Source: Phycisphaeraceae bacterium
Lineage (GTDB): Bacteria > Planctomycetota > Phycisphaerae > Phycisphaerales > UBA1924
NCBI GenBank assembly: GCA_019636555.1
Contig: JAHBXH010000001.1
Coordinates: 1,708,928-1,772,927 of the forward strand
DNA: 64,000 nt
Direction: 5' to 3'
The translations under genes and the position numbers were made by a program. Under the pieces are notes generated by a model. It did not search any database, had not been told where the DNA came from, and saw only the letters and a program-made list of their open reading frames with translations. Of this stretch, positions 1 through 64,000 are shown one piece after another (positions within the stretch are counted from its first letter, which is position 1; the number at the start of each line of letters is the position of its first letter).

Positions 1-1
1 C

Positions 2-49
2 GACTTAGAGAACGAGCGCCGAGCGGCCCGGAAGCGGCGCACGCTGTAG
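2..49 (+). CDS. C-terminal end of an unidentified gene entering from the left
   Basis: An open frame enters from the left edge in frame 2. It gives 15 residues rich in Arg and Lys (ending RKRRTL) before a TAG at 47-49. A charged, helical tail followed by a large palindrome and then a gene for a small HTH protein would suit the end of an integrase or recombinase at the edge of the integrated element. Fifteen residues cannot identify it, so both the gene and that role are inference. A competing open frame (frame 1) continues to about 186 and reads less like protein. Confidence 0.25.
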   Translation, partial: DLENERRAARKRRTL

Positions 50-122
50 ATTCCCGCTCTCACTCGGGCGTCACTTGGGCGAAGTGCGCTCGCACCTCTT
101 CCCCCGCCTCTGGCCACAGCGT

Positions 123-166
123 CTACTTCTCACGATGGGACAAGAACCCCATCGCTGGAGAAGTAG
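123..166. promoter_or_regulatory. Long imperfect palindrome before the first HTH gene
   Basis: CTACTTCTC (123-131) pairs perfectly with GAGAAGTAG (158-166). Inside that, CGATGGG (133-139) pairs with CCCATCG (148-154) around the 8-nt loop 140-147. The 16-bp arm pair ends three bases before the ATG at 170. There is no T-tract on either side, so it does not look like a simple intrinsic terminator. A dyad operator for an element-encoded HTH regulator, or an mRNA hairpin covering the start, are the likeliest roles. Confidence 0.5.
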
Positions 167-169
167 CCG

Positions 170-427
170 ATGGGTACGCAAACTGAGAAACCAAAGACGC
201 GGCGAGCCACGGGACGCGATCAAGCGGCCCTCCTCTCACTCGCTCCCGATGCTGTGTTGACGCTGGCGGAAGCCGCGTCGCTGGCCACGGTAAGTCTTCG
301 CCACCTCATGGCGGAGCGTTCGTTGGGGCGCGGCCCCCGGTGCTACTCACTTGGCGCGAAGTGCGTTCGCACCACGCGCGCCGACGTTGAAGCGTGGATT
401 CGCTCCCGCGCTGAGGTGGCCCGATGA
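170..427 (+). CDS. Small AlpA/excisionase-like HTH protein
   Basis: An 85-residue protein with a basic N-terminal tail (about residues 1-20). A MerR/AlpA-type helix-turn-helix follows at about 30-60 (LTLAEAASLATVSLRHLM), then a wing-like segment ending in DVEAWI, as in DNA-binding excisionase-family proteins. Such proteins act as recombination directionality factors or activators of integrative elements. The ATG at 170 follows a 44-bp palindrome. The stop overlaps the next start (ATGA at 424), so the two are translationally coupled. The specific role (excisionase or regulator) is inferred from fold and position only. Confidence 0.6.
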   Translation: MGTQTEKPKTRRATGRDQAALLSLAPDAVLTLAEAASLATVSLRHLMAERSLGRGPRCYSLGAKCVRTTRADVEAWIRSRAEVAR

Positions 428-666
428 GCACCGCCGCCGACTTGCCATTCTTGACCGTGAGTGAGGCTGCGCGTCTCACCCGCCTAAGCACCAAGAGCGT
501 CTACCGCTTGATCGACTCGGGCCAGATTCCCGCGATCAAGGTTTCCGGCAGCATCCGAATCCCCGTCGCATGGCGCGATGCGCTCATGCGAGCGGCGGGT
601 GAAGCCGTGGCCGCGTCTCTGGAGGCGGGTTCGCACCGCGCGGCGGAAGGGAGCGCCGGAGCGTGA
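424..666 (+). CDS. Excisionase-family HTH DNA-binding protein
   Basis: 80 residues. The segment FLTVSEAARLTRLSTKSVYRLIDSGQIPAIKV (about residues 9-40) is the standard excisionase-family winged HTH: recognition helix, then the IPAIKVSGSIRIP wing. It ends in an Ala-rich tail. It overlaps the preceding HTH gene by ATGA and the following gene by four bases (GTGA at 663). Two consecutive HTH proteins at the head of an element usually pair an excision factor with a regulator; which is which cannot be told from sequence. Confidence 0.7.
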   Translation: MSTAADLPFLTVSEAARLTRLSTKSVYRLIDSGQIPAIKVSGSIRIPVAWRDALMRAAGEAVAASLEAGSHRAAEGSAGA

Positions 667-1049
667 ACGTCGAACTCCGCCAAGCAATCTTGGGGTACGT
701 CAACGAACATGACCACGTTACGTTCGCGGAACTCCAACGGGAGTTCGGCTCCCGGTTCAACATGCGCGGCGAAGTCGGACTCGCACCGGAGCGCCTCCCG
801 ACCCTCCTCTATTGGGTCGGCATGAGCCGCGAGTTCTGCGCCGCGGTCAATGACTTGACCGCGAAGCGCGGGCCGCTCGCCCTCGCGCTGTGCTCCCCGA
901 TGGTCTACATCCTTGACGGCGCGACACTCACGCTCCCCATCGCTACGAAAGCCCACCCGTACAAGTCGGATCACTGGTTGCCCGTGGTCATTCGTCCGCG
1001 TGCGAAGTACGAAGCGGAGGAACGGAAGGGACGGGCGAAGCGCGCATGA
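663..1049 (+). CDS. Conserved-looking 128-residue protein of unknown function
   Basis: I do not recognise this family. It begins with a GTG overlapping the previous stop, and ends with ATGA overlap into the replication gene, so it sits in a tightly coupled four-gene unit. The N-terminal half (VTFAELQREFG) has the look of a small winged-helix start. The middle contains a Trp/Met-rich stretch, and the C-terminus is strongly basic (EAEERKGRAKRA). Its position directly ahead of the primase-helicase suggests a replication accessory or loader, but that is positional inference only. Confidence 0.6.
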   Translation: MNVELRQAILGYVNEHDHVTFAELQREFGSRFNMRGEVGLAPERLPTLLYWVGMSREFCAAVNDLTAKRGPLALALCSPMVYILDGATLTLPIATKAHPYKSDHWLPVVIRPRAKYEAEERKGRAKRA

Positions 1050-3343
1050 GTTACCTCGCGGACCCATCCCGGCCCCTCGCCCCGCTCCAGTTCGGCGCGG
1101 ACGCCCCCGCTTCCATCGGTGAAGCAGCGCTCGGCTATCGCGCGATGGGGCTCCGGGAGGTGGCGCTGGAGCACCGCTCCAAGCAATCGGTGGGCAAGTG
1201 GGGCATCGCGCGCCCGCCCGAAGCGCTCGATTCGCTCTACAAGGCGGGCGCAAACGTCGGGATTGTGCTCGGCACGAACTCCCGCAACCTCGCGGACATT
1301 GATTGCGATTGGCCGGAGGTGGCGGCGCTCCTGGCCCGCTCCGCGACGCTCGCGGAGTGTCCGACGTTCGGACGCGAGAACCTCGCGGCTTCGCACTTCC
1401 TGTTTGTGTGCGAAGGCGAGCACCGAATCACGAAGTTCGGATTCACGAAGGATGAGGCGGCGGCGCTCGGGCTCCCCGCCGACGATAAAGCGATGGTAGC
1501 GGAGATTCGCGGGAGCGGTCACTACACCATGTTCCCGCCCTCCGTGCATCCCTCCGGGGTTCGCATCGCATGGAAGCGGCCCGGCGCGCCGCCCGTGCTC
1601 CGGCTCGCGGAGGTGGAGGCGATCATCGCCCGCGTTGCCGTGCTCGCGGTGTTCGTCCGCAAGTGGCCCCGAGTGGCGGGGAACCGGGATGAACTCGCCC
1701 TCGCCCTCACCGGCGCTTGCATCGGCGCGGGGATGAGCGATGATGCGGCGAACGAAGCGGTATCGCTTGTGGCGGAACTGGCCGGGGATGAGGAGCACGC
1801 GAAGCGCGGGACGAAGGCGAGCGCCACCCGTGAGAAGATGGAAGCGGGCGACCCTTGCACCGGGCTTACCCGCTTGTGCGAGTTGCTCGGCATCGCGTCC
1901 GTCGCGCCGAAGTTGGTGAAGTGGTGGACGTGGGGCAAGCCCAAGGCGAAGGCGAAGGGCGGGCGCGACGAAGACAACGTATCCGGGCGCGACGTGGGGC
2001 GGATGCTCCTGGCGGCGCGGGAACGTCGGCTCCTCCGCTATCAAGATGAATGGTTCGAGTACCGGGGAGGGTGCTACCGCCCCGTGGAAGACGGCGCGAT
2101 CCGCCGAGAGGTGTACGCGACGATGGAACGGGAGGAACTCCCGACCCATGCGGCGGCGGTATCGAACGTGGTAGATGCGCTCGATTCGCTCGCCCTCGTG
2201 CCCAAGCATGAGCACACCCCGCCGAGTTGGTTGGATGGGCGCGCCGGCCCGAAGCCCGGTGAACTCGTGGCGCTCCCGAACGGGCTCCTCCACCTCCCGA
2301 GCGGTGAACTCCTCCCCGCCGATCCGGCACTCTTCACGCTGAACGCGCTGGACTATGCGTACAGCGCGAGCGCCCCGGCCCCCGAGCGGTGGCTTCGCTT
2401 CCTTGAAGCCTCATACGAACCCGATTGCATCCCCGTGATTCAAGAGTGGTTCGGGAACGGGCTCACGGACGACACCTCCCAACAGAAGATTCTCACGATC
2501 ATCGGCCCACCGCGATCCGGCAAGGGGACCACGGTTCGGGTCTTCGCACGGGTCATCGGCCCGGCCAATGTCTGTTCGCCCCGCCTCTCGGCGCTCGGCG
2601 AGAACTTCGGGCTCGCCCCGCTCATCGGCAAGCGCTCCGCGATCCTCTCGGATATGCGGATGGGCAAGGGGACGGACGTTGCGGCGGTGGCCGAAGCGAT
2701 GCTCCGCGTCTCCGGCGAAGACGACGTGAACATTCCCCGGAAGCACCGGGACGATTGGCAAGGGCGACTCCCCACGCGGTTCCTCATCCTCTCGAATGAG
2801 CCTCCGTCGATCACGGACCCGAGCGGCGCTCTCGCCTCCCGGTTCATCGTGCTTCAGATGAACACCTCATTCCTTGGGCGCGAGAACCCCGCCCTCACGG
2901 ATGAACTCCTCACGGAACTCCCCGGCATCTTGAACTGGTCGATTGAGGGGTGGCGGCGCTTGGTGAAGCAAGGGCGCTACAGCGTGCCCGCGTCATCCGC
3001 CGAACTCGTGGACCACGTTCGGCGCGTCTCCTCCCCGATGGAGTCATTCATCGCGGATGAGTGCGAGTTCGCGCACGATGCAATGGAGAGCAAAGCGATG
3101 CTCCACGAGCGCTACCGCGATTGGTGCATCCGGGAGGGCGTGATGGCGCTCTCGCGTGAACTCTTCGCCAAGCAGTTCATCGCGGCCACGCTGGGCCGCG
3201 CCAAGCCCGGCAAGAGCCGCAAGGCGGGCGAGGGGAAGCAAGAGCCGGTGTTCTTCGGGGTGCGGCTCCAGACGCCGCTAATCGAAGACTACAGCCTCTA
3301 CAACGGGAGCGGTGAGAGGGGAGGGACGCCCCGTGCGTTCTGA
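1046..3343 (+). CDS. Prim-pol / SF3 helicase replication protein (P4-alpha-like)
   Basis: 765 residues. The N-terminal part is an archaeo-eukaryotic-type primase-polymerase: catalytic Asp84/Asp86 in NLADIDCDWPE and the SGHYTMFPPSVHPSG block. The C-terminal part is a D5_N/SF3 helicase of the phage/plasmid primase family, with Walker A GPPRSGKGT at about residues 486-494 and a sensor-like FLILSNEPP followed by SRFIVLQM. This architecture primes and unwinds the element's own origin, as in P4-type satellites and many plasmids. It starts at ATG 1046, overlapping the upstream stop. A putative origin with iterons lies directly downstream. Confidence 0.88.
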   Translation: MSYLADPSRPLAPLQFGADAPASIGEAALGYRAMGLREVALEHRSKQSVGKWGIARPPEALDSLYKAGANVGIVLGTNSRNLADIDCDWPEVAALLARSATLAECPTFGRENLAASHFLFVCEGEHRITKFGFTKDEAAALGLPADDKAMVAEIRGSGHYTMFPPSVHPSGVRIAWKRPGAPPVLRLAEVEAIIARVAVLAVFVRKWPRVAGNRDELALALTGACIGAGMSDDAANEAVSLVAELAGDEEHAKRGTKASATREKMEAGDPCTGLTRLCELLGIASVAPKLVKWWTWGKPKAKAKGGRDEDNVSGRDVGRMLLAARERRLLRYQDEWFEYRGGCYRPVEDGAIRREVYATMEREELPTHAAAVSNVVDALDSLALVPKHEHTPPSWLDGRAGPKPGELVALPNGLLHLPSGELLPADPALFTLNALDYAYSASAPAPERWLRFLEASYEPDCIPVIQEWFGNGLTDDTSQQKILTIIGPPRSGKGTTVRVFARVIGPANVCSPRLSALGENFGLAPLIGKRSAILSDMRMGKGTDVAAVAEAMLRVSGEDDVNIPRKHRDDWQGRLPTRFLILSNEPPSITDPSGALASRFIVLQMNTSFLGRENPALTDELLTELPGILNWSIEGWRRLVKQGRYSVPASSAELVDHVRRVSSPMESFIADECEFAHDAMESKAMLHERYRDWCIREGVMALSRELFAKQFIAATLGRAKPGKSRKAGEGKQEPVFFGVRLQTPLIEDYSLYNGSGERGGTPRAF

Positions 3344-3850
3344 CACGATGCCGATGCCGGGTGTGCCGGGTGAGCCGGGTTCCACCCATTGCGCTCTCTG
3401 TATACCTCTTCTCTCTTTTCCTCTCTTTGTGTTTGAGTTCGGCGCGTGTTGCAATGGACCGCACCCGGATCACCCGGATCACCCCTCACGCGGCGGCGGG
3501 CGGATCACCCCGGATCACCCCGCGTATCGCCCTCGCCGCCCCGATAACCCACGCGCACGCGAGAGCACCGGATTGCCTATCCGGTTGATGCGGGCTCGAA
3601 CCGCCCTTGGCGTCTCAGGATCGGCCCTTCTCTCGGACCCGCCTAGCCGAGCCCGGCTAGTCCGTCATCCGGCCAGTCTGTTCGGTGTCCATAACCAAGG
3701 GCTGTTCGGGTTGATAACCGCGCTGCGTCAACCTGTGCGGCCTGGAGGGGATGAGGGGGTTGGGGAAAAAGAACCGGATATGCGGGCGGACCACCCCCTC
3801 CACCCCCATTGGTTTTTCCACGGCGGACGACGCGGAGGCTGTACGAACCC
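3344..3850. other. Putative replication origin / intergenic region of the element
   Basis: 507 bp with no convincing gene, although open frames cross it. It holds four copies of GGATCACCC (3467-3475, 3476-3484, 3502-3510, 3512-3520) arranged as two close pairs. There are also two perfect hairpins: ACCGGAT/ATCCGGT (3567-3573 with 3579-3585, 5-nt loop) and CTAGCCG/CGGCTAG (3643-3649 with 3654-3660, 4-nt loop). A pyrimidine-rich AT-richer tract lies at about 3405-3432. Iterons, dyads and an easier-melting tract immediately after a prim-pol/helicase gene are what a satellite or plasmid origin looks like. Assignment is by analogy. Confidence 0.5.
3467..3520. repeat. Four 9-bp iterons GGATCACCC
   Basis: Copies at 3467-3475 and 3476-3484 abut. 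Copies at 3502-3510 and 3512-3520 are separated by one base, and the pairs are 17 bp apart. All are in the same orientation. The 9-bp unit and the pairing resemble origin iterons bound by replication initiators, and the nearest candidate binder is the preceding primase-helicase. Confidence 0.6.
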
Positions 3851-4486
3851 ATGAGCACCACGAACCCCAACTCACCGCGGCGCGGACCGCTCACCGAGCG
3901 CGAGTTCAACGTCGCGTGCGAGGTGTACGCGAACACCGGCTCCAAACACGCGGCGATCCTCTCTATCTCTGGAGGCGCGACGGACGCGACGGGCCGACCC
4001 TCGCGGCGGCGCACCTTGGAGGATGCACTTCGCGCGAATCCCGAGTGGGCCGCGCGATGGGAGGAGGCGCGTTCCCTCGCGCTGGGCCGCGTGGAGCAAG
4101 CAATCGCCGCTGCCGCGTTCCGCATCGACACGCGCCCCATCTTCGACAAGTCGGGGAAGTTGCTGGGCGTTCAACAGGATTCCCGTCCGTCAAACGACAT
4201 GCTGAAGTTCATGGCGAAAAAGTTGTCGCCCGAGTGGCGCGAGACGAAGCAACTTCAGATTGAAGGCACCATCGACCATTCGCACACTCGCGCCGATGGG
4301 TTCGGACTCTACCTCACGCCCGACGACGTGCTCCACTTGGACGGAGAAGACCGCGCGAAGTTCCTTGAACTCCTCACCCTCATTCGCAATCGCCGCACAC
4401 CGGAGAATCCCAATGTCATCGACGAACCCGCCACGCGATCCATTCGACAACTTGATAGCCGGGGCGAAGTCCGCGATTCGGAATGA
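3851..4486 (+). CDS. Terminase small subunit-like DNA-packaging protein
   Basis: 211 residues from ATG 3851 (an in-frame ATG at 3809 exists but adds unconserved-looking residues). The N-terminal LTEREFNVACEVYANTGSKHAAI is an HTH of the type found in phage small terminases. It is followed by the pattern NPEWAARWEEA...ALGRVEQAI and then DSRPSNDMLKFMAKKLSPEWRE. That order (HTH, charged helix, SDxLLxFxLK..xPExY-like block) is typical of TerS proteins that recognise packaging sites. No large terminase is visible, so it would have to work with a helper phage enzyme. It overlaps the next frame by 74 bp. Confidence 0.55.
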   Translation: MSTTNPNSPRRGPLTEREFNVACEVYANTGSKHAAILSISGGATDATGRPSRRRTLEDALRANPEWAARWEEARSLALGRVEQAIAAAAFRIDTRPIFDKSGKLLGVQQDSRPSNDMLKFMAKKLSPEWRETKQLQIEGTIDHSHTRADGFGLYLTPDDVLHLDGEDRAKFLELLTLIRNRRTPENPNVIDEPATRSIRQLDSRGEVRDSE

Positions 4487-4709
4487 AGCCGAGTACGCGG
4501 CGCTCGCGGCCAAGGTGAAGGCGGGAACCGCCACGAACGCGGAGTGGTTGCGGTGGCGATTCTGGCCAAAGACGGAACTAGTCCAAGGCGGGTCCGTTTG
4601 CGTGGTGGCCGCTCGCCCGGTCACTACGGAGGAGTGGAAAGAGGTGGTGCGCCGCTCGCGTGGGCACACCGGCCCGCTCGTAGCGCCGGAGGAGCGCAAG
4701 AGCGAATGA
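4413..4709 (+). CDS. Small protein of unknown function overlapping the TerS-like gene
   Basis: 98 residues from ATG 4413, overlapping the end of the TerS-like gene by 74 bp in another frame. It is mostly helical and charged in the middle (NEAEYAALAAKVKAGTATNAEW) and ends in a short polar tail. I do not recognise a family. Its N-terminus (MSSTNPP) resembles those of the genes at 3851 and 5674 (MSxTNPN), which may reflect duplicated translation-start regions. The codon pattern matches its neighbours, so it is more likely real than a shadow. Confidence 0.5.
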   Translation: MSSTNPPRDPFDNLIAGAKSAIRNEAEYAALAAKVKAGTATNAEWLRWRFWPKTELVQGGSVCVVAARPVTTEEWKEVVRRSRGHTGPLVAPEERKSE

Positions 4710-4927
4710 ACAGGGTTTGCGGCTCGCACCCCTCCGATTGGCGTTGGCAGGGTGCGGGCCATGCTGGGCGGTGAAGTGATGCGCACCGCTCGGCTTGCTC
4801 TCCGGCACGTTGCCGGAGTCACCGTGTCGGGATCGGCAGTTCCCGGCACGGCTTCAAGTCCCGATCCTTCGTTCCACGCGCGAGCGTGGGGAGCGGGCAG
4901 AGTCAGTAGACCGCACGAGTAGACGCC
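4710..4927. other. Structured 218-bp intergenic segment with three hairpins
   Basis: I see no gene here. Three strong hairpins follow one another: CTCCGGCA/TGCCGGAG (4800-4807 with 4811-4818); CGTGTCGGGA/TCCCGGCACG (4823-4832 with 4841-4850, one G-U pair); and CCACGC/GCGTGG with a GCGA tetraloop (about 4875-4890). No T-tract follows any of them. The segment lies between a TerS-like gene and a scaffold-like region, so a structured RNA, a processing site or a packaging site are all possible. Confidence 0.45.
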
Positions 4928-5671
4928 ATGAGTACCGAACCCCCAATCGACACCAGCATAAGTATCTCCGCCGACCCCTCGGCAATCTCGGCGGTGCGGA
5001 GCCGCTTCGTCATCGGTGCGAACCCGACCGACGGCGCGGAGACGCTCCACCCTTCGTACACCGCCGCACTCGGGGCCGTCACCGTCGCGCACGAACGCGC
5101 CCGCGCGATGAGCGCCGCAGAAAGCGCGTTGAAGGAACAGCGCCACCACGATCCCGCCTCCCAACGTCGCCTCCGCGCGGGCGTGGAGCGTGCCTTGGGC
5201 GAATCACAGAAGGCAATCGGCGGCGCGATGGAGAGCATCGGCTCCGCTCGGGCCAAGGCGGTTGCGGGCATCGAAGCCGCTCTCCAAGTGGAGGAGCATC
5301 GCAACTCCCTTACCCATGCGGCGCGGGCGAGCGAAGTCCGCGCGGCTCTCCGCAACATGGGCCAGACGAAGGCGCTTGAGGCGCTCCGAGTCGCCATTCG
5401 GGACGGGCGGGTAGAGGCGGTGGCGAGCGCCTTGTCCGCCGATCCTCTCGCGGTGGGCTTGACGCCGAATGACGTGGAGGGCATCCGCATTGACGCAGAG
5501 CGGCGATTCGCGCCGGAACTCGTGACCGAGCGGGAATCGCTGGATTCCCTACGAACCCTTGTCGCCCGAGCCGGGGACGCGATCACCTCGCGTTTCCAAT
5601 CGCTTGTCGGGCAAGGCGAAGACGGACGGAGCGAAGCGGCTCTCCGCGCTCTCGAAACGGAGGCGAAGTAA
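4928..5671 (+). CDS. Helical protein of unknown function (possible virion/scaffold-module protein)
   Basis: 247 residues, almost entirely Ala/Arg/Glu-rich helix, with heptad-like stretches about 45-150 (HERARAMSAAESALKEQ and following) and no membrane segment or signal peptide. I do not recognise a family. Such long helical proteins are common just upstream of capsid genes in tailed phages and in satellite capsid-modifying modules. It is separated by two bases from the next gene, and both follow the structured segment at 4800-4890, suggesting one transcript. Function is inferred from position only. Confidence 0.55.
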   Translation: MSTEPPIDTSISISADPSAISAVRSRFVIGANPTDGAETLHPSYTAALGAVTVAHERARAMSAAESALKEQRHHDPASQRRLRAGVERALGESQKAIGGAMESIGSARAKAVAGIEAALQVEEHRNSLTHAARASEVRAALRNMGQTKALEALRVAIRDGRVEAVASALSADPLAVGLTPNDVEGIRIDAERRFAPELVTERESLDSLRTLVARAGDAITSRFQSLVGQGEDGRSEAALRALETEAK

Positions 5672-5673
5672 CC

Positions 5674-6255
5674 ATGAGCGATACGAACCCCAACACCCCG
5701 ACCGTGGAGGAACTCACCGCCCAAGTTGCGGCGCTCCGCGAGTTCCGCGCCAGCGTCGCCAAAGGCTTCGGCTTGGGCGATGATGCCGACGATGCCGCGC
5801 TCCTGGCCCGCCTCACGGAGACGACGAACGAACGCGACTCCTCCCGCGCTGAAGTGTCGGCCATGAAGGTTGACTCGGCGCTCCGCGAAGCCTTCGCCAA
5901 GAGCGGGGCCACGATGGGCCACTACGAAGACTTCCGCAACCTCGCGGCGGAGCACTTCCACCTTGACCCGAAGACGGGCAAGGTGGTTACGAAGCCGGAC
6001 GCGCCCACCCCGAACGTCGATCCGGCAACGTGGTGCGTGGTGGAACTCCGCCAGCGCCGCCCCGGATGGTGGCCGACTTCGCAGGGAGGCGGTTTGTCCG
6101 CCCGTGGAACTGGCTTCAGCGCCGCACGCGGCCCGAGCGATGATTGCTTCCGCCCCGGCCCATCCTTCAACTTCACGAAGCAACTTGCCTTTGAGGCGCA
6201 GCATGGCGCGGCGGCGGCGGACGCGGCGCGCCGGAAGTACGGCGGTGCGCGATGA
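5674..6255 (+). CDS. Phage scaffold-like protein
   Basis: 193 residues. The N-terminal half is a coiled coil (VEELTAQVAALREF...LTETTNERDSSRAEV). It is followed by ALREAFAKSGATMGHYEDFRNLA and the segment FHLDPKTGKVVTKPDAPTPN. The C-terminal RRPGWWPTSQGGG resembles short C-terminal motifs of phage scaffolding or head-assembly proteins (coiled coil first, Trp-rich tail last). No capsid gene follows, which is odd for a scaffold and would suit a satellite that remodels a helper's capsid. The family call is tentative. Its stop overlaps the next start by ATGA. Confidence 0.45.
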   Translation: MSDTNPNTPTVEELTAQVAALREFRASVAKGFGLGDDADDAALLARLTETTNERDSSRAEVSAMKVDSALREAFAKSGATMGHYEDFRNLAAEHFHLDPKTGKVVTKPDAPTPNVDPATWCVVELRQRRPGWWPTSQGGGLSARGTGFSAARGPSDDCFRPGPSFNFTKQLAFEAQHGAAAADAARRKYGGAR

Positions 6256-6674
6256 GCGAAGCAAACCGCATACTCGCGCGTCAGACTTCCCGCGCGAACA
6301 CCATCGCAAGCGCCGTGGCCTCCAGCCTCCACCGGAATGCAGTCCGCCGAGTCTGCGCCGTCGTCACCGATGCCGGTGGGCACTTCAACGGGTTGACCGC
6401 TCGCACCGCTCGGCTAAAGGTGCGATCCGTCTTCAAGGAAGACCCAATCCGCCACGTCATCCAGTATCACGCGACCCTCGCGGCGCGTGAGTGGCGGGGA
6501 CCGGCGGACGAAGCGCTCCGGCTCGCCACCATCCGCGCCGTCCGAGCAATCGGCCCCCTACTGGGCGATATGGCGTATCTCTCCGCCGTTCGCTTGCTTG
6601 TGGAGTTGGCGGGCACCCACCCCGAAGCGCTATCCCCGGAGGTGGCGGAGCATGTACGAAAGCGGGTGGGATGA
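6252..6674 (+). CDS. Small basic protein of unknown function
   Basis: 140 residues, basic and helical, beginning MSEANRILARQTSRAN and containing repeated Arg-rich helices (AVRRVCAVV, ARTARLKVRSVF). It has no recognisable domain or membrane segment. It overlaps the genes on both sides by four bases (ATGA at 6252 and at 6671), so it belongs to the same translationally coupled set as the scaffold-like and HTH genes. Confidence 0.5.
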   Translation: MSEANRILARQTSRANTIASAVASSLHRNAVRRVCAVVTDAGGHFNGLTARTARLKVRSVFKEDPIRHVIQYHATLAAREWRGPADEALRLATIRAVRAIGPLLGDMAYLSAVRLLVELAGTHPEALSPEVAEHVRKRVG

Positions 6675-6940
6675 TGGGCCGCCGTCGCCATGATTCGACC
6701 ATCGTTTGCCCCCTCCTCCGCATCGACGAAGCGGCGGCGCGGCTCGGGTGCGAACCCTCCGCACTCTGGGCGTTGCTCCACAAGGGCCAACTCCCCGCCG
6801 TGGTCCGGCTGGATCGGTACTTCCTCCAAGAGAAGCGGCTTGAGGAGGTGCTAGAGGTGTTGACGCGGCCCCCGAATCCGAGCCGGGCTCGGGCGGGGTC
6901 CGAACCCCCAGCCAATCGACAGCCCCACCCCTTGGGCTAA
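6671..6940 (+). CDS. Small HTH protein (AlpA/excisionase-like)
   Basis: 89 residues from ATG 6671, chosen because ATGA overlaps the preceding stop. The segment PLLRIDEAAARLGCEPSALW followed by LLHKGQLPAVVRLDRYFLQEKRLEEVL is a third excisionase-type HTH in the element: helix-turn-helix, then a Leu-Pro-Ala-Val wing. The tail is Pro/Arg-rich. It sits directly upstream of the methyltransferase promoter and could regulate the restriction cassette, or be a residual excision factor. Function is inferred. Confidence 0.6.
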   Translation: MMGRRRHDSTIVCPLLRIDEAAARLGCEPSALWALLHKGQLPAVVRLDRYFLQEKRLEEVLEVLTRPPNPSRARAGSEPPANRQPHPLG

Positions 6941-6961
6941 CAGATTCCTCCACCCCAAGCG

Positions 6962-7013
6962 CCGCGGTGCTCCACCGCTCCGGGTACAATGCTCCCGACA
7001 CCCTGTCGGGAGC
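6962..7013 (+). promoter_or_regulatory. Methyltransferase promoter with CCGCGG at -35 and start-site palindrome
   Basis: A TACAAT -10 box lies at 6985-6990. Exactly 17 bp upstream, at the -35 position, the sequence is CCGCGG (6962-6967), which is the expected target of an Eco29kI-type system. Transcription would start inside the perfect 10-bp palindrome GCTCCCGACA/TGTCGGGAGC (6991-7000 with 7004-7013, 3-nt loop), ten bases before the ATG. Both features look regulatory. No TTGACA-like -35 is present, so the promoter may be weak or need an activator. Confidence 0.5.
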
Positions 7014-7022
7014 ACGGAGCGC

Positions 7023-8255
7023 ATGAAGTCTATTGAACTCTTCGCCGGAGCGGGCGGGCTGGCAATCGCCACCGCCAACGCGGGCTTTGACCACGAAGCG
7101 GTATTGGAGTGGAACGAGAACGCCTGCGCCACGATCCGCCGGAACAAGGCGGCGGGTGTGCCGCACGTCCGTGATTGGGAAGTGGTGCAAGGCGACGTGT
7201 CGGAGTACGACTTCAAGCGGCACGCGGGATCGGTGGAGTTCGTTTCGGGTGGGCCACCGTGCCAGCCCTTCAGCGTCGGCGGGAAGCATCGGGGCGTGGA
7301 CGATGCGCGCAACATGTTCCCGCACGCGGTTCGTGCGGTGCGCGAGATTCAGCCCAAAGCCTTCCTCTTCGAGAACGTGAAGGGACTTCTCCGCAAGTCG
7401 TTCGCCAACTACTACGCCTACATCATTCACCAACTCACCTACCCGGAGATTGTCCGAAGAGGCGATGAGGAGTGGACCGACCACCACGCGCGGCTAGAGC
7501 GAGCGATCACGAGCGGGAAGGCGAAGGGACTTCGCTACAACGTGGTCTATCAACTCCTCAACTCCGCCGACTACGGAGTACCCCAGCGCCGAGAGCGCGT
7601 GCTCATCGTGGGCATTCGCGCCGACCTGGGCGTGAGGTTCTCTTTCCCCACGCCGACGCACGAAGAGGATGCGCTTGTCTTCGATCAATGGGTAACGGGT
7701 TCGTACTGGGAGCGCCACAAGGTGGCGAAGAAAGACCGCCCCAAGATGCCTCCGCGTCTGCGCCCGAAAGTGGAGAGGCTCTCGGCTCTCTGGTCATCGG
7801 CGATGCTACAACCGTGGCGCACCGTGCGCGATGCAATCTCCGACTTGCCGCGCATCGCTCCCGGCCAGACGTGCGAGAAGTTCCCCAATCACTTCCTCAA
7901 TCCGGGTGCTCGCGCATATGCGGGGCACAACGGAAGCCCGATGGACGAACCCGCGAAGACGCTCAAAGCCGGGGACCACGGCGTACCGGGCGGGGAGAAC
8001 ATGCTCCGGCTCGCCGATGGAAGCGTGCGGTACTTCTCCGTCCGCGAGTGCGCCCGGCTCCAGACGTTCCCCGATGAGTGGGTGCTAGAAGGCTCGTGGA
8101 CCGAATCCATGCGGCAACTCGGGAACGCGGTTCCGGTGCGCATGGCGGAGGTGGTGGCGACGGACCTTCGCCGCGCCGTACAACGTGGGGACGAAGTTAT
8201 GACCGTCATTCGCGCGGCGGGTGTTCGTGGTAGTAGGCGAGTATCTCGGCGATGA
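7023..8255 (+). CDS. DNA (cytosine-5) methyltransferase of the restriction cassette
   Basis: 410 residues with the m5C methyltransferase motifs in order: motif I ELFAGAGG (5-12), motif IV GGPPCQPFS with catalytic Cys80, motif VI FENVKG, motif VIII QRRERV, motif IX around RYFSVRECARLQTFPD, and motif X LGNAVPV. The variable region between VIII and IX is the target-recognition domain. It should protect host DNA from the adjacent Eco29kI-like nuclease, whose family cuts CCGCGG. Its 3' end overlaps the convergent nuclease gene by 50 bp. The last about 25 residues after motif X are basic and non-conserved. Confidence 0.9.
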   Translation: MKSIELFAGAGGLAIATANAGFDHEAVLEWNENACATIRRNKAAGVPHVRDWEVVQGDVSEYDFKRHAGSVEFVSGGPPCQPFSVGGKHRGVDDARNMFPHAVRAVREIQPKAFLFENVKGLLRKSFANYYAYIIHQLTYPEIVRRGDEEWTDHHARLERAITSGKAKGLRYNVVYQLLNSADYGVPQRRERVLIVGIRADLGVRFSFPTPTHEEDALVFDQWVTGSYWERHKVAKKDRPKMPPRLRPKVERLSALWSSAMLQPWRTVRDAISDLPRIAPGQTCEKFPNHFLNPGARAYAGHNGSPMDEPAKTLKAGDHGVPGGENMLRLADGSVRYFSVRECARLQTFPDEWVLEGSWTESMRQLGNAVPVRMAEVVATDLRRAVQRGDEVMTVIRAAGVRGSRRVSRR

Positions 8256-8988
8256 TCTCATCCGGAGACTTCGGATTGGGCTTGTTTGCCTTGTCCGTCG
8301 CCCACTTCCGGCCTGGGTGGAGCGTGTCCCACTCGGAGCGAGTGTTCTTTCGGGTGTCCGCCGCGTCGCCGTGCTTGCCGAAGCCCGTGCAGATTGGTTG
8401 ATTCCATATTGGTCCAAAGTGCGCGAGGAGGTAATCCTCTGCCGCCTTTTGCCAACCGCTCGTGACCACGAGATAGCGGCACTCAAAGTCTGCGATTCGC
8501 AGATTCTCCGTCGCATTGATGCTCTTGGCGTGGTCCCGGAGCCGACCGGCCAACTTCGGGCCTTGCTCCTCCGGGCTTCCCGCGTGGGTATCCGCAGGGT
8601 CCGCCTTGCCGACGTAGATCGGTGCTTCTGTTCCACAGATCGGCGCGTACGCGGGATGATCGCCCTTGTAGTAGAGCGCGTAGACCCCGGAGCCGTAGAA
8701 GCCGGGCACCTCGCCCAAAGGGTTGCGAGGTTGCTTCAACATGGTTTCCCCGACCATCCGCCCGACCACCTCCGGATGGTTCGGGTCAAAGATGAGCGGA
8801 GGTTGGCGGATTGTGTCGATCCCTTGGGCCAGTTCGCTCAGGCGCTCGATTGCCTCCCGAATCTCATCCGCGAGCCGCTTTGCCCGGCGCGACGACAAGC
8901 CTTCCCGGCTCAACTCCCCCTCCGGGATGCACGCGAGCAGTTCGCGCAGAGCGGCGTCCAAGCGTTTGTAGTCGATCGGCTCTGCCAT
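8206..8988 (-). CDS. Eco29kI-family GIY-YIG type II restriction endonuclease
   Basis: 260 residues from ATG 8988. The GIY-YIG core is GVYALYY (101-107) and IYVGKA (124-129). It is followed by RLRDHAKSI, DFECRYLVV, a Glu in the AAEDYLLAHF helix, and the GFGKHG...RSEWDTLHPGRKWA block characteristic of the Eco29kI family, which recognises CCGCGG. The first about 90 residues are an added helical domain. The gene is convergent with the methyltransferase (50-bp overlap of 3' ends) and divergent from vsr with only 41 bp between start codons. A Shine-Dalgarno-like GGAGCGCTC precedes the ATG. Confidence 0.85.
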   Translation of the reverse strand: MAEPIDYKRLDAALRELLACIPEGELSREGLSSRRAKRLADEIREAIERLSELAQGIDTIRQPPLIFDPNHPEVVGRMVGETMLKQPRNPLGEVPGFYGSGVYALYYKGDHPAYAPICGTEAPIYVGKADPADTHAGSPEEQGPKLAGRLRDHAKSINATENLRIADFECRYLVVTSGWQKAAEDYLLAHFGPIWNQPICTGFGKHGDAADTRKNTRSEWDTLHPGRKWATDKANKPNPKSPDEIIAEILAYYHEHPPRE

Positions 8989-9029
8989 GAGCGCTCCGGG
9001 AATCTGTAGGGGATAATCGGCTAAGCACG

Positions 9030-9467
9030 ATGGACACCCTGAATCCCCAACAAAGATCGGAGCGCATGGCCCGCGTGAAGGGCCGAAACACCGGGCCGGA
9101 GCGGTTGGTAGCCGACGTGCTCCGCTCCCTCCGCTTCCGCTCCGTCTCCCATCCAGCCGACGTGCCCGGCAAGCCGGACTTCGTATTCCGCTCGCGGCGA
9201 GCCGTGGTATTCGTTCACGGATGCTTCTGGCACCGGCACCGTTGCCCCAATGGACAACGCGCGCCGAAGTCCCGGCTCGACTTCTGGCTCCCAAAGTTGG
9301 ACGGCAACCGGCTACGCGACACCCGCACGCGACGGAGGCTCCGCCGCGAAGGGTGGCGTGTGCTCGTGGTGTGGGAGTGCCAGACGCGGGACGTGGAGCG
9401 GCTCCGGGCGCGGCTCGCTCGCTTCCTTCAAGGGGACTTGGCCGGGAGGGTGTCTTCCAAGCGTTGA
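9030..9467 (+). CDS. vsr: Very short patch repair (Vsr) mismatch endonuclease
   Basis: 145 residues, close to the family's usual length. It opens with the Vsr signature MDTLNPQQRSERMARVKGRNTGPE. It contains the metal-binding Asp in DVPGKPDFVF (Asp50), FVHGCFWHRHRCP (zinc-binding and catalytic His/Cys), PKSRLDFWLPKL and WECQTRD. Vsr nicks 5' of the T in T:G mismatches arising from deamination of 5-methylcytosine, so it counters mutation at sites made by the neighbouring methyltransferase. It diverges from the nuclease gene and overlaps the convergent gene at 9428 by 40 bp. Confidence 0.92.
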   Translation: MDTLNPQQRSERMARVKGRNTGPERLVADVLRSLRFRSVSHPADVPGKPDFVFRSRRAVVFVHGCFWHRHRCPNGQRAPKSRLDFWLPKLDGNRLRDTRTRRRLRREGWRVLVVWECQTRDVERLRARLARFLQGDLAGRVSSKR

Positions 9468-9817
9468 CGCCGCGCCCACGTCTTCAAGCCGGTACGGGAT
9501 TCGAGCCCGCGCGCTTCGTGCTCCGCTTCGTACTCATCGGGCCACCCGCGCCCGTGCTCCGGGTCCGCGAGCATGACCGTTCCCTCCTCATCCTGAATCA
9601 CCCAATACTCGGTCGGGTCATCGCGGAGGAGGATGCTTGTGGTGGGCGTGCCCGCGTCGAAAGCCTCATCGTCCGCGTACTCGGCCACCGCGTCATCGGA
9701 GAAGACGACAATGGACCCGTCCGGGCGACGGAGCGCGACGACGTAGATACCGCCGCCGCTCTGCCACTCCTCCCCACCTACCGCCTTGGCTATCGCCTTC
9801 GCTTGGGCTTTGTCCAT
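9428..9817 (-). CDS. Acidic protein of unknown function at the element's right end
   Basis: 129 residues, strongly acidic in the middle (DDAVAEYADDEAFDAG), with a beta-rich block (GGGIYVVALRRPDGSIVVF, EYWVIQDEEGTVMLAD) that could be a small SUKH- or immunity-like fold. I do not recognise it securely. It lies between vsr and the tRNA junction, overlapping vsr's 3' end by 40 bp. Acidic single-domain proteins at element ends are often DNA mimics or immunity factors, but nothing in the sequence proves that. Confidence 0.55.
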   Translation of the reverse strand: MDKAQAKAIAKAVGGEEWQSGGGIYVVALRRPDGSIVVFSDDAVAEYADDEAFDAGTPTTSILLRDDPTEYWVIQDEEGTVMLADPEHGRGWPDEYEAEHEARGLESRTGLKTWARRQRLEDTLPAKSP

Positions 9818-9901
9818 GCCAAGAGTGTACGGTCAGATTCCGGGAGTGCGAAGAATCTTCGCGGCACGTCCGAGAGCGCGTGACCTAGCCGGAACCTAGC
9901 C

Positions 9902-9929
9902 GAAAAGAAAACGGCCCCATAAAAGGGCC
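9902..9929 (-). terminator. Intrinsic terminator of tRNA-Asp
   Basis: On the minus strand GGCCC (9929-9925) pairs with GGGCC (9917-9913) around a short AU-rich loop, followed by TTTTCTTTT. It lies 8 bp beyond the tRNA 3' end. Its survival intact next to the presumed insertion junction implies it was carried by the element or restored on integration. Confidence 0.8.
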
Positions 9930-9937
9930 TTTCTAAG

Positions 9938-10011
<74 letters not shown>

Positions 10012-10058
10012 GAATTGTCTTCCGATCCTCGGGCCGCGAGGCCTTTGGAGCGGGAGGA

Positions 10059-10086
10059 ACGATACGCGTCAGCCCCGAAAGTTCAA
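10059..10086 (-). promoter_or_regulatory. Probable promoter of tRNA-Asp
   Basis: On the minus strand, TTGAAC (10086-10081), a 16-bp spacer and TATCGT (10064-10059), 48 bp before the mature tRNA 5' end. Both hexamers are reasonable sigma-70 matches. No other promoter-like pair lies closer. Confidence 0.5.
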
Positions 10087-10142
10087 GTGGCCGGCGACGG
10101 ATCGAAGAAACAGACCAAAACAAAGTGAAAATCACGCTGTCG

Positions 10143-10355
10143 TCAGACGCGGGCCTTTTCGGGCAGAGTGATGTTGCCCTTCTCCTGCATCTCGAACGGG
10201 TTTCCGTTCTTGCCGACTTTGGATGCGGCCATCCACATCACGCCGCAGGCGACGGCGAGCGCGACGACCGCGAGAAAAGCGAGCACCGTGAAGACATCGA
10301 GCGACGACCCGCGCCTCGCCCGACCACCCGGCATCTGCATTCCGAATTGAGACAT
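10143..10355 (-). CDS. Small single-span membrane protein of unknown function
   Basis: 70 residues: a basic N-terminus (MSQFGMQMPGGRARRGSS), one transmembrane helix (LDVFTVLAFLAVVALAVACGVMWMA, about residues 19-43) and a short polar tail. A GAGGAA Shine-Dalgarno stands ahead of the ATG. It follows the coiled-coil gene at 10398 on the same strand by about 40 bp, so the two are probably co-transcribed and may act together in the envelope. Function unknown. Confidence 0.65.
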   Translation of the reverse strand: MSQFGMQMPGGRARRGSSLDVFTVLAFLAVVALAVACGVMWMAASKVGKNGNPFEMQEKGNITLPEKARV

Positions 10356-10397
10356 GTGAATTCCTCGCGCGTTTGCGCGGCTCGTGCCGAGGGATGT

Positions 10398-11255
10398 TTA
10401 CTGGAGACGCGTGGTGACCGAATCGCCGTTCTGCACCGAGACGTCGCGGTTCAGCGCGTCCACGCGGCCGATGGCGAAACGCATGTCCGTCTTGAGGATG
10501 ACGAGATTGGCGACAAACTTGTTGCCGCGGCTGATGAACAGCTTCTGGTTCTCGCGGATGCGGTCGTTGCTCCCGAGATTGATCTTGACGAGCGTCGATC
10601 CGGTCGAGGGATCGGTGGTCACGTTCTCGATCGAGCCGGTGACCGGGATGCCGGTGTCAACGAAAGGTTCTTTGGACGAGACGCCGAAGACGCCCATCGA
10701 CGAGCCGCCCTCGCGAGCGAGGCGGGCTTCTTCGAGCTGCTCGCGGAGAGCACGCACGCTCTGGGTCAGCACTTCGTTCTGGCTTTCGAGATCGCTGATG
10801 CGGTCATCCGACTGCACTGCCTGTTCGCGGAAGCGGAGTTCGTTCTTGCGGAGGGCAGTGACTTCATCGCGGTAGCCGGTCAAGAGCGTGGCCTGGGTTT
10901 TGACGGTCTCGCCGAGTTCGGCGATCTTGAGGGTGATGGCCTGGAAATCCTGTTCGGCCTTGGCCTTGGCGCGGGTGAGTTCGGCGTTGACACGCTCGAG
11001 CTCACGAGCGCGTGCTTCGCGATCGGTGAGCTGCGAATTGAGGGCTTCGCGCTCCTTGTCCCACGCCACCTTCGCGGCGCTCGCCTGCGCCGTGTAGTCG
11101 GCCAGCTGCCCCTTCGCCGCCAGGCTCTGCGACACCTGGTTGTCGCGATCCTGCAGTATCTGATCGGTGTTGAAGGAATACGAGATCACCAGCGCTGAGA
11201 GAAACAGGCTGAGGACCGCGGCAATGATGACAAGCACTTTCGTTAGGGTCGCCAC
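10398..11255 (-). CDS. Membrane-anchored coiled-coil protein of unknown function
   Basis: 285 residues from GTG 11255, chosen because AGGAG lies 7 bp upstream and translation then begins right before the membrane helix (LTKVLVIIAAVLSLFLSALVISYSF). Residues about 35-190 form a long coiled coil (many Glu/Lys/Arg/Ala heptads). The C-terminal about 80 residues are a beta-rich domain (VTGSIENV...LVKINLGSNDRIRENQKLFIS), similar in layout to MreC-like or secreted envelope scaffolds. It is upstream of the 70-residue membrane protein in a likely two-gene unit. No enzyme motif is seen. Confidence 0.75.
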   Translation of the reverse strand: MATLTKVLVIIAAVLSLFLSALVISYSFNTDQILQDRDNQVSQSLAAKGQLADYTAQASAAKVAWDKEREALNSQLTDREARARELERVNAELTRAKAKAEQDFQAITLKIAELGETVKTQATLLTGYRDEVTALRKNELRFREQAVQSDDRISDLESQNEVLTQSVRALREQLEEARLAREGGSSMGVFGVSSKEPFVDTGIPVTGSIENVTTDPSTGSTLVKINLGSNDRIRENQKLFISRGNKFVANLVILKTDMRFAIGRVDALNRDVSVQNGDSVTTRLQ

Positions 11256-11520
11256 GCGAGGCTCCTGAAGTCTGCCGAGCCGAATGCGTCCGCATTCCCG
11301 GCCGGCGAGGGGTCGAATCATTCGAGCCTACTCAGGCCCGATCAACCAAACGCCCCCCATCCATTTGACACGAATTCGATCGGGTTGCCAACTCGGGGGC
11401 ACTCCGCCGCATGCAGTCTATCCGACAGGCGCCGCCGACCTGTTCCCGCCGATCCGCCAGCCGGGTTGAACTGCGTGCATCTTGTACCGGGCCGGGAGAG
11501 GCCTGTCAAACCGAGGCGTT

Positions 11521-12630
11521 CTACGGAAGCTTCTGTCCGGTGAGCCGAGCGTGTGCCCGAATGACTGAAGATGCCGCCACGACCCGGACCATCGGCGAAG
11601 GGTCGTTCATCATCGTTTCGAGCATCGCGAAGTGTTCGGGCTGGGCGGTGTAGCCGTAGACCGAAGCCGCTTGCTGGCGAATGGTCGGATTCGGGTCTTT
11701 CGCGTATTCGTCGGCCAGGAAACTGCCGCGGTCGAGCCCGAGTTTGGCGATCGCGGTCGCGCAGGCGAGCCGGAACTCCGGCGGCATCGGATTGCCCCTT
11801 GCGTCGCGATATTCAGAGAGATAGATCAATTGATCCATCGAGCGATTGTCTTTGACTTCACCGATGATCTGGACAGCCAGCACGGCCAACTCGAAGTCCT
11901 CCGGCCTTGCCGGGAAGAGTGCCGCGCGTATTCCCTCGATCGGTTCGTTGTCTCCGAGTTTCACGCGTGCTTCGCCGCACTGGAGTTGGAAAATCTGGAC
12001 TTCGAGTGGACGGGAACGAGCGATGTTTTCGACCGCCGCGGCACGCAGCATGGCGATGGCCGAGCGATTGCCGATCTCTCCAATCACCCACGCGGCTTGG
12101 CTGCGGACCTGGAGCGGTTCCGAACCGGTGAGGTAACCAGCGAGAGGCGTGGGGTCAATCGGCCGGCCCAATTTGTTGAGCCCGTAGATTGCCGAAATGC
12201 GAACGAACGGAGACGGATCGTTTGTGAGCGAGTGGATCTTGGCTGCCGCGGGCTGGTATCGCGCTCGTCCGGCCCCGATTGAAGCCATCGCTCTTACACC
12301 CGGCGTCGGGTCTTCCAGACCCTTCAAGAGCGTGTCACCCAACCGGTTCGGAACAAGCGATGCGCCGTCGCACGCGTAACCCCGGACCTGACCGTCGGGG
12401 CTGTTTCCCGACTCCTCGATCAGTTGCAGGGCCCGCTCACGGATCTGCGAGATTTTGATCGCGCTCGGGGCCGCCGCCTTGGGAGTGGCGGTCGCGACAG
12501 AGTTGGTCGCAGGGGGCTTGGCGGGCGGGGGTTCGGCCGGGGTTGTCGACTTCGCAGCCTGATGGGAAGAGCAGCCTTGGGCAGCGGCAAGCAGGGCGAG
12601 GCCAAGGGTGGCGAAAATGCGGTTTCTCAA
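11521..12630 (-). CDS. HEAT-repeat lipoprotein
   Basis: 369 residues from a TTG start preceded by GGAGG at ideal spacing. The signal peptide has a lipobox ending AAAQGC (Cys20), then a Pro/Ala-rich linker (about 25-55). The rest is at least six HEAT-like repeats (VRAMASIGAGRARY, VRISAIYGLNKLG, VRSQAAWVIGEIG, FRLACATAIAKLG, IRQQAASVYGYTA). It should be a lipid-anchored scaffold. Its TTGA start overlaps the stop of lnt, the enzyme that completes lipoprotein acylation; the link may be just co-transcription. Confidence 0.85.
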   Translation of the reverse strand: MRNRIFATLGLALLAAAQGCSSHQAAKSTTPAEPPPAKPPATNSVATATPKAAAPSAIKISQIRERALQLIEESGNSPDGQVRGYACDGASLVPNRLGDTLLKGLEDPTPGVRAMASIGAGRARYQPAAAKIHSLTNDPSPFVRISAIYGLNKLGRPIDPTPLAGYLTGSEPLQVRSQAAWVIGEIGNRSAIAMLRAAAVENIARSRPLEVQIFQLQCGEARVKLGDNEPIEGIRAALFPARPEDFELAVLAVQIIGEVKDNRSMDQLIYLSEYRDARGNPMPPEFRLACATAIAKLGLDRGSFLADEYAKDPNPTIRQQAASVYGYTAQPEHFAMLETMMNDPSPMVRVVAASSVIRAHARLTGQKLP

Positions 12631-14390
12631 GAGGAACCTCCGGTCGGCAGGCTGCTACCGGTTGCAGCCACCGAATTGTTCGGCGTTCGGCGCCGGAATG
12701 CGAGAATCAGCAGGGTTCCGAGAGCGAGCGGGAAGACCCAGCAGAAATCGCCATACTCGCGGAAGAATGTGGTGCCGCGGAAGAGGGCGACATTGTCGAC
12801 CAGAACGCCTGCGACCCGTGAAGAGCGGCCTTCAACATTGATGAGCCGGTTGCCGTTTTCCCGCCCGTACTCGGTGACCGACGAGATACCGGTATTGGCC
12901 GCCCGGACGACGGCGACGCCGAGTTCGAGGGAGCGCCACCTTGCCGCCATCTGGTGTTCGACGCGGGCCGGGTCAAATGAGCCGAACCAGCCGTCGTTGG
13001 TGACGTTGGCGATGAGTACTCTCGCGCGACCCTGAGCGGCACGGTTGACGAGTTTGCGGCAGAGGCTGGATTCGGTGATCTCGAAGCAGATGGGAGTGAC
13101 GACGCGGACGACTTCGGGCCGCTTCGAATCGGGGCTGGGTGTCGTCGGGGAGAACTCGAAGCCACCGATGCGGTCGGTGCTGCCTCGGTCGAGATCGAAA
13201 CTCATGCCGGACGCGCCGATTGAGAGCAAACTCTTTTGGAGCCAAGGCCACGACGAGATGTAGGGCATGGTCTCGCCGAAAGGCGTGAGCCGGATCTTGT
13301 CGTAGCGGAGCGGATCGACCCTTCCGTCTTTGAGGAGGAACACGCTGTTGAAGCGGTGATCCGAGATGAAGTGCGAGTCTTGTTTGTCGGGATCTGGAAC
13401 GAGGCGCAAGCGATCGGTGCCGATCGCACCGACAAGCATGGGGATGCCCAATTCTTTTTGAAACTGCAGCAGCGAATTCGCAAAGGAGACGATTCGCTTT
13501 CCCGTGACACGACCGTTGGTGTCGACATCCTCGAAGGGCTCGAGAAACGTGCCCGGGAACATCGTCTCGGGCCAGAGGATGAGCGCGGGGTTCTGGGCGG
13601 CGGCGTCGCGCGTCAACTGCAGGAAACGCGGGAAGTCTTCTTGTCGCTGCTCGAACGTCCACGCGACTTTGTTGTCCTGGGGCAGATTGGTCTGCACGAT
13701 ACCGACGCGGATTTCGGGCTGGGCCACCGCCAGCGCCGGGTTGCGTGTCGCGAGGTTGGTTGCGCCGAAGTAGATGGCGACGATCGCGGCGCAGAGCGCG
13801 AGCCGCGCCGGTCCCATGCCTCGTATGCGGAATCGTGTTGGGCGTGCGTCGCGTGGGGGAATGGGGACCAGGAAGTCGAAGACGATGCCAACCATTGAAG
13901 CGAGAAGCGCGCCGACTCCGTACGCGCCGATCACCGAACCGCAGAGCGACAGAGCCGGCGCATCGATCAGCGGGTGCGAAATCAAGAACCATGAATACCC
14001 GTCCCAGACGAGTTCGCCCCGCAACCACTCGAGCCCGGTCCACGCGATCGGAATGAGCAAACTGAGCGGCATACGCGGGAAGCTGCGCCGCAATACATTG
14101 AGCAGATAGACAAACAGCCCGGGATAGATCGACAAGTACATGACGAGCGGGAAGTAGCCCGCCGTCGAGATCTCGATGACCCATTGCTGCTGGTACCAAT
14201 AGAAGGCCGACGCGCCGAGCGACGCGGCAATGGCATCTTTCCAATTCACGCGCGTCGGGCGCAGCGCAAGCCACACTAGCGGCGCGATGGCGACCAACGT
14301 GAACGGCCAGAGTCCGATCGGCGGGAACGCCAACAGGAGCAGGAGTGCGTGCGCAAGGCCCGCAAGCAGGGGCAGAAGAAGCCGCTTCAC
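12627..14390 (-). CDS. lnt: Apolipoprotein N-acyltransferase
   Basis: 587 residues. The first about 220 residues hold six or seven membrane helices; the remainder is the periplasmic nitrilase-like domain. The Glu of LILWPETMFPG and the Cys of VVTPICFEITESSLC fit the Glu-Lys-Cys catalytic triad, with the Lys expected around RYDKIRLTPFGE. VLIANVTNDGWFG and a final hydrophobic helix complete the family pattern. It transfers a fatty acyl chain to the N-terminal Cys of lipoproteins. It lies 41 bp after accD and overlaps the HEAT lipoprotein gene. Confidence 0.93.
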   Translation of the reverse strand: MKRLLLPLLAGLAHALLLLLAFPPIGLWPFTLVAIAPLVWLALRPTRVNWKDAIAASLGASAFYWYQQQWVIEISTAGYFPLVMYLSIYPGLFVYLLNVLRRSFPRMPLSLLIPIAWTGLEWLRGELVWDGYSWFLISHPLIDAPALSLCGSVIGAYGVGALLASMVGIVFDFLVPIPPRDARPTRFRIRGMGPARLALCAAIVAIYFGATNLATRNPALAVAQPEIRVGIVQTNLPQDNKVAWTFEQRQEDFPRFLQLTRDAAAQNPALILWPETMFPGTFLEPFEDVDTNGRVTGKRIVSFANSLLQFQKELGIPMLVGAIGTDRLRLVPDPDKQDSHFISDHRFNSVFLLKDGRVDPLRYDKIRLTPFGETMPYISSWPWLQKSLLSIGASGMSFDLDRGSTDRIGGFEFSPTTPSPDSKRPEVVRVVTPICFEITESSLCRKLVNRAAQGRARVLIANVTNDGWFGSFDPARVEHQMAARWRSLELGVAVVRAANTGISSVTEYGRENGNRLINVEGRSSRVAGVLVDNVALFRGTTFFREYGDFCWVFPLALGTLLILAFRRRTPNNSVAATGSSLPTGGSS

Positions 14391-14431
14391 GGGTCGATCC
14401 TTGACCGCTCCAGGGCGAAGAGCAGGGCGAA

Positions 14432-15319
14432 TTAGCGACCGGAGTAGTCGATGAGGCGAGCCAGTTCGGTTCGGAGGTTGGCTCGAGGCACAACGCGATC
14501 AACCAAGCCCGCCTTCAACAGGAATTCAGATCGCTGGAAGCCTTCGGGCAATTCCTGGCGGATGGTCTGCTGGATCACGCGCGGTCCGGCGAAGCCGATG
14601 AGCGCCTTGGGCTCGGCGAGGATCACATCGCCCAGCATGGCAAAGCTGGCCGTGACGCCGCCGGTGGTGGGGTCGGTGAGGACGCTGATGAAGACGCCTC
14701 CGGCATCGTCGAGCCGGGCGAGAGCGGCGCTCGTTTTGGCCATCTGCATGAGGCTGAGGCCGGCTTCCTGCATTCTGGCGCCACCCGAGCAACTCACGAT
14801 GATCACAGGCAAGCCGGCGTATCCGGTGGCCTTGTTCGGCGTCGCGGCTTCGATCGCGCGGGTGATTGTTTCGCCGACGACCGAACCCATCGAACCCATC
14901 ATGAAGGTGAGGTCGAGGCACACGAGCATCGCTTCGCGACCCTTGATGAAGCACTTGCCCGCCCGGATTGCGTCGATCTGGCCGGTCTTGACCTGTTCGG
15001 CGACCAGGCGCTCGCGATAGGACTTGAGATCGCGGAACTTGAGGGGGTCGGCGGGCTGGAGATTGGTGAACATCTCCTGAAACGTGTCCGGATCGGCAAG
15101 CTGCAAGACGCGTTCGGCCGCCCCAATTCGGAAGTGGTGGGTGCACTCTGGGCAGACGTTCAGGTTGGCTTCGAGGTGCCTCCGGTAGACCATTTTCGCG
15201 CAGGAGGGGCACCGGAGCCAAAGGCCCTCGGGGATCGAAGCACGGCGCGCGGGACGAACCTCGCTCCAACTCCGCGGGGGTGGCGAGGCGGGTCTGGTCG
15301 AACTGGCTGTCTTGGTCAT
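14432..15319 (-). CDS. accD: Acetyl-CoA carboxylase carboxyltransferase subunit beta
   Basis: 295 residues from ATG 15319 (longer upstream reading is not protein-like). It has an N-terminal four-Cys zinc ribbon (Cys37, 40, 56, 59 in LRCPSCAKMVYR...NVCPECTHHF). The crotonase-fold carboxyltransferase core follows, with IVSCSGGARMQEAGLSLMQM, TDPTTGGVTASFAMLGD and GFAGPRVIQQTIRQELPEGF. Together with AccA it carboxylates acetyl-CoA to malonyl-CoA. accA is not in the window. It appears to head an accD-lnt-HEAT lipoprotein transcription unit. Confidence 0.96.
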   Translation of the reverse strand: MTKTASSTRPASPPPRSWSEVRPARRASIPEGLWLRCPSCAKMVYRRHLEANLNVCPECTHHFRIGAAERVLQLADPDTFQEMFTNLQPADPLKFRDLKSYRERLVAEQVKTGQIDAIRAGKCFIKGREAMLVCLDLTFMMGSMGSVVGETITRAIEAATPNKATGYAGLPVIIVSCSGGARMQEAGLSLMQMAKTSAALARLDDAGGVFISVLTDPTTGGVTASFAMLGDVILAEPKALIGFAGPRVIQQTIRQELPEGFQRSEFLLKAGLVDRVVPRANLRTELARLIDYSGR

Positions 15320-15668
15320 GGGATAGCAATTCCTTCGGTTTGCCCCTCGCGGACTTGCAAGTGAGCACTTGCTGGAGACAACCCCGATCCGATGGACGGA
15401 TCCGGATTGACCCTTGCCCGTTCGAAGCAATCGACCTTGCGTGGCTACTCGCACATCCGTGCGATCAGCAGCAAGCAACGCCCTCCGCGTCACCCGAAGC
15501 CTTCCGAACGGAAGACTCCCGCGCTCCGGCCCGTCCGTCGACTCCTGCCGACGACCCACACAGGCCGGTTGTTCGAGGCCAACTTTAGCCTAATTCGGTT
15601 CAGGGCGTGCAAAGACTGGATCGGTTTATGTTCGGTAACGGTGGGAAACCTGTCGGATGGAAGCTGGT
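15320..15668. other. 349-bp spacer between rpe and accD
   Basis: Open frames cross this stretch, but none has a credible start, Shine-Dalgarno or recognisable protein. On the minus strand TTGCAC (15612-15607), 17 bp, then GCTAAA (15589-15584) is a weak promoter candidate for accD and would leave a leader of about 260 nt. I see no riboswitch or repeat in it. Confidence 0.35.
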
Positions 15669-16367
15669 TCAAGCGCCCCGCATGGCGCGGATGACTTCGG
15701 GCCGTTTTGGGGACGGCTGGCCGAAGATCGCGCTCGCCGAGACCAGCGCGTCGATCCCCGCCTCGCGGCAGGCACCGGCGGTTTTGGGTGAGACGCCGCC
15801 GTCGACTTCGAGCCGCTGATCGGGTCGCAGCAGCGGCTTGAGTTGGCGGGCTTTTTCCAGAACTTCCGGCATGAACGCCTGACCGGAGAAACCGGGGTTC
15901 ACCGACATGACCAGCAGCACATCGAAGGCGCCGGTAACATCGATCATCGGGGCAACATCGGTGGGCGGGTTGACTGCCAGCCCCGCCAGCGCGCCTCCCT
16001 TGTGAATGCGGTCCGCCAGCTTTTCTGCCTCTGCGCCGCGGTGAACTTCCACGTGAAATGTGAGATTCGTGGCGCCCGCTTCGATGAACGGATCGACGAA
16101 GCGTTCGGGTTCTTCCACCATGAGGTGAACATCGAGCGCGGCCTTTGGAAAGTAATGCCTCATCCAGCGGCACATGTCAGGGCCCATGGTCAGATTCGGA
16201 ACAAAGCGACCGTCCATGACGTCGAGGTGCAGGTAGTCGGCGCCGCTCTCGAGCAAGGGACGGCAATCCGCTTCCATCCGACCGAAATCGCCGGAAAGTA
16301 TGGAAGGCCCGATCAGGGGCAGGTGAGCGGGCGATTTGAATACCTGATGTGCGGGCGTCGGGGCCAT
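15669..16367 (-). CDS. rpe: Ribulose-phosphate 3-epimerase
   Basis: 232 residues from ATG 16367 (an in-frame extension upstream is unlike the family). A TIM barrel with the expected motifs: IGPSILSGDF, YLHLDVMDGRFVPNLTMGP (metal ligand His and catalytic Asp), DVHLMVEEPERFV, VMSVNPGFSGQAFM, LEVDGGVSPKTAG (second catalytic Asp) and a C-terminal SASAIFG phosphate loop. It interconverts ribulose-5-phosphate and xylulose-5-phosphate. It is divergent from the UDP-sugar pyrophosphorylase gene, with 78 bp between starts. Confidence 0.95.
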   Translation of the reverse strand: MAPTPAHQVFKSPAHLPLIGPSILSGDFGRMEADCRPLLESGADYLHLDVMDGRFVPNLTMGPDMCRWMRHYFPKAALDVHLMVEEPERFVDPFIEAGATNLTFHVEVHRGAEAEKLADRIHKGGALAGLAVNPPTDVAPMIDVTGAFDVLLVMSVNPGFSGQAFMPEVLEKARQLKPLLRPDQRLEVDGGVSPKTAGACREAGIDALVSASAIFGQPSPKRPEVIRAMRGA

Positions 16368-16445
16368 CGGACCACTGTACACGCGCACGACTCGGGCATC
16401 GCGCGATAGCATGCCCTTCCCCGATCGCGCGGGAAGGAGAGCACG

Positions 16446-17888
16446 ATGGCCGGCTATCAAGAGACATTCGATCGCCTGAAGCGGGTGGGTCAGGATCACC
16501 TGCTCCGGTTTTTTCCGGCGCTCGACGAGAAGCAGAAGATGGCGCTTCTCAGTCAGATCGAATCGCTCGATTTGGAAACGCTTCCCTCATTGATCGAGCG
16601 ATACGTGCGGAATCCGGTCAAGCATTCGCCCCCGTCCGGGATGCTCCCGGTGGATGCATATCCGAACAACCCGCGCTCTGACAAAAAGCCATGGGATCGG
16701 GACAAGTACCATCGAATCGGCGAGGAGCTCCTGCGAGCGGGCAAGGTCGCGGCGTTCATGGTCGCGGGAGGACAGGGAAGCAGGCTCGGCTATGACGGAC
16801 CCAAGGGTTGCTTCCGCGCCGGCGAAGTGAGCCGGCGCTCGTTGTTTGAGTTTTTCGGTCTCGGGATCCGGCGCGCGCAGCAGCAATTCGGTCGCCCTGT
16901 CCCGTGGTACATCATGACGAGCGCACAGAATCACGCGAGCACGCAGGCCTATTTCAGTGAGCACCGCTCGTTCGGGCTCGATCCGGCGAACATCATGTTC
17001 TTTCAGCAGGGCATGCTCCCTTCGTTCGACATCAAGACGGGCAAGATTTTGCTCGCGCATCAGGACGAAGTCGCCACGAATCCGGACGGGCACGGCGGTT
17101 CGATCGCGGCGCTCGAGCGCAGCGGCGCGATCAGCGACATGAAACGCCGCGGCATCGAGCATCTTTCCTATTTCCAGGTGGATAATCCGATCGTCCGCAC
17201 GCTCGATCCGGTCTTTCTCGGCTTGCACGCCAGCGCGCCCGATTCCTCGGGCGAGATGTCGAGCAAGATGATCCCGAAGACCGATCCGGCCGAGAAAGTC
17301 GGAGTCTTTGCAACTGTTGAGAAAAACGGTCGGCGCGTGGTGGAGGTGATCGAGTACTCCGATTTCCCCGCCGCGCTCGCGCAGGAAAAACTCGCGGACG
17401 GTTCACTCCGATTCAACGCCGGCTCGATCGCGGTGCACGTGCTGGGCGTCGCGTTCCTCGAAAAACTCGCGAGCGATCCGAACTTCGAGCTTCCGTTCCA
17501 TCGCGCCGAGAAAAAAGTGCCTTGCATCGATCTCGAAACCGGCGAAGAAGTCCAGCCGACTTCCAGCAACGGGGTCAAACTCGAGAAGTTCATCTTTGAT
17601 GCGGTCCCGCTCTGCCGCGCATCCATCGTGCTCGAAACCGACCGCATCGAGGAGTTTGCGCCGATCAAGAACGCCTCCGGGGTGGACAGCGCGGAATCGA
17701 GCGCGCGGATCCAAACGCTTCGCGCCGCGCGCTGGCTCGAAGCGGCGGGGGTGAAGGTGCCAAAGAAGTCCGACGGCTCGCCCGATTGCGTGCTCGAAGT
17801 CGATCCGCTGCACGGGGCCGAGCCCGCCGATCTTCGCGACCGCGCCAAGAGTCTGAATATCCAGCCGGGCGAGCGGCGGGTCATTTAG
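16446..17888 (+). CDS. UDP-N-acetylglucosamine/UDP-sugar pyrophosphorylase, eukaryotic UAP-like
   Basis: 480 residues. The nucleotide-binding signature AGGQGSRLGYDGPKG (about 107-121) and the blocks PWYIMTSAQNHASTQAYF, FFQQGMLPSFD, NPDGHGGSIAAL, YFQVDNPIVRTLDPVFLG and FNAGSIAVHVLGVAFL mark the UDPGP family. They match eukaryotic-type UAP rather than bacterial GlmU (no hexapeptide repeats). The enzyme couples UTP and a sugar-1-phosphate to UDP-sugar. The substrate (GlcNAc-1-P versus Glc-1-P) is not settled by these motifs. A clear AAGGAG ribosome site precedes ATG 16446. Confidence 0.88.
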   Translation: MAGYQETFDRLKRVGQDHLLRFFPALDEKQKMALLSQIESLDLETLPSLIERYVRNPVKHSPPSGMLPVDAYPNNPRSDKKPWDRDKYHRIGEELLRAGKVAAFMVAGGQGSRLGYDGPKGCFRAGEVSRRSLFEFFGLGIRRAQQQFGRPVPWYIMTSAQNHASTQAYFSEHRSFGLDPANIMFFQQGMLPSFDIKTGKILLAHQDEVATNPDGHGGSIAALERSGAISDMKRRGIEHLSYFQVDNPIVRTLDPVFLGLHASAPDSSGEMSSKMIPKTDPAEKVGVFATVEKNGRRVVEVIEYSDFPAALAQEKLADGSLRFNAGSIAVHVLGVAFLEKLASDPNFELPFHRAEKKVPCIDLETGEEVQPTSSNGVKLEKFIFDAVPLCRASIVLETDRIEEFAPIKNASGVDSAESSARIQTLRAARWLEAAGVKVPKKSDGSPDCVLEVDPLHGAEPADLRDRAKSLNIQPGERRVI

Positions 17889-17910
17889 CCATCGTCTAGG
17901 CTTGTTGTTC

Positions 17911-18780
17911 GTGAAAACCACGCCGCCAGAACGCTTCAAGCAATTCCCGCGCGATCTCGCTTCGGCAGCGAGAGTCGATCGGCTCGGCCCCGACGTGCCC
18001 GCGGTGCTCGCGCACCCGGATTGGAAGTCGCCGGCGCCTCTAGTGCTGTGGATGCACGGTCGGACGGCGAACAAAGAGCTTGACCCGGGGCGCTTTCTCC
18101 GCTGGATTCGCGCCGGGATCGCGGCGTGCTCGATCGATTTGCCCGGCCACGGGGAGCGACCCGCCGCCGGCGCACACGAACCCGATTCGAGCTTGCGGGT
18201 CATCGCGCAGGCGGTTTCGGAGATCGATGGCGTCGTCGAGTCTCTCGCCGACGCGAGGTTCGGAGGCGTTTTCGATCTCGACCGCATCGCGATCGGCGGC
18301 ATGTCGATGGGCGGGATCGTCACGCTGAGACGGCTCTGCGATCCGAACTCGTTTGTGTGCGCCGCGGTCGAGGGGACGACCGGCTGGCTCGAAGGCTTGT
18401 ATTTTCCGGAAGATCGCGGTGCGCCCGCCGAGACAAACCCTCGCTGGGTGGCGCGCCACGACCGCGATGCGGTCGCGCGGGTGAGTGCCGCGGCACATCT
18501 TGACGGTTTTCGTCCGCTCCCCCTGCTGATGCTTCACTCCCAGGCCGACAAGATGATGCCGTTTGTGGTGGCCAAGGGATTCATCGAGCGTCTCCGTGCG
18601 CACTATGCGAAAGCGGGAGCGGACCCGTCGATCATCGAGGTGAATTCGTGGCCGAGTACGGGTGCGCCCGAAGAGCACATCGGCTTCGGCCGATTCAGCA
18701 ACGACGCGAAGAATCTGCAGACCGCGTTTTTTGCGAAACATCTGCGTGCGGTGGCGCCGATCGCGACAGACAGCGACTAA
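17911..18780 (+). CDS. Alpha/beta hydrolase (dienelactone hydrolase/acyl esterase-like)
   Basis: 289 residues from GTG 17911; two TTG codons upstream are alternatives. The oxyanion region LVLWMHGRTANKE and CSIDLPGHGER are typical of the fold. The nucleophile elbow is GGMSMGG, the acid is Asp in LMLHSQADKMMP, and the His is in PEEHIGFG. There is no signal peptide, so it is cytoplasmic. The substrate cannot be read. The stop codon overlaps that of the convergent pilin-like gene (four shared bases, 18777-18780). Confidence 0.85.
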   Translation: MKTTPPERFKQFPRDLASAARVDRLGPDVPAVLAHPDWKSPAPLVLWMHGRTANKELDPGRFLRWIRAGIAACSIDLPGHGERPAAGAHEPDSSLRVIAQAVSEIDGVVESLADARFGGVFDLDRIAIGGMSMGGIVTLRRLCDPNSFVCAAVEGTTGWLEGLYFPEDRGAPAETNPRWVARHDRDAVARVSAAAHLDGFRPLPLLMLHSQADKMMPFVVAKGFIERLRAHYAKAGADPSIIEVNSWPSTGAPEEHIGFGRFSNDAKNLQTAFFAKHLRAVAPIATDSD

Positions 18781-19562
18781 TAGTCCTGACCCTTGATGCC
18801 GTTCTTTGTCGAATGCAACTTGACGTTGCGATTCTCGCGCATGATGTTCGGAACGCTTTCCTTCGCCTGGACCGGGTCCTTCGCGTCGCCGTGGCCATCG
18901 GCGAACACCATCGGCGCCGGCGCGTCGTAGTGCGAGTCGACGATTGCCGGGCGCTTGGTGTAGTACGCGACGTGCGCATCGAACAGCATCACCTTGCTCG
19001 ACGGGCTCAGCACGTCTTCGGGCTTCACCGGAGCGATCATCTTCGGATCGTCTTTCGGGTTCTCGCCGAACAGCTCGGGCTTCGCGATGAACGCATTGGA
19101 CAGACGCAAGGAGATCTGCTCGCGTGCCTCGAGATCATCGTTCTGCGGAAGCTGCTGAGGCAGTCCCGGCGAGACCCAAATCGGGTAGTTCTGCTCGGGA
19201 TCGACAAATCGCGAAACGGGACCTGCCCACATCCACTCCATCTCGAACGGATCGCTCGTGATGATCATCGCATTTGGATTGATCCATTGCGTGCCGATCA
19301 TTCCTTCCGGGACCGGCACCGGGCCGCGCGGGCCTTGGATCGGAGCGCCGGGCTGAATGAACGGGTAGGTGCGATACTGACCCGCGTACTGCGAAAACGT
19401 CATGCCGACCGAACGCACATTCGCGAGTCCCTTGGTCTGGCGCGCCAGCAGCCGGGCCTTTGCGAGCGCCGGGAGCGAGAGCGAAATAAGTAGCCCGATG
19501 ATCCCGATCGCGATCAGCAATTCGATCAGTGAAAACGCGCGGGTTTTCCGAGGAGTCTTCAT
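18777..19562 (-). CDS. Prepilin-like protein with N-terminal methylation motif
   Basis: 261 residues. After a basic leader, the prepilin peptidase site and helix RAFSLIELLIAIGIIGLLISLSLPALAKAR (about residues 8-37) place it in the type IV pilin/pseudopilin class. The long C-terminal domain includes a planctomycete-type tail motif VFADGHGDAKDP, as in the DUF1559-like prepilins that are numerous in this phylum. It is likely assembled into, or anchored like, a pseudopilus. It stands alone here, away from the pseudopilin cluster at 34-35 kb. Confidence 0.88.
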   Translation of the reverse strand: MKTPRKTRAFSLIELLIAIGIIGLLISLSLPALAKARLLARQTKGLANVRSVGMTFSQYAGQYRTYPFIQPGAPIQGPRGPVPVPEGMIGTQWINPNAMIITSDPFEMEWMWAGPVSRFVDPEQNYPIWVSPGLPQQLPQNDDLEAREQISLRLSNAFIAKPELFGENPKDDPKMIAPVKPEDVLSPSSKVMLFDAHVAYYTKRPAIVDSHYDAPAPMVFADGHGDAKDPVQAKESVPNIMRENRNVKLHSTKNGIKGQDY

Positions 19563-19601
19563 GTGTGCCTCGCAGTGTCACGTGAGAGAAAATTTTCCGA
19601 T

Positions 19602-20678
19602 TCAGCCCCGTCCGCTCGGCGCCTTCGGGGGTGGCGAGCCGTCGCCGGAGCTCGCGCCGCTCGGGCGAAGGCTCTTCTGCAGCGCCTTGATCGCTTCCGC
19701 GTCGTTTGAATGAAATTCGAGCGACTGCGGAACCCAGGTATTGGTCCGGGTGTTCTGACCCAGCGTTATACCGAGGAGGAACTTCTTGTCTTCAAGCGAA
19801 GCGCCTTTCAGCCGCGCGGGCATCGTGACCAAGACCCGTGGGGCGTTGGGCGCGGCGCCTTCGCTCGATCCATTGAAGAGCCCGCCCAGCGGCATGGTCA
19901 GCGATGACACCTCGTTCCCGTTCCCCAGGTTGTTGCGATTGATCATCATCGGGACCGCGCCGGCAGGAAGGCCGGCCAGCATGGAAGCGAGTGGACCCTC
20001 GAGCGCCGGCGCTTTCCGCACCTTCATGTGCGCCGTGTCCAACTCGCAGAATTGGAGCAGAAGGGCGATCTGCTTCACGATACCCGGGATTGTTCCAGAT
20101 TCCGGAGGCTTGCCGCCGTTGGAAGAGATGTACGAAGCGCCGTTCTTTATCTCACCCTGCGTGAGCGGCCCCAGAAATCGCGTGAGCGCTCCGTTGATCT
20201 GGTCGGAGGTCTGGAGAGGCGTTGGCGTCAGGCCCTCGATTTTGGTCGACTGTTCGCCCGCGGCCGCGCCCGCCGCGATCATCAGGGCGTTCGCCTCTTC
20301 CGAATTCGTGACGGGCGAGAACTCCGGGTTTTCGATGAACGTCGGGACCTCGGCGTTTCCGACGAGCGCTCTTCGCCGCGCTCCGTCGGAGGAGCCTGGC
20401 GGCGCGTTTCCGGGTCCGGTTCCGGGCGCGAGGGTGACCCGGTCTTCCGTGTTTCGTGGTCCTTCATCCTGTGAGCGCACGACGTCGCTTGCCGAACGAG
20501 GGCGGGGAATCGGGCGCGTATTCTCGTACACGCTCCAGCATGCCAGTGCGATCCCGGCGACGCCCACGGTGATTGCAACTGCCGCTCCGACCGGCCCATA
20601 CGAGCGCGTTCGGCGAGCCACCGGTGCGGAATGATTCAGTCCTGCGCCGCGATCCGCGTCATCGATCAGGCTTGTCAT
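19602..20678 (-). CDS. Single-span membrane protein of unknown function
   Basis: 358 residues from ATG 20678 (an open frame further upstream is unlike protein). A cytoplasmic N-terminus of about 30 residues is followed by one helix (VGAAVAITVGVAGIALACWSVY). A Pro/Arg/Gly-rich linker and an external domain with no family I recognise come next, and the tail is disordered and rich in Ser, Gly and Pro. It is followed on the same strand by the pilin-like gene 39 bp downstream, so the two may be co-transcribed. Role unknown. Confidence 0.7.
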   Translation of the reverse strand: MTSLIDDADRGAGLNHSAPVARRTRSYGPVGAAVAITVGVAGIALACWSVYENTRPIPRPRSASDVVRSQDEGPRNTEDRVTLAPGTGPGNAPPGSSDGARRRALVGNAEVPTFIENPEFSPVTNSEEANALMIAAGAAAGEQSTKIEGLTPTPLQTSDQINGALTRFLGPLTQGEIKNGASYISSNGGKPPESGTIPGIVKQIALLLQFCELDTAHMKVRKAPALEGPLASMLAGLPAGAVPMMINRNNLGNGNEVSSLTMPLGGLFNGSSEGAAPNAPRVLVTMPARLKGASLEDKKFLLGITLGQNTRTNTWVPQSLEFHSNDAEAIKALQKSLRPSGASSGDGSPPPKAPSGRG

Positions 20679-20773
20679 GTTCACAGTCGATGCGCACCTT
20701 CCCCGTCTCCGTCCGGTTTCGGCTGGTTTTTGCTCGTCCTGCAGGATCCACCCGAGGTTGTCATACTCGTTGA

Positions 20774-22111
20774 ATGGGCCAACCGGCAGAAAGCCTTCCG
20801 ACCGAGCACCCGGGCTCCCGGGCCGTGGCAACGACCTCGGTGGCTCTTCTCCTGCTCATCAACCTCTTTAACTACATCGATCGGTATGTGCTCGCGGCGG
20901 TCCAGCCCCTGATCCGCGCGGAGTTTTTTCCTCCCGGCGAAGCGGACGAGAAAACCGCCGACTTGCGGATGGGTCTGTTGGCGACGGCCTTTCTTGTTTC
21001 CTACATGGTGACGGCTCCCATTTTCGGGTGGCTGGCGGATCGCTGGAAGCGCTGGGCCATCGTCGGCATCGGTGTTTGTGTCTGGTCGGTGGCGTCAGGA
21101 GCCAGCGGCTTGGCCACGATGTGGCTTGCGATGCTGCTGATGCGAGTGCTGGTCGGAATCGGGGAAGCCGCGTACGGGCCGACGGCCCCGACCTTGATCT
21201 CCGATCTGTTTCCGGTGAGGCGCCGCGGCGCCGTGTTGGCGTGGTTCTATGCCGCAATCCCGGTCGGAAGCGCGCTCGGATACGTCTTGGGCGGACAGGT
21301 GACGCAGTTCACCACATGGCACTGGGCGTTTCTGCTCACGCTCCCCCCCGGCTTGCTGCTGGGTGCGGTTTGCTTTTTCATGAAAGATCCGCCGCGCGGC
21401 ATTTCCGACGGCGCGACACATCACCGGGCGAGCCTCCGCGATTACTTCGTGCTCGCGCGAACGCCTTCCTATGTCCTCGCGGTTGCAGGAATGACCGCAT
21501 TCACGTTCGCCATCGGCGGCATCTCCTTCTGGATGCCGACCTACCTCCACGAGCACAGAGGGCAAGCCGACCTCACGAGGGTGAATCTGGTCTTTGGCGG
21601 CATCACCGTGATCGCGGGTTTGAGCGCCACGCTCATCGGCGGCTGGCTCGGAGACCGTCTGCGCGCCCGTTTCAGCGGTTCCTACTTCCTGGTTTCCGGG
21701 GGCGGAATGCTCGTCGCCTTTCCTTTCTTCCTCGGGTCGCTCTACGCCCCCATGCCCCTCGGATACGCCTTCATCTTCGTGGCTATTTTCTTTCTCTTTC
21801 TTTCTACCGGTCCCAGCAACGCGATTCTGGCCAACGTCACGCACCCATCGATCCGCGCCACCGGATTCGCGCTGTCCATTTTCCTGATTCACGCTTTCGG
21901 CGATGCGATCAGCCCGCCGGTCATCGGCTGGGTGACCGACCTGACCAAGACCGCCTCGGACCCGCGGGGTGACATGACGCTCGGGTTTCTGATCGTCGGC
22001 GGGATGATTCTCTTTTCCGGCGCGCTCTGGATCTGGGGCGCCGCGTTTCTCAAGCGCGATACCGAGCTCGCCCCGACTCGATTCTCCGGCGTTGCGCGCT
22101 CTTCGACCTAA
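20774..22111 (+). CDS. Major facilitator superfamily transporter (Spinster-like)
   Basis: 445 residues with about 12 membrane helices. The N-terminal [22 protein letters not shown] matches the opening of Spinster-type MFS proteins. The loop 2-3 motif GWLADRWKR and the [24 protein letters not shown] block are canonical MFS signatures, repeated weakly as [12 protein letters not shown] in the second half. The substrate is unknown; Spinster homologues carry lipids or organic anions. It precedes trpB by 8 bp and is divergent from the membrane protein gene at 20678. Confidence 0.9.
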
Positions 22112-22119
22112 ACTCCGGC

Positions 22120-23397
22120 ATGTCGACGTTTCAAGCCGAGCCCAAGCCCGCGCCGCCCAAACTGAGCGACGAGCCGTCACCCGACGGTCGATACGGCGCC
22201 TTTGGCGGCAGGTATGTTCCCGAAACCCTGATGGCGGCGCTGGCACAGCTCGAAGAGGTGTACGAATCGGCCAGGAACGACCGGGCTTTTTGGGATGAAT
22301 TGCGGGCGCTGTTCGCCACGCTGGTCGGCCGGCCCACGCCGCTCTACAAGGCGAGCCGGCTCACGGCGCACGCGGCGCAGATTTCTCGCCAGAAGGGAAA
22401 CAACGGACAGGCCGCGACCATCTGGCTCAAGCGCGAAGACCTGGCCCACACCGGCGCTCACAAAATAAACAACACGCTCGGGCAAGGCCTTCTGACCCGT
22501 CGCATGGGAAAGAAGCGCATCATCGCTGAAACCGGGGCGGGCCAGCATGGAGTGGCTTCGGCGACGGCCGCCGCTCACCTCGGTCTCGAATGCGATGTCT
22601 ACATGGGCAGCGAAGACGTTCGGCGCCAAAGACTCAATGTCATCCGGATGCGCATGCTCGGCGCTCGGGTGATTGAAGTCGATTCCGGATCACGAACGCT
22701 GAAGGACGCCACCAACGAGGCGATGCGCGATTGGATGGGCTCGGTCGAAGGAACGCACTACATCATCGGGTCGGTCGTCGGCCCTCATCCCTTCCCGATG
22801 ATTGTTCGCGATTTTCAGTCGATTATCGGCACGGAAGCCAAGGCGCAGTGCCTCCGCTACATCGGCCGATTGCCCGACGCCATCGTCGCCTGTGTGGGAG
22901 GCGGCTCGAACGCCGCGGGCATTTTCTACCCGTTCATCGACGACGCCAAGGTGCGACTGATCGGCGTGGAAGCGGGGGGGCGATCATCTTCGCCGGGTCA
23001 GCACGCCGCGACGCTTTCATACGGTTCCCCCGGCGTCCTGCACGGAACTCTCTCCTATGTCCTTCAGGATCAGAACGGGCAGACGGCGGACGTGCACTCC
23101 TGTTCGGCGGGTCTCGACTATCCGGGGGTCGGTCCCGAGCATGCGTTCTGGAAGGACACGGGCCGGGTTTCCTACACCGCGGCAACCGACGAACAGGCTC
23201 TGGATTCATTCACGCTTCTCGCCCGCACGGAAGGGATCATCCCCGCGCTCGAAACCTCGCACGCAATATGGGAAGCGGTGCGCCTCGCATCGACGATGAG
23301 CAGCGAGCAGCACATTGTTGTCTGCAGTTCGGGTCGCGGAGACAAGGATGTCGAGGAAGCTTCTCGTCTGCTTTCGCAAGCGCGCGAAGGGCATTGA
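22120..23397 (+). CDS. trpB: Tryptophan synthase beta chain
   Basis: 425 residues. It opens with the family signature [20 protein letters not shown]. The PLP-binding Lys lies in [19 protein letters not shown], with the substrate-binding [17 protein letters not shown], the phosphate-binding [12 protein letters not shown] and the C-terminal [10 protein letters not shown]. The enzyme condenses indole with serine to tryptophan. No trpA or other trp gene is nearby, so it is either separated from trpA in this genome or follows the MFS gene in a two-gene unit. This is the canonical TrpB1 type by the N-terminal block. Confidence 0.95.
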
Positions 23398-23514
23398 CTC
23401 GATCCTTTTTTGCCGCAAGTTGCGACTTTGCCGAACCGATCGCGCCGCGGACGCGGTAGGATGAGCGAACCGGACGGATAGAAAGCCCCATTGGTGTCGC
23501 CGGAGTTGCTCACC

Positions 23515-25479
23515 GTGCGTCGTGCTCGGCTCATTTCTGGGTTTGCGTGCGCACTCGCGATGTGTACATCGCCGTTTTTGGCGCATTCTCAAGCCGCGCA
23601 GCCCAACGGCGCGCCGCCGGCTGCCCAGCCGGTCGAAGCGGACGCGGCGAAGTCGAAAGCCAGAAGTCTGGTCGCGGCAATGTCGGACGCCGATTCGCTC
23701 GGCGAGATCCGCAAGATCCTGACAACACCCGCTGACGCCGCTCAATTTGGAGCTGTTGTTGATGCTCTCGGGAAGGCTCCGTGGGTGACGGCCGAACTGC
23801 TTCCGGACCTGATGTCTGCGTGCAATGCCGCGTCAAGCGTCCAGAAGCCGGCGATCTTCCGTGCCATCTCGTCCGTGCCCGACCGCGCCGCGGCGCAGTA
23901 CCTCGTTTCGACACTCGATGTTCCGAGCGCCGACGGGCCGATTCGGCGTGCAGCGGTCGAAGCGCTCGTTCGCCAGACCGGCCGGGAAGATATCGGTGAA
24001 GACGCCGCGCGGTGGCACGAGTTCCTTGCTTCGTGTCCCAACGACGAAGAATGGCTCTCCCGCGCCAACCGCCTCCACGCGGAAAAAGCCGACCGCGAGC
24101 GCGAACAGAAACTCGCTGTCCAATCGAAGCTGCTGGAAGCGCTCCGAGCGCTGCACCTATCAACTCCCGCCGACAAGCGGTGGGCACTCATCACCTCGAT
24201 GATCGGCGATCCTCTTGCCTGCGTCAATCTTCTCGGGCTCGAGTTGACGTCGCGCGAGCTGTCCGCCGGGAACCGCCCAGACGCGAAGCTGGCGCTCGAG
24301 ATTCTCTTGCTCTTGCAATCACAGGACGCCGCGATCCGCGAGCAAGCCGCTATTCTCGTGACCAATCTTGCGCCTCCCGGTGCGCAAGAGGCGGTCCTTC
24401 ATGCGCTCGATCGCGAACAAGTGCCCTCGACGGCCGCGGCCCTCTTGAATGCCGCGGCACGCTGGCCCGGCCCGGAAGCCGAGGATTCGGTGTTGCAATG
24501 GATCGATCCGGCGGTCTGGGCGAGCGCCGGACCGACGGTACGCGACGCAGCGATCGATGCCGCCTGGGCGCTCTACCGGGGCGGCATGCTCCGATCAGCC
24601 GATTCTTCCAGCCGCGTGCTCGCGGCGCTGCGATCGATCAATCTGGGCGATCTGACCGGCGCGGGTGTTCGCCTGCGCGCGGAACTCGGAGATCAGTCCG
24701 ATCTCGAGGCGATCGTCGTTTTGCTCGGATCCAACAATTCCGCCCAGCGCCTGGCGACCGCCGAAGCGCTCGTCTCCTCTCCCGAGTATCTCCCTCGTAT
24801 TCTCGCCGCCGCACGCGAAGACCCGCTGCTCATCGATGTCGCTGCCCGAGGCGTGATCACCATCGACCCGTCTCTTGCCAACTTCACGGCGATCGAAGAG
24901 GCCACACGGCGCGTGCCGGATCAGCGACGCGGCGCACTCACGCTTATTGCCTCGGTTCTCAACGAAGACGAGATTCTGGATGCCAGCCGGAGGCTCCGTT
25001 CCGACCCGGCGCTGCGCGAGGCGGTGCTCGCGACGCTCGCCGATCCTCGCCGCGTGATGGCCGAGCGCACGGACCCTTCGCGGCTGTCGTTCACCGCCGA
25101 AGCGCTCGCGGAACTGGCGGAATTGCGCATCGAGCTGGGCAAATACGGCGAGGCGATCGCGGCGCTCGACGCTCTGTCGGAGATCGAGTTCTTCATTCCG
25201 TCCGATCGGCTGCGCGATATCCGCACGCTCGCCTTCATCGGGCTCAACCGACTCGATCAGGCGCGCGAGCTCGGCGCCAAGCCCGAAGTCTGGTTGAAAG
25301 CGCTCGAGCTCAATCTCGATCAGCCCCAGGCGCCGCAGATCGCGTCGCTCATCGAAACCAACATGGCCGATTCTCTGACCGATGCGGACCGCGCCAGGCT
25401 CGAGCAGCTCAAAGCCCGGATCACCACCAAGCCCGCCGGCGGCGCCGCCGTTGAGAAGCCAGCGCCGCGGCTGCGATGA
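23515..25479 (+). CDS. Exported HEAT-repeat protein of unknown function
   Basis: 654 residues from GTG 23515, supported by GGAG 9 bp upstream and a signal peptide starting there (RRARLISGFACALAMCTSPFLAHSQA); an upstream TTG at 23491 is possible. The mature part is a solenoid of HEAT/armadillo-like helical pairs, with a degenerate TPR-like block near the end (IELGKYGEAIAALDALSEIEFF). It ends with a Pro-rich tail. It is likely a periplasmic scaffold. Its 3' end overlaps the convergent gene at 25421 by 59 bp. Confidence 0.75.
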   Translation: MRRARLISGFACALAMCTSPFLAHSQAAQPNGAPPAAQPVEADAAKSKARSLVAAMSDADSLGEIRKILTTPADAAQFGAVVDALGKAPWVTAELLPDLMSACNAASSVQKPAIFRAISSVPDRAAAQYLVSTLDVPSADGPIRRAAVEALVRQTGREDIGEDAARWHEFLASCPNDEEWLSRANRLHAEKADREREQKLAVQSKLLEALRALHLSTPADKRWALITSMIGDPLACVNLLGLELTSRELSAGNRPDAKLALEILLLLQSQDAAIREQAAILVTNLAPPGAQEAVLHALDREQVPSTAAALLNAAARWPGPEAEDSVLQWIDPAVWASAGPTVRDAAIDAAWALYRGGMLRSADSSSRVLAALRSINLGDLTGAGVRLRAELGDQSDLEAIVVLLGSNNSAQRLATAEALVSSPEYLPRILAAAREDPLLIDVAARGVITIDPSLANFTAIEEATRRVPDQRRGALTLIASVLNEDEILDASRRLRSDPALREAVLATLADPRRVMAERTDPSRLSFTAEALAELAELRIELGKYGEAIAALDALSEIEFFIPSDRLRDIRTLAFIGLNRLDQARELGAKPEVWLKALELNLDQPQAPQIASLIETNMADSLTDADRARLEQLKARITTKPAGGAAVEKPAPRLR

Positions 25480-26095
25480 TGATCCCGCTTCCGGGCGTCG
25501 GAATCCCCTGGGCCCTGACCATGAACACTCCGGGAATGAAGTTGTTGGTCATGTTGTTGATGTAAGGGGCGCTTCCGAGCGGCATCGACAGATATGAATC
25601 CGCGCCGAAAAGCCACGAGCGAGCGGCGTTCGGCGCGCCGTCCCGGTCGTAGCGCGCGGGGAGCACGGTCGCATCGCCGAAGACCTGCATCGAGACCGCC
25701 GCAAAGAACTGTCCGTGCACCGATGTCGGCGCGATCGCGAAATCGAGGAAGGTGTTGGTGCGGGGCGATCCGCTCAAACCGGTCGCTGTCGCGACGAGGA
25801 CCGCATCCTTCGGGTCGTTCGCCGTCACCATCTGGTACAGATAGACGCGCACGGGCCTCGCTTCTGGCGCCGCGATCGTGCCGAAAGCAACCGAGATGGT
25901 CGTGATGACATTTGCGCCGGGCTGCACGTCGAAGATGTTGCCCCACATGAATTCACAGGCGAAGTTGGGGCCTAAATTGCCGCTGCCGACGCCGTCGTCG
26001 AGCCCGTAAGTCGCACCGGACGCCGCGGATGTGAAAATAGTCGCCGAGGCCAGTGCCGCGCAAAGAACGCGCTGTGTGGGGGTGCCGGTACTCAT
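25421..26095 (-). CDS. Exported protein with PEP-CTERM-like sorting tail
   Basis: 224 residues from ATG 26095, with AGGAG at good spacing. The signal peptide (about residues 1-27) ends near AASGATYG. The mature part is beta-rich. The C-terminus reads PTPGSGIIIAAAALAS followed by a run of Arg and a short WW tail: a Pro-Gly motif, one helix and an Arg cluster, the layout of PEP-CTERM-type sorting signals. It would be processed by an exosortase, none of which is in the window. The sorting tail is encoded in the 59-bp stretch antisense to the HEAT gene. Confidence 0.75.
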   Translation of the reverse strand: MSTGTPTQRVLCAALASATIFTSAASGATYGLDDGVGSGNLGPNFACEFMWGNIFDVQPGANVITTISVAFGTIAAPEARPVRVYLYQMVTANDPKDAVLVATATGLSGSPRTNTFLDFAIAPTSVHGQFFAAVSMQVFGDATVLPARYDRDGAPNAARSWLFGADSYLSMPLGSAPYINNMTNNFIPGVFMVRAQGIPTPGSGIIIAAAALASQRRRRRRAWW

Positions 26096-26149
26096 CCGTG
26101 TTCTCCTTTCGGGACGGTACACTTCCACCAGCACTCGAGGAGGCTTGCG

Positions 26150-26731
26150 ATGGAAGAACAGTCAGCTCCGCTCGATCCGCAGATCGAATTGGCTCCGACA
26201 TCCTGGCCGAAAGTGGTTGGGATCATCTCGATCTGCTGGGCATGTTTGGGCTTGTCGTGTCTCGCGTGCGGCGTCACCATGCAGCTCGCGATCGGCCCTT
26301 CGATGCTTCCGCCCGCAGTGCGTGACAATCCACCGCCTTCGATGCAATTCGGAATGCTGCAGATCATCCAAACAGCGATCAGCCTCGTGACATCCGTCTT
26401 GCTTCTCGCGGCGGGTATTCAAACGATGCGCCGGAGCATGATCGGGCGAACGCTTCACCTTGTTTGGGCCGGGATCTCAATCCTCGCGATCGTCTACGGC
26501 GCGTACGTCGGTTGGCTCCAGCAGCAGGAAATGCAGGTTTGGGCGAGAAACAACCCCGGTAATCCGGTGGCGGATCAGACGCTGAAGGGCGGCACGGCCG
26601 TCGGGCTTGCGATCATGGGGATTGTGCTCACGTTTTTCTCGATCTGGCCCATTTTCTGCCTGATCTGGTTCGGGCTGATCAAGCGAACGAAAGAGTCTTT
26701 CGGTGCGCCGCCCAACGCCGACTTCATCTAA
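26150..26731 (+). CDS. Four-helix integral membrane protein of unknown function
   Basis: 193 residues with four predicted membrane helices (about VVGIISICWACLGLSCLACG; IIQTAISLVTSVLLLAAGI; LHLVWAGISILAIVYGAYVGW; VGLAIMGIVLTFFSIWPIFCLIWFGL) and a short polar C-terminus. Nothing suggests an enzyme or transporter signature. It is divergent from the PEP-CTERM-like gene (54 bp between starts) and ends at a bidirectional terminator. Confidence 0.8.
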   Translation: MEEQSAPLDPQIELAPTSWPKVVGIISICWACLGLSCLACGVTMQLAIGPSMLPPAVRDNPPPSMQFGMLQIIQTAISLVTSVLLLAAGIQTMRRSMIGRTLHLVWAGISILAIVYGAYVGWLQQQEMQVWARNNPGNPVADQTLKGGTAVGLAIMGIVLTFFSIWPIFCLIWFGLIKRTKESFGAPPNADFI

Positions 26732-26734
26732 ACG

Positions 26735-26762
26735 AAAAAGCCCCGATTCGCGGGGCCTTTTC
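26735..26762. terminator. Bidirectional intrinsic terminator
   Basis: GCCCCG (26740-26745), loop ATTCG, CGGGGC (26751-26756), flanked by AAAAA on the left and CTTTTC on the right. It can stop transcription of the membrane protein gene from the left and of the TPR lipoprotein gene from the right. Confidence 0.88.
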
Positions 26763-26790
26763 GTCTCTTGACTGCAATTGTGCGGCTTTG

Positions 26791-28014
26791 TCACTCGCCG
26801 TCGGGGACTCCCGCGACTGCAGTTGCGGCGCCGCCGTTCCTGATTTCCGACATCTGCATCACGGCGCGCGTGTTGTTCGGTTCGATCTTGAGCGCCTCGG
26901 CGAAGCACAGGCTCGCATCGCCCATATTGCCGCGCTGTCGCTCGATCATTCCGAGCAGCACGTAGTTCTCGGCGGTGGGGGCGATCGCGACAGCGCGGAC
27001 GGCGTTGTCGTGGGCCTGATCCATCGAGCCGACGCGCCGGAAGACCATCGCGCGGAGCTGATAGCCCTCGGGCCGTTCGGGTGCGATGGCGACAAGGCGT
27101 GCCGCCGCGGTCCGTGCCCGGTTGATGTCCTTGAGCTTGTAGCTCACCTTGCCGAGTTCGATCCACGCATCAACGTCGGATGACCCGCCGTCGGAGTTCG
27201 TCAGCTTCACAAGAACCTCGCGTGCATCCATCGGCCGATCGAGCTCGACGAGGCATCGCGCCCGCTGCAGCTGCAGATCGCGACGATCCTCATACCCCCT
27301 CTGCTTCATCAGCTTGCTGATGTTGTGTTCCGCATCGGCGAACTTCTTGCAGGCGATCTCGGCGCCGATCACGTCCGACTGAATCGCGAGATCGTCCGGC
27401 GCCGCCAGCCGCGCTTCTTCGAAGTAATTCAGCGCATCCTCGCTCTTGTTCCGGATCATCGCGATGTGGCCGAGCGTCTGATTGACTCCCGGGTTGTTCG
27501 CGAAGCTCGCGCGATGGCTCGTCAGTTCCGTCTCCGCTTCGTCCAGCTTTCCCTGGTCGATCAGCACTTCGGCCGCCGCGATGACATATTGCGGGTTGCT
27601 CGGTTCAAGGTCCGAAGCGCGCCGGTACCGCGCGAGCGATTCTTCGGGCTGCTTCAGCCGCTCGTAGACCACGGCGCTGTAGTACTGCGCTTCCACGTTC
27701 TCGGGATCAAGCCCTTCCGCCGTTCCGAACCAGTTGAGCGCGCCCTCGAGGTCGCCCTGCTCCATCAGGATGCGGCCCTTGAGCACGTGGCTCTTGGCGA
27801 CATTCGGGTTCAGACCCAGCGACCGGTCGATCGCCTGCAGCGCCTTCTCCGTGTTTCCCGCAAGAAGTTGCTGCTTGGCGCTCTGCCATTCCATCGCCGA
27901 TTTCATCGCGGCCAGCCGCTCCTTCGCGGCACTGCTCTCGCGACGCGTCGAAACACCATGCCCGGTGCATCCGACCAGCAGCATTGAAACCAGAACAAGC
28001 AGGGCGTAACGCAT
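26791..28014 (-). CDS. TPR-repeat lipoprotein (pilotin/PilF-like candidate)
   Basis: 407 residues from ATG 28014. The signal peptide carries a lipobox MLLVGC (Cys at about 16). The rest is nine or more tetratricopeptide repeats, clear examples being PNVAKSHVLKGRILMEQGDLEGALNWF and AENYVLLGMIERQRGNMGDASLCFAEAL. It follows the secretin gene on the same strand, and outer-membrane TPR lipoproteins such as PilF/PilW help secretins insert and assemble. That role is inferred from the neighbour and the fold. Confidence 0.85.
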   Translation of the reverse strand: MRYALLVLVSMLLVGCTGHGVSTRRESSAAKERLAAMKSAMEWQSAKQQLLAGNTEKALQAIDRSLGLNPNVAKSHVLKGRILMEQGDLEGALNWFGTAEGLDPENVEAQYYSAVVYERLKQPEESLARYRRASDLEPSNPQYVIAAAEVLIDQGKLDEAETELTSHRASFANNPGVNQTLGHIAMIRNKSEDALNYFEEARLAAPDDLAIQSDVIGAEIACKKFADAEHNISKLMKQRGYEDRRDLQLQRARCLVELDRPMDAREVLVKLTNSDGGSSDVDAWIELGKVSYKLKDINRARTAAARLVAIAPERPEGYQLRAMVFRRVGSMDQAHDNAVRAVAIAPTAENYVLLGMIERQRGNMGDASLCFAEALKIEPNNTRAVMQMSEIRNGGAATAVAGVPDGE

Positions 28015-28182
28015 GATTCTCTCCGTGAGGCAGTCTGGGTTTGGCCCGGCGGTGACCGGCGTCAATCTCGCCTCGGGTTCTCGGTCTCATCGACCCGGTT
28101 GTGTTCCCACTTTCGCGAAGTCCGGGAATCGCCGAAAAGCATTCGGAAATCGGGCGATGCTTCGGCTCGGGTGCGCGCCGCA

Positions 28183-28205
28183 TCGAACCCGCTCTGCGGG
28201 TTCGA
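28183..28205. terminator. Strong hairpin after the secretin gene
   Basis: TCGAACCCGC (28183-28192) and GCGGGTTCGA (28196-28205) are perfect 10-bp arms around TCT, 30 bp beyond the secretin stop. No T-tract follows on the minus strand, so it may be an mRNA-stabilising end or work with Rho rather than being a simple intrinsic terminator. Confidence 0.45.
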
Positions 28206-28234
28206 GCAGCGAATCTCCAATTTCCCACGTCGAC

Positions 28235-30877
28235 TTACTTCTGATCGGGCGAAGTCTCGGGCACCGACGAGACGGTCTCATCCGCTGCCGCGCCTTGTCC
28301 GAACAACTTGCCGAACGCGGAAACCTTGGCCTTCTGGCCGTTGTCCGCCTGGTTTCCTGCTGTGTTCCCGCTCGCCGCGGCAGTCTTCTTTGCCGCCGTG
28401 CCGCGAGGCAGCATCGCGTCCCAGCGAACCGTCGCGTACGTCGGGGCGACGGCCGGAGCCTGCGTTGCTGCCGGAATGTTGTTCGTTCCGGCCGGCGACG
28501 CGGTTGCGGAAACGGCGTGTGCAGACTCAGCAGCCGGAGCAGTTTGTCCCGCCGCGACCGGCGTTGATCCCGAGGCCGAGTCCCGCTGCGACGCAGTCTG
28601 TGTATCCGCGTTCTTCGTCGCGGCCGGTGCTTTCGTCACGGCGCTCGGATTCGTCGGATTCGCGAAGTCTTCCGGCGCCGGGATGCCCGGCAGAACCGAA
28701 GACGAGCTGCGCTTGGTCCTTTTGTCCGTGTCGAGCAGCTCGTCGAGCATGCTGCGATCGGGCCAGATGTCCTGCTTGCCGGTGAGCTTCTCCTTGAGCT
28801 GGATCGCTTCCTGCTGCATCGGGTCGATCGAGAGCGCCATGTTCACCTTCCACAGCGCCTGATCGGTCTGGCCCTCCGCCGCGAGCTTGCGCGCATCCAT
28901 CAGCATCTGCGCCGTCATGCGTTCACGGCTGAACGGCAAGAGACCTTCCCGCGTGCCCGCCCGGACCCGCGCGATCATGTCGTGCGTCTTGTCGCCGGTC
29001 TCCGCGAGGAACGTGTCCGTCACCACCGACGGGGTGATCAGGAAGATGATTTCCTGACGATCGATCGTGTCTTCCTGGCCGCGGAACGCGTAGCCGACCA
29101 GCGGGATGTCGCCAAGGAACGGCACCTGCTTGCGCGATGTCTGCGTCGATTCGCGGAACAGCCCGCCCAGCACCACGGTCTGTCCGTCGCGGACGATCAC
29201 GTTGGTGGTCAATTCGTTCGTGATTTCGTCGGGCACGGTGACGGTCGAGCCCGAGCTGTTCTTCACGTCGCGCACGACGGCCGACGAAACGCTCGGCTTG
29301 AGCTCGAGCCTGATCGTGTTGTCGTTGCCGACGAAAGGACGGAAGTAAAGCTGAGTACCGGTATCGAGGAACTCGACCGACTGCGTCGTCGCCGTGTTCG
29401 TGCTCGTGGTGTTCAGATACCCGACGCGCTCGCCGATGAGCACCCGCGCCGCCTGCCGGTTGAGCGCGAGAATCTTCGGGTTGCTGAGGACCGTCGTGTC
29501 GGTGACTTCATCCAGCATGCGGATGAACACGCCGACGTCGTTGCTGTACAGGCCGAGCTTCAGCGTCGCGGGGCCGGCCACGTTGCCGGGGCTCGATGCC
29601 AGGCCGAACGCGCTGTCCTTGCCCGATGTTCCGCCGACGACCGGTGTATCGCCCGGCGAGCCGTTGATCAGCTTCGTCGAGTTGTTCACGAGCATCGCGT
29701 CCGGAATGCGGAGCGGCCCGCCGACGCCCAGGAAGTCGCCGAAGTTCAGGTTGCCGATCACGGCGAAGTCCACGCCGAACGCGTTGTTCTCGCTCACCTT
29801 CGCCTGAAGGATCGTCGCCTCGACCAGCACCTGCGCCGGGCGCGTGTCCAGTTCCTTGATCAGCTTCTCGATCTGCTCCACCTGCTCGGGAAAGTCGTAC
29901 ACCATCACCGTCGATTCGCCCGGGTAGTCTTCCGCGCCGTTGGGCACTTCGCTCTTGCCGGGGAACGAGCCGATCTTCGCGTTGGTCTTGATCACCGAGT
30001 CCTTGCTCAGGAGCGCCTGCGCGAAAGACGCGGCATCGACCGCCGCGAGGTAGTTCAGCTTGATCACCTTCCACACCCGCTGACGCGACTCCTTCTCGAG
30101 CTTCTGAAGGTCTTCGAGCGTGTAGACGTAGATGAAGTTGCCGCGCTCGACGTATCCGAAGCCGTTGGCGTGGAGCAGCGCATCGAGCGCCTCGTAGAAG
30201 GTCACGCCGTAGAGATTGGCGAAAACCTTGCCGTTGACGTTCTTGTACGGGATGATGTTCTTCTGGCTCTGGAGGCTCAGCATTTCCAACACCGCCGTGA
30301 TTTCTTCGCCGTTGACGCGCAGATCCACCACGCCGTTGTCATCGACCTTCACCGCGTTGGCTCGGATGCTCTTGACGCCGCGAGATTCCGAGGCGGGCCC
30401 GCCCTCCATCATCCCTCCGTTCGGCTTGCTCGAGAACGGGTCGGAAACCACGGCGGGCTGCAGCGGAGTCGGCTGCGAGTTCTGCTGCTCGGGCTGATTC
30501 TGGTTCGCGACCGGCTGCGCCGACCAGCTCTGCGCCAGCGTGTTCGGAACCGCAGCAGGGCTGCCGGTCTGGTTCGAGGTCTGATTCGACTCTTTGGCCG
30601 CGGCATTCAGCGACGCATCCGGCGCGCTGCCGGAGTTCTGCTGCTGGCCGATCGCCTGCACGTTGGATTGAGGCGAAGACGATTGTCCGCCCCCGGTGTA
30701 CGTCCCCACCTGCGCCCGGCCCACGGCGGCGCCGCAGATCGAGATCAGGATCGCCGCCGGCCAGGCGAGGCGCGGCCAATCCGCTTTCGCGAGGCTCGTC
30801 GGAACATTCAAGAGCATCGCAAACGCCGGAAGGTTCGCGCTTTTGGAGGACTGGCGGTTGTTCTCGGTGGACGACAT
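28235..30877 (-). CDS. Secretin (type II/type IV pilus outer-membrane channel, GspD/PilQ class)
   Basis: 880 residues from ATG 30877, with GAGGA 8 bp upstream. It has a long basic n-region, a signal helix (about 35-53) and a Gln/Ser/Asn-rich linker to about 160. N-domains follow (VNGEEITAVLEMLSLQSQKNIIPY; NFIYVYTLEDLQKLEKESRQRV). The secretin core starts around VEATILQAKVSENNAFGVDF and ends with VPFLGDIPLVGYAFRG and IIFLITPSVV. After it come a TPR-like helical stretch and an unusually long Ala/Thr/Pro tail of about 160 residues. It should be the outer-membrane gate for the pseudopilus encoded at 34-35 kb. Confidence 0.92.
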   Translation of the reverse strand: MSSTENNRQSSKSANLPAFAMLLNVPTSLAKADWPRLAWPAAILISICGAAVGRAQVGTYTGGGQSSSPQSNVQAIGQQQNSGSAPDASLNAAAKESNQTSNQTGSPAAVPNTLAQSWSAQPVANQNQPEQQNSQPTPLQPAVVSDPFSSKPNGGMMEGGPASESRGVKSIRANAVKVDDNGVVDLRVNGEEITAVLEMLSLQSQKNIIPYKNVNGKVFANLYGVTFYEALDALLHANGFGYVERGNFIYVYTLEDLQKLEKESRQRVWKVIKLNYLAAVDAASFAQALLSKDSVIKTNAKIGSFPGKSEVPNGAEDYPGESTVMVYDFPEQVEQIEKLIKELDTRPAQVLVEATILQAKVSENNAFGVDFAVIGNLNFGDFLGVGGPLRIPDAMLVNNSTKLINGSPGDTPVVGGTSGKDSAFGLASSPGNVAGPATLKLGLYSNDVGVFIRMLDEVTDTTVLSNPKILALNRQAARVLIGERVGYLNTTSTNTATTQSVEFLDTGTQLYFRPFVGNDNTIRLELKPSVSSAVVRDVKNSSGSTVTVPDEITNELTTNVIVRDGQTVVLGGLFRESTQTSRKQVPFLGDIPLVGYAFRGQEDTIDRQEIIFLITPSVVTDTFLAETGDKTHDMIARVRAGTREGLLPFSRERMTAQMLMDARKLAAEGQTDQALWKVNMALSIDPMQQEAIQLKEKLTGKQDIWPDRSMLDELLDTDKRTKRSSSSVLPGIPAPEDFANPTNPSAVTKAPAATKNADTQTASQRDSASGSTPVAAGQTAPAAESAHAVSATASPAGTNNIPAATQAPAVAPTYATVRWDAMLPRGTAAKKTAAASGNTAGNQADNGQKAKVSAFGKLFGQGAAADETVSSVPETSPDQK

Positions 30878-31182
30878 GGCGTTTTCCTCTTCTTGCGGGC
30901 AGTGTTCTCGGCCGGCTCCGGTACCTCTCGGACGCGCGCCCGACCTTCCGCCGGTGACAGGCCCAATAGCCCGCGCACCGGATGCGGTCTATTTCGACTG
31001 GCGCAGTGAGTGACTTTGGCACGAAGTTCCAGCCCGAATCGCGCACGCGGCTACAGACCCCACACCCACATCGAGGGCGCTCCAGAAACGCGGTCGCGTT
31101 CCGTCTGTAACGTCTGCGCAAGAGTGAAATCGAGAAATCTCCCGGCCCAATAACTTTTCGACTTACACTTTTCTCTCGTGAG

Positions 31183-31198
31183 TGGCACGGTTGTTGCC
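31183..31198 (+). promoter_or_regulatory. Sigma-54 (RpoN) promoter
   Basis: TGGCAC (31183-31188), GGTTG, TTGC (31194-31197) matches the -24/-12 consensus TGGCAC-N5-TTGC base for base with the exact spacing. A start around 31208 would leave a leader of about 16 nt before ATG 31224 and place the ribosome site GGAGAAGG (31211-31218) inside it. It sits in the 346-bp divergent space between the secretin (minus) and SPFH (plus) genes. The remainder of that space shows no gene. Enhancer sites were not identified. Confidence 0.75.
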
Positions 31199-31223
31199 TC
31201 ACCGAGCGATTGGAGAAGGCACC

Positions 31224-32315
31224 ATGGATTTCTGGAAAAAGCTCAAGGGTGAACTCATTGACATCGTCGAGTGGCTCGACGATTCGCGCGACACGCTCGT
31301 CTACCGCTTCGAGCGGATGAACAACGAGATCAAGTACGGGGCCAAGCTCATCGTCCGCGAGAGCCAGGTCGCCGTCTTCGTCGATCAGGGCAAAATCGCC
31401 GACGTTTTTCAGCCCGGCATCTACACGCTCGAAACCAAGAACCTCCCCATCCTCTCGACACTCCTGGGCTGGAAATACGGCTTCGAATCGCCCTTCAAGG
31501 CCGAGGTCTACTTCGTCAACACCCGCCAGTTCACCGACTGCAAGTGGGGGACCTCCAACCCCATCATGCTCCGCGACGCCGAGTTCGGCCCCATGCGCCT
31601 CCGCGCCTACGGCACCTACGCGTTCAGAGTCGCCGACGCCGGCGCGCTCGTCAAGGAAGTCGCCGGAACCGCCGGCCGTTTCACCGCCGACGGCATCACC
31701 GACCAGCTCCGCAACTTCATCGTCACCTGCTTCACCGATGCACTCGCTGAAAGCAAAGTCCCCGCGCTCGACCTTGCCAGCAATTACGAGGAACTTTCCT
31801 CGCTGATTGCCAGCAAGATCCGCCCGCCCTTCAAAACCTACGGCATCGATGTCACCGCATTCCTCATCGAGAACATCTCGCTCCCGCCCGAGGTCGAAGC
31901 CGCGCTCGACAAGCGCACCAGCATGGGCGTGATCGGCGACATGGGCAAGTTCACGCAGTTCCAGACCGCCACAGCTATCGGCGACGCCGCCAAAAACCCC
32001 AGCGGCGGCGGCATGGCGCAAGGCATGGGAATCGGGGCCGGTTTTGCGATGGCGAACCAGATGGCCGGCGCGATTTCCGGTTCGAACGCCGCTCCGCCCC
32101 CGATTCCCGGTGTTGCCGCACCGAAGTACTTCGTCGCCATCGACGGAAAGCAAGCGGGTCCGTTCGACATGGCCACGCTCGCTCAGCTCGGCAATTCCGG
32201 CAAACTCACCGCTCAGACACTCGTCTGGAAACACGGCATGTCCGCCTGGGCCGCGGCATCCGATGTCCCCGAACTCGCACCGGCGCTCGGAAGCAATCCA
32301 CCTCCGCTCCCCTAG
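31224..32315 (+). CDS. SPFH/Band-7 protein with C-terminal GYF_2 domain (YdjI-like)
   Basis: 363 residues from ATG 31224. Residues about 1-230 form an SPFH domain of the virion-core-protein/YdjI type (MDFWKKLKGELIDIVEWLDD; SQVAVFVDQGKIADVFQPGIYTLET; DGITDQLRNFIVTCF). A Gly/Ala/Met-rich linker follows, then a GYF_2 domain (KYFVAIDGKQAGPFDMATLAQL...VWKHGMSAWAAASDV). Members associate with membranes and, in Bacillus, work with PspA. It is driven by the sigma-54 site directly upstream and is paired with the zinc-ribbon membrane protein gene downstream. This suggests an envelope-stress module, by analogy. Confidence 0.88.
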   Translation: MDFWKKLKGELIDIVEWLDDSRDTLVYRFERMNNEIKYGAKLIVRESQVAVFVDQGKIADVFQPGIYTLETKNLPILSTLLGWKYGFESPFKAEVYFVNTRQFTDCKWGTSNPIMLRDAEFGPMRLRAYGTYAFRVADAGALVKEVAGTAGRFTADGITDQLRNFIVTCFTDALAESKVPALDLASNYEELSSLIASKIRPPFKTYGIDVTAFLIENISLPPEVEAALDKRTSMGVIGDMGKFTQFQTATAIGDAAKNPSGGGMAQGMGIGAGFAMANQMAGAISGSNAAPPPIPGVAAPKYFVAIDGKQAGPFDMATLAQLGNSGKLTAQTLVWKHGMSAWAAASDVPELAPALGSNPPPLP

Positions 32316-32328
32316 CGCAACGCAGAAA

Positions 32329-32360
32329 CCCCCTCCCGGAGGGAGGGGGCAGGGGGTGGG
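32329..32360 (-). repeat. REP-like hairpin repeat, copy A
   Basis: CCCCCTCCC (32329-32337), GGA, GGGAGGGGG (32341-32349), followed by CAGGGGGTGGG. Read on the minus strand it aligns closely with copy D at 55640, including flanks (CCCACCCCC before, a TTGCG-containing stretch after). It lies between the SPFH and zinc-ribbon genes. Confidence 0.8.
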
Positions 32361-32450
32361 CAATCGTGTGCGCGGCGCGAATCCGAACGCCAAGCCGCGC
32401 CGCACTTTCTTCACCCTTCCAGACAAGAACCCCTCCGCGAAACCCCGCAT

Positions 32451-32472
32451 TCTCCGCGCACTCCGCGTTCTC
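32451..32472 (+). repeat. ACTCCGCGTTC-family repeat, copy 1
   Basis: CTCCGCGCACTCCGCGTTCTC-type segment about 90 bp after the copy A hairpin. It is related to the two longer copies at 36002 and 36167, which also follow a REP-like hairpin in the same order. Confidence 0.6.
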
Positions 32473-32480
32473 TCTTCCCG

Positions 32481-33605
32481 ATGCCCGACACTTCTCCCAT
32501 CGATTCCGTCGCTCCGCTCCCCGGCGTCCATCGCTCTTTCCCCTGCGCCCGCTGCGGCGCCGATCTTTCTTTTTCCCCGGGCGACAGCGCGCTCAAGTGC
32601 GGTCACTGCGGCACGATCAACCCCATCCCCGCGCCCGTTACCCAGGTCGAGGAAAACGACTATCTCTCCGTGCTCAACGACCTCGAGCACAACGCCGAGA
32701 CCATCGAGCGCCTCGAAGTCCGCTGCGACGGCTGCGGCGCGAACGTCGAATTCCCGGAGAACGTGACGAGCCGCGCCTGCCCGTTCTGCGGCAGCCCGAT
32801 CGTCGCGCAGGCCGTCTCCAAAAAACTCCTGAAACCTACGGCGATTCTGCCGTTTTCCGTGACGCGTCAGGCCGCGATCCAGCACTATCGCGCCTGGCTC
32901 AAGTCGCGCTGGTTCGCGCCCACCAAGCTCGCGCGCGAGGCCTTCCTCGACGGCGCGTTCGTCGGCGCGTACATGCCCTTCTGGACCTACGACTGCGTCG
33001 CGACCACCGACTACACCGGCCAACGGGGCGAAGACTACTGGGTCACCGAGACATACACGACAACCGTGAACGGCAAGCTTGTCACGCAAACGCGTCAGGT
33101 CCGGCGCACGCGCTGGTACCCTGCATCCGGAACCGTCGTCGATGATTTCGATGATGTGCTCGTCCCCGCGAGCAACTCGCTGCCCTTGAACAGCCAGGTC
33201 GAGGCGGAACCCTGGGGTCTGAAGGATCTCGTCCCGTACGACGACGCGTACCTTGCGGGATTCCGCTCCGAGAGTTACCGCACCGATCTCCAGGGCGGCT
33301 TCGAGGCCGCAAAGCAGAGAATGCGGTCGACGATCGAAGGCACCATCTGCGCCGACATCGGCGGCGATCACCAGCGCATCATCTCGATGCGATCAGCCTA
33401 CGACCGCATCCATTTCAAGCACATCCTCCTGCCGATGTGGCTGAGCGCGTACCGCTTCAACCGCAAGCTCTACCGCGTGCTGATCAACGGCCGCACCGGC
33501 GAGCTCATCGGCGATCGCCCGTACAGCCGCTGGAAGATCGGGTCGCTCATCGTGATCCTGCTCGTCGTCGCCGGCATCATCGCGCTCATCGCCGCATATC
33601 ACTGA
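32481..33605 (+). CDS. Zinc-ribbon membrane-anchored protein, partner of the SPFH protein
   Basis: 374 residues. Two four-Cys zinc ribbons: CARCGADLSF...CGHCG (about 22-45) and CDGCGANVEF...CPFCGSP (about 77-102). A large beta-rich domain follows with Trp/Tyr-rich blocks (FWTYDCVATTDYTGQRGEDYWV; LLPMWLSAYRF). A single C-terminal helix (SLIVILLVVAGIIALIAAYH) tail-anchors the protein. Genes of this type often neighbour SPFH/YdjI-like genes. No clear Shine-Dalgarno precedes ATG 32481; the leader is made of repeat sequence. Confidence 0.82.
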   Translation: MPDTSPIDSVAPLPGVHRSFPCARCGADLSFSPGDSALKCGHCGTINPIPAPVTQVEENDYLSVLNDLEHNAETIERLEVRCDGCGANVEFPENVTSRACPFCGSPIVAQAVSKKLLKPTAILPFSVTRQAAIQHYRAWLKSRWFAPTKLAREAFLDGAFVGAYMPFWTYDCVATTDYTGQRGEDYWVTETYTTTVNGKLVTQTRQVRRTRWYPASGTVVDDFDDVLVPASNSLPLNSQVEAEPWGLKDLVPYDDAYLAGFRSESYRTDLQGGFEAAKQRMRSTIEGTICADIGGDHQRIISMRSAYDRIHFKHILLPMWLSAYRFNRKLYRVLINGRTGELIGDRPYSRWKIGSLIVILLVVAGIIALIAAYH

Positions 33606-33616
33606 GCAAAAAAGAA

Positions 33617-33653
33617 ATAGGACCTATATGTCCTAGAGGTCCTATGTGTCCCA
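33617..33653. repeat. TAGGTCC-type palindromic repeat
   Basis: ATAGGACCTATATGTCC, then TAGAGGTCCTATGTGTCCC: three alternating copies of the hexamer AGGACC/GGTCCT within 37 bp just after the stop of the zinc-ribbon gene. It resembles dispersed small palindromic elements. Only one copy was found in the window. Confidence 0.5.
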
Positions 33654-33671
33654 TTCGGTTGCTTTTCGTTC

Positions 33672-33959
33672 TCAGTGCTTTTCCGACGCGTCCGCCGTTT
33701 CCTGCTTCGCAATCTGCGGATGCGCATCGCTCGGCTTCGGCTCGATCGCGCGCCGCTCCGGCTCCGCGTACGCGGTCCGCGGCACATTGGTCACCAGGCG
33801 CAGCTTCACCCAGATCAGCATGCCGAGCGCCATGACCATCATCATCGAGACCGCCGCGCTCTTGAGCGTGATCGCGCCCCCGAAATCGCGGCTTCCCTCG
33901 GTCCCGATATCCGGTTTGTTCGGGCCGCCGTTCACGCTATTGGTTTCGCTGTTTCCCAC
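33672..33959 (-). CDS. Small single-span membrane protein in the pseudopilin cluster
   Basis: 95 residues from GTG 33959, chosen for GGAGG four bases upstream and a start just before a Gly/Asn-rich segment. One membrane helix (about SAAVSMMMVMALGMLIWVKLRL) is followed by a charged Pro/Ala-rich tail. It lies 47 bp after the GspH-like gene on the same strand. It could be an anchor or accessory of the pilus machine; no family is recognised. Confidence 0.55.
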   Translation of the reverse strand: MGNSETNSVNGGPNKPDIGTEGSRDFGGAITLKSAAVSMMMVMALGMLIWVKLRLVTNVPRTAYAEPERRAIEPKPSDAHPQIAKQETADASEKH

Positions 33960-34006
33960 GTCGCCTCCAGTGGCACCGCCCTTCCGGGCGGTGTCTTGCT
34001 CGTTGC

Positions 34007-34537
34007 TCAATCCCCCGCCGTCTTGGTCACCGTCACACGCCCGGTGTAACCCTGAACCGTGATCTTGTACGTCTGGCCCGATCCGATGATCTCGAACGAA
34101 CCGTCCGCCGCCGGCGTGTTGCTGCCGGCCGATGCGACCGGCGCGCCCAGCTCGTCGAAGATCAGCGTCTGGCTGTTGTTGAAGTTGACGTTCTTGATGA
34201 TCGCGTTGCCGTAGAGCGAGCCGCCGATCTGCCTCGTCTCGATCGCGTCGATCGTCGTGTCCACGCTCGTCCCAGGGACGCGGCACATCGTGTACGAGTT
34301 CTTGGCGATATCAAACACGATCGCCCGGCTCTGCTGCATCGCGAGCGCATCAGACTGAAGCTCGGTGATGTCCGAAACCGCCGTCCGCAGCGCCGACTGC
34401 ACCTGCAGCACGCCGGTCTGCTTGAACGCCGGCGCCGAAACCGCCGCGGCAATCCCGAGAACGACCACGACGATCAGCACCTCGATCAAGGTGTAGCCGT
34501 GGGCGCGCCAGGAAGTTTGATTGCGGTTGATGTGCAT
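34007..34537 (-). CDS. GspH/FimT-like pseudopilin
   Basis: 176 residues from ATG 34537; a TTG two codons earlier abuts the previous stop. After a basic leader, HGYTLIEVLIVVVVLGIAAAVSAPAF is a class III prepilin signal (cleavage after Gly, with Glu at the +5 position). The globular part (ALRTAVSDITELQSDALAMQQSRAIVFDI) matches GspH/FimT-type minor pseudopilins, including the pattern of residues after the helix. It is the third gene of a cluster with two GspG-like pilins. It likely primes or caps the pseudopilus that works with the secretin. Confidence 0.85.
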   Translation of the reverse strand: MHINRNQTSWRAHGYTLIEVLIVVVVLGIAAAVSAPAFKQTGVLQVQSALRTAVSDITELQSDALAMQQSRAIVFDIAKNSYTMCRVPGTSVDTTIDAIETRQIGGSLYGNAIIKNVNFNNSQTLIFDELGAPVASAGSNTPAADGSFEIIGSGQTYKITVQGYTGRVTVTKTAGD

Positions 34538-34543
34538 GGCCAA

Positions 34544-34957
34544 CTACGGCAAGGGTTTGTCGAATCCGTCGAAAGACGCGGCCCACACATCGCCCGTGGC
34601 TGGATTGAAAATCCAGCCGTACGACGTCGTCGGTGCGGAATCCGGGCTGGAGCCAAGGGTGATAACAGTTCCGTTCGGCCCCTCCACGTAGAGATTGGCC
34701 GGCGGAACTTTGAAATAGCCGGCCGTCATTAATTCACCCCAGGTTCCGTCTCCTGAAGTCACAGATGGAAACTTCGACTTGTTCTGGTAGTAATAGAGGC
34801 TGACCGCCTGGCGCAACTTGACAAGCTGATCCACAGTCGCCGTCTTCTTCGCGTCATCTGTCGCGCTCGCGTATTGGGGCACGACTATCGCCGCAAGGAT
34901 CCCGAGGATCACGACGACAATCAGGATTTCGACGAGGGTGAATCCCTTGCTTTTCAT
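34544..34957 (-). CDS. GspG-like major pseudopilin, second copy
   Basis: 137 residues. KGFTLVEILIVVVILGILAAIVVPQYASA is a textbook prepilin N-terminus with Glu5. The rest is GspG-like: a long helix with VDQLVKLRQAVSLYYYQNKSKFP, then a compact beta region (SYGWIFNPATGDVWAASFDG). A GGAG ribosome site lies before the ATG. It starts 94 bp after the first GspG-like gene, with a strong hairpin between them. Confidence 0.88.
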   Translation of the reverse strand: MKSKGFTLVEILIVVVILGILAAIVVPQYASATDDAKKTATVDQLVKLRQAVSLYYYQNKSKFPSVTSGDGTWGELMTAGYFKVPPANLYVEGPNGTVITLGSSPDSAPTTSYGWIFNPATGDVWAASFDGFDKPLP

Positions 34958-34990
34958 CGCTCGCTCCCGTGGGCTTTCCCACCAGCAAAT

Positions 34991-35020
34991 CCGGCCGATC
35001 CCTTTTCAGGAATCGGCCGG
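34991..35020. promoter_or_regulatory. Inter-pilin hairpin
   Basis: CCGGCCGAT (34991-34999) and ATCGGCCGG (35012-35020), perfect 9-bp arms around a 12-nt loop, lying between the stop of the first GspG-like gene and the start of the second on the minus strand. No T-run of note follows. It may stabilise the upstream pilin message or partly terminate transcription so that the first pilin is made in excess. Confidence 0.55.
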
Positions 35021-35051
35021 TCTGAAGTTCAGTTCAAATCAGGCTGCACGC

Positions 35052-35492
35052 TCAGGGAGTGCCCGGCGTGATCTTGTCGCCGTCGAAGTAGCTTGCCTTC
35101 AGGGTGTTGGTGGCAGCATCGAAGTACCAGCCCGCCGCCGCATCGCCCGCCGCCGAGAAAATGACGGTCGAGCTGCCGTTCACCGGGTTGACCGGGGGCG
35201 CCTTCACGTAGCCCCTGTCAATCAGCGTGCCCCAAGTCGTATAGGCCGGATTCGAGGTGGACGCTGCCGCGTAGTCAGCAGCCGTCGGATAGGCGTGGGT
35301 CGTTTCGCGAGCGCGGAACAACTCGAGCTGATTATTCAGCGTGTCGAGCTGGGCCTTGATGTTGCCCGCCTGTGCATCCTGCGTGGCGTTCGTGAACTGC
35401 GGCACAACGATCGCCGCCAGAATGCCCAGGATGACCACCACGATCAGAATTTCGACCAGCGTAAAACCCTTGCGAATCGTCTGCTTCAACAT
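35052..35492 (-). CDS. GspG-like major pseudopilin, first copy
   Basis: 146 residues. TIRKGFTLVEILIVVVILGILAAIVVPQF gives the prepilin cleavage site and helix; the downstream IKAQLDTLNNQLELFRARE and the beta region ending WYFDAATNTLKASYFDG follow the GspG plan. AAGGAG precedes the ATG at ideal spacing. It is the promoter-proximal gene of the pseudopilin cluster (35492 to 33672). It and the next gene share the prepilin leader and overall plan, suggesting duplication. Confidence 0.9.
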   Translation of the reverse strand: MLKQTIRKGFTLVEILIVVVILGILAAIVVPQFTNATQDAQAGNIKAQLDTLNNQLELFRARETTHAYPTAADYAAASTSNPAYTTWGTLIDRGYVKAPPVNPVNGSSTVIFSAAGDAAAGWYFDAATNTLKASYFDGDKITPGTP

Positions 35493-35932
35493 TCCTGACT
35501 CCTTGCTTGTGGGCCGTGGCCAACCGGCCCGCCCGCTTCCCGTGCTCCACCTCGCTCAACCCTGCTCCTGCACCCCGTTGCCGGAGTCCCACGCCCGCCC
35601 CGAAGGCAGACCCAAAAGCGAGGAAACCAGTACTTCCCTTCCGCTCGCAACCGTGCGAGCCGGCGACCTCCGAAGCCTCCGGAAAATCCAGCTGCTCCTT
35701 CGATCACCTTCAACATCGGAAACACTTTCGCGCAAAGTCACCCCGCGCGCCCTTCGCGACCCCTTCACAGGTCCGTCTATTCCGATTGCGTCGCGCGGAG
35801 CACGCCCGGAAAAACCGCGTTTCCCAAAAGTGCCCGTGGCGCAAAACAAAGGGCACTTCGGCGCACGCATCGCGCGATCACGCAGCACGACACGCCGCAA
35901 AACGAGGAATTCGCCCTAGAGCGCAGCTCCGG

Positions 35933-35972
35933 AACCCCTTCCCTGAGGGAAGGGGTTGGGGGAAGGGAGATG
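35933..35972 (+). repeat. REP-like hairpin repeat, copy B
   Basis: AACCCCTTCCCT (35933-35944), one base, AGGGAAGGGGTT (35946-35957), then GGGGGAAGGGAGA. It is the reverse complement of copy C at 50431, including the adjoining TCTCCCTTCCCCC arm and a weakly conserved outer flank. Confidence 0.82.
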
Positions 35973-36001
35973 CCTTTTCGGTTTCACTTCTTGGCTCTCC
36001 T

Positions 36002-36033
36002 CGCAACTCCGCAAACTCCGTCACTCCGCGTTC
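36002..36033 (+). repeat. ACTCCGCGTTC-family repeat, copy 2
   Basis: 32 bp built from ACTCCGCAA / ACTCCGTC / ACTCCGCGTTC units. It is identical to the copy at 36167-36198 except for one base (C versus T). Confidence 0.8.
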
Positions 36034-36166
36034 GCGTCTGGATTGCACCGTTCGGGCATGGCGCCGGTGAATCTCTCCTCACACTTTGAGCCATTGCAGT
36101 CGAATGCTTCTCTGCTTCTCTGCTTCTCTCCGTCTCTCCGTCTCTCCTTCTTTTCCTTCGCCTCCG

Positions 36167-36198
36167 CGCAACTCCGCAAACTCCGTTACTCCGCGTTC
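36167..36198 (+). repeat. ACTCCGCGTTC-family repeat, copy 3
   Basis: Direct repeat of 36002-36033, 133 bp downstream, one mismatch in 32. Its flanks (TTTCCTTCGCC before, TCTCCTCGGCC after) are weakly similar too. Confidence 0.8.
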
Positions 36199-36375
36199 TC
36201 TCCTCGGCCGCGCCACACGCGCATCACCTCAGTTCACCACTCTCCGCCCTTCGAGTCCTTTGAGCCCCTCGCGTTGCCGACTTTTCCTGCTTCCGGCTCG
36301 TACGCGATCTCCCCGAATCAGTGATTCCCCGCACCGATTCCCGCGTTCCGACGCAATACCCTCAGCCCTCCAACA

Positions 36376-36401
36376 GTTACCCTTGGTAGGAAACTGGTAA
36401 C
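36376..36401 (+). promoter_or_regulatory. Inverted repeat upstream of the exporter operon
   Basis: GTTACC-N14-GGTAAC, 41 bp before the macA-like start codon. Spacing and position suit a dimeric transcription-factor operator. No promoter hexamers were confidently assigned. Confidence 0.35.
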
Positions 36402-36442
36402 GGTTTGATTTGCTCGGCGGAGGTGGTCGGTCGGAGTTCTCG

Positions 36443-37879
36443 ATGAAGAAGCTGGTCGTTTGGTTGATTGTGCTGGGTCTTTTGGGTGGCGGCGGGGCGT
36501 ACGCGTGGCAGATGTACAAGGCGCGGGCCAAGCCCGACTCCTCGGTCTATCGCACCGCGCCTGTCCGCAAGGCCGACATCATCTCCAGCATCTCCGCAAC
36601 CGGCACAGTCGTTCCCGAGGATGTCGTGGACGTCGGCGCCCAGGTGAACGGCCAAATCGCCAGCTTCGGCAACGGCAAAGACGGCAAGCCGGTGGACTAC
36701 CGCTCCGAGGTCGATGCGGGCATGGTCCTCGCGAATATCGACGACGCGCTCTTTAAAGCCGATGTCTCGACTGCTGAAGCGCAGCTCGCGCAGGCCAAGG
36801 CGCAGGTTCTTGTCGCCGAGGCCAACCGCGCGCAATCGCAGGCCAAGCTCGATCAGGCCGAGCGCGACTGGGCCCGCGCCCAGAAGCTCGGTCAGAGCAA
36901 GGCGATCTCGCAGGCCGACTTTGATGCCGCCAAGTCCGCGTACGAACAAGGCACGGCCACTATCTCGCTTTCCGACGCTTCGATCGCACAATCGAAGGCT
37001 TCGGTTGCGATCGCCGAAGCCTCGCTGCTCCGCGCCCGCCGCAATCTCGCTTACTGCACGATCACCGCCCCCGTCAGCGGCGTTGTAATCGACCGTCGCG
37101 TCGAGATCGGCCAGACCGTGGTCGCCAGCCTCAACGCCCCCAGCCTCTTCCTTCTCGCCAAAGACCTCACGAAAATGAAGGTGCTTGTCCAGGTGAACGA
37201 GGCCGACATCGGACACGTGATCCCCGGTCACCCGGTGACTTTCACCGTTGATGCCTTCCCCGGCCAGACGTTCAAGGGCGAAGTCCGCAAGGTTCGCCTC
37301 AACGCGACGATGACACAGAACGTCGTCACCTACACCGCCGAGATCGCGACCGACAATCCCGACAAAAAGCTTCTTCCTTATCTCACCGCCAACGTTCGCT
37401 TCATCGTCGAAGAAGCACGCGACGCGCTCGCGGTTCCCAATGCCGCGCTCCGCTGGTCTCCATCTGTCGAGCCCGCTGCGAACACCGGCCCCGGAGGCGC
37501 TTCATCCGCCTCTTCGCCGCCCAACGCGTCTGCGCCCGCGGCACAAACCGGCGACACCGGCCGCCCACGAAACGGTCAGCGCCGACAAGGGCCGCGCGAG
37601 GGAGAAGCGCAATCCGAAAACGCCGCACCGAGGCGCGAACGCACCGCGGAGCGCAAAGGCACAGTCTGGGTGCTCGATGAAAACGGCCTGCGCTCGGTCG
37701 AGGTCAAAATCGGAATCTCCGACGGCCTCGTCACCGCCGTTGAAAACCCCGATCTCAAAGAAGGCGAACTCGTTGTCGTCGGCGAAGCCGTCGCTGGTTC
37801 CGCTTCCGGCGCCACAACCAATCCGTTCGCACCGGCCAGCCCCTTCGGTGGTCGTGGCGGAGGCAGAGGGGGACGCTGA
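36443..37879 (+). CDS. MacA-like periplasmic adaptor (HlyD/RND adaptor family)
   Basis: 478 residues from ATG 36443. An N-terminal membrane anchor (KKLVVWLIVLGLLGGGGAYAW) is followed by a lipoyl-like half (ISATGTVVPEDVVDVGAQVNG). A long alpha-helical hairpin rich in Ala/Gln (about 105-195), the second lipoyl half (TITAPVSGVVIDRRVEIGQTV) and beta-barrel segments follow. An insertion rich in Pro/Ser/Ala/Arg (about 340-400) breaks the membrane-proximal domain, and the tail is Gly/Arg-rich. It links the MacB-type transporter to the outer-membrane channel. It is the first gene of a four-gene exporter cluster. Confidence 0.9.
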   Translation: MKKLVVWLIVLGLLGGGGAYAWQMYKARAKPDSSVYRTAPVRKADIISSISATGTVVPEDVVDVGAQVNGQIASFGNGKDGKPVDYRSEVDAGMVLANIDDALFKADVSTAEAQLAQAKAQVLVAEANRAQSQAKLDQAERDWARAQKLGQSKAISQADFDAAKSAYEQGTATISLSDASIAQSKASVAIAEASLLRARRNLAYCTITAPVSGVVIDRRVEIGQTVVASLNAPSLFLLAKDLTKMKVLVQVNEADIGHVIPGHPVTFTVDAFPGQTFKGEVRKVRLNATMTQNVVTYTAEIATDNPDKKLLPYLTANVRFIVEEARDALAVPNAALRWSPSVEPAANTGPGGASSASSPPNASAPAAQTGDTGRPRNGQRRQGPREGEAQSENAAPRRERTAERKGTVWVLDENGLRSVEVKIGISDGLVTAVENPDLKEGELVVVGEAVAGSASGATTNPFAPASPFGGRGGGRGGR

Positions 37880-37910
37880 CCGCGCATATCCGCCTTTCCT
37901 TCATTCCGAA

Positions 37911-37955
37911 CTCGATGCCTTGATGCCTCGCTGCCTTGATGCCTTCTTTTCGCTC
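37911..37955 (+). repeat. GATGCCT-family repeat, copy 1
   Basis: CTCGATGCCTTGATGCCT, a short spacer, then TGCCTTGATGCCTTCTT, between the macA- and macB-type genes. The reverse complement of a closely related copy lies at 45780-45819 in the lys operon. Confidence 0.7.
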
Positions 37956-37963
37956 GAACCCCG

Positions 37964-38716
37964 ATGACTTCCCCTCTCGTCAAACTCCATGACATCCGGC
38001 GCACGTTTCACATGGGCGAGATCAGCGTCCACGTGCTCCGCGGCATCTCGCTCGAGATCGAGCGCGGCGCCTACGTCGCCCTCACCGGCTCTTCCGGCTC
38101 CGGTAAGACCACGCTCATGAATCTGCTCGGCTGTCTCGACCGACCGACCTCGGGCGAATACTGGCTCGATGGAATCGAAGTCTCGCGCCTGTCCGCCGAT
38201 GCCCGCGCGATGATCCGAAACAAGAAAATCGGCTTTGTCTTCCAGAACTTCAATCTCCTGCCGCGCACGACGGCGCTCGAGCAGGTCATCATGCCGCTCG
38301 CGTACACCGCGACTGGACTGAGCGATCGCGAAGCGAAGGCCCGCGCCGCCGACCTCCTGAAGATGGTCGGCCTCGGCGAGCGCATGGACCACCGGCCCAG
38401 CCAGTTGTCCGGCGGCCAGCAGCAGCGCGTGGCAATCGCCCGCGCGCTCATCAATCATCCGCCGGTCCTCTTCGCCGACGAACCGACAGGAAATCTCGAT
38501 TCGCACACCACGGCGGAAATCCTCGAGATGTTCGACCGTCTCAACCGCGAAGAAGGCATCACCATCATCCTCGTGACGCACGATCCCAACGTCGCGGGGC
38601 ACGCGAGGCGGAACATCCGCCTGCGCGACGGCATGGTCGAATCCGACACCGTCCGCGAAGGCCCGCCGCCCGGACGTTCCACTCCCGAAGAGAGCGCGGA
38701 AAGGCAGGTCGCATGA
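37964..38716 (+). CDS. MacB/LolD-type ABC transporter ATPase
   Basis: 250 residues: Walker A TGSSGSGKTTLMN, Q-loop FVFQNFNLLPR, signature LSGGQQQRVAIARAL, Walker B VLFADEPTGNLD and a switch His in ILVTHD. It belongs to the MacB/LolD/FtsE class that pairs with FtsX-type permeases. In MacB of Escherichia coli the ATPase and permease are one chain; here they are two genes overlapping by four bases (38713-38716). It energises the exporter from the cytoplasmic side. Confidence 0.95.
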   Translation: MTSPLVKLHDIRRTFHMGEISVHVLRGISLEIERGAYVALTGSSGSGKTTLMNLLGCLDRPTSGEYWLDGIEVSRLSADARAMIRNKKIGFVFQNFNLLPRTTALEQVIMPLAYTATGLSDREAKARAADLLKMVGLGERMDHRPSQLSGGQQQRVAIARALINHPPVLFADEPTGNLDSHTTAEILEMFDRLNREEGITIILVTHDPNVAGHARRNIRLRDGMVESDTVREGPPPGRSTPEESAERQVA

Positions 38717-40077
38717 CCATCCGCAAAACGCTTTCGACCGCGATCCGCGCGCTGCAAAGAAACATCACCCGTTCCGCGCTCACCGTGCTCGGAATCGTCA
38801 TCGGCATCGCCGCCGTGATCGCCATGATGGAGATCGGCAAGGGCTCTTCCGGCTCGATCGCCAAGACCATCGCCAGCATGGGCGCGAACAACCTCTTGAT
38901 TTTCCCGGGCACCGCCGCCAGCGGCGGCGTGAGCTTCGGCGGAGGCAGTTCGCTCACGCTCACCGCCGAAGATTGCGAGGCAATCAACCGGGAGTGCTCC
39001 GCGATTGCCGCGGCAGCACCAATCGTCCGCGCCCGCCCGCAGCTCATCTACCAGGACAAGAACTGGGTGCCGACTTTTGTCTACGGATCGACGCCGGCGT
39101 ATCTCAACGTGCGCGACTGGACGCAGATGGCCGAGGGCGACATCTTCACCGATGCGGATGTGCGCAACGCTTCGCGCGTCTGCGTTGTCGGTCAGACGCT
39201 CGTGCGCGAACTCTTCGGCGGCAAGAATCCCGTTGGCAAGGAACTCCGCGTGAAAAACGTGGCGTTCACGGTGGTGGGAGTGCTCGCGCCCAAGGGCGCG
39301 AACGCCTTCGGCATGGATCAGGACGACATCCTTCTCGCACCCTGGACAACGATCAAGTACCGAGTCTCCGGAAACTCCGGAACGACGACGACAAGCTCGT
39401 CTTCGACTTCAACAACGACCGGCAATTCCGCCGACTCGACGTACCCCGGCGCCTCGAGCGTTTTTCCCGCTCCTTCCTCGACGCAGGCTGCCGATGCGCC
39501 GATGCCAGTGCGCTTCGCGAATGTCGATCAGATCATCATGTCGGCCCGCTCGGGCAGCCAGATCCAGCCCGCGATGCGTGAAGTCACCGCGCTGCTCCGC
39601 GAACGCCACCGCCTGCAACAAGGAGAGGCCGACGATTTCAGCATCCGCGACATGACCGAGAGCGCCAATGCGCTTGCGAGCACAACGAACATGATGACAA
39701 ACCTGTTGCTCGCGGTTGCGCTCATCTCGCTCGTAGTGGGGGGCGTCGGCATCATGAACATCATGCTCGTCTCCGTGACCGAGCGCACGCGTGAGATCGG
39801 CCTGCGCATGGCAGTGGGCGCGCGATCCCGCGACATCCTGCGTCAGTTCCTGACCGAGGCGACGCTCCTTTGCCTGGTCGGTGGATTGCTCGGGCTCGCG
39901 CTCGGACGCGGCGCGGCGCTGATGGTCCAGAGGTTCCTGCGCTGGCCGGTCGAAAGCTCGATCGAGGCGATCGTCGCTTCGATCGTGGTTTCCGCCGTCG
40001 TCGGCATCGTCTTCGGTTTCTATCCCGCATGGAAAGCCTCTCGCCTCGATCCGATCGAGGCGCTGAGATACGAATAA
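38713..40077 (+). CDS. MacB-type permease subunit (FtsX-like)
   Basis: 454 residues. N-terminal helix after TLSTAIRALQRNITRSALTVLGIVIGIAAVIAM, a large periplasmic MacB_PCD domain (about 45-310) containing VCVVGQTLVRELFGGKNPVGKELRV, a Ser/Thr-rich insert (about 220-255), and three C-terminal helices of the FtsX domain (LLAVALISLVVGGVGIMNIMLVSVTERTREIGLRMAVGA). It moves substrate (macrolide-like compounds, lipopeptides or siderophores in relatives) from the periplasm into the MacA-TolC conduit. Its start overlaps the ATPase stop. Confidence 0.94.
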   Translation: MTIRKTLSTAIRALQRNITRSALTVLGIVIGIAAVIAMMEIGKGSSGSIAKTIASMGANNLLIFPGTAASGGVSFGGGSSLTLTAEDCEAINRECSAIAAAAPIVRARPQLIYQDKNWVPTFVYGSTPAYLNVRDWTQMAEGDIFTDADVRNASRVCVVGQTLVRELFGGKNPVGKELRVKNVAFTVVGVLAPKGANAFGMDQDDILLAPWTTIKYRVSGNSGTTTTSSSSTSTTTGNSADSTYPGASSVFPAPSSTQAADAPMPVRFANVDQIIMSARSGSQIQPAMREVTALLRERHRLQQGEADDFSIRDMTESANALASTTNMMTNLLLAVALISLVVGGVGIMNIMLVSVTERTREIGLRMAVGARSRDILRQFLTEATLLCLVGGLLGLALGRGAALMVQRFLRWPVESSIEAIVASIVVSAVVGIVFGFYPAWKASRLDPIEALRYE

Positions 40078-40081
40078 GGCG

Positions 40082-40113
40082 CTCACCGCAGAGGCGCAAC
40101 GACACACAGAAAG
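40082..40113 (-). repeat. CCTCTGTG-family repeat, copy 1
   Basis: CTCACCGCAGAGGCGCAACG followed by ACACACAGAAAG, just after the permease stop. It is a diverged reverse-orientation copy of the element at 40186, about 70 bp away. Confidence 0.65.
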
Positions 40114-40120
40114 CCAAGGA

Positions 40121-41698
40121 ATGGAAGGGACAAAAACAGAACCGTCGAACAGCCAGGGGGCTTTGGCCGCCATTGTCCGCTCTTCTCTTTTTCCTCTGTG
40201 CCTCTGTGGTGAACTCTTCTTCTCCTCCGGCTGCATGGTCGGGCCCGATTACCAGAAACCCGAGACCAAGGTGTTCGCGCAGTTCGCCGGTCTCGACAAG
40301 CAGGTCACGAGCGACGATCTCGCGAGCAAACCGACGGATGCGCCGCTCGAGATCTCGCGCTGGTGGCGTGAATTCGGCGACGAAAAGCTGACAGGTCTCA
40401 TCGCCCGTGCGCAGCGCGAGAACCTCGATGTCGCCGTCGCCATCGCGCGCATCCGCCAGGCCCGCGCTCAGGTGATGATCGCGACCGGTGGCCTCTACCC
40501 CTCGGTCAGCATCGGCGCCAGCTATTCGCAGGCGCGCAGCCCTGGGGGCGGGCTCGGCACCGGCGGCAACGGACGCATCACCAACTTCTATCAGGCCGGA
40601 TTTGATGCCTCGTGGGAGATCGATGTTTTCGGCGGAATCCGGCGCCAGATCGAAGCGACGAAGGCCGGGCTCGATGCCGCGTTTGAATCGCGCGACGATG
40701 CCCTCGTCACCCTCGCGGGAGACATCGGAACCAACTACATCAACCTGCGCGGCGCGCAGAGTCAGCTCGCGATCGCACGCAGCAATCTCGCGGCACAGGA
40801 GCAAACCCTCGCGCTCACGCAGGAACGCTTCGATGCCGGCTTTGTCTCCGCGCTCGATGTCGCCAACGCTCAGGCTCAGGTCGCCTCGACCCGCTCGTCG
40901 ATCCCGGTGACAGAGGCACAGATCCGCGCATATATCTATGCGATCGGTGTGCTGCTCGGCGACGAACCCTCGACACTTCTGGCGGAACTCACACCCGACA
41001 ACCCCATCCCGCGCGCGCCCAGCACTGTCCCGATCGGCCTCCCTTCCGATCTGCTTCAACGCCGCCCCGACATCCGGCGCGCGGAGGCCACGCTGCACGC
41101 CGCGACCGCGCAGATCGGCGCCGCCATCGCGAACCTCTACCCGCAGTTCAATCTCAACGGCTCGATCGGGCTTCAGGGCGGCAACGCCGGTGATCTCGGC
41201 TCGATCGCAAATCACTACTGGTCCTACGGACCCGGCGCGAACTGGCTCGTCTTCGATGGCGGCCAAACCCGCGGCAACATCGAGCTCCAGCGCGGCGTGA
41301 CCGACGAAGCCTTCGCCACCTACAAGCAGACCGTGCTCGTCGCGCTCCGCGATACCGAAACCGCGCTCGTCAATTTCACGTCGCAGCAAAAACGCCGCGT
41401 CGCGCTCGCCGAAGCGGTCGAAGCGAACAAGGCCGCGGTCGATCTCTCGATGCAGCTCTACAGCAACGGGCGAACCGATTTCCTCAACGTGCTCAGCGCG
41501 CAGCGCCAGCTCTTCCTTTCAGAAGATGCGCTCGCGCAGAGCGAAGCGAACGTGAGCACGAATCTCATCGCCCTCTACAAGGCGCTCGGCGGCGGATGGG
41601 GTCTTGAAGATGGGGGCGAGGACCCAGGGCCGTCTGCTGCCGCACCGGTCGCACAGGTTTCGGGGCCTGCGAGCGAGCCTTCATCCGTCAGTCAATGA
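40121..41698 (+). CDS. Outer-membrane efflux lipoprotein (OprM/NodT, TolC family)
   Basis: 525 residues. The lipobox FFSSGC ends the signal region, then MVGPDYQKPE, the classic NodT-type start. Two OEP repeats with long Ala/Gln-rich coiled-coil helices follow (ALVTLAGDIGTNYINLRGAQSQLAIAR and LVALRDTETALVNFTSQQKRRVALAEA), as does GLPSDLLQRRPDIRRAEATLHAATAQIGAAIANLYPQ. It forms the trimeric outer-membrane duct for the MacAB-like pump. The signal peptide overlaps a CCTCTGTG-family repeat (40186-40214). The exact start is uncertain. Confidence 0.92.
   Translation: MEGTKTEPSNSQGALAAIVRSSLFPLCLCGELFFSSGCMVGPDYQKPETKVFAQFAGLDKQVTSDDLASKPTDAPLEISRWWREFGDEKLTGLIARAQRENLDVAVAIARIRQARAQVMIATGGLYPSVSIGASYSQARSPGGGLGTGGNGRITNFYQAGFDASWEIDVFGGIRRQIEATKAGLDAAFESRDDALVTLAGDIGTNYINLRGAQSQLAIARSNLAAQEQTLALTQERFDAGFVSALDVANAQAQVASTRSSIPVTEAQIRAYIYAIGVLLGDEPSTLLAELTPDNPIPRAPSTVPIGLPSDLLQRRPDIRRAEATLHAATAQIGAAIANLYPQFNLNGSIGLQGGNAGDLGSIANHYWSYGPGANWLVFDGGQTRGNIELQRGVTDEAFATYKQTVLVALRDTETALVNFTSQQKRRVALAEAVEANKAAVDLSMQLYSNGRTDFLNVLSAQRQLFLSEDALAQSEANVSTNLIALYKALGGGWGLEDGGEDPGPSAAAPVAQVSGPASEPSSVSQ
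40186..40214 (+). repeat. CCTCTGTG-family repeat, copy 2, inside a signal peptide
   Basis: CTTTTTCCTCTGTGCC then TCTGTGGTGAAC. It lies in frame inside the outer-membrane efflux gene and encodes the h-region LFPLCLCGEL just before the lipobox. It matches the reverse complement of 45734-45765. Confidence 0.75.
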
Positions 41699-41805
41699 GG
41701 CGGATATCGACCATGTATTGAGCATGGCGCTGCGATGAGCGCAGGGGTGCGCGTGGCGCGGCACGATGCACAACACTTGAACAAGCCGCTGCGCTTCGCG
41801 CGGAA

Positions 41806-42927
41806 CTACAAATCGCCCGCGATGGTTTCGATCGCGCGGGTCAGAACCCGTATCGACGCCAGGTATTCCGAGATCCGGATGTGCTCGTTCGGCGTGTGGT
41901 CGAGCGCGCTGTCGCCGGGTCCGTACGCGGCGATCGGGCAATTCCAAATCGGCGCGACGACGTTCATGTCGGATGTGCCGGTCTTGTGCTTCGGTGTCGG
42001 CTTCAAACCCTCGGCGCGGATCGCGCTCGTGAGCGCGCGAGCAACGGAGCCGCTGCGCTCCGCGACATGCGCGACTTCGTGGCCGGAGAAAGACCATCGC
42101 GCGCCGAGGAACGAATGCGAGGCGCGCAGGCAGAGATCGTCGATCTGCGCAGGGGCAATGCCGGGCGGCAAGCGAAAGCCCAGCGTGAGCGATGCGCGAT
42201 CGGTGACGCCGTCGTGGGAGGAATTCATGGATCGCAGCTTCGCCTGCACGCGATCGAACACGCGCTGCGCGCCCGGCGTCAATTGCTCGGCGGCTTCACG
42301 CACCCGCGACCAGATTTCGAAGGCGATCTCGCTCGCTGTTTGCTCGGGACCGGCCGAATGCGATGAACTCGTTTCGACGTCGAGCCATGCAATCACGCGG
42401 CCCTTGTAGCCGAGAGTCACGCCCTCGGCGCCGCTGGGTTCGCCGATGATGCACGCATCGGCGCGGTACGTCGCGCACGCGAACCGAGCGCCCTTCGAAG
42501 TTGCCGATTCTTCTTCGGTCGCGCCGATCACGCGAACGCGAACGCCGGGCGGAAGGGTCGCCCGTGCCGCGGCGATGGTGAACGCCGCCAGCGGTCCCTT
42601 CGCATCGACCGCGCCGCGTCCGAAGAACAAGTCGCCTTCGCGCCGGACCGGAACATCGCCGGGAACGGTATCGATGTGCCCGAGCAGCACGATCTCCCTT
42701 ACGGATGGAGAAAGGTCGCCCCGCACGCCGACAGCGCTCCCGCTCGGATCGATCTCGGTCTCGAAACCGAGCGCCGCCATCCGGGTTGCGAGTAACTCGG
42801 AACACGCGCGCTCCTGTGTGCTCACGCTCGGAGTTCGAACCAGATCGACAAGCAGCGCGACGGCTTCCTCGTCGGACATTGGTGGCCGGGCTGTGGTCGG
42901 CTTCGGAGTTGCGAGTGGGACGCTCAT
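41806..42927 (-). CDS. lysK: LysW-lysine (or LysW-ornithine) hydrolase
   Basis: 373 residues, M20 metallopeptidase. Metal ligands appear as LLGHIDTVPG, GRGAVDAKGPLA and TEEESATSKGA (catalytic Glu pair). IIGEPSG and the C-terminal DHTPNEHIRISEYL complete the family. In the LysW pathway this enzyme releases the finished amino acid from the LysW carrier. It is the last gene of lysW-X-Y-Z-K, overlapping lysZ by ATGA. The family also includes bifunctional enzymes acting on ornithine; the lysine-rich leader argues for lysine here. Confidence 0.9.
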   Translation of the reverse strand: MSVPLATPKPTTARPPMSDEEAVALLVDLVRTPSVSTQERACSELLATRMAALGFETEIDPSGSAVGVRGDLSPSVREIVLLGHIDTVPGDVPVRREGDLFFGRGAVDAKGPLAAFTIAAARATLPPGVRVRVIGATEEESATSKGARFACATYRADACIIGEPSGAEGVTLGYKGRVIAWLDVETSSSHSAGPEQTASEIAFEIWSRVREAAEQLTPGAQRVFDRVQAKLRSMNSSHDGVTDRASLTLGFRLPPGIAPAQIDDLCLRASHSFLGARWSFSGHEVAHVAERSGSVARALTSAIRAEGLKPTPKHKTGTSDMNVVAPIWNCPIAAYGPGDSALDHTPNEHIRISEYLASIRVLTRAIETIAGDL

Positions 42928-43745
42928 TCGATAACGGTTCCAACACCCTGGAGCGCCTGAGAGATGGGGTTTTCTCTTCGCGCATCGCCGATGATCACGC
43001 GACGGACACCCGCGTCGAGCGCTTCGCCCGCGCCGAGCACCTTCTTCTTCATGCGCCCTTGTGCCGCGGACTGCGCCGACTCGATCTGCGACTTGGGCAG
43101 GCGGTCGATCAGCGACGATTCATCCGGGAACTTCGCGAGCAGGCCCGGCACGTTGCTGAGCAGCAAGAGGTCTTGCGCGTTGAGCGCCGCAGCCGTCATT
43201 GCCGCGGCACGATCGGCATCGACGTTGATCGGCTCGCCCTCGAAACTCACGGCGGGGGGCGAAAGCACGGGTGTAAAGCCGGCATCGAGCAATTGACGCA
43301 GCAGCGCCGCGTTGACTTCGCTCACGGTTCCGGTGAAGTCATCGCGCACGACGGTCACGCGCCCGTCGATGACGGCCCGAATCGCGGCCTTGCGCTCGCC
43401 TCGCCACGTGCCGCCGTCCATCCCGGAGAGTCCGATCGCGCGAACGCCGTTTCGCCCGAGCTGTTCGACGATCTGCTGATTGAGCAATCCGCGGCAGGCC
43501 ATCTGCATGATCTCGAGCGTGCGGCGATCCGTGCGCCGGCTCGTGTGGCCGCTCGGACTGGTGATGAACTGCGATGGGTGGCCGAGCGCGATTGCGAGTT
43601 CGTTGGTGTGATCGGAACCGCCGTGCACGATGACGAGGCGCTGGTCTCGCGAGATGAGTTCGGCCGCATCGCGGCAGAAAGGGCCGGGTTCCTTGCCGAC
43701 GCTGCCGCCGAGCTTGACCACGGTGATGTCTGAGTGGGTTGACAT
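42924..43745 (-). CDS. lysZ: LysW-aminoadipate kinase
   Basis: 273 residues of the amino-acid kinase fold (N-acetylglutamate kinase relatives). VVKLGGSVGKEPGP is the phosphate-binding start, VIVHGGSDHTNELA the substrate loop, and the C-terminal half has NVDADRAAAMTAAAL and LLLSNVPGLLA with RMKKKVLGAGEAL near the end, as in LysZ. It phosphorylates the side-chain carboxylate of LysW-bound alpha-aminoadipate. It lies 3 bp after lysY and overlaps lysK. Confidence 0.92.
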   Translation of the reverse strand: MSTHSDITVVKLGGSVGKEPGPFCRDAAELISRDQRLVIVHGGSDHTNELAIALGHPSQFITSPSGHTSRRTDRRTLEIMQMACRGLLNQQIVEQLGRNGVRAIGLSGMDGGTWRGERKAAIRAVIDGRVTVVRDDFTGTVSEVNAALLRQLLDAGFTPVLSPPAVSFEGEPINVDADRAAAMTAAALNAQDLLLLSNVPGLLAKFPDESSLIDRLPKSQIESAQSAAQGRMKKKVLGAGEALDAGVRRVIIGDARRENPISQALQGVGTVIE

Positions 43746-43748
43746 AGA

Positions 43749-44795
43749 TCAGATCGGGTGAAGGCCGGTGAAGGTGAGTCCCTGACTTTCATCGAAGCCG
43801 CACATGAGGTTCATGCACTGGACGGCGGAACCCGCGGCGCCCTTCATCAGATTATCGATTGCGGAGAGGACAACGATGCGATCCGAGTTGGGGTCGCACT
43901 CGAAGCCGACATCGCAGTAGTTGGTGCCCGCGAGAATCTTCGGTTCGGGATAGCGATGGATGCCCGATCGATCCTTCACGAGACGCACGAACGGTTCCTT
44001 GCCGTACGCCTCGCGGAAGAGCTTCCAAAGCGCCTTTTCTTCGACGCGTTGAGTAGGGGTGACGTGCGCCGTGCAGAGAACACCCCGCACGAGCTCGACC
44101 GAGGTGATGCTCATGTGCAGGTCGAACGCACCATGCAGATCCATCAGTTCCTGGCGCACTTCGGCCTGGTGGCGGTGGCCGGTGGGTGCGAAGGAGCGCA
44201 CGCTGCCGGAGCGCTCGGGGTGGTGGCTCGACGGGCTGGATGCGTTGCCGGCTTCGGAGGAACCGACCTTGAGATCGGCGACGACGGACTTGATGAGCCC
44301 CGCGCGCGCCAGCGGCAGAAGCGCGAGGTTGATCGCGGTCGCGTTGCAGCCGACGCCGCTGGCGAGCTTCGCCCCGGCGAGTTGCGAACGCCGGAGTTCG
44401 GGCAATCCGTAGACGAATCGGTCGAGCCACGCCGGAGAAGGATGCGGTTCGTCGTACCAGCGCTGGTACTGCGCGGCGTCGCGCAGGCGGAAATCTGCCG
44501 AGAGATCGATCACGCGCTGCGCCAGCGAGGTGAAGCGCTCGATCTTGCCGCTCGCTTCTCCGTGCGGCATGCAGAGGAAGAGCACATCACACGGTTCGAG
44601 CTGATCGGGCGAGGAAAACTGGAGTGTCGTTCGGCCGCGCAGGTTCGGGTGCACGCTGTAGACGTAGTTCCCTGTCTGCTGGCGCGAGGTGATCTGCGAA
44701 ACCGTGACGCCGGGATGATCAAGGAGCAGGCGAAGAACCTCGCCTCCTCCGTAACCGGAGCCGCCGACGATCGAAACTCGGAGTGGCGAACTCAT
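43749..44795 (-). CDS. lysY: LysW-aminoadipyl-phosphate reductase
   Basis: 348 residues. The NADP-binding start VSIVGGSGYGGGEVLRLLLDHP and the catalytic Cys in ASGVGCNATAINLALLPL identify the N-acetyl-glutamyl-phosphate reductase family. GFECDPNSDRIVVLSAIDNLMKGAAGSAVQ is the C-terminal signature. Its place between lysX and lysZ assigns it to LysY, which reduces the acyl phosphate to the semialdehyde on LysW. The aminotransferase LysJ needed next is not in this operon; a general aminotransferase elsewhere must supply it. Confidence 0.93.
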   Translation of the reverse strand: MSSPLRVSIVGGSGYGGGEVLRLLLDHPGVTVSQITSRQQTGNYVYSVHPNLRGRTTLQFSSPDQLEPCDVLFLCMPHGEASGKIERFTSLAQRVIDLSADFRLRDAAQYQRWYDEPHPSPAWLDRFVYGLPELRRSQLAGAKLASGVGCNATAINLALLPLARAGLIKSVVADLKVGSSEAGNASSPSSHHPERSGSVRSFAPTGHRHQAEVRQELMDLHGAFDLHMSITSVELVRGVLCTAHVTPTQRVEEKALWKLFREAYGKEPFVRLVKDRSGIHRYPEPKILAGTNYCDVGFECDPNSDRIVVLSAIDNLMKGAAGSAVQCMNLMCGFDESQGLTFTGLHPI

Positions 44796-45715
44796 GCAAC
44801 TCCCAACCCCGCGGCGGCGGGCACGGGCGAACGGGCGTGCGAGACGCGGTTCACGCTCTGCTTCTCGGCAATGCCGAGCACATAGTCGATCATCCGACCG
44901 GGAATGTCAACGCCGGTCGTCGCGATGGAGTTGCGGAACTCCATCGTGTGATTGACTTCGCTCACGAGCACGCGGCCGTCGGAGGATTCGAGAAGGTCGA
45001 TTGCGAGCAGCGCGCCGGCGTTGCCCGCCATCGCGCGCGCGGTGCGCCGGCAGAGATCATCGATCGCCGGCAGAATCGCGAAGCCCGCGGCCTGACCACC
45101 CCGCGCGGTGTTGGTGATCCAGTGCTCGCTCCGCCGCTCGATCGCCGCGATCGGCGATGTACCGACGACGAACACCCGCAGGTCGCGACCGGGCTTGTCG
45201 ACGTGTTCTTGAATGTAAAAAACCCCGTGCTGCACGGAACCGAGCGTGGACTTGTGCTCCACGATCGCTTCCGCGGCATCGCGATCGTTCACCCGGGCAA
45301 GCAATCTTCCCCACGAACCGACCGCCGGCTTGAGCACCACCGGATAGCCCATTTCCTCGATAGCCTCGAGCGCGGTTTCGGGGTCGACTGCTACCCGAAC
45401 GCGCGGAGTGGCGATGCCGTTGCGGGCGAGGATGAGCGAAGTTGTGAGCTTGTCGCCGCAGGCTTCGATCACCGCGCTCGGGTTGATGCACGGGATGCCG
45501 AAGGACTCGAGCACGCGCACCGCGGTAACAGCCTGTGTCTGACTGACGCAGCGTTCGAAGACCGCGTCGAAGCGCTGCCAAGGCGTGGGATCGTGGATCT
45601 CGGCTTGGAACTTCGTGACGTCGAGCAATTCAAACTCGATGCCGCGGCGTTCGAATTCTTCGATCAGCAGGCGTTCTTCGACGCGGATGCGGGAGTGGAG
45701 GAAACCGATGCGCAT
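44792..45715 (-). CDS. lysX: LysW-alpha-aminoadipate ligase (ATP-grasp)
   Basis: 307 residues from ATG 45715, with GGAG six bases upstream (a longer open frame upstream is repeat-derived). RimK-like ATP-grasp features: VVLKPAVGSWGRLLARV (ATP-binding Lys), FYIQEHVDKPGRDLRVFVVG, NTARGGQAAGF and SEVNHTMEF (Mg-binding Glu/Asn). It joins the alpha-amino group of aminoadipate to the C-terminal Glu of LysW. It is separated from lysW by 110 bp containing two interspersed repeats and overlaps lysY by ATGA. Confidence 0.93.
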   Translation of the reverse strand: MRIGFLHSRIRVEERLLIEEFERRGIEFELLDVTKFQAEIHDPTPWQRFDAVFERCVSQTQAVTAVRVLESFGIPCINPSAVIEACGDKLTTSLILARNGIATPRVRVAVDPETALEAIEEMGYPVVLKPAVGSWGRLLARVNDRDAAEAIVEHKSTLGSVQHGVFYIQEHVDKPGRDLRVFVVGTSPIAAIERRSEHWITNTARGGQAAGFAILPAIDDLCRRTARAMAGNAGALLAIDLLESSDGRVLVSEVNHTMEFRNSIATTGVDIPGRMIDYVLGIAEKQSVNRVSHARSPVPAAAGLGVA

Positions 45716-45733
45716 GGGGGCTCCGGAAGACAA

Positions 45734-45765
45734 GTTCACCACAGAGGCACAGAGACACAGAAAGG
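45734..45765 (-). repeat. CCTCTGTG-family repeat, copy 3, in the lysW-lysX gap
   Basis: GTTCACCACAGAGG followed by CACAGAGACACAGAAAGG. On the minus strand it reads like the repeat at 40186. It lies inside the transcribed lys operon between lysW and lysX. Confidence 0.75.
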
Positions 45766-45779
45766 GGAAGGGTTTGAAA

Positions 45780-45819
45780 GACAAGAAGGCATCAAGGCAA
45801 GGGGCATCGAGGCATCGAG
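45780..45819 (-). repeat. GATGCCT-family repeat, copy 2, in the lysW-lysX gap
   Basis: AAGAAGGCATCAAGGC, GGGG, then CATCGAGGCATCGAG; reverse complement of the element at 37911-37955 with a few mismatches. It ends 7 bp from the lysW stop. Confidence 0.7.
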
Positions 45820-45825
45820 CGGGGA

Positions 45826-46020
45826 TTACTCGCCCCAGTCTTCCTGCACTTCGGGAGCGAGTTCGAGGCGAACGGGGTCGAGGCCGGTCACTTCGAGCTC
45901 TGCGTTGCAATCGGGGCAACGAACGACTTCGCCCTGAAGCGGACGGCGCACAAACGGAACGTTGCCTTCGCATTCGGGGCAGTTTGTCGAGGCGGACGCG
46001 GTGGTCGGGGAGGCGGACAT
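45826..46020 (-). CDS. lysW: Amino-group carrier protein LysW
   Basis: 64 residues from ATG 46020, with AAGGAG upstream. A four-Cys zinc ribbon (Cys14, 17, 35, 38 in NCPECEGN...RCPDCNAEL), an acidic surface (LDPVRLELAPEVQ) and the hallmark C-terminus EDWGE. The terminal Glu is the attachment point for alpha-aminoadipate. It protects the amino group and presents intermediates to LysX, LysZ, LysY and LysK, all encoded downstream. It is the first structural gene behind the attenuator. Confidence 0.96.
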   Translation of the reverse strand: MSASPTTASASTNCPECEGNVPFVRRPLQGEVVRCPDCNAELEVTGLDPVRLELAPEVQEDWGE

Positions 46021-46061
46021 GCTGAATCTCCTTGAAAAACCGGGGGAAAACTGGGGACAAG

Positions 46062-46094
46062 AAAAAAGCCGCGGGGTTTGGTTTTCCCGCGGCT
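46062..46094 (-). terminator. Intrinsic terminator in the lys operon leader
   Basis: On the minus strand AGCCGCGGG (46094-46086), a 10-nt loop, CCCGCGGCT (46075-46067), then a run of six T (46067-46062). It stands 41 bp before lysW with the promoter further upstream, so it can only act as a conditional (attenuating) terminator of the operon. Confidence 0.88.
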
Positions 46095-46177
46095 GCAAAA
46101 GCAGAGCGGGCCGGCAGTCGGCCGGCCCGGATACGTCAGTGGATCGAAGAGATCTCAACCGCGCGAAAGGGCCGCCG
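46086..46177 (-). promoter_or_regulatory. Attenuator RNA region with mutually exclusive hairpins
   Basis: Minus-strand segments. Segment 1 CGGCGGCCC (46177-46169) can pair, with one bulge, with segment 2 GGGCCGGCCG (46128-46119). Segment 2 can instead pair with segment 3 GCCGGCCC (46115-46108). Segment 3 with its extension CCCGC..CTGC (46110-46101) can instead pair with GCAG..GCGGG (46096-46086), which is the 5' arm of the terminator. So 1:2 favours 3:4 antitermination, while 2:3 frees the terminator. Pairings were read by eye, not folded. Confidence 0.65.
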
Positions 46178-46229
46178 ACAGGCTTTTTGCCTGTTTCGAT
46201 TTGCCCAATTTGCTGCTGGTGAGTGTCAT
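46155..46229 (-). CDS. Lysine-rich leader peptide of the lys operon
   Basis: 24 codons, ATG 46229 to TGA 46155. Residues 5-16 read SSKLGKSKQAKS, with Lys at positions 7, 10, 12 and 15, all encoded by AAA in an otherwise GC-rich region. An internal hairpin ACAGGC/GCCTGT (46194-46178) spans Lys12 to Leu17. Segment 1 of the attenuator lies at codons 18-21, just past the Lys codons, so a ribosome stalled on them leaves it free to pair. No strong Shine-Dalgarno precedes the ATG, the main weakness of the call. Confidence 0.7.
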   Translation of the reverse strand: MTLTSSKLGKSKQAKSLSAALSRG

Positions 46230-46259
46230 GCGCGTTCTATCGGCGAATTTCGGACGGCA

Positions 46260-46288
46260 ATACAAGGCGCGTTTCCCGCCGGGGTCAA
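46260..46288 (-). promoter_or_regulatory. Promoter of the lys operon
   Basis: TTGACC (46288-46283), a 17-bp spacer, TTGTAT (46265-46260) on the minus strand. The -35 matches consensus at five of six bases. A start near 46253 gives about 24 nt before the leader peptide ATG. It lies in the 369-bp divergent space shared with the PTS operon; no other feature is seen in the rest of that space. Confidence 0.6.
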
Positions 46289-46389
46289 GTGCCCAAAGGG
46301 GCCAGGACAAGCAACATTCGCGGGCTGGCGTCGGTTGGTTTCGGTAGACTGGGCCACTTTCCAAACCCCGCTGGTGGCTTTCAATCCGC

Positions 46390-47481
46390 ATGATCACCGA
46401 CTTTTTCAAACAACTCCGTCAGCATCTGCTCACCGGAGTTTCCTACGCCATTCCGTTTGTTGCCTGCGGCGGCATTCTGATTGCCGCGGCGTTGGCGTTC
46501 GCGCCTTCCAATCCCGAGTCGCACGCGCCCGATCCGAGCACCGTTCCGGCGCTGATGTTCCTGCTCAAAATCGGAGTGCTCTCGTTCAAGCTGATGCTGC
46601 CGATCCTGGCGGCGTACATCGCCTATTCGATCGCGGGAAAGCCGGGCTTGGTGCCGGGGGCGATCGGCGGGTTTTTGTGCAACGACCTGCGCGTGCTCGC
46701 GTTTTTCCCGCAGCCGGGAGAGAAGGAGTTGAGCGCCGGATTTCTCGGCGCAATCGTCGCGGGTCTGCTTGCCGGGTATCTCGTCGCGCTGATCAAGAAA
46801 GTGCCTACGCATCGGCTGATCAAGCCGGTAATGCCGATTTTGATTATCCCGATCGTGTCGTCGTTGATCGTGAGCGCGACGATGATCTTGCTGCTCGGCC
46901 CGCCAATCGTGGACCTTATGGACTGGTTGACGGTTCATTTAAAGGAGATGCAGACAGGAAACGCGATTCTGCTCGCAGCGGTGATCGGTGCGATGATCGC
47001 GTTCGACATGGGCGGGCCGGTGAACAAGGTTGCATTCTTCTTTTCGGCAGGTTTGATTGCGAAGGGGAATTTCCTGCCGATGGGGGCGTGCGCGGTCGCG
47101 ATCTGCACGCCGCCGCTCGGCATGGGGCTTGCAACGCTGCTCTCACGCCGGCTCTGGTCGGAAGAGGAGCGCGATTCGGGCCTCGCGGCGCTCGGCATGG
47201 GCACGATCGGGATCACGGAGGGCGCGATCCCGTTTGCTGCGGCAGATCCGCTGCGGGTGATCCCGTGCCTGATGGCGGGTTCGATGGTCGGGGCGGTGAT
47301 CGCGATGCTCGCTAGAGTGGGGAATCACGCGCCGCACGGCGGGCCGATCGTTCTGCCCGTGATCGACAATCGCATGATGTACGTGGTCGCGATCATCGCG
47401 GGGACGGTGACGACGGCGCTGCTCATCAATCTCTTGAAGTCGTTTTCGAAGCGGAAGGGTGCGCCGGAGGAACTGGCATGA
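46390..47481 (+). CDS. PTS fructose-type permease component EIIC
   Basis: 363 residues with about nine membrane helices. It starts FFKQLRQHLLTGVSYAIPFVACGGILIAAALA and contains IAFDMGGPVNKVAFFFSAGLI and GMGTIGITEGAIPFAAADPLRVIPCL, the hallmark loops of fructose/mannitol-class EIIC with the substrate-binding GITE motif. It imports a sugar (fructose or a relative) while EIIB phosphorylates it. It overlaps the EIIB gene by four bases. EIIC and EIIB are separate here, unlike FruA of enteric bacteria. Confidence 0.92.
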   Translation: MITDFFKQLRQHLLTGVSYAIPFVACGGILIAAALAFAPSNPESHAPDPSTVPALMFLLKIGVLSFKLMLPILAAYIAYSIAGKPGLVPGAIGGFLCNDLRVLAFFPQPGEKELSAGFLGAIVAGLLAGYLVALIKKVPTHRLIKPVMPILIIPIVSSLIVSATMILLLGPPIVDLMDWLTVHLKEMQTGNAILLAAVIGAMIAFDMGGPVNKVAFFFSAGLIAKGNFLPMGACAVAICTPPLGMGLATLLSRRLWSEEERDSGLAALGMGTIGITEGAIPFAAADPLRVIPCLMAGSMVGAVIAMLARVGNHAPHGGPIVLPVIDNRMMYVVAIIAGTVTTALLINLLKSFSKRKGAPEELA

Positions 47482-47777
47482 AGATCATCGGAGTGACGGC
47501 GTGTCCGACGGGGATCGCGCACACCTACATGGCGGCGGAGAATCTCGAGAAGGCGGCGAAGGCCGCGGGCCATCAGATCAAGATGGAAACGCAGGGTGCA
47601 ATGGGGATCGAGAACGAACTGAGCGCGGCGGACGTACGAAACGCGGATGTCGTGATCTTCGCCGTGGATATCGAGGTCGAAAAGAAGGAGCGATTCGACG
47701 GCAAGAAGGTCATCAAGGTCGGGGTCGCGGAGGCGATCAAGAATCCCGGCGCCGTGCTCGCCCGGGCGATCGGATAA
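47478..47777 (+). CDS. PTS fructose-type EIIB
   Basis: 99 residues, a complete single domain. MKIIGVTACPTGIAHTYMAAE holds the phosphocysteine Cys9 followed by the HT motif. It ends at KNPGAVLARAIG. It passes phosphate from EIIA to the sugar bound in EIIC. It overlaps EIIC by four bases and lies 27 bp before the fused phosphotransferase gene. Confidence 0.93.
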   Translation: MKIIGVTACPTGIAHTYMAAENLEKAAKAAGHQIKMETQGAMGIENELSAADVRNADVVIFAVDIEVEKKERFDGKKVIKVGVAEAIKNPGAVLARAIG

Positions 47778-47804
47778 GGCGAGCCTGCGCTGCGAGAGAA
47801 TCCC

Positions 47805-50306
47805 GTGTCCACGACTTTGAAATTCGCGTGCGACCTCAAACACGGGCTGCACGCCCGGCCGGCGAGCCTGATCGCGCAGATCGCGGAGAAAGCAAAGTCG
47901 CGCGTCCTCGTGAAGAAGTCGGGTGTTGCCGAGGCGGATGCGCGCAGCGTCCTCTCGGTGATCGCGCTCGATATCCAGCCGGGAGATGTCTGGGAAATCA
48001 GCATCGACGGGGCGGACGCGACAACGGTCTCGTCGGAGATCGACTCGCTGGTGCGCTCGCACTTCGGAGAAAAGGCCGGGGAAGACGGCGAGTTCATCGA
48101 GGCGCCCGCGCGGGTTCCCGCGGCACTCCAGCGCATGGGCGTACAGGTTGTTTCGGGCCGACCTGCTTCTCCTGGGATCGGGCGTGGGGCGGTGGTGCGG
48201 GTGCGTTCGCGTTCGCTCGAGCAGAGCCTTGCGGACCGGGCGGTCGAGAAACCCGAAGATGAATCGAGGCGATTTCGGCGGGCGATCGAGACCGCGGCGG
48301 ACGAAGTAGAGAGACGGTTGCGACGAGCCTCGGGCACGAGCGCGGAACTGCTCGCGGCGCACCGCCTGATGCTGAATGACTCGGAATTGAACGCGGCGGT
48401 CGAGCAGCGGATCGCCGATGGAACCGGCGCGGAGCGCGCGGTGGCGCAGGCAACGGAAGAGTTTGCGGACCGGCTCAAGGCCGCGAACAGCACGATCATC
48501 CGCGAGCGCGCCGCGGACGTGCACGATCTCGCGATCCAGATTCTGAGCGCGATGGGCACCGAGATCGGCGACGAGGTTCCGACGTTGACGGAGCCATCGG
48601 TCGTCATCGCGGATTCACTGACGCCCGGGCAGCTTCTCCGGTTCGACGCTTCCAAGCTCGCCGGATTGGTGCTGGGCGAGGTCGGGTTGACATCGCACGT
48701 GGTCATTCTCGCGCGATCGATGGGCCTGCCCGCAATCGTCGGTGCACCGAAGCAATTTCTTCGCGCGATGGCGGCGCAGCGCATGCTGGTCGATGGCGCA
48801 TTCGGGTTCGCTGTTGCCGATCCCGATGAACGCGTGCTCCGGCTCTATGGACTCGACGAACTCGCGAAGAGTCGGCGTGCCGAGTTTCTCGCTTCGTTCG
48901 GGACGATGGGCGGAAAAACGCGCGACGGCAAATCGCTCGAAATCGGCGCGAACGCGTCTTCGGCGCAGGATGTCGGGCGCGCGGTCGCGGGAGGGGCGGA
49001 CGGCATCGGGCTCTTCCGCACCGAATTTCTGTATCTGGGCCGGACCAAGGCGCCGACGGAAGCAGAGCTCTTCGAGACTTTTTTCGGTGCGGCACGCGCG
49101 GCGGGCGGAAGGCCGATTGTTTTTCGCACGTTCGACATCGGCGCGGACAAGCCGGCGCCGTTTCTGCACTTGCCTTTCGAGGAGAACCCTTTTCTCGGCG
49201 CGAGGGGCGCGCGGCTTTACCGACGGCACGCGACCCTTTTGCGGACACAGCTCAGGGCGATCGTCCGCTCTTCGGAAGTCGCGCCCGGAACCGTGCGGAT
49301 CATGGCTCCGATGATCACGACGGTCGAGGAAATGAAATGGTTTCAGGCGCAGGTGCGCGCGGTCGAAAAGAATCTCGCGAACGGCGGCTTCACTGCGCCG
49401 CCGTTGCAGGTTGGAATGATGATCGAGACGCCCGCGGTGGCGGCATCGGTCGCGAGCTTTGCACCTCACGCGGATTTCTTCAGTCTGGGGACGAACGACC
49501 TTTCACAGTACTGGTTTGCCGCGGACCGGGGGAACGGAGAAGTCGCCCCTCTCGCAAATGAACTCGAGCCTTCATTTGTACGGATGCTGCAGCGCGCGGT
49601 CAGCGACGCGCACGTTGCAGGGAAGTGGATCGGGATTTGCGGCGAGATGGCGTCGCGTACGGCGAATCTCGCGATTCTGCTCGCGCTCGGGCTGGATGAG
49701 ATCAGTGTTTCGGGCGTGAGCGGCGCGGAGATGAAGCACCGGCTTGCTGGACTCAGTTCTGACGAATGCAAATCGGCGCTGGATGCGGTGCTTTCGAATC
49801 CGCACACTCAGGGCGGCGAGTGGGCAGGAACACTTGGAGCGATGGGATCCCATGTGTCGCCGATCGCGGTCGAACTGATCCAACTCGAGTGCGCGGCGTC
49901 AACGAAAGAAGAGGCGATCCGCGAGATGGTCGGGATTCTCTACAGCGGCGGCAGAACGGACCGGCCCGGAGATCTCGAGGAGGATGTCTGGGCGCGCGAG
50001 GCGGTGTACTCGACGGGATTGGGATTCGGCTTTGCCGTCCCGCACTGTCGGACGAAGGCTGTTGGCTCGGTTTCGGTCGCGGTCGGGCGGCTGGCGAGGC
50101 CGATCGAGTGGGGCTCGAATGATGGGTTGCCGGTGCGACACGTGATGATGCTGGCGGTCCCGGATGGTGCGGATGCCAAGGCGCACCTGCAGGTGCTCGC
50201 GAAGCTGGCGCGGAAGCTGGTGCACGAGGAGTTTCGCGGAGCGGTGGAGAGAGTGAGCGATGTCAGGGGAATGGCGGAGTTGTTGAAGAGAGAGTTGGGA
50301 CTGTGA
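47805..50306 (+). CDS. Multiphosphoryl transfer protein HPr-EI-EIIA(Fru)
   Basis: 833 residues in three parts. HPr, about 1-90: FACDLKHGLHARPASL with active His16. Enzyme I, about 110-660: swivel His in GEVGLTSHVVILARSMGLPAIVG, PEP-binding FRTEFLYLGR and FFSLGTNDLSQYWFAADR, catalytic Cys in GICGEMASR. EIIA, about 685-833: active His in GFGFAVPHCRT. The entire phosphorelay from PEP to EIIB is therefore one chain. No fruK or regulator gene accompanies it. Order HPr-EI-EIIA differs from the EIIA-first FruB of enterics. Confidence 0.93.
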   Translation: MSTTLKFACDLKHGLHARPASLIAQIAEKAKSRVLVKKSGVAEADARSVLSVIALDIQPGDVWEISIDGADATTVSSEIDSLVRSHFGEKAGEDGEFIEAPARVPAALQRMGVQVVSGRPASPGIGRGAVVRVRSRSLEQSLADRAVEKPEDESRRFRRAIETAADEVERRLRRASGTSAELLAAHRLMLNDSELNAAVEQRIADGTGAERAVAQATEEFADRLKAANSTIIRERAADVHDLAIQILSAMGTEIGDEVPTLTEPSVVIADSLTPGQLLRFDASKLAGLVLGEVGLTSHVVILARSMGLPAIVGAPKQFLRAMAAQRMLVDGAFGFAVADPDERVLRLYGLDELAKSRRAEFLASFGTMGGKTRDGKSLEIGANASSAQDVGRAVAGGADGIGLFRTEFLYLGRTKAPTEAELFETFFGAARAAGGRPIVFRTFDIGADKPAPFLHLPFEENPFLGARGARLYRRHATLLRTQLRAIVRSSEVAPGTVRIMAPMITTVEEMKWFQAQVRAVEKNLANGGFTAPPLQVGMMIETPAVAASVASFAPHADFFSLGTNDLSQYWFAADRGNGEVAPLANELEPSFVRMLQRAVSDAHVAGKWIGICGEMASRTANLAILLALGLDEISVSGVSGAEMKHRLAGLSSDECKSALDAVLSNPHTQGGEWAGTLGAMGSHVSPIAVELIQLECAASTKEEAIREMVGILYSGGRTDRPGDLEEDVWAREAVYSTGLGFGFAVPHCRTKAVGSVSVAVGRLARPIEWGSNDGLPVRHVMMLAVPDGADAKAHLQVLAKLARKLVHEEFRGAVERVSDVRGMAELLKRELGL

Positions 50307-50324
50307 GCCTGGAAAGGCAATCAC

Positions 50325-53300
50325 ATGAGAACGCGGAGAGGAACGAAGATGAAGAATGCGGAATCAGCAACTCCGAGGATTCGCAAAGCGAGTTGGGTTT
50401 GCGTACTCCGCGCCGCGGCAAGAAATGCTCTCCCTTCCCCCAACCCCTTCCCTCAGGGAAGGGGCTTCGGAGGTGCACTTGCGGTTGCGTGTGCGCTGAC
50501 ATGTGCCGGCGCCGCCCGCGCGGCGGAGCCTGCGCAGGCGCCGGCGGCACCGGAAGTGGACTTTAAGTCGAAGCCGACGCTGTATGTGGTCGGATATGCG
50601 CACCTGGATACGGAGTGGCGCTGGGCGTATCCGCAGACGATCCGCGAGTTCATCGCCGACACGCTCCACAAGAACTTCGATCTCTTCGAGAAGTATCCCG
50701 ATTACGTGTTCAACTTTTCTGGGTCGCGGCGCTACCAGATGATGAAGGAGTATTACCCGGAAGAGTTCGAGAAACTCAAGGGGTATGTCGCGGCGGGCAA
50801 GTGGTTCCCGTGCGGGTCATCCGTCGATGAGAACGACGCCAACGTTCCGTCTGCGGAGTCGTTCGTGCGGCACATCCTGTACGGCAACAGGTTTTTCCGG
50901 GGCGAGTTCGGGATCGCAAGCCAGGAATTCATGCTGCCCGATTGCTTCGGGTTTCCCGCGGCGTTGCCGACGCTCCTCAATCACTGCGGGATTCAAGGGT
51001 TTTCAACGCAGAAACTGACGTGGGGTTCGCCGGTCGGGATCCCGTTCAAGGTCGGACGCTGGATCGGGCCGGATGACAGCGAGGTGCTCGCGGCACTCGA
51101 CCCGGGCGCGTACGTCGGTCAGGTGAAAGAAAATCTGGCGAATAGCGCGAGCTGGAAGGCGCGCATCGACAACAACGGCAAGCAATCGGGCGTGTTCGTG
51201 GATTACCACTACTACGGTACGGGCGATACCGGCGGCGCGCCGACGCCCGAGTCGGTCGCAATGGTCGAAGAGAGCGTCAAGACCGACGGCGCGATCAAGG
51301 TGATCAGCGGGCCGGCAGACTGGATGTTCCGCGCGATCGATGCGCACCCGGAGATGCGCGCAGGTCTCCCGACGTACAAGGGCGAGCTGCTCTTGACCGA
51401 GCACTCGGCGGGGTCGATCACATCGCAGGCGTACATGAAGCGGTGGAATCGGAAGAATGAACTGCTGGCAAATGCCGCGGAAACCGCGGCGACCTGGGCG
51501 TGGTGGCTGACGGGGGAGAAGTATCCGGCGCAGCGACTCGAAGATGCGTGGACGCTGGTGCTCGGCTCGCAGATGCACGACATTCTGCCCGGGACGAGCC
51601 TGCCCAAGGCGTATGAGTACGCGTGGAACGACGAGGTGATCGCGGGGAATCTGTTTTCGCAGGTTCTGACGCACGCGGTAGACACGCTGTCGGCGCAGAT
51701 GAACACGCACACGCAGGGAACAAGCGTGCTCGTGTACAACCCGCTGGGCTTTGCTCGGGCCGACGCCGTGGATGCGGAAATCTCGTGGAAGAGCGAGTGG
51801 CGCGCGGTGCGGGTGATCGGGCCGGATGAGAAGGATGTTCCGGCGCAGGTGGCATCGGTCGAGAACGGCGTGGCGCACATCGTCTTCGCGCCGAATGTGC
51901 AGCCGATGAGTCTATCCGTTTTTGATGTGCGGCCGATCGCACGCGAGCCGGGCGGGCAATCGGGCCTGCGCGTTTCGGGGCGGGTGCTCGAGAGCGGATC
52001 TCTGAAGGTGACGATCGGAGAGAACGGCGATGTTGTGTCCGTCTTTGACAAGGCGGGAAATCGCGAAGTGCTCGCCGAGCCGATCCGGCTGGCGCTGCTC
52101 TATGAGAAGCCGCGCGATTGGCCGGCGTGGAACATGGACTGGGCGGATCGGCAGCAGCCGCCTCGCAGCTTTGTCGGAGATGGAGTCGGCCAGACGCCCG
52201 ATGCGCCCGCGGACATTTCGATCGCCGAGGACGGGCCGGCACGCGTGGCGATCAGGGTTCGGCGCGAGCACGAGGGATCCGTGTTCACACAATTCGTGCG
52301 GCTTGCAGGCGCGGGCGATCGCGTCGAGTTCGAGACGCACATCGACTGGAACACGCGCGAGCGCAGCCTCAAGCAGACGTTCGTTCTGGCGGCATCCAAT
52401 CCGATCGCGACCTACGACATTCAGGCGGGAGCGATCACGCGCGACAACAACAGCGCGAAACGCTACGAGAATCCCTCGCATCAGTGGTTCGATCTGACCG
52501 ACACTTCCGGGAAATTCGGGGCTTCGGTCTTGTCGGACAGCAAATACGGATCGGACAAGCCCGATGATCGCACGCTCCGCCTCACGATGTTGTACACGCC
52601 GGGCGTGAGGGGCGGGTATCAGGATCAGGGGACGCAGGACATCGGGCGGCACGAGATGCTTTCGGCTCTCTATCCGCACGCGGGAGATTGGTCGAGTGCC
52701 GCCACAGTGCAGCAGGCGGCGCGGGTGAATTCGCCTTTGCGGGCATTCCTCGTTCCCAAGCACGACGGAAAGCTGGGCAAGCAGATTACGCTCGGGTCTT
52801 GCGATGGCGCCCAGGTTGTTGCACTCAAGAAAGCAGAGGCTTCGGACGAGGTGATCGTGCGCTTGCGCGAGACTCAAGGGCGCCAGGCGGATGCGAGGCT
52901 TTCGATTGGAGGCGGCATCGCGAGCGCGAAGCGCGTCGATGGTCAGGAACGAGAAACGGCATCTGCCACTGTGGACGGTGGCGCTCTGAAGGCGGTGCTG
53001 ACCCCGTTCAGCCTGAAGGCTTTCGCCCTGAAGGTGAATCCCGCCGACAAAGCATCGGTGCCGGCGATTTCCAAGCCGGTGGCTCTCGCGTTCGATACGA
53101 GGGTCTCGACGACGAACGCGGATCGCGCCGCCGCTTCGATTGATAATGAAGGCCGGTCGCTCGCGAAAGAGCAATTGCCGCGGTCGGTCGAAGTCGGTGG
53201 CGTTTCGATCGCGATTGGCGACGGAACAAATGATGCGGTGACATGCAAGGGGCAGACGGTGGCGCTGCCGTCGAGCGCGGGAGGAACGGTGTATGTGCTT

Positions 53301-54767
53301 GCCGCGGCACGCGATGTTGATAAGGACGCCGAGTTCCGGGTTGGCGAGCGGACCGTGCCCGCGCGCGTTCAATCGTGGCGCGGGTATGTCGGGCAGTGGG
53401 ACAACCGGCTCTGGAAGGGTGATGTCCCGGAGATGGCGTTCCAGTGGAAGAACGAGTGGGCGGGGCTCGAACCCGGATATGTGAAACCCGCGCCGATCGC
53501 GTGGTTCAGCTCGCACTATCACACGCCGAAGGGCGATGCGCACTATCAGTACTCGTACATCTTCGCGCAGGCGATCGAGGTTCCGAGCGGCGTGCAGTCT
53601 CTGACGCTTCCAAACGATGCGGATGTGCTGGTTTTCGGCGCGACGATGGCGGAGGGGCGGAGCGGCGGCGCGACAGCTGCCTGGCCGCTCTTCGACACGC
53701 TGAAGGATCACAAGGGCGGCGCGGTGAAGGTCGTTGCTTCGGGGGATCCGAACGACGCGATGACCGTGCGGATTGTGCCGGAGTTGTACTGGCGCGAAGG
53801 GGCGATGCGGTACACGACGGACGGGAGCGATCCGACTCCGTCGTCGCGGGTCTATCGCGAACCGATCTGGTTGAGCGCGCCGGCGACCGTGAAGGCGGCG
53901 ATGCTCGATGACGATGGGAAGTTCGGGCCGGTGAGTTCGCTGGACGTGAAGGTGCATGACACGACGGCGCCGACCCTTGTGAGTGTGGATGCGTGCGCCG
54001 GGAGCCGGCGGATCGTGCTGCACTTCAGCGAGCCGGTGAACGAGCGGTACGCGGAGGTGGGGCAGTATTCGGTCGGGGGCGAATCGACCGTTCGCGGCGC
54101 GAAGATGACGCGGGACGGATGCGGGATCGAGCTGGAATTGGTTTCGCCGCTCGAGCCGGGGAAGACGTATGTGCTTGAGGCCAATCCTGTGGCGGATCGT
54201 GCGCCGGCACGGAATTCGATGGAGTTGAAGCAGGAATTGACCGTGCGCGGGCCTGTGTATTCGCTGGAATCGTTTGCCGCGGGCTCGCCGACGTTGGAGA
54301 TCAAGGACGTGAAGGGGTTGCCGGTGAAGGGGGCGCAGCCATGGACGATCAACTGCTTCGTGAAGATGGAGAAGCAGCCGGAAAATCGCACGCTGATCGT
54401 CGGGTTCGGGCGGACATCGAAGGCCAGCGGCGGAGACGGGAGGTATCTCGCGAAGTTCTCCGGTGGCGAGCACTTCTGGAGCCATCACGGGGACTTGGCG
54501 AGCAAGGCGGCGCTCGAAGTCGGCAAGTGGCAGATGCTGACGGCGACGTTCGACGGGAAGACCGTGCGGCTGTACAAGGACGGTGTGCTCGTCGGCGAGA
54601 ACGAGGGAGAGTTGGCGGATGATGAGAATGTTGTCCGGATTGCGCCGCTCGATCCATGGGAGAAGGAGCGGCGGTTCGAGGGCGAGATCCGCGCGTTCAC
54701 CATCTGGGATTCGGCGCTCACCGATGATGCGCTGAAGGCGCTGCACGACGAGGCGAAATTGCCGTGA
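50325..54767 (+). CDS. Exported multidomain GH38 alpha-mannosidase
   Basis: 1480 residues from ATG 50325 (ATG 50349, with GAGG upstream, is an alternative). The signal h-region is ALAVACALTCAGAARA (about 51-66). GH38 catalytic domain: metal ligands His93/Asp95 in GYAHLDTEWRW and nucleophile Asp206 in MLPDCFGFP. The middle helical and large beta domains follow to about 1130. Three appended modules come next: a chitobiase-type CHB_HEX domain (YTTDGSDPTPSSRVY), an Ig-like domain (VLHFSEPVNERY) and a C-terminal LamG-like lectin domain. It trims alpha-mannosides outside the cytoplasm. A REP-like repeat encodes residues 36-47. Confidence 0.9.
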   Translation: MRTRRGTKMKNAESATPRIRKASWVCVLRAAARNALPSPNPFPQGRGFGGALAVACALTCAGAARAAEPAQAPAAPEVDFKSKPTLYVVGYAHLDTEWRWAYPQTIREFIADTLHKNFDLFEKYPDYVFNFSGSRRYQMMKEYYPEEFEKLKGYVAAGKWFPCGSSVDENDANVPSAESFVRHILYGNRFFRGEFGIASQEFMLPDCFGFPAALPTLLNHCGIQGFSTQKLTWGSPVGIPFKVGRWIGPDDSEVLAALDPGAYVGQVKENLANSASWKARIDNNGKQSGVFVDYHYYGTGDTGGAPTPESVAMVEESVKTDGAIKVISGPADWMFRAIDAHPEMRAGLPTYKGELLLTEHSAGSITSQAYMKRWNRKNELLANAAETAATWAWWLTGEKYPAQRLEDAWTLVLGSQMHDILPGTSLPKAYEYAWNDEVIAGNLFSQVLTHAVDTLSAQMNTHTQGTSVLVYNPLGFARADAVDAEISWKSEWRAVRVIGPDEKDVPAQVASVENGVAHIVFAPNVQPMSLSVFDVRPIAREPGGQSGLRVSGRVLESGSLKVTIGENGDVVSVFDKAGNREVLAEPIRLALLYEKPRDWPAWNMDWADRQQPPRSFVGDGVGQTPDAPADISIAEDGPARVAIRVRREHEGSVFTQFVRLAGAGDRVEFETHIDWNTRERSLKQTFVLAASNPIATYDIQAGAITRDNNSAKRYENPSHQWFDLTDTSGKFGASVLSDSKYGSDKPDDRTLRLTMLYTPGVRGGYQDQGTQDIGRHEMLSALYPHAGDWSSAATVQQAARVNSPLRAFLVPKHDGKLGKQITLGSCDGAQVVALKKAEASDEVIVRLRETQGRQADARLSIGGGIASAKRVDGQERETASATVDGGALKAVLTPFSLKAFALKVNPADKASVPAISKPVALAFDTRVSTTNADRAAASIDNEGRSLAKEQLPRSVEVGGVSIAIGDGTNDAVTCKGQTVALPSSAGGTVYVLAAARDVDKDAEFRVGERTVPARVQSWRGYVGQWDNRLWKGDVPEMAFQWKNEWAGLEPGYVKPAPIAWFSSHYHTPKGDAHYQYSYIFAQAIEVPSGVQSLTLPNDADVLVFGATMAEGRSGGATAAWPLFDTLKDHKGGAVKVVASGDPNDAMTVRIVPELYWREGAMRYTTDGSDPTPSSRVYREPIWLSAPATVKAAMLDDDGKFGPVSSLDVKVHDTTAPTLVSVDACAGSRRIVLHFSEPVNERYAEVGQYSVGGESTVRGAKMTRDGCGIELELVSPLEPGKTYVLEANPVADRAPARNSMELKQELTVRGPVYSLESFAAGSPTLEIKDVKGLPVKGAQPWTINCFVKMEKQPENRTLIVGFGRTSKASGGDGRYLAKFSGGEHFWSHHGDLASKAALEVGKWQMLTATFDGKTVRLYKDGVLVGENEGELADDENVVRIAPLDPWEKERRFEGEIRAFTIWDSALTDDALKALHDEAKLP
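50431..50464 (-). repeat. REP-like hairpin repeat, copy C, inside a signal-peptide region
   Basis: CCCTTCCCCCAA, CCCCTTCCCT (50444-50453), C, AGGGAAGGGG (50455-50464). It is the reverse complement of copy B. It is read through in frame at the N-terminus of the alpha-mannosidase (PSPNPFPQGRG). Confidence 0.82.
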
Positions 54768-55960
54768 AGTGGCTCGCTCGGGCGCTTGTGATGATCGCGC
54801 TCGGACTTGGCGCACGCGTGGCGATCGCGCACCCGGCGGTGCGGTGCGCGGCAGTTCTCAAAGTTGACGAGCAACGGCGGGGCACTCTCACCCTTCATTT
54901 CGATGTTCTTTCGTTTGTTTTGAACGAAGAACCTTCGAAAGCCGACGACGCGGCACTCTGGCGACTTGTCGATGGGCCAGACGGAGCGATTCGGGAGTCA
55001 TTGGAAGAGGCGGCGGGGCGGCTGGCGCGACATGCGTTCGTGCGCGCGGATGGAACGATCGTTCCTGTTCGGATGGCGGCATTTCCGAGCGCAGCGGATT
55101 TGGAAAAGTGGAAGGCAGACGTGCGCACGCCGGGCGAGCGACCGCGCTTGCCGTGGCTCGCGGATGCGGTGCTCGCGTTCGACGTGCCGCCCTCGGCAGG
55201 GGCGATCGGTGTGCAGTTCCCGGAGGTGCTCGGCGACCTTGTCCTGGCGTTTGAGTCGCCGGGCAGGGAAGCGCAGGCGGTTCCGCTCGCCGCCGGAGTG
55301 CGGAGCGAGCCATTCTCGCTGAGAGACACCGGCGGGGAAGAGCCGCGGCACGGCGGCTTTGGCTCCTTTGTTCGCCTCGGCATCGAGCACATCGTTCCCC
55401 AAGGGCTCGATCACATGCTGTTCATACTCGGGCTGTTTCTGGCAAGCCCGAGGGTGAAGTCGCTGCTGGTGATGGTCACGATGTTCACGCTGGCGCATTC
55501 GGTGACGCTGGCGCTCGCCGCGACCGGGATCGTGGTTGCGCCACCGAGAGTGATTGAGCCGCTGATTGCGTTGTCGATCGCCGCGGTGGCGATTGAGAAT
55601 ATTTGGAGCAAATCGGGAAAGACAGAAGACGGCACCCACCCCCAAACCCCCTCCCTCCGGGAGGGGGCTCCTGAATTGCGACTGCGCGCGATTATCGTGT
55701 TTTTGTTCGGGCTTGTGCACGGGCTGGGGTTCGCCTCGGCCTTTAAGGAGATGGAATTGCCGCGGAGCGTGCTCGTGCCGGCGCTCGTGGGGTTCAATGT
55801 CGGAGTTGAAGTGGGGCAGTTGATCGTGCTGTGCGCGGCGTTCGCCGTGATCGGCTGGGCGGCGCGGAAGAGTTGGTACCGGAGCGCGGTCGTGATCCCG
55901 GCGTCCGCGGCGATCGCGTGCGTCGGGTTGTATTGGGCGGTGACGCGGATGATGGGGTAG
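54764..55960 (+). CDS. HupE/UreJ_2-family membrane protein
   Basis: 398 residues from a GTG overlapping the mannosidase stop (GTGA). The signal peptide is followed by an external beta domain (about 25-195), then six or seven helices with the family motifs GIEHIVPQGLDHMLFILGLF, FTLAHSVTLAL and GLVHGLGFASAF, whose His and Asp residues probably bind metal. HupE/UreJ relatives are nickel or cobalt transporters; this subfamily's substrate is undetermined. A REP-like repeat (55640-55667) encodes about ten extra residues in the loop between two helices (THPQTPSLREG). Confidence 0.85.
   Translation: MKWLARALVMIALGLGARVAIAHPAVRCAAVLKVDEQRRGTLTLHFDVLSFVLNEEPSKADDAALWRLVDGPDGAIRESLEEAAGRLARHAFVRADGTIVPVRMAAFPSAADLEKWKADVRTPGERPRLPWLADAVLAFDVPPSAGAIGVQFPEVLGDLVLAFESPGREAQAVPLAAGVRSEPFSLRDTGGEEPRHGGFGSFVRLGIEHIVPQGLDHMLFILGLFLASPRVKSLLVMVTMFTLAHSVTLALAATGIVVAPPRVIEPLIALSIAAVAIENIWSKSGKTEDGTHPQTPSLREGAPELRLRAIIVFLFGLVHGLGFASAFKEMELPRSVLVPALVGFNVGVEVGQLIVLCAAFAVIGWAARKSWYRSAVVIPASAAIACVGLYWAVTRMMG
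55640..55667 (+). repeat. REP-like hairpin repeat, copy D, inside a coding sequence
   Basis: CCCCCTCCC (55647-55655), TCC, GGGAGGGGG (55659-55667), preceded by CCCACCCCCAAA-type sequence. It keeps the reading frame of the HupE-like gene and encodes a Pro/Ser/Arg-rich insert between helices. Confidence 0.85.
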
Positions 55961-55962
55961 CG

Positions 55963-56250
55963 TCAAAGGCCGGGCTGATACTTCAGTACTTCGCCGGAAT
56001 CGGAGACTAATACGGTCGCATGGCTGCCGGGCGTGGGTGGGTTTGAGCTGATGTGTACTTGCCACTTCCGCTTCCAGACGTCAACGGAATCCACCGTTGG
56101 CGCAGTAAAGCCCTTGCGAGAGGCTTCCTGCAACGCTACTTGAATTGCGTCGTCTTGAGATAGCCGCGCCGTGTTCGCCGTGCATCCCGGTAGACTCAGG
56201 GCGATGACGACAGGAATTGCAAAGCGGAAATACTGGTCACTACGAGGCAT
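55963..56250 (-). CDS. Small lipoprotein of unknown function
   Basis: 95 residues. The signal peptide ends in a lipobox IALSLPGC; the short mature part (DDAIQVALQEASRKGF...WQVHISSN...ATVLVSDSGEVLKYQPG) resembles a single PepSY-like domain: helix, beta hairpin, and a final GEVL strand. It is convergent with the HupE-like gene (2 bp between stops) and upstream of pntB on the same strand with no clear link. Confidence 0.7.
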   Translation of the reverse strand: MPRSDQYFRFAIPVVIALSLPGCTANTARLSQDDAIQVALQEASRKGFTAPTVDSVDVWKRKWQVHISSNPPTPGSHATVLVSDSGEVLKYQPGL

Positions 56251-56278
56251 TTGAGTTCACATCTGTCGTCCGGGAGCA

Positions 56279-57709
56279 TTACTGCGTGAGGGCATTTCGC
56301 AGGCCTTCGACCGTCTTTTTCGCATCGCCGAAGAGCAGCAGCGTGTTGGGCCTGAAGAACAGCGGATTATCGATGCCCGCATAGCCGCTCGCCATGCCGC
56401 GCTTCATGACGATGACGGTCCCGGCCTTCCAGACCTCGATGACCGGCATCCCTGCGATCGGGCTGTTCGGATCTTCATACGCGCTCGGATTCACGATGTC
56501 GTTCGCGCCGATCACGAGCACGAGATCGGTTTCGGGCATGTCGTCGTTGATCTCGTCCATCTCGAGCACGATGTCGTACGGGATGTCCGCCTCGGCGAGA
56601 AGCACGTTCATGTGTCCGGGCAATCGGCCCGCGACGGGGTGGATCGCGAAGCGAACTTTGATGTCCCGCGACTGGAGCGAGCGAACGACTTCCGCGAGCG
56701 CGTGTTGCGCCTGTGCGACCGCGAGCCCATAGCCGGGGACGATGACGACCGATTTGGCGCGCTGAAGCTGGTCCGCGGCGCCCGCAGTATCGATCGAGCG
56801 GACTTCGCCCTGCGGCGCCGCCGGAGCACCTGATCCGCTTCCTTCGCCGGTTCCGAAGCCGCCGAGAATCACGCTGACAAGCGAGCGGTTCATGCCGCGG
56901 CACATGATCAAACTCAGTATCGCGCCGCTGCTGCCGACGAGCGCGCCGGTGATGATGAGCAGGTCGTTGCTGAGCATGAAGCCGGCCGCGGCGGCCGCCC
57001 AGCCGGAGTAACTGTTCAGCATCGAGACGACCACCGGCATGTCCGCGCCGCCGATCGCCATGACCGAGTGCGCGCCGAGCACGCCCGTCACGAAGATCGC
57101 GATGATCAGCGGCCAGATGCCGGCGTGGGATTCGTGTCCGGTGGCGTTGCCCGATTCGCGATAGAACCAGACTCCCAGGCCGACGGTGATCACCACCATC
57201 ATCAGATTGATGAGGTGACGTGCCGGGAGAATGAGCGGCTTGCCCGAGATGCTCCCCTGCAACTTTGCGAACGCAATGACCGAGCCGGTGAAGGTGACCG
57301 AGCCGATGCAGACGCCGATGAAAATCTCGGCGAGGTGGATCTTGAACTCCGCGTCGCTCATGAGCGCGTGCCGGCCGAGATAGGTCGCGAGGCCGACGAG
57401 CACTGCCGCGGCGCCGACGAAGCTGTGCAGGATCGCGACAAGCTGCGGCATCGAGGTCATCTGAACACGTCGCGCAAGCACGCCGCCGACGATCGCGCCG
57501 GGAACAAGCGCCGCCATCAGCAGGCCATACCCGCCGAAATCGGGGCGTACGGCGGTCGAGAGGAGCGCGATGACCATGCCAAGGATGCCAAGCGCGTTGC
57601 CGCGCCGCGCCGATTCCTGCTTCGAAAGGCCCGCGAGACTCAGGATAAAGAGCACGCTGGAGGCGATGTAGCCGAGATTCGAGAGACTTTCGCGCATTTC
57701 GCCGCTCAT
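56279..57709 (-). CDS. pntB: NAD(P) transhydrogenase subunit beta
   Basis: 476 residues from ATG 57709. About nine membrane helices ([45 protein letters not shown]) form domain II. They are followed by the soluble NADP(H)-binding domain III with [36 protein letters not shown] and [25 protein letters not shown]. With PntA it couples hydride transfer between NADH and NADP+ to proton movement, supplying NADPH. It starts one base after the pntA stop. Confidence 0.96.
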
Positions 57710-57710
57710 G

Positions 57711-59303
57711 TCAGGAGTTCCTCCTGAACATCGCGAGCATGCGCTGCGTGACGAGGAATCCGCCCGCGACGTTGATGGTCGCGATGAGGATCGCGATGGC
57801 GCCGAGGATCGCCGCGGCGGTGAAGACGGGGCCATCGGCCGGGCCGGAAAGCTGAAGCATCCCGCCGATCAGGATAATGCCGCTGATCGCGTTGGTGACG
57901 CTCATCAGAGGAGTGTGCAGCGCGGGCTTGACGTTCCAGATGACCTGCCAGCCGACAAAGCACGCGAGCACAAATACCGTGAAGTGGCTCAGGAACGAGG
58001 CGGGCGCGACGCGGGCGATCCCGACGCACACGACTGCTCCGAGGATCAGCCAGACCCAGACTGACGAGACCGACGGTGCCGCGGCGATCGCGCCTTGCGA
58101 AGCCGCTTCGGCCCTCGCCGTGTTCGCGGCAACACCGGGCTCCGGCGGCGGTGCGGGCGTGGGGCTTGGTAGCGGCGGGGGAGGCCATGTCACACGTCCT
58201 TCATGCGTCACCATCGCACCACGCACGACCGGATCGCTCTCTTCGATGCGGATCACGCCTTCGTGCCACACTTCCTCGAGAAGCGCCGCGACCGTCGCAC
58301 CGTACAACTGACTCGAAAGGCTCGCGACGCGGCTGGGCAGATCGGTGTAACCGACGATCGTCACGCCCTTGTGCGTGACAACTTCTCCGGGGCGCGTCAT
58401 CGCGCAGTTGCCGCCTTGTTCGGCGGCGAGATCGACGATGACCGATCCCGGCTTCATGCTCTCAACCATGCCGGCCGTGATCAGCTTTGGTGCCGGTTTC
58501 CCGGGGATGAGCGCCGTTGTGATAATGACATCGACCTCCATGGCCTGAGTGGCGAAGAGCGCCATCTCGGCCTTGAGGAATGAGTCACTCATTTCCTTGG
58601 CGTAACCGCCTTTGCCTTCGGCTTCTTCCTGGACGTGGAGTTCGAGGTACTCGGCCCCCATGCTCTTCACCTGGTCGCGCGTCGCGGCACGCGGATCGAA
58701 CGCGCGGACGATCGCGCCGAGCGAGCGCGCCGCGCCGATCGCGGCGAGTCCCGCGACGCCCGCGCCGATCACAAGCACTTTCGCCGGATCGATCTTCCCC
58801 GCCGCGGTCATCTGACCCGTGAAGAAGCGAGGAAAGTGCTGCGCCGCTTCGATGACGGAGCGGTATCCGGCGATGTTCGCCATCGCGGAAAGGGCATCCA
58901 TTTTCTGCGCGCGCGTGATCCGCGGCACGCAGTCCATCGCGAGCGCCGTCACGCGCTTCGCCGCGAGCTTGTCGAGCAGGTCGCGGTTCTGCGCTGGCCA
59001 GACAAAGCTGATGAGCAGAGTGCCCGGCGCGATCAGCTCCGTTTCGTCGATCCCGTGCGGGCCGCCTGTCTGCGGCGGCCGAACCTTGAGCACGACGCCG
59101 GCGCCGGCCCAGAGCGCCTTTGCGTCATCAACGATCGTCGCGCCCGCTTCTTGATACGCGCTGTCGCTGATATCGGTGTTCTGCCCGGCCCCGGCCTGCA
59201 CGGTGACTTCAAAGCCCACTTTGCACAGCCGCATCACGGTCTGCGGCGTCGCCGCGACTCGCTTCTCGCCGGCGTGGATTTCCTTGGGGATCGCGATGCG
59301 CAT
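57711..59303 (-). CDS. pntA: NAD(P) transhydrogenase subunit alpha
   Basis: 530 residues, Escherichia-type fused alpha. The NAD(H)-binding domain I (1-380) has [42 protein letters not shown] and [18 protein letters not shown] Pro/Ala-rich linker (about 385-425, longer than usual) is followed by four membrane helices ([67 protein letters not shown]). It is the first gene of pntAB. It diverges from the nucleoside transporter gene with about 130 bp between starts. Confidence 0.95.
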
Positions 59304-59436
59304 CGGTTCTCTTCGATCGGACAGAGCGGAGCCGCGAGTCTAGCGAATCCCCTCGGCGGCACGCCGATTGGACGTTGAACCGCAAAAATGTTCTACTACT
59401 GCTCACGCCCGGCGTCGTTCGGGCCTGGAGTTCACC

Positions 59437-60762
59437 GTGGGTCAATACACCGGGCTACTCGGTATCTGCGTGATGATCCTTCTCGCTTTCGCGCTCTCGA
59501 CCAACCGCTCGAAGGTGCCGTGGAAGTTTGTCTTCATCGGCGTCATTGTCGAGATCCTCGTTGCCGGGGCGATCCTGCGCCTTCCCGGAATCCGCGATTT
59601 CTTCGAAGGCATGGGGTGGTTTGTCAACCGCGTGATCGACATGTCGCAGGCGGGCACCGACTTCGTCTTTGGTTCGGCTCTCAGGGACAAATCCAAACCC
59701 TGGGGTTTCATCTTCGCGGTTCAGGTCCTGCCGATCGTCATCTTCTTCTCTTCGCTGATGAGCGTGCTTTACTACCTCGGAGTGATGCAGCGCATCGTCG
59801 CGGTGCTCGCGTGGTGCCTGCGCAAAACGCTGCGCGTCACCGGCGCCGAGGCAACCTGCATGGCCGCCAACATGTTCATCGGCCAGACCGAAGCCCCGCT
59901 CACCATCCGCCCTCTTATCCCGCGCATGACCCGCGCGCAGCTCATGCTCGTCATGCTCGGCGGCTTTGCGCACATCGCCGGCTCCGTGCTCGGCGCATAC
60001 GTCCTCATGCTCGGGGGCGACAACGAACACAGCCGCGTTCTCTTCGCGAAACACTTGATCGCCGCCAGCGTGATGAGCGCTCCCTCCGCGTTCGTCATGG
60101 CACGCATCATCGTCCCCGAAGTCGAGACTCCACCCCCCGAAGATGCGCGCAGCCTCCACGCCGCGGCGGACGAGGATCACGCGAACGTGTTCGATGCCGC
60201 GGCGGGCGGCGCGACCACCGGAATGAAACTCGCCGCGAACATCGCCGCGATGTTGATCGGCTTCATCTCGCTCCTGGCGCTCATCAACTGGCCGATCCAC
60301 GCCATCGGCGAAATCTCGTCCGTCAAGGCGTGGCTCGCGACGCAGGGGATTTCCGAACTGTCGCTGCAGGTGATTCTCGGCCGGCTCTTCGCGCCGCTGG
60401 CGTGGACGATGGGCATCGAATGGAAAGATGCGCCGCTCATTGGCTCGCTGCTCGGCGAAAAACTCATCCTCACCGAGTTTGTGGCTTACCTGCATCTCGC
60501 CGATGCGCTCCATCCCGGGTTGGATGTCGATACCGGGGGCGAAATTGTCGCAAAACTCTCGCCCCGCTCGGCGCAGATCGCCGCCTACGCCCTCTGCGGC
60601 TTTGCCAACTTCGCCTCGATCGCGATCCAGATCGGCGGACTCTCCGTGCTCGCGCCGAGCAGGCGCAAGGAATTTGCACGTCTTGCGCTCCGCGCTATGG
60701 TCGGCGGCGCGCTCGCGACCCAAATGACCGCGAGCGTCGCCGGTCTCTTTATCGCGGCCTGA
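59437..60762 (+). CDS. Concentrative nucleoside transporter (NupC/CNT family)
   Basis: 441 residues from GTG 59437, chosen for GGAG eight bases upstream and a start just before the first helix (an earlier TTG at 59368 would add unrelated residues). CNT signatures: QVLPIVIFFSSLMSVLYYLGVMQ, EATCMAANMFIGQTEAPLTIRPLI and the C-terminal GEKLILTEFVAYLHLA with CGFANFASIAIQIGGL. It imports nucleosides with a cation. It is convergent with the carbonic anhydrase gene. Confidence 0.93.
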   Translation: MGQYTGLLGICVMILLAFALSTNRSKVPWKFVFIGVIVEILVAGAILRLPGIRDFFEGMGWFVNRVIDMSQAGTDFVFGSALRDKSKPWGFIFAVQVLPIVIFFSSLMSVLYYLGVMQRIVAVLAWCLRKTLRVTGAEATCMAANMFIGQTEAPLTIRPLIPRMTRAQLMLVMLGGFAHIAGSVLGAYVLMLGGDNEHSRVLFAKHLIAASVMSAPSAFVMARIIVPEVETPPPEDARSLHAAADEDHANVFDAAAGGATTGMKLAANIAAMLIGFISLLALINWPIHAIGEISSVKAWLATQGISELSLQVILGRLFAPLAWTMGIEWKDAPLIGSLLGEKLILTEFVAYLHLADALHPGLDVDTGGEIVAKLSPRSAQIAAYALCGFANFASIAIQIGGLSVLAPSRRKEFARLALRAMVGGALATQMTASVAGLFIAA

Positions 60763-60765
60763 AGA

Positions 60766-61500
60766 CTACGGCTTCGGCACGTTGCCCAACCACCTGACAC
60801 TTCCCGTCGCGATATCAACCACGGCCAGAGCCACTTCCACTTCTCCTTTGGAAACCTTTTCTCGAATCTCCGGGCTCGTGACATACAGCTCGTGCAGCGT
60901 TTGTCGGATGTTTTCCTCTGTCACGGCCGCTTCGAGCGCATCGCCGGCTAGCTCCGGGTGCTCGGCTCGGACCCGGCGCACGGCCGGTCCGATGCTCGCG
61001 AGGAACGAGTCGATATTGGGGGACACGTTCTTGCCTGCGCATGCTGCCTGAACTGCACCGCATTTGGTGTGTCCCATCACGACCAGCAGAGGCACCTTGA
61101 GCGCCAGCAGCGAATACTCCACGCTTCCGGTCTCGTGCTGTGCGGTCACATTTCCCGCGACCCGCACGACAAACACCTCTCCAAATCCGCGATCGAACAC
61201 GCGCTCTACCGGCACGCGCGAGTCCGAGCACGTCAGGATCGTCACAAACGGCCGCTGCCCCTGTTCCGCGGCAATCCGGATCGTTTCCGCGTCTGTCGCC
61301 GGTGCTTCCGCCTGTCCTTCAAGAAAACGCTTGTTTCCTTCCTTCAGGAGTGCCAATGCCTTTTGGCCGCCCGAAGGCTCGCCTACAAGCTTCGCCGCGA
61401 CCGACGCGTCTGGTGCCCGGGTGTGGGTGCAACCCACGGCAAAGGCCACCATTCCAGCCGCGGCGACGCCGACCAGCCCTGACACAAATCGATTCCTCAT
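60766..61500 (-). CDS. Exported beta-carbonic anhydrase lipoprotein
   Basis: 244 residues from ATG 61500. The signal peptide ends in a lipobox FAVGC (Cys24). The beta-class zinc ligands and dyad are present: Cys91 and Asp93 in LTCSDSRVP, His144 and Cys147 in MGHTKCGAV, with an Arg95 partner. It hydrates CO2 to bicarbonate. Beta-class enzymes are usually cytoplasmic, so anchoring outside the inner membrane is notable. It diverges from the sigma factor gene. Confidence 0.9.
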   Translation of the reverse strand: MRNRFVSGLVGVAAAGMVAFAVGCTHTRAPDASVAAKLVGEPSGGQKALALLKEGNKRFLEGQAEAPATDAETIRIAAEQGQRPFVTILTCSDSRVPVERVFDRGFGEVFVVRVAGNVTAQHETGSVEYSLLALKVPLLVVMGHTKCGAVQAACAGKNVSPNIDSFLASIGPAVRRVRAEHPELAGDALEAAVTEENIRQTLHELYVTSPEIREKVSKGEVEVALAVVDIATGSVRWLGNVPKP

Positions 61501-61659
61501 TTCTAAGCCCCTTTGAAGGATGAAAAGCCGGAGCAGGTTACCGAAACGAGGCGCTTCCCGCTCCGGCCGGCAAGAGCTCACCCCGGCGCAACAAGTGCCT
61601 GATAACAACAAATCGTCTGAACCGTTTCCAAACGTGGTGGGCGGGAGCGCCAATACATC

Positions 61660-61687
61660 TTGGCAACCCCTCCCGTACCTGTATACT
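61660..61687 (+). promoter_or_regulatory. Promoter of the ECF sigma factor gene
   Basis: TTGGCA (61660-61665), a 16-bp spacer, TATACT (61682-61687). A start near 61695 leaves about 15 nt before the TTG at 61712, and argues against the much earlier ATG at 61520. Confidence 0.55.
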
Positions 61688-61711
61688 GACAGCTCGGAAG
61701 GATTCCGGGCC

Positions 61712-62320
61712 TTGAGCGAAGCACTTCTCGCGACAAAGACGACCACGCGTCTTCTCGACGCTTTGTTGGAGCCGGCCAATGAGCCGGCGTGGGCCCAGAT
61801 TGACGCCCGCTATCGACCCGTCATCGCCGGTCTGGCCCGCCGCCTCGGCCTGCGCGAATCCGACGCCGACGAGGTCGCGCAGCAGGCGCTCTCCGAATTT
61901 GTTCGCGTCTATCGCGAAGGTCACTACGACCGAACCAAGGGCCGGCTCAGCTCATGGATCCTCGGCATCGCCCATCACACCGCGATGCGCGTCGCCCGCA
62001 CGAACAAAAAAAACCTGCTTCCCGGCGCCACGATCCTGACCGAAACGCCGGACGAGCAAACCCTTCGCGGCATCTGGACCGACGAGCGCGACCGCACCAT
62101 TCTCTCGCGTGCCATCTCCCTCCTCCGCGACGAGACCGGCGTGGACGACCGTACCCTCCAGGCTTTCGAACTTGTTGCGCTCCGCGGCGTTCCCGCCCCC
62201 GAGGCCGCTTCGCAATCCGGCATGTCCGTGGAGCAGGTCTACGTCGCCAAGAGCCGAATGACGAAAAAGCTCCGCGAGATCGTCCTCCAACTGACCGAAG
62301 CGTTCGAGGAGGACGTTTGA
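61712..62320 (+). CDS. RNA polymerase sigma factor, ECF family
   Basis: 202 residues from TTG 61712, supported by the promoter just upstream and GGAAGG ten bases before. An in-frame ATG at 61520 would add 64 residues unlike the family. Region 2 includes WAQIDARYRPVIAGLARRLGLRESDADEVAQQALSEF (DNA melting and -10 recognition) and GRLSSWILGIAHHTAMRVAR. Region 4 is AFELVALRGVPAPEAASQSGMSVEQVYVAKSRMTKKLRE. It abuts the kinase gene (stop 62318-62320, GTG 62321), the typical planctomycete sigma/kinase pairing. Confidence 0.9.
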   Translation: MSEALLATKTTTRLLDALLEPANEPAWAQIDARYRPVIAGLARRLGLRESDADEVAQQALSEFVRVYREGHYDRTKGRLSSWILGIAHHTAMRVARTNKKNLLPGATILTETPDEQTLRGIWTDERDRTILSRAISLLRDETGVDDRTLQAFELVALRGVPAPEAASQSGMSVEQVYVAKSRMTKKLREIVLQLTEAFEEDV

Positions 62321-64000
62321 GTGACTCCGCCTCAACCCAGTTCGTTCCCCTCTTCTGATCCTGCCGTCGATCCTCCGACGCAATCGACCGGCGAATCTTC
62401 CGTGATCGGCTCCTGCCCGACCATGGCGGAGATCGAATCGCTCGCCAGCGGCCAGTCGGCCAGCGCCGAGGTCATGCGCCACGTCGGCACCTGCCCCGAG
62501 TGCAAAGACCGCCTGCGCGCAGCCAAGGACGACGCGAGTTTTCTCACGCGCGTGCGGCTGCTCGCCGAAGACGGGCTTCCGCCGGCCGGCGCGCCGCGCA
62601 TTCCCGGTTACGGCAATCTCAGCGTCATCAGTTCCGGCTCGCAGGGCGTCGTCTACAAGGCCGTCCAGGAATCCACTTCGCGGACCGTTGCGATCAAGGT
62701 CACGATCGCCGGAGACACGGCTTCGGCCCGTCAGCGCGCCCGGGGTGAACGCGAAGCCGAAATCTCCGCCCGCCTCCGTCACCCCAACATTGTCACAGTC
62801 TTCGAATCACGCAAGCTCGGCGACGGACGCATCGCCGTCGTCATGGAGTTCATCAACGGCGTTCCGATCGACCGTTGGTATCCGCGCGGCCTGAACGACG
62901 AAGCCCGGCGCCGCAATCTCCTCCGCGTCTTTGTCGAAGTCTGCAATGCCATCCATCACGCCCACCTCAACGGCGTCATCCACCGCGATATCAAGCCCGA
63001 CAACGTCCTCGTCACTCCGGACGCCCGCCCCGTCGTGCTCGATTTCGGCATCGCCAAAGCCGGCGGCATCCGCACGACCCTCACCGGCGAATTCGCCGGC
63101 ACGCCCGCCTACGCCTCGCCCGAGCAGGTCTCCGGCAAGTCCGATGTGGTCGACGCCCTCACCGACATCTATTCGCTTGGCGTCGTGCTCTACCGGCTCC
63201 TTTGCGGGCGCATGCCCTACAACATCGAGGGTTCGATCTTCGACATCGCCAAGACCATCGGCACGGTCGAGCCCGTGCCGATGCGATTCCACGATATCTC
63301 GATCTCCGCCGATCTCGAGGCGATCGTCCGCCGCGCGATGCGCAAGGATAAGACCCTCCGCTACCAATCCGCCGCGGCGCTCGCCCGCGACATCGAAAAC
63401 TATCTCGACGGCGCGCCCGTCGATGCCCGCAGCGGCTCTGGCTGGTACGTGCTCCAGAAGGCCATCTCGCTCAACAAGAAGCGGCTTTTTCTCGCCGCCG
63501 CCGCCGTCGTGCTCGTTGTCGGCGCGGGCGCCGCGGTCGCGATCAGCATCGCCAACGCCACGCGCTCCGCACAGTCCGCAGAGTTTCAGCGCGAGCGAGC
63601 CCAAGGCGAGAGTATCCGCGCCCGCGCCGTCGCCGAGCTTCTGCGCGAAGCGCTCCCCGGTACCGATCCACAAAGGCCAGAAATCGCCGAGGCGGTCGGC
63701 GCCGGACTCAACCGCCTCTATTTCCGCCTCGAAACAGGCGAGTTCAATGCCGATCCCGAAATGGATCAGGCGCTTCGGCGCATGTGGAGCGGCGTTTACA
63801 CCGGTCTCGCCAACGGCAAACCCATCTCGCAGATCGAATACTCCGAGGTCGCTCTCCGCAACGGTCTGATGAGTCTGCGTGAGCAATACGGTGAAGAGCA
63901 CGCCGAGATCGCCGCCACGATGCACGATCTCGCCAGCGTCCTCCTCGTCCGAGATCGCATGGGCGAGGCCGAGGTCTACTGCCGTGCGGCGCTCCAGATG
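62321..64000 (+). CDS. Receptor-like Ser/Thr protein kinase with anti-sigma zinc motif and TPR tail (truncated by window edge)
   Basis: 560 codons visible from GTG 62321; the gene runs off the right edge. An N-terminal His54-x3-Cys58-x2-Cys61 motif (RHVGTCPECKDRL) is the zinc anti-sigma signature. The kinase domain (about 95-365) has GSQGVVYKAV, Lys126, HRDIKPDNVLV (221-231), DFGIAKAGG and TPAYASPEQV. A membrane helix lies at about 389-410. The outside part begins TPR-like repeats (EEHAEIAATMHDLASVLLVRDRMGEAEVYCRAAL). It probably binds and regulates the upstream ECF factor. Confidence 0.93.
   Translation, partial: MTPPQPSSFPSSDPAVDPPTQSTGESSVIGSCPTMAEIESLASGQSASAEVMRHVGTCPECKDRLRAAKDDASFLTRVRLLAEDGLPPAGAPRIPGYGNLSVISSGSQGVVYKAVQESTSRTVAIKVTIAGDTASARQRARGEREAEISARLRHPNIVTVFESRKLGDGRIAVVMEFINGVPIDRWYPRGLNDEARRRNLLRVFVEVCNAIHHAHLNGVIHRDIKPDNVLVTPDARPVVLDFGIAKAGGIRTTLTGEFAGTPAYASPEQVSGKSDVVDALTDIYSLGVVLYRLLCGRMPYNIEGSIFDIAKTIGTVEPVPMRFHDISISADLEAIVRRAMRKDKTLRYQSAAALARDIENYLDGAPVDARSGSGWYVLQKAISLNKKRLFLAAAAVVLVVGAGAAVAISIANATRSAQSAEFQRERAQGESIRARAVAELLREALPGTDPQRPEIAEAVGAGLNRLYFRLETGEFNADPEMDQALRRMWSGVYTGLANGKPISQIEYSEVALRNGLMSLREQYGEEHAEIAATMHDLASVLLVRDRMGEAEVYCRAALQM

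Follow-up and report, generated by a model that had tools for sequence, protein, structure and literature searches.

Lysine is the textbook case of an amino acid under riboswitch control, and attenuation may once have been proposed for the lysine genes of Thermus. The lysine riboswitch (L-box) controls lysine genes through a choice between terminator and antiterminator, but it binds lysine directly, without a leader peptide, and was not found here by Rfam. In the proteobacterial trp, his, thr, leu and phe attenuators the same choice depends on a leader ORF rich in codons for the end product, followed by alternative hairpins, an intrinsic terminator and the biosynthetic operon. Attenuators have been described for histidine, threonine and phenylalanine, and riboswitches for lysine and methionine (PMC1262725). 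As of 2010, leader-peptide systems were known from Proteobacteria and Actinobacteria only, to which Firmicutes were then added (PMC2965389). Two loci of Sinorhizobium meliloti are also close: trpL, an attenuator whose leader-peptide transcript is leaderless and starts at the AUG, but which serves tryptophan in an alphaproteobacterium, and SEP5, a small ORF with Lys codons before an aspartate-pathway gene that was suggested to encode a leader peptide, but which carries six Thr and three Lys codons, belongs to a different pathway and was reported with no structures analysed (PMC10117765).

The locus described here lies in a 64,000-nucleotide stretch of DNA (the window) from a Phycisphaeraceae genome (G000; 3.8 Mb, 95.6% complete). 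It very probably carries a ribosome-mediated transcription attenuator, responsive to charged tRNA-Lys, that governs lysine synthesis by the LysW-dependent aminoadipate pathway. It resembles the proteobacterial devices in all four parts and differs from them in that lysine would be the amino acid sensed, in the carrier-protein (LysW) pathway and in its occurrence in Planctomycetota and Chloroflexota. Unlike the trp/his type, moreover, the planctomycete leaders choose the rare AAA over the common AAG and several look leaderless, a second terminator is present in the window's genus, and tandem units occur in Chloroflexota. A preliminary description of the window had known of no such device for lysW operons, and we likewise found no lysine leader-peptide attenuator, for the LysW pathway or otherwise, in Rfam or the open-access literature.

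The features of the locus are collected in Table 1. The promoter, the leader ORF with its AAA codons and the 9-bp GC stem with six T that the preliminary description had read were all recovered. Its segments 1-4 were borne out as to pairing, but their numbering had to be changed, its segment 1 being the classical segment 2. Segment 2 pairs with GGGCCGGCCGAC, this 2:3 pairing being worth −21.8 kcal/mol in the window fold, and the competing proximal GC hairpin 3:4 (46129-46107) −19.9 kcal/mol, with its TTTT within 46104-46093. In the window's genus this first T-run is overlapped by a mini-hairpin, CTGC-TTTT-GCAG, at 46104-46093. The gene for fructose PTS IIC starts divergently at 46390 on the plus strand, and the leader region is therefore intergenic. 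The divergent PTS genes (46390-50306, plus strand) encode IIC, IIB and an 833-aa protein that resembles, as judged by eye, a fusion of HPr, enzyme I and a IIA domain.

Table 1. Features of the lysW leader region and operon in the window, and of the second leader in the same genome
Feature	Coordinates	Strand	Basis or remark
sigma-70-like promoter TTGACC/TTGTAT, 17-nt spacer	46288-46260 (46288-46283, 46265-46260)	minus	direct reading
leader peptide ORF MTLTSSKLGKSKQAKSLSAALSRG, 24 codons	46229-46155	minus	ORF reading
leader Lys codons, all AAA (residues 7, 10, 12, 15)	46211-46209, 46202-46200, 46196-46194, 46187-46185	minus	
segment 1 hairpin ACAGGC aaaaa GCCTGT, 1:2-like protector over last Lys codon	46194-46178	minus	−8.4 kcal/mol
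segment 2 GTCGGCGGCCC	46179-46169	minus	pairing with segment 3; homologous position in 40 loci
segment 3 CGGGCCGGCCGAC, 5' arm of proximal terminator	46129-46117	minus	pairing and folding
segment 4 GCCGGCCCG (46115-46107), then CTCTGC and TTTT	46115-46097	minus	folding
distal hairpin AGCCGCGGG/CCCGCGGCT, 9-bp stem and T6	46094-46062	minus	−18.1 kcal/mol
lysW (ATG at 46020)	46020-45826	minus	TIGR01206 above cut-off
lysX	45715-44792	minus	TIGR02144 above cut-off
lysY (argC-like), between lysX and lysZ	44795-43749	minus	TIGR01850 above cut-off
lysZ, [LysW]-aminoadipate kinase	43745-42924	minus	NF010659 above cut-off
lysK, [LysW]-lysine hydrolase	42927-41806	minus	NF003367 above cut-off
Lys leader MQILASKKGKSKRLKRPAIAFRA, five AAA codons (L130), upstream of the homoaconitase/dehydrogenase/homocitrate-synthase (hcs) operon	G000:C1 about 547160-547030		

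The genes behind the leader, lysWXYZK, were identified by NCBIfam families. Since G000 has no DapA, and no LysA above cut-off (the sole weak match lying inside a 734-aa frame), while homocitrate synthase scored above cut-off and a second, separate ArgB-family gene lies elsewhere in the genome, the operon most likely makes lysine, the amino acid whose codons fill the leader. A role in arginine or ornithine synthesis was rejected because of the separate ArgB-family gene and the absence of DapA and LysA.

We looked for leader ORFs (ATG start, at least three Lys in 12 codons, within 350 nt before lysW) in relatives, the named ones being Phycisphaeraceae and Phycisphaerales metagenome-assembled genomes. 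Such a short ORF with several Lys codons precedes lysW in 41 of 46 Phycisphaerae loci; 20 rounds of dinucleotide shuffling gave 2.35 loci on average and never more than 4, and the reverse strand gave 7. Ala-rich ORFs were also frequent (37 loci versus 17 on the reverse strand), which is expected of GC-rich frames. The Lys positions and AAA codons of the window leader are retained in L003, L005 and L006; between genera, the peptide sequence differs except for Lys. The choice of codon is strongly skewed, with 169 AAA to 15 AAG in 43 leaders versus 9 to 181 in lysX of the same loci (Fisher p=3e-75), that is, an AAA share of 92% in Phycisphaerae leaders and 5% in lysX. The genome has genes for both tRNA-Lys(UUU) and tRNA-Lys(CUU), from which, together with the AAA bias, we infer that the leader depends on the Lys isoacceptor least used by the coding sequences examined.

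Promoters were called by consensus alone. In about a dozen loci (L008, L015, L019, L021, L037 and others) the leader ATG follows 7-12 nt after the end of the best −35/−10 pair. The start site would therefore fall at the ATG or a few bases away, which suggests that these leader transcripts are leaderless or nearly so. In the window's genus the distance from promoter to leader ATG is 19-30 nt and no Shine-Dalgarno sequence is seen before this ATG, a weakness that the preliminary description had itself pointed out; the absence of a ribosome site may be accounted for by how close to the ATG the leader transcripts of several relatives seem to begin. The promoter hexamers and their spacing are kept in four genomes of this genus (the −10 being identical and the −35 near-identical to those of the window in L003, L005 and L006), and from this conservation a start downstream of 46155 appears unlikely.

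Between the leader and lysW, a hairpin followed by a T-run, the predicted intrinsic terminator, was found in 40 of 43 loci by a scan with some assignments by hand; in the remaining three the scan found none. Some of the T-runs lie 6-8 nt beyond the stem, which is atypical of intrinsic terminators. Segment 2 begins 0-12 nt beyond the last Lys codon in most loci and pairs with the terminator 5' arm more strongly than do shuffled spacers (mean z −2.3, 40 loci). As a partner, its own terminator also outranks those of other species (mean rank 0.19, 0.5 expected). Covariation was examined in a manual alignment of sixteen KAKDA-subgroup loci, with statistics that ignore relatedness. The 2:3 helix has 93% standard-pair cells and five doubly changed pairs, a value reached by 0.0005 of segment shuffles, and the 3:4 helix 94% and eight doubly changed pairs, a value reached by 0 of 2000. 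The 1:2 hairpin is 99% paired in this subgroup and varies too little for covariation; the window has a small hairpin at this place. Relatives thus keep the Lys codons and the alternative stems, with compensatory changes, a conservation whose absence the preliminary description had named as a refutation of its proposal.

The distal T6 hairpin, which had been taken for the terminator, is present in L002-L006 but is confined in such form to the window's genus, and the hairpin with homologues in relatives is the proximal one. A proximal-type hairpin with T-run occurs in other genera and in the leader of the hcs operon. Since this type is the only one present in most other genera and in the hcs leader, the proximal GC hairpin (3:4) appears to be the conserved terminator and the distal one a genus-specific addition; we rejected the distal hairpin as sole, ancestral terminator.

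Ribosome stalling was simulated by withholding from folding the RNA that a ribosome positioned at a Lys codon would cover, and computing equilibrium probabilities. In 21 of 37 loci a Lys stall abolished the terminator, which came back once the ribosome was placed at the stop codon, versus 1.8 for shuffled spacers; the number of such loci held at 20-21 whether the ribosome edge was set to 10, 13 or 16 nt. For the window, taking a transcript that ends at the first T-run, the probability of 3:4 was 0.97 with no ribosome, 0.88, 0.08, 0.07 and 0.53 with stalls on the Lys codons K1 to K4, respectively, and 0.99 once the ribosome had reached the stop codon. A Lys stall thus exposes in the model an antiterminator that excludes the terminator, the window flipping at K2 and K3. 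The probability of 3:4 remains high where the segment 1 hairpin can form (stall at K1, no ribosome). K1 is the first Lys codon met, and the value of 0.88 at this codon counts against attenuation. When the second hairpin was included, the K2 stall gave 2:3 together with 4:5 and a distal terminator of 0.22, which is the complete version of the switch that the preliminary description had drawn by eye. The distal T6 hairpin was opened in the model by the K2 stall only, other states retaining the distal terminator. At equilibrium, 3:4 stays at 0.77-0.99 in every stall state of the sister-species and hcs leaders, so that these would need co-transcriptional (kinetic) folding to switch.

The second Lys leader of the genome stands before the hcs operon. 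After its AAA codons comes CCGGCGA, which could base-pair with TCGCCGG, part of the 5' arm of a GC hairpin; TTGTGC-TTTT follows this hairpin. The leader is kept in the four genus members read. G000 contains exactly two copies of a DNA motif, GGCAAATCGAAANNNNNNAAA, one at the lysW leader and one at the hcs-operon leader, and six of the eight genus genomes have two or three each; the reversed control gave no match. The third match of G006 is on another contig and could be a duplicate produced by assembly. Outside the genus, no Lys leader was found before homoaconitase-like matches (49-56% identity), some of which are probably LeuC. In G020 and G057, of two other genera, a homoaconitase-like gene shares contig and strand with lysX at a distance of a few kb, and would fall behind the lysW leader. 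By this placement and the second leader of the hcs operon, the Lys leader follows the lysine genes. The trp/his-type logic that the preliminary description proposed is thus supported by the conserved Lys codons, the alternative stems, the compensatory changes and a second Lys leader.

Clear Lys leaders also precede lysW in fourteen Chloroflexota loci, where 23 leader-terminator units were scored (mean z −2.4 for 2:3) and where AAG is the main Lys codon of the leaders. Two units in series, each with its own terminator, are present in eight loci (L048, L049, L050, L053, L054, L062, L116 and L123) and probably also in L052 and L059. No Lys leader was found in most other Anaerolineales loci or in the f19 genomes of the same class. 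One contig labelled Woesearchaeota archaeon (L082) has a lysX 54% identical to planctomycete lysX, among Chloroflexota-like matches, perhaps through a binning error or transfer.

From what can be read in the DNA itself (the ORF, its codons, their conservation, the competing helices, the pathway context and the second leader) we propose the transcription start, leader translation, stalling, termination and lysine response as follows. RNA polymerase would start at about 46253 and a ribosome would translate the Lys leader. With plentiful lysine the ribosome would reach the stop codon and segment 2 would be masked or refolded, allowing the 3:4 hairpin to form and transcription to stop before lysW. 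If charged tRNA-Lys ran short, the ribosome would instead stall on the AAA codons and segment 2 would pair with segment 3, preventing the terminator and letting transcription run on into lysWXYZK. The T6 hairpin would act as an additional terminator in the window's genus.

Could the Lys ORF be incidental, and the terminator be controlled by a metabolite-binding RNA, some other kind of lysine riboswitch? Lysine genes elsewhere are under the L-box riboswitch (PMC1262725) and the leader region folds strongly. An L-box or T-box was rejected, since the window and ten related loci gave no match to these Rfam models. No other family matched at the gathering level in the same sequences either, no conserved core is seen beyond the Lys ORF and the short hairpins, and a riboswitch gives no reason for an AAA bias as steep as that between leaders and lysX; we therefore regard this explanation as very improbable. 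Equally improbable to us is a functional basic peptide, with hairpins that merely terminate a short transcript. The leader peptides are indeed basic, and similar ones stand before two operons, but it is the Lys codons and the segment pairing that are kept between genera and not the other residues, the ORF is positioned ahead of lysine genes, and a preference for AAA is not expected from peptide function.

Somewhat less remote, though still unlikely, is a lysine-sensing leader whose effect passes chiefly through Rho, RNA stability or translation of lysW, and not through an intrinsic terminator. The T-runs set 6-8 nt from their stems and the three loci where the scan gave no terminator would fit such control, whereas a hairpin with T-run in 40 of 43 loci, and an alternative pairing that competes with the terminator hairpin and not with the lysW ribosome site, argue against it.

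Judged by sequence, this is a conserved lysine attenuator of the trp/his kind, whose control logic is already known; what sets it apart is the amino acid, the pathway, the phyla, the choice of a rare codon, the apparently leaderless starts and the serial arrangement. More broadly, we think it likely that these leaders form a lysine regulon of ribosome-mediated attenuators in two phyla, with rare-AAA leaders in Phycisphaerae, near-leaderless in several, that guard each of the two lysine operons in genomes with a split pathway, and with two attenuators in series before lysW in Chloroflexota. A leader-peptide device in Planctomycetota and Chloroflexota would imply tight coupling of transcription and translation, which has hardly been examined in these phyla. 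The near-total use of AAA by leaders in genomes that otherwise use AAG would offer a clean natural case for one idea about attenuators, namely that they favour the codon read by the tRNA that is first to become uncharged.
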